Below, one piece after another: positions 1-7,778 of a DNA stretch of 7,778 nt (position 1 is the stretch's first letter; the number at the start of each line of letters is the position of its first letter). The notes below the pieces were generated by a model. That model was not told the DNA's origin. It saw nothing but the letters and a program-made list of their open reading frames with translations, and searched no databases. This DNA is from Acidimicrobiaceae bacterium (lineage in GTDB: Bacteria; Actinomycetota; Acidimicrobiia; Acidimicrobiales; RAAP-2): positions 1 through 7,778 of the forward strand of contig PLSY01000273.1 in the NCBI GenBank assembly GCA_003164275.1. Reading direction: 5' to 3'. The translations under genes were made by a program, and so were the position numbers.

Positions 1-179
1 CCCGAGGGGTCGTCGTCCGAAGCCCCGGTGACCAACCCCGGCCCAAGGGCTCGAAGGTATTGACGCCAACCGGGCCCAGCATTCTCCTCGATGAGATCGA
101 ATTCCGAAGGCTGCCGAGAAGGGCCGGGAGTGGAATCGGTTGGCGCTGACTTAGTATCCCTTGGTTCGATAGTTATTGG
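1..179 (-). CDS. Nramp-family metal transporter, N-terminal part, runs off left edge
   Basis: The minus-strand frame is open from 179 to the window edge (59 codons) and ends in LGPGLVTGASDDDPSG, a close match to the conserved first-helix segment of Nramp/MntH-type proton-coupled Mn/Fe transporters of the inner membrane. A polar, Pro/Ser-rich stretch of about 40 residues precedes it. A TGA closes the frame at 182-180, and no ATG or GTG lies between that stop and the conserved motif; the only TTG is inside the motif. An ATG at 195-193 in another frame, which overlaps the TGA of the upstream frame as ATGA, would reach this frame through a one-base indel between about 179 and 153. The gene is therefore partial by window and perhaps frameshifted near its start. 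Family call is good; gene integrity is uncertain. Confidence 0.6.
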
Positions 180-191
180 TCAACCTCGACT

Positions 192-437
192 TCATAGTCC
201 CCAAGCCCGTAGCCCGTAGCCCGATGACGAGCACGAACGCGACAGATCTGGCAGATTCTCATCGGGGCGTGGGGCAGGCTCGCCGAAATCTATTCCTGGG
301 GGGACGAGCGAGGGACAGCCCACCGACCAGGCGTTGAGGAGATGGCGGGCGAACCGCTCTTCGACGAACGGCGCGGCAGCGGTGCACAACAGGAGGTCGC
401 GCCACAGGAGCGGTTCGCTGCCATGTCTTGCCTCCAT
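192..437 (-). CDS. Hypothetical 81-aa frame, doubtful
   Basis: This frame has mostly G/C third positions in its first half and encodes a mildly hydrophobic, helix-like segment (residues about 8-38, containing LLWRDLLL and FVEERFARHLLNAW). Its second half is Pro/Ser-rich and looks less like protein. I do not recognise a family. The site before ATG 437 is only a G-run (444-448). A better SD, GGAGG, sits inside the frame and is well spaced for an ATG at 424 in a different frame, so the start may be displaced by an indel. The stop overlaps an ATG (195-193) as ATGA, an operon-like arrangement with the transporter frame. It could equally be a remnant or non-coding. Confidence 0.25.
   Translation of the reverse strand: MEARHGSEPLLWRDLLLCTAAAPFVEERFARHLLNAWSVGCPSLVPPGIDFGEPAPRPDENLPDLSRSCSSSGYGLRAWGL
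204..224. repeat. Three tandem copies of a 7-mer (AGCCCGT, AGCCCGT, AGCCCGA)
   Basis: Direct reading shows three head-to-tail 7-base units, the last with one change. They lie at the 3' end of the doubtful 81-codon minus-strand frame. With a 7-base period, a change in copy number would shift the reading frame. No function is implied. Confidence 0.6.
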
Positions 438-500
438 CTAGTTCCCCCGACCCGATCCCGAGCCGGGGTTCACGATTCCTGTCCAACAAGTTTCGAAGTC

Positions 501-656
501 TCAGGTCCGTGCGCTATTGGAGCGGCCCCGACCAAGAGCGAACGCGACGACCCAAACGACGAACAGGATTACGGCAACAATCCACAACGCGTGGATTGCA
601 AACCCGAGGCCCCCAAAGATCAGTGCGAGAATCAACAATACGAGAATTATTCCCAT
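501..656 (-). CDS. Small two-helix hydrophobic membrane protein, 51 aa
   Basis: The protein starts MGIILVLLILALIFGGLGFA, giving one transmembrane segment at about residues 2-20 and a second at about 24-43 (HALWIVAVILFVVWVVAFAL). It ends in a short basic, Ser-rich tail (GRGRSNSART) that should lie in the cytoplasm under the positive-inside rule. It resembles the short hydrophobic proteins, often linked to stress or the envelope, that are common in actinobacteria and Firmicutes (lmo0937-like), whose molecular role is unknown. The frame could extend to 719, but those 21 residues are polar and unlike the rest. The ATG at 656 has the purine-rich AAAGAGGA about 4 bases upstream, which fixes the start. 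It is probably transcribed alone from the gap 657-761. Confidence 0.75.
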   Translation of the reverse strand: MGIILVLLILALIFGGLGFAIHALWIVAVILFVVWVVAFALGRGRSNSART

Positions 657-740
657 TACGTCCTCTTTTCGGTGTGCCTTCGGGCGCTTGCGTTGGCAGT
701 GCCACCTAGCTGGGACCACCGTGCTCCGTAGGATGTAACA

Positions 741-751
741 ATTGCAGCAAT
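741..751. promoter_or_regulatory. Short perfect inverted repeat ATTGC-A-GCAAT
   Basis: An 11-base dyad lies in the 105-base gap (657-761) between the stop of the 106-aa gene and the start of the 51-aa membrane-protein gene, both on the minus strand. It could be an operator for the membrane-protein gene or part of a weak hairpin after the upstream gene. No clear -35/-10 pair was found near it, and a dyad this short can arise by chance. Confidence 0.2.
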
Positions 752-761
752 ATCGCTGGAG

Positions 762-1082
762 TTACTGATAGGCGAGGACACGCGACTCCCAGATGTGCAG
801 TCTCGATCGGAACCGTTCGACCTGGGCTACCACCACCGGAACATTGGTCAGCTCAACTTCTCGTTGCGCCTGCGGAGACTGATCTGCCATCAGCTGGTGG
901 ATGCGTTCGAGGACTGATTCCTCCATGACCACGATCTCGGAGTAGATGTTCTTCCAGAACAGTGCCTGCTCCAGAGAGGCGGATTTGGGGTCAGCCTCAT
1001 CATCCATGCCCACCGAGCTGTCTCCACCCCTTGTGGCCGCAACGATATCGGGCCTGTCTTCACCAATGTCACCGAGGTTCAT
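762..1082 (-). CDS. Hypothetical helical protein, 106 aa; free-standing homologue of the neighbouring regulator's N-domain
   Basis: The N-terminal ~33 residues are acidic and probably disordered. From residue ~36 a helical hairpin-like domain follows (SLEQALFWKNIYSE, then VLERIHQLMADQSPQAQ, then RFRSRLHIWESRVLAYQ). The same pattern appears in the divergent plus-strand gene: the W-x-x-I-Y spacing, L-[ED]-R-[IV], and P-x-A-Q at the same distance. Here it has no DNA-binding domain. I do not recognise a named family. ATG 1082 gives the longest form. A GTG at 1013, with GGAG 8 bases upstream, would give an 83-aa form and leave about 120 bases of divergent promoter instead of about 55. A role as partner or inhibitor of the neighbouring regulator is inference only. 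Confidence 0.6.
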   Translation of the reverse strand: MNLGDIGEDRPDIVAATRGGDSSVGMDDEADPKSASLEQALFWKNIYSEIVVMEESVLERIHQLMADQSPQAQREVELTNVPVVVAQVERFRSRLHIWESRVLAYQ

Positions 1083-1137
1083 GCTCCCGGTCTACATCGA
1101 TCATGGTAAAAAGTTCAGCAACAGGATCCGTATAGTG

Positions 1138-1338
1138 ATGAACATGCCGGAGGGACCCGAGAAGCCGTCAGAGTCGGTTCCTCTTGAAGGAGAGGACATC
1201 GATACGGAGCATTGGGAGGATGCGCGCCATTGGATGAGCATCTATGACGATCTGATCCGCTTCAAACTGGGCCTCCTCGATCGGGTGCAACGGGAACTGC
1301 CCAAGTGCATCCAGTGGCACAGAAGGCCGCCGACGTAG
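1138..1338 (+). CDS. N-terminal fragment of a winged-helix regulator (before an apparent frameshift)
   Basis: From ATG 1138 (or GTG 1135, 8 bases after AGGA at 1123-1126) the frame encodes an acidic leader and then a helical stretch, DARHWMSIYDDLIRFKLGLL followed by DRVQRELPK. The stretch aligns with the 106-aa minus-strand protein. After ELPK the homology stops: the frame reads about ten unrelated residues (CIQWHRRPPT) to the TAG at 1336-1338. Homology resumes at once in the frame that starts at GTG 1305. The frame is open further upstream, but that part lies antisense to the divergent gene and lacks a ribosome site. It most likely forms one gene with the 1305-1706 segment. Confidence 0.5.
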   Translation: MNMPEGPEKPSESVPLEGEDIDTEHWEDARHWMSIYDDLIRFKLGLLDRVQRELPKCIQWHRRPPT

Positions 1339-1706
1339 ACGTAGGCTTCATCGAGACTCAGAAGGCCGGGTACTACGAGCGACTCGACCTGTGGTACCAG
1401 CGGGTGTGGAAACTCCAGGGACTGTGGCTTGATCCGAACGGTCGCGTGTTGCGCCACAAGGGCAACGAGGCTGTCCTCACTAACAGGAAGTTCGAACTCC
1501 TCCAGTTCCTACTCGATCATCCCCATCGCTACTACACCCCGTCGCAGATCATGGGATATGCCTGGTCGGACTCCGCATTATTCCCGGAGGAAGTCCGCAA
1601 CTACGTCTCGCGCGTCAGGAAGATTCTGGTTCGACTGGAGATCCCTTGTGACCTGGTCAATCGCCCTGGTCGTGGTTATTCCCTTACGTTTCGCAACAAG
1701 GACTAG
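1305..1706 (+). CDS. OmpR/PhoB-type winged-helix DNA-binding protein (C-terminal part of a frameshifted regulator)
   Basis: Residues 1-40 continue the helical domain seen in the upstream frame (HPVAQKAADV, then YYERLDLWYQRVWKL). Residues ~39-131 form a Trans_reg_C winged helix: a beta-strand antenna (GLWLDPNGRVLRH), LTNRKFELLQFLLDHP, a recognition helix PEEVRNYVSRVRKIL (94-108), and a wing hairpin ending NRPGRGYSLTF. This fold binds DNA in response regulators, but no receiver domain with a phosphorylatable Asp is present, so the helical N-domain is probably the sensory or dimerising part. GTG 1305 has no good ribosome site, which supports reading it as the second half of a gene starting near 1138. 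A likely target is the divergent promoter region around 1014-1137. Confidence 0.65.
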   Translation: MHPVAQKAADVDVGFIETQKAGYYERLDLWYQRVWKLQGLWLDPNGRVLRHKGNEAVLTNRKFELLQFLLDHPHRYYTPSQIMGYAWSDSALFPEEVRNYVSRVRKILVRLEIPCDLVNRPGRGYSLTFRNKD

Positions 1707-1859
1707 CTTCGACTGTGACTAGCAGCTGACCAAGCGCGGCGAGAATCACGATCGTTAGATCAGTTTTTCGATAGTTCCTGGAAGTACCACCGACGATGGT
1801 TGGATTGCACGGATCCCGGTAGAGACCCGCGCGGCCAACGCTTCACCTACCCGCTCAAC
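1707..1859. other. Intergenic gap between convergent genes
   Basis: This 153-base gap separates the 3' ends of the winged-helix gene (plus) and the chorismate lyase gene (minus). The only terminator-like element is a 4-bp stem (GATC 1750-1753 with GATC 1758-1761) followed by five T (1764-1768), which is too weak to call. No gene-like frame was seen. Confidence 0.4.
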
Positions 1860-2417
1860 TCAAAGACTGGATGAGTCGTTCGGGTCGACTAGGGATGGGG
1901 TGCGGGAGGCAAGCGCGGGGACCGTCTGGAGAAACCATTCACTTACGACGATCGCGGGGCCGCTTCCCAGTGTGATGCGGTAGCGCCGAGAAAGCGCTGC
2001 CCTATCGAGGAGGTCGATGATCCTCGGGGTATTGCCGGTCGCAACTACAGGCCCAGCGAGTGGTTCCCGGCGGACCTCAAGATGGTGCTTCGTGAGCACG
2101 CGGCCGATTGGGTCCCGACTCGATTCGAGACGCCGTCGAGCGGATGCAGGGAGTCGCTCCACTGCGATCTCGGACTCGGCGTAGACAAACCTCCGGCCCG
2201 AGATTCGCCCAGTGAGCAGTACGGTTCGACGAACCAGTTCGGCTTCGGATTCGAGTTGGAGCAAGTTGTCGCTGCCGGCGGGCCCGGTATTCTGCGAGAG
2301 GATGTCCGCGTCGATCGGCTCCCCTGCAAGGTGTTCCAGAAATTCGGTAACCGTCCCCTTGGCCCGTTGCAGAGCGTTCAAGAGTTCGGCAGCCGCCGGC
2401 GGAGGGACCCCGGTCAT
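1860..2417 (-). CDS. Chorismate pyruvate-lyase family protein (DUF98/PF01947-like), probable 4-hydroxybenzoate synthase
   Basis: The 185-aa product resembles the Rv2949c family, which cleaves chorismate to pyruvate and 4-hydroxybenzoate in the cytosol. An N-terminal helical region is followed by RRTVLLTGR and FVYAESEIAVERLP (residues ~62-90), DPIGRVL (102-108), LSRRYRI (142-148) and the near-terminal SEWF (159-162), in the order usual for the family. The Arg and Glu residues in these blocks are candidates for chorismate binding and catalysis. The frame extends upstream to GTG 2534, but those 39 residues are atypical and ATG 2417 gives the usual family length. The ribosome site at 2417 is weak (CTGAGACC), so the start is moderately certain. 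The last ~20 residues (Ser/Asp-rich) look like a disordered tail. It lies on the same strand as the UbiA-like and methyltransferase genes, 353 bases downstream. Confidence 0.75.
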   Translation of the reverse strand: MTGVPPPAAAELLNALQRAKGTVTEFLEHLAGEPIDADILSQNTGPAGSDNLLQLESEAELVRRTVLLTGRISGRRFVYAESEIAVERLPASARRRLESSRDPIGRVLTKHHLEVRREPLAGPVVATGNTPRIIDLLDRAALSRRYRITLGSGPAIVVSEWFLQTVPALASRTPSLVDPNDSSSL

Positions 2418-2585
2418 GGTCTCAGGTGCAGCACTGGCGGAGCATCCATCGACACAGGCTGACCGTACTCCGGCATTCCCGAGTGGCCTGGTCGCGCCGT
2501 TGGGAGCTGGCACTGAGTGCGTCCCTTGCAGCACAGGGCTCGGGATGCTTGCAAGTTCTCCACATCGGCAACCGCCGGCGGAGGC
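2387..2585. repeat. Near-identical 20-mers CGGCA(G/A)CCGCCGGCGGAGG(G/C), direct, about 180 bases apart
   Basis: Copies at 2387-2406 and 2566-2585 differ at 2 of 20 positions. The first encodes the Pro/Ala-rich N terminus of the chorismate lyase; the second is in the upstream gap. Each has a self-complementary CCGCCGGCGG core. This may be chance in GC-rich DNA or a small duplication. Confidence 0.4.
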
Positions 2586-2770
2586 TTGGTTTCGGACGCC
2601 CGGCTCCGGTTACTTCTTGAAGGTGGAACCACGGCTGAGATGGCGTGGACGCTCGAGGTTCTCCTACCCGGGCTGTGGCTCGCCAGCCGGACTGGCAGTC
2701 CCCAGTGGTGGGGGCATGACCGTATTGTCGAGATAGCGATCCCCGGGTTCCGTCGGCGCCTTGAGAGCTG
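2418..2770. other. 353-base gap inside the biosynthetic cluster, no convincing gene
   Basis: The frames here have atypical composition (rich in Arg, Ser, Pro) and no recognisable motif, so I call no gene. The gap separates the chorismate lyase start from the UbiA-like stop, so the lyase may have its own promoter or a long leader. Two hairpins that exclude each other are visible: GCCAG/CTGGC (2682-2696) and GGACT/AGTCC (2689-2701). No known riboswitch core was matched. Confidence 0.35.
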
Positions 2771-3523
2771 CTAGTGCAGCCGGTCGATGGCGATGGCTGC
2801 TGCAAGGAGTACGACGGCCCACGACATCGCTCGCAGCGCCTGCTCTAACGGAGCCAGCAGCGCTGCCCGATCGACGGGGATGGCTCCGCCGTCAGTCAGT
2901 GTGATGGCTCCTTTCACGTCAGCAGCCTGGCGGCGTAGCAGTCGAGCCGGCCTGCTCAGCGCCCGCTGCGCTGCGGACAGCGCCGCGGCACCGACGGCGG
3001 CAATCAGCGGGGCAACGGCCAATCTCCCGGTCTGGGCAACGTAGGCGGTCAGTACCGGAAAGGCGCCCCAACTTGCGGCGAACCCGACGTCGTTGTGGAT
3101 CACTCCGCCAAACAGCTCAAAGTTATAGGCAACGACAAGTAGCGGTCCGACGACGAGGAAGGGAACCAGCGCCCAGCCGATCTGGGCGATCCCGACGACT
3201 CCGAGGGTAACGGAGCCGGCAAGCCCGGCGCCGGCAACGACGACCAGGGCGACCGATGGAATTCGGGTGCGCAGCGGTCGCCCGTGCAACTCGTCGAGAG
3301 CGTGAGCCGCCAGGCCGACCGCGAAGAAGAACGCCAACAGGGTGGCAATCAGCCGGGTGGCGTTGACCGCCGGCGCCAGGCATGCGCCGATGACGACGTA
3401 GGCAAGGTGCCATGCGGTGTAAGGCGGGTGGAGTAACGTCCACCAGTCACGCCAGCCGCCCGGACGGGCTGCGTAGTAGGCGGCGCGCTGATCGGGCGGT
3501 GGATCTACTGGCGTCTCACCCAC
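2771..3523 (-). CDS. UbiA-like polytopic membrane protein, putative prenyltransferase
   Basis: The 250-aa product is strongly hydrophobic with about seven or eight membrane segments. It opens with a UbiA-like lead-in (WWTLLHPPYTAWHLAYVVIG, residues 27-46). A loop HALDELHGRPLRTRIP (74-89) sits where UbiA enzymes carry their first Asp-rich motif, and it keeps the basic R-T-R found after that motif. Later blocks are YNFELFGGVIHND (133-145) and WGAFPVLTAY (152-161). Canonical UbiA proteins join a polyprenyl diphosphate to an aromatic ring using NDxxDxxxD and DxxxD motifs; both are absent or strongly changed here, so activity is not assured. GTG 3523 overlaps the methyltransferase stop by 8 bases, which implies translational coupling. 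Alternatives are another membrane enzyme of the UbiA superfamily or an inactive relative. Confidence 0.6.
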   Translation of the reverse strand: MGETPVDPPPDQRAAYYAARPGGWRDWWTLLHPPYTAWHLAYVVIGACLAPAVNATRLIATLLAFFFAVGLAAHALDELHGRPLRTRIPSVALVVVAGAGLAGSVTLGVVGIAQIGWALVPFLVVGPLLVVAYNFELFGGVIHNDVGFAASWGAFPVLTAYVAQTGRLAVAPLIAAVGAAALSAAQRALSRPARLLRRQAADVKGAITLTDGGAIPVDRAALLAPLEQALRAMSWAVVLLAAAIAIDRLH

Positions 3524-4250
3524 CCGCGCGCCGACCCCACATGATCAATCCGCCACCGAGGCTCATGCGCCGCACACCGACATCGACGAAGCCCGCTCGC
3601 CGCCATGCCTCGATCGTCCAGTCCACCGAATAACGCCGGTAGTGGGCCGAGATGTTGGGACCGAGAAACCTGCCGACGTCGAACCACGCTTTCCCGCCGG
3701 AAAGCCAGCCGCCAGCGGGAAGCAGGAGTCGCGTATAACCCCACCACCAGAACCTCCAGAACCGGCTCTGCGGTAGGAGGAACTCGAGGCTGGCGACTGC
3801 CCCTCCGGGCTTCACGAGCCGTGCGAGCTCGATCAGAGTGGCTTGGGGGTCGTCAACGTAGCGCAGCAGGTAGGTGAAGGTCAGCGCATCGAAGGTCTCG
3901 TCGGCGAAGGGTGTTTGCTCGGCCCGTCCAGCCACCAGCTGGACCTGGTCGGTCATGCCCCGTTCAGCTACATTGCGCTGGCCTTGGCGCAGCATGTCGA
4001 GCGTCAGGTCGACCCCCACCACCCGGGCACTCGTGCGATCGGCGAGCTGGAGCGCCACGCCGGCCGGCCCGGAGGCGACGTCAAGGATCAGCTCGGGCTG
4101 GCATGGGACTATGTGGTCGACCATGGCTCGACGCCAGCGCCCGTTCTGTCCCATCGACAGCAGTTCGGCGAGGCGGTCGTATCGTCCGGGAAGTGGCGCG
4201 AAGAGCTTCTGGGCGAACCGGTTGGTGTCCTCTTCCACAGGAATACCCAC
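3516..4250 (-). CDS. Class I SAM-dependent methyltransferase, UbiE/MenG-like
   Basis: The 244-aa product has SAM-binding motif I LDVASGPAG (56-64), an acidic residue after strand 2 (GVDLTLDML, D81), AEQTPFADETFD (110-121), FTYLLRYVDDP (125-135) and LVKPGG (145-150). This is the order in the UbiE/MenG enzymes that C-methylate prenylated quinone precursors at the membrane. The N terminus (NRFAQKLFAPLPGRYDRLAE, 10-29) also fits UbiE. An unusual aromatic insert, FWRFWWWGYTRLLLPAGGW (164-182), may contact the membrane or a lipid substrate. GTG 4250 has a strong SD, AAGGAGG (4261-4255), 4 bases upstream. The gene overlaps the UbiA-like gene by 8 bases and faces the reductase gene across 58 bases. 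A simple MenG is possible, but the neighbours favour a dedicated prenyl-aromatic methylation. Confidence 0.85.
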   Translation of the reverse strand: MGIPVEEDTNRFAQKLFAPLPGRYDRLAELLSMGQNGRWRRAMVDHIVPCQPELILDVASGPAGVALQLADRTSARVVGVDLTLDMLRQGQRNVAERGMTDQVQLVAGRAEQTPFADETFDALTFTYLLRYVDDPQATLIELARLVKPGGAVASLEFLLPQSRFWRFWWWGYTRLLLPAGGWLSGGKAWFDVGRFLGPNISAHYRRYSVDWTIEAWRRAGFVDVGVRRMSLGGGLIMWGRRAGG

Positions 4251-4308
4251 GACGCCTCCTTAGGTGTGAAGATCTCACTGTAAGCGGTCGGGGGTCGAAA
4301 GGAGTCGT
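4251..4308. promoter_or_regulatory. Divergent promoter region with a GTGA-N5-TCAC dyad
   Basis: This 58-base spacer holds back-to-back SD sites: AAGGAGG for the methyltransferase on the minus strand and AAAGGAG (4298-4304) for the reductase on the plus strand. A dyad GTGA-AGATC-TCAC lies at 4266-4278. Beside it are overlapping weak -10-like hexamers, TGTAAG on plus (4279-4284) and TACAGT on minus (4283-4278). A shared operator controlling both directions is plausible, but no convincing -35 elements were found. Confidence 0.35.
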
Positions 4309-5589
4309 GTGAGTCGCAGGCATTTTGATGTGCTTGTCGTCGGAGCCGGTCCGGCAGGAAGCATTGCCGCTCTGGTGCTGGCGCGTGCCGGGGCCAGCGT
4401 GGCGCTGCTCGACAAGACACAATTTCCGAGGGACAAGGCCTGCGGCGACTTCATCGGCCCGCGGGGCCTCCAAGTCCTCACCGATCTCGGAATACCGGAA
4501 CCGCCCGGGCTCAACGTCGGGGACATGGTGGTCGTTGGTCCCACCGGACGACGGGTCGTCCTTCCGTGCTTCAACGGGGTCACCTACCCGGGTCGTGCGC
4601 GGGCCATGACCCGGTCCGTGTTCGACGACGCCCTGCGCACCGCCGCGCTTGACGCAGGCGCAATTGCCTACGCCGGGCGGGCCGATCGCCCGCTCCGGTC
4701 GGGAGGTGACATCGAAGGCTTCACCGTGAGCGACGGCGACGGCGCAGAGCTGCGAGCCGACTTCGTCATCGGGGCTGATGGCGCCACCAGCCACGTGGCG
4801 CACAGCGCCGGCCTGGTCGAGGGGTCGCGGGTGCTCTGGGGGTTTGCGGTGCGCTGCTACATGGACCAGCACGTCGACCTCCCGGCGATCACGCTGTGGG
4901 AACCGACCCGGTGGCATGCATTCCCCGGTTACGGCTGGATCTTCCCAAGCCCAGGGGGAGTCGCCAATATCGGCGTTGGTATAGGAACGCTGGCGGATCG
5001 TCAGCTCGGCGCGGCGGCGGTGCGGGTGCTCCCCGCCTATCTCGACCACCTGGTCGAACTCGGACTCGTCGACCGGGCGGCCGTCTCGCCGCTGCCGCGT
5101 CGATTGGGGGGATGGCTCAAGATGGGCATGGTGGGGACCACGCCCGCCGCTGGCCGTGTGCTGTTGGTGGGCGATGCTGCCGGCCTCGTCAACCCGCTGC
5201 AGGGCGAGGGCATCGCACAGGCGATGACCAGCGGACGATCGGCCGCCGAGGCGGTCCTCAACTCGCCGGGCAATGCAGCGACGCGCTACCGCGACAACTT
5301 GGCCCGAGACCATCTCCCGTACCAGCAGATCACCGCTGCTGGCCACGCCGCGCTGGTCGGTCGCCCGCGGGTCATTGCCGCAGTGGGACGCGTGCTCACG
5401 ACCCCGGGGCTCGGGAGCGCACTCGCCGGGGGCTGGGGCATCTTCTGGAACGAACTACTCGACGGGGCGGCACCGGGAGGCGCGCGAAGTGTCGCTACGG
5501 CGTCGACGTGGCTCGGGCGGGCAGTTACGGCTCGAACCGAGGTCTCCCACTGGTTCTCGTCGACCTTTGACGACCCTCAGCTCCCCTGA
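4309..5589 (+). CDS. Geranylgeranyl reductase family FAD-dependent oxidoreductase
   Basis: The 426-aa product begins with a Rossmann dinucleotide site VVGAGPAGS (10-18). It has the family's FPRDKACGD (39-47), the second FAD motif GADGATS (155-161), a GYGWIFP block (207-213), and the FAD-ribityl motif LVGDAAGLVNPLQGEGIAQA (286-305). These define the GGR/ChlP-like flavoproteins that saturate isoprenoid double bonds in chlorophyll, tocopherol, quinone or archaeal-lipid chains at the membrane surface. Length is normal. GTG 4309 is chosen because AAAGGAG lies 4 bases upstream and the Rossmann fold starts at once. The divergent methyltransferase and UbiA-like neighbours suggest a prenylated aromatic as substrate. 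Other family members halogenate or hydroxylate, so chain reduction is the leading guess rather than certain. Confidence 0.88.
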   Translation: MSRRHFDVLVVGAGPAGSIAALVLARAGASVALLDKTQFPRDKACGDFIGPRGLQVLTDLGIPEPPGLNVGDMVVVGPTGRRVVLPCFNGVTYPGRARAMTRSVFDDALRTAALDAGAIAYAGRADRPLRSGGDIEGFTVSDGDGAELRADFVIGADGATSHVAHSAGLVEGSRVLWGFAVRCYMDQHVDLPAITLWEPTRWHAFPGYGWIFPSPGGVANIGVGIGTLADRQLGAAAVRVLPAYLDHLVELGLVDRAAVSPLPRRLGGWLKMGMVGTTPAAGRVLLVGDAAGLVNPLQGEGIAQAMTSGRSAAEAVLNSPGNAATRYRDNLARDHLPYQQITAAGHAALVGRPRVIAAVGRVLTTPGLGSALAGGWGIFWNELLDGAAPGGARSVATASTWLGRAVTARTEVSHWFSSTFDDPQLP

Positions 5590-6668
5590 CCCGCGGAGGG
5601 GGCTAGGCGCGGGTCGATGTAGTCCAACCTGGCTTCTGAGTCACATCCTTGGTTGGATAACACCGTCGTGGCACAGGAAGCGAGTGTTTCGCTCCCGTAG
5701 TCATGGTTCCCGAGGACGCTTTCACCAAACGCCGGTGCCACCGACCCGTGGCCGAGCGCACGTGCCACCGGGCGCTGATCCGACCTGCTGCCTGTCCCAC
5801 GATGCAGAACGTGATCCGCCCAGGCCGCCTGAACCACTTCGAAGGCCGCCTGGCAGCACGGGTCGAATCCCCACGATTCTTCCACCGCCGCCTGCCAGCG
5901 TTCCCTTGCGCGAACACTTGGGGGTTCCCAATCCTCACCGCGCAATCCGAACCACCCGCCTCGCCGTTCAAGTCCCACCCGCTCGAGCAACTCTCCGATC
6001 GGGGCGACCGGCGAACGGAACAGCGTCGGATCGTGACAGAGTGCGTCCCTTACCAGCACTTCGGCCTCCACGCCGACATCTTCGGAGTTCCGAACACCGA
6101 AGGCGGCGCGCAGAGCAACTTCTTCTTCCTCGCCTCGCCCCAGAGTAGGACTCACCTCCAGCGACACCGTCCGACCCTTTCGCCGGATGCAGACGACGTC
6201 GCCTGCTCGTGCGGAGGAGAGCCAGCCGGCTGGGCCGACAAGAGAGCCGTTCTCGTCGAGTCCTGGCTCATCGTGGAACGCGAAACTGCATTTCAGAGTG
6301 CCTCCAGCAGACAACTCCAGGCCAAGATCCGAATCGAAGTCGATTGCGCCCAGGTCCGGCTTGGCATCAAGCACCTCTCGTTCGAGCTCGGATTCGGTGA
6401 TTCGGTGGCTCAACACAGCGCCGCCTAGCATCGCGGTGGTCAGCGCCACGATCCCGTCTTCGCTCATCCAGGTGTCGTCGGTGTAGAGGAGGATCTCGTC
6501 AAGCAACTCTGCGAGCGCGTCATCGCCCAAACCCTCAGCGGGGCGGCTGTCGCCGGTTCGCACACCGTCCCGATCGATGACGAGTAGGTGCAAGTCACGG
6601 ACCCGAGTGGACCTTGGGGGACACAATACGAACCGGTCGAGCAACGTCTGCGGGCTCGCCTTCGGCAT
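5577..6668 (-). CDS. Hypothetical acidic 363-aa protein, possibly C-terminally truncated
   Basis: The frame has good protein character throughout: a leader SPQTLLDRFVLCPPRSTRVR, then DALAELLDEILLYTDDTWMS (50-69), a beta-rich middle (LKCSFAFHDEPGLDENGSLV, GDVVCIRRKGRTVSLEVSP), then helical blocks (DALCHDPTLFRSPVAPIGEL, GEDWEPPS, WGFDPCCQAAFEVVQAAW, AFGESVLG). No signal peptide or membrane segment is seen. I cannot name a family with confidence. From memory it resembles longer actinobacterial proteins that continue into TPR-like helices and a C-terminal SEC-C Cys cluster, both absent here. The end (DPRLAPSAGQGS) runs 13 bases into the convergent reductase gene and through the hairpin, as expected of a shortened reading frame. 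ATG 6668 has no clear SD. A strong SD with GTG at 6708 lies upstream but out of frame. Confidence 0.6.
   Translation of the reverse strand: MPKASPQTLLDRFVLCPPRSTRVRDLHLLVIDRDGVRTGDSRPAEGLGDDALAELLDEILLYTDDTWMSEDGIVALTTAMLGGAVLSHRITESELEREVLDAKPDLGAIDFDSDLGLELSAGGTLKCSFAFHDEPGLDENGSLVGPAGWLSSARAGDVVCIRRKGRTVSLEVSPTLGRGEEEEVALRAAFGVRNSEDVGVEAEVLVRDALCHDPTLFRSPVAPIGELLERVGLERRGGWFGLRGEDWEPPSVRARERWQAAVEESWGFDPCCQAAFEVVQAAWADHVLHRGTGSRSDQRPVARALGHGSVAPAFGESVLGNHDYGSETLASCATTVLSNQGCDSEARLDYIDPRLAPSAGQGS
5588..5615. terminator. Hairpin at the convergent gene ends (GACCCGCG / CGCGGGTC)
   Basis: A perfect 8-bp GC-rich stem (5588-5595 with 5608-5615) encloses a 12-base loop and starts at the stop codon of the reductase gene. 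No T-run follows in either direction, so it would be a U-tail-less terminator of the kind proposed in actinobacteria. It lies inside the last codons of the minus-strand 363-aa gene. Confidence 0.45.
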
Positions 6669-6717
6669 CGCATGACGAAGGCTCGCACCGGTACCCAGAC
6701 GTCGACACGGCAGCCTC

Positions 6718-6822
6718 CTATCGGTCGTAGACCTCTCGGCGATGTCCGAGTGCCACCACGATCAAGAGCACGTCATCTGCCATGGCGTAGATGTTCCGGC
6801 AGTCGCCACCCACCAAATACGG
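6718..6822 (-). pseudogene. 3' remnant of a RelE/ParE-superfamily toxin gene
   Basis: The last ~34 codons of a minus-strand frame read LPYLVGGDCRNIYAMADDV then LLIVVALGHRREVYDR and stop at TAG 6720-6718. This matches the C-terminal end of RelE-type mRNA interferases (V-G-D-x-R-x-I-Y, D-D, V-L-L, G-H-R-R-E-V-Y), which cut mRNA at the ribosome. Upstream of about 6822 the frame loses all similarity and lies antisense to the beta-propeller gene, so the N-terminal half and any antitoxin are missing. It is a dead fragment that marks a rearrangement junction. Its stop codon overlaps the TAGGAGG ribosome site before GTG 6708. Confidence 0.6.
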
Positions 6823-6834
6823 CAGGTTCAGATG

Positions 6835-7440
6835 GTCGGGGCAGAGACCGGCTCGCCGACGGTCGACCCGGTGGCCGGCGTGGTCGTCGTGGGTGACTCG
6901 AGTGGCGCCATCAGCGCGCTCCACCTGGCCGACGGGTCGCCGGACTGGTCGGTCGCCACGGGTGGCGCGGTCACCGCGACACCGACCACCGTGAACGGCC
7001 TCGTCTACGTGGGGTCGCAGACCGGCGAGGTCTACGCCTTCCGCGAGGCCACCGGTGCACTTGCGTGGAGCTACGCCACCGGGGACGCCGTGTCGGTGGC
7101 CGGTGCCTACTGGACGTCCAGCGGCGACGGTCCCCCGGCCTACGTGGTCGGCAACGCCGACGGCAACCTGGACTTCCTGGCCGTCGCGACCGGACAGCTC
7201 GACCGCCAGATCAACCAGGGGGACCCGCCGGTGACGGAGGTTGCGTGCGCCGACGACTGGGCCGTGGCCAGCGTGGCGAATGGGCTCGTCTTCAGCGACA
7301 AGTTCGGCGGTGAGATCACCTGGGCCTACTAGGGGACGGCGCAGTCGTCACCGGTCACCCTCCAGGACGGGGTGTCGTACCTGGCCGGCCAGGACGGAGC
7401 CGTACGGGCCTTCACCGTCCCCGGAACCCAGATCCCGTAA
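6835..7440 (+). pseudogene. PQQ/quinoprotein-type beta-propeller gene fragment, headless and interrupted by an in-frame TAG
   Basis: The frame encodes propeller blades with the pattern G-x-V-Y-V-G-x-x-x-G-x-x-Y-A-x-[ED]-x-x-T-G-x-x-x-W: VVVVGDSSGAISALHLADGS, then LVYVGSQTGEVYAFREATGA, then a degenerate third (VVGNADGNLDFLAVATGQLD). After TAG at 7330-7332 the same frame continues as another blade (SSPVTLQDGVSYLAGQDGAV) and ends at TAA 7438-7440. The 5' end is missing: similarity begins near 6835, right where the RelE remnant begins on the other strand, and the codons before it read antisense RelE. Full proteins of this type have several more blades and often a signal peptide or kinase/protease head. 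A CAG-to-TAG change would explain the stop. Confidence 0.65.
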
Positions 7441-7778
7441 CCGACGCCCGCACCCACTGCTGGCGACCGACGATCCGCAGTGCGCGCCACGGGAGCAGGT
7501 CGTCTGCGGTCGAAGACACGGCGACAGGTGCGACACGCTCCAACTGCTCGAACGCAACGGGAGCCCACCTGGGTTCCCGCTCTTCGGTCGATCGGCAGCA
7601 GGCCACCATCGACGGCACGCTGCCAGCGGTGGCACTCAGCTCCGCAACTGTCCCAGTCGGGATGTTCGAACTGGATGAGGCAGCTGCCGGGTTCGATCTC
7701 GCCGGGTTGAACTTCTCCGCACCGGGCAGCGTGCCTCACTCCAGAGGCGGCCCCTCACATCGCTCGACTGCCCGAGTG
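7441..7778. other. 338-base right-end stretch without an assignable gene
   Basis: A plus-strand frame with G/C-rich third positions appears open from about 7443 to the window end (last residues include FELDEAAAGFDLAGLNF), but it has no clear start or ribosome site and no recognised motif. Competing minus-strand frames also stay open. It may be the start of a gene beyond the window or debris following the propeller fragment. Confidence 0.3.

Follow-up and report, generated by a model that had tools for sequence, protein, structure and literature searches.

A gene for a UbiE-family methyltransferase stands directly upstream of a gene for a divergent UbiA-fold membrane protein, on the same strand, in all 118 distinct loci with enough flanking sequence. 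We describe this pair from a contig of an Acidimicrobiaceae bacterium (PLSY01000273.1, assembly GCA_003164275.1); the whole stretch of 7,778 nucleotides analyzed is called the window. Sequence comparisons support the view that the two genes, joined in part of the lineages by a gene for a geranylgeranyl-reductase-family enzyme (GGR), make up a conserved module that is separate from the menaquinone genes of the hosts tested. We give about even chances to the reading that the window carries a module for modifying membrane isoprenoid lipids, the core of which would be the C-methyltransferase and the seven-helix UbiA-fold protein, translationally coupled. No description of the pair, or of a UbiE/UbiA/GGR actinobacterial module, was recognized in searches of openly available literature.

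Gene content of the window

The first gene of the pair (3516..4250, minus strand) encodes a 244-amino-acid SAM-dependent methyltransferase of the UbiE family, and the second (2771..3523, minus strand) encodes a 250-amino-acid integral membrane protein with a predicted UbiA fold, referred to here as UbiA-like; the two genes overlap by 8 bp. Divergent from the pair lies the gene for the GGR, an FAD enzyme of 426 amino acids (4309..5589, plus strand). A DUF98/Rv2949c-like chorismate lyase gene (1860..2534, minus strand; PF01947) is separated from the UbiA-like gene by the C-terminal remnant of a START/SRPBCC (Polyketide_cyc2) gene (approximately 2562..2774, plus strand).

An earlier note on this DNA had read the lyase, UbiA-like, methyltransferase, and GGR genes as consecutive steps of one dedicated pathway. 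All four ORFs are where it placed them, but it overlooked the truncated SRPBCC gene, and because the GGR gene is transcribed divergently, the four genes do not form a single operon. Its domain calls stand for the lyase, the methyltransferase, and the GGR, which pass the cut-offs of PF01947, PF01209, and TIGR02032, respectively; the UbiA-like protein passes no family cut-off and is assigned chiefly by its fold.

The remainder of the window holds a winged-helix Trans_reg_C protein with no further Pfam domain (PF00486; 1305-1706, plus strand) and a 363-amino-acid ORF that overlaps the end of the GGR gene and has no Pfam or NCBIfam match (5577-6668, minus strand). A PQQ/BamB-like beta-propeller frame (6742-7440, plus strand) has an in-frame TAG near 7330, after which the open frame continues to 7440; from its sequence, it appears to be a pseudogene or to contain a sequencing error. 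Scans of the window for Rfam families and tRNAs gave no matches, and neither did a plasmid search.

The methyltransferase and UbiA-like genes form a conserved pair

A scan of genome contigs supplied the best 80 of 130 loci, and later searches brought the total to 122 distinct loci, a sample skewed towards relatives of the window. The pair genes overlap in 62 of 76 loci, with start codons chosen by script, and the median gap is -8 bp. Two companions recur beside them: a GGR gene, divergently adjacent and upstream of the pair (32 of 117 loci), and a START/SRPBCC gene, convergent and downstream of the UbiA-like gene (26 of 120 loci). These companions occur together at a locus more often than expected (20/12/6/77; Fisher 2e-9, kinship ignored). 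Besides UbiE, GGR, and SRPBCC, no neighbor cluster was found in more than 8 of the 80 loci. The four-gene neighborhood named in the earlier note is thus conserved in its pair and partly in its GGR but not in its lyase, which is found at 3 of 122 loci.

One genome carries a second copy of the pair (locus L044, G014:C38), in which the UbiA-like gene has an in-frame TGA. A GGR gene, an SRPBCC gene, and a partial lyase match lie nearby in altered order.

The UbiA-like gene was detected in 37 of 296 genomes of the phylum of host G002, a count that includes G002 itself and two fragments, and in 9 of 151 genomes of the phylum of host G020, seven of them strong matches and G020 included. The 29 genomes listed from the draw of 151 were all new to our sample. 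One locus (L062) is labeled Chloroflexi, and the UbiA-like gene would therefore probably occur in a second phylum.

The methyltransferase belongs to the UbiE family and is separate from host MenG

The methyltransferase matches PF01209 at 109.4 bits (2.3e-31; cut-off 20.1) and carries the SAM-binding residues of the UbiE/MenG family, whose enzymes are known for acting on quinol rings. Among 34 aligned sequences, D57 and G61 are invariant and D81 is conserved at 90% or more; we take these to be SAM-site residues. Within the family, the protein reaches no cut-off among the 25 NCBIfam models listed as matches, the best being MpqE (121 bits, 3.9e-35; cut-off 335). On the MenG model (TIGR01934), it scores 119.7 bits against a cut-off of 158.35, which all four host MenG proteins tested pass. 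A tree places 34 methyltransferases of the pair and 6 host MenG proteins in separate clades with 100/100 support, and identity between the two groups is 26 to 40%.

All 25 host genomes, which we selected from the 80 loci, encode PF01040 proteins above the cut-off at other places, and each has at least 7 PF01209 matches, many of them to generic methyltransferases. In four hosts (G002, G009, G011, and G020), curated cut-offs were passed by 4 of 4 MenG, 2 of 2 MenA, and 3 of 3 MenD proteins tested, and these menaquinone proteins (MenG, MenA, and/or MenD) are encoded away from the pair. The earlier note had left room for the pair genes to be the only menaquinone enzymes of their genomes. We reject the pair as the sole MenA/MenG of its host, given the separate menaquinone route in the four hosts and the separate clade of its methyltransferase. 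The strict pairing of this methyltransferase, alongside the menaquinone genes that the same bacteria possess, points to a second prenyl-lipid product.

The membrane protein has a predicted UbiA fold and lacks the helix-6 aspartate motif

The predicted structure of the UbiA-like protein shows the seven helices of the UbiA fold. At the sequence level, the window protein has no Pfam UbiA match at an E value of up to 1 and no NCBIfam match. Weak PF01040 matches (E values of up to 10 allowed, the best being 1e-5) came from 15 of 64 members of the family; when 10 members were rescanned, 4 matched it at 7.5 to 16.8 bits, against a cut-off of 34.2. We assign the protein to UbiA on the basis of the predicted fold and these weak matches. 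The relationship is distant, since Foldseek returned no match at an E value of 0.001 or better and hhalign of the family against host MenA gave no signal. Searches of PDB sequences with the family gave only matches that we take to be due to chance.

Known UbiA enzymes have two Asp-rich DxxxD motifs, the second in helix 6. The second is absent here: among 81 UbiA-like sequences, none has DxxxD at positions 165-205 (helix 6), and 71 have no acidic residue at all within 170-199. In the helix-2 region (55-90), DxxxD occurs in 7 of the 81. Helix 6 is instead Arg-rich where the Asp motif would be, and the family has an invariant His/Asp/Glu cluster and four near-invariant arginines. The earlier note had assigned ring prenylation to this protein. 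A predicted UbiA fold bears out the family, but the absence of the second Asp motif casts doubt on prenylation.

Among the matches listed, the closest relative of the window protein is 98% identical, and another, at 94%, is from an Acidimicrobiales bacterium. Two member queries returned at least 7984 database matches (7999 scored candidates) and at least 7996 (7997). None of the 240 matches listed has a precomputed Pfam domain. This divergent family is left unnamed by the Pfam and NCBIfam scans that we made. The parts of the module are of known kinds.

GGR and SRPBCC genes accompany the pair in some lineages

The GGR belongs to the geranylgeranyl reductase family (TIGR02032, 192.5 bits; cut-off 158.8) and scores 140.6 bits on the MenJ menaquinone reductase model (NF045655), for which the cut-off is 700. 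Its best PDB match is 3oz2, an archaeal digeranylgeranylglycerophospholipid reductase (1.7e-17). An ortholog (E up to 1e-40, 53 to 82% identity) is present in 12 of the 25 hosts, and in all 12 it lies on the contig of the pair and beside it; in G014, it adjoins the second, broken copy. Two weaker paralogs (35 to 39%) are encoded elsewhere in host genomes.

The SRPBCC remnant in the window covers HMM positions 82-152 of 156 (45.7 bits), that is, the C-terminal half only. Its position is internal to the window, adjoining the lyase ORF, which leads us to reject truncation by an assembly end. Relatives, L002 among them, have a complete gene that converges on the UbiA-like gene, and all four whole relatives scanned pass the PF10604 cut-off. 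The GGR ortholog was not found at 1e-40 in 13 of the 25 hosts, and 94 of 120 loci have no SRPBCC gene adjacent to the pair, so conservation does not extend to a full pathway.

The chorismate lyase is a sporadic neighbor

The lyase is a member of the DUF98/Rv2949c-like family (PF01947, 41.3 bits; cut-off 22), and its residues R64, G70, R144, Y146, and E160 are identical in 10 aligned sequences. A solved homolog, 2nwi (4.7e-18), is titled a hypothetical protein. Comparison with relatives suggests that translation probably starts at an ATG near 2417. The enzyme looks intact from its sequence, and it may supply 4-hydroxybenzoate for another use or serve only as an optional feed to the module.

The earlier note had proposed this lyase as the dedicated first step of the pathway, a claim that the survey does not support: the loci show what the note itself had named as refuting it, a lyase not syntenic with the other genes in relatives. 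A lyase lies near the pair at 3 of 122 distinct loci and in three different places: downstream, as in the window (L002); beyond the GGR gene on the opposite side (L003); and, as no more than a weak partial match, at a distance of 7.6 kb near the locus end (L044), in a genome (G014) in which no PF01947 protein was found. The proportion is 3 of 62 among loci with room for a lyase on both sides, and L002 alone has the arrangement of the window among 112 loci with 1.5 kb downstream. PF01947 was found in 7 of the 25 hosts, and E. coli-type UbiC was found in none of them.

Genome counts agree; like all the lyase counts, they rest on incomplete metagenome genomes. In the family of G002 (172 genomes), 100 carry the UbiA-like gene, 13 the window-type lyase, and 12 both; 88 of the 100 thus lack the lyase, and in 2 of the 12 (G002 and G003) the two genes share a contig. 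These family counts are of the UbiA-like gene alone, its pairing with UbiE being established at the loci; they take in fragments or marginal matches (e.g., G655, G714, and G717) and, for the lyase, two partial matches (G595 and G722). The UbiA-like gene is present in 12 of the 13 genomes with a lyase, compared with 100 of all 172, which gives P = 0.007, or 0.016 without partial and marginal hits, kinship ignored in both. In a sample of 298 genomes of the order, the UbiA-like gene occurs in 36, PF01947 in 9, and both in 3 (3/9 against 36/298; P = 0.08, kinship ignored). A mild association of lyase and pair persists. Because of the locus, family, and order counts, we regard the lyase as a sporadic companion at most and reject it as a fixed part of the module.

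Proposed mechanism and alternative readings

A route that modifies membrane isoprenoids is consistent with these partners: a methyltransferase of a quinol-ring family coupled to a UbiA-fold protein, with a prenyl reductase and a lipid-binding START protein added in some lineages. Most likely, the conserved His/Asp/Glu and Arg residues of the UbiA-fold protein hold a substrate with a polyprenyl tail; the protein would either join ring and tail at a site that differs from the one in ordinary UbiA enzymes or present the lipid to the methyltransferase. The methyltransferase would then methylate the activated ring, and in lineages that have the dedicated GGR and the START-type lipid-binding protein, including that of the window, the GGR would saturate double bonds of the tail. 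A more specific version is tentative, and we hold it somewhat unlikely: the UbiA-fold partner would found a new class of enzymes, acting on a prenyl lipid with its His/Asp/Glu cluster and four arginines rather than with Asp-rich magnesium sites. Together with its dedicated UbiE-like methyltransferase (and the GGR in some lineages), it would produce a prenyl lipid or quinone of an undescribed kind, methylated and partly saturated, in Actinomycetota and probably in one or more further phyla.

The module might instead make or tailor a lipid that is not a quinone, such as a derivative of a polyprenyl phosphate, a carotenoid, or an ether lipid. The arginines that replace the Asp motif in helix 6 would be well suited to a phosphate or a carboxylate, and the GGR finds its best PDB match in an archaeal digeranylgeranylglycerophospholipid reductase; the quinol-ring chemistry of UbiE enzymes and the lack of any further recurrent neighbor cluster make this rather improbable. 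Tailoring of menaquinone itself, in which the GGR would partly saturate the tail, the UbiE-like enzyme add a ring methyl, and the UbiA-fold protein assist, is unlikely yet a serious rival, because Acidimicrobiia are reported, in the portion of PMC13386864 consulted, with MK9-H6 and MK9-H8, which imply that several prenyl reductions are needed. Men-route genes are present in the four hosts tested and the GGR does register on the MenJ model, though far below its cut-off; against this, the GGR ortholog is confined to 12 of 25 hosts. Quite improbable is the route of the earlier note, from chorismate through 4-hydroxybenzoate, prenylation, methylation, and saturation to a prenylated phenol or quinone. 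The apparently intact lyase is next to the module in the window and in L002, and on the opposite side in L003, and all but one of the 13 genomes with a lyase have the UbiA-like gene; the rarity of the lyase at loci and in genomes, the lack of UbiC in the hosts, and the missing helix-6 motif in 81 of 81 sequences speak against it. The xiamenmycin cluster, which joins a chorismate lyase to a UbiA-type enzyme (PMC4053376), is a precedent for a 4-hydroxybenzoate origin, for which the present data give little support.

Comparison with known systems

Like the actinobacterial late menaquinone pathway (MenA, MenG/UbiE, and MenJ), the proposed isoprenoid-modifying module unites a UbiA-fold protein, a UbiE-family methyltransferase, and a GGR-family reductase. 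It differs from that pathway in that the four hosts tested hold MenG, MenA, and/or MenD elsewhere, in the separate clade of its methyltransferase, and in a UbiA-like protein without the helix-6 Asp motif. The window lyase shares family PF01947 with Rv2949c of Mycobacterium, which acts in the phenolic glycolipid route, but a Pfam scan of nine window ORFs found no polyketide-synthase gene.

MpqE belongs to the methyl-plastoquinone pathway of Nitrospira; methyl-plastoquinone itself is documented in PMC12324825 and PMC13386864. MpqE is the best NCBIfam match of the window methyltransferase, at 121 bits against a cut-off of 335; the match is generic, because four host MenG proteins score just as well on the MpqE model (119 to 150 bits). 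The xiamenmycin cluster of Streptomyces xiamenensis likewise combines, in an actinobacterium, a lyase gene (XimC) with a UbiA-type gene (XimB, a 4-hydroxybenzoate geranyltransferase) and yields a prenylated 4-hydroxybenzoate (PMC4053376). No UbiE-like gene is among the five xim genes given in that source, and XimB, tested there as a transferase, is 34% identical to E. coli UbiA, whereas the UbiA-like protein of the window is much more divergent.
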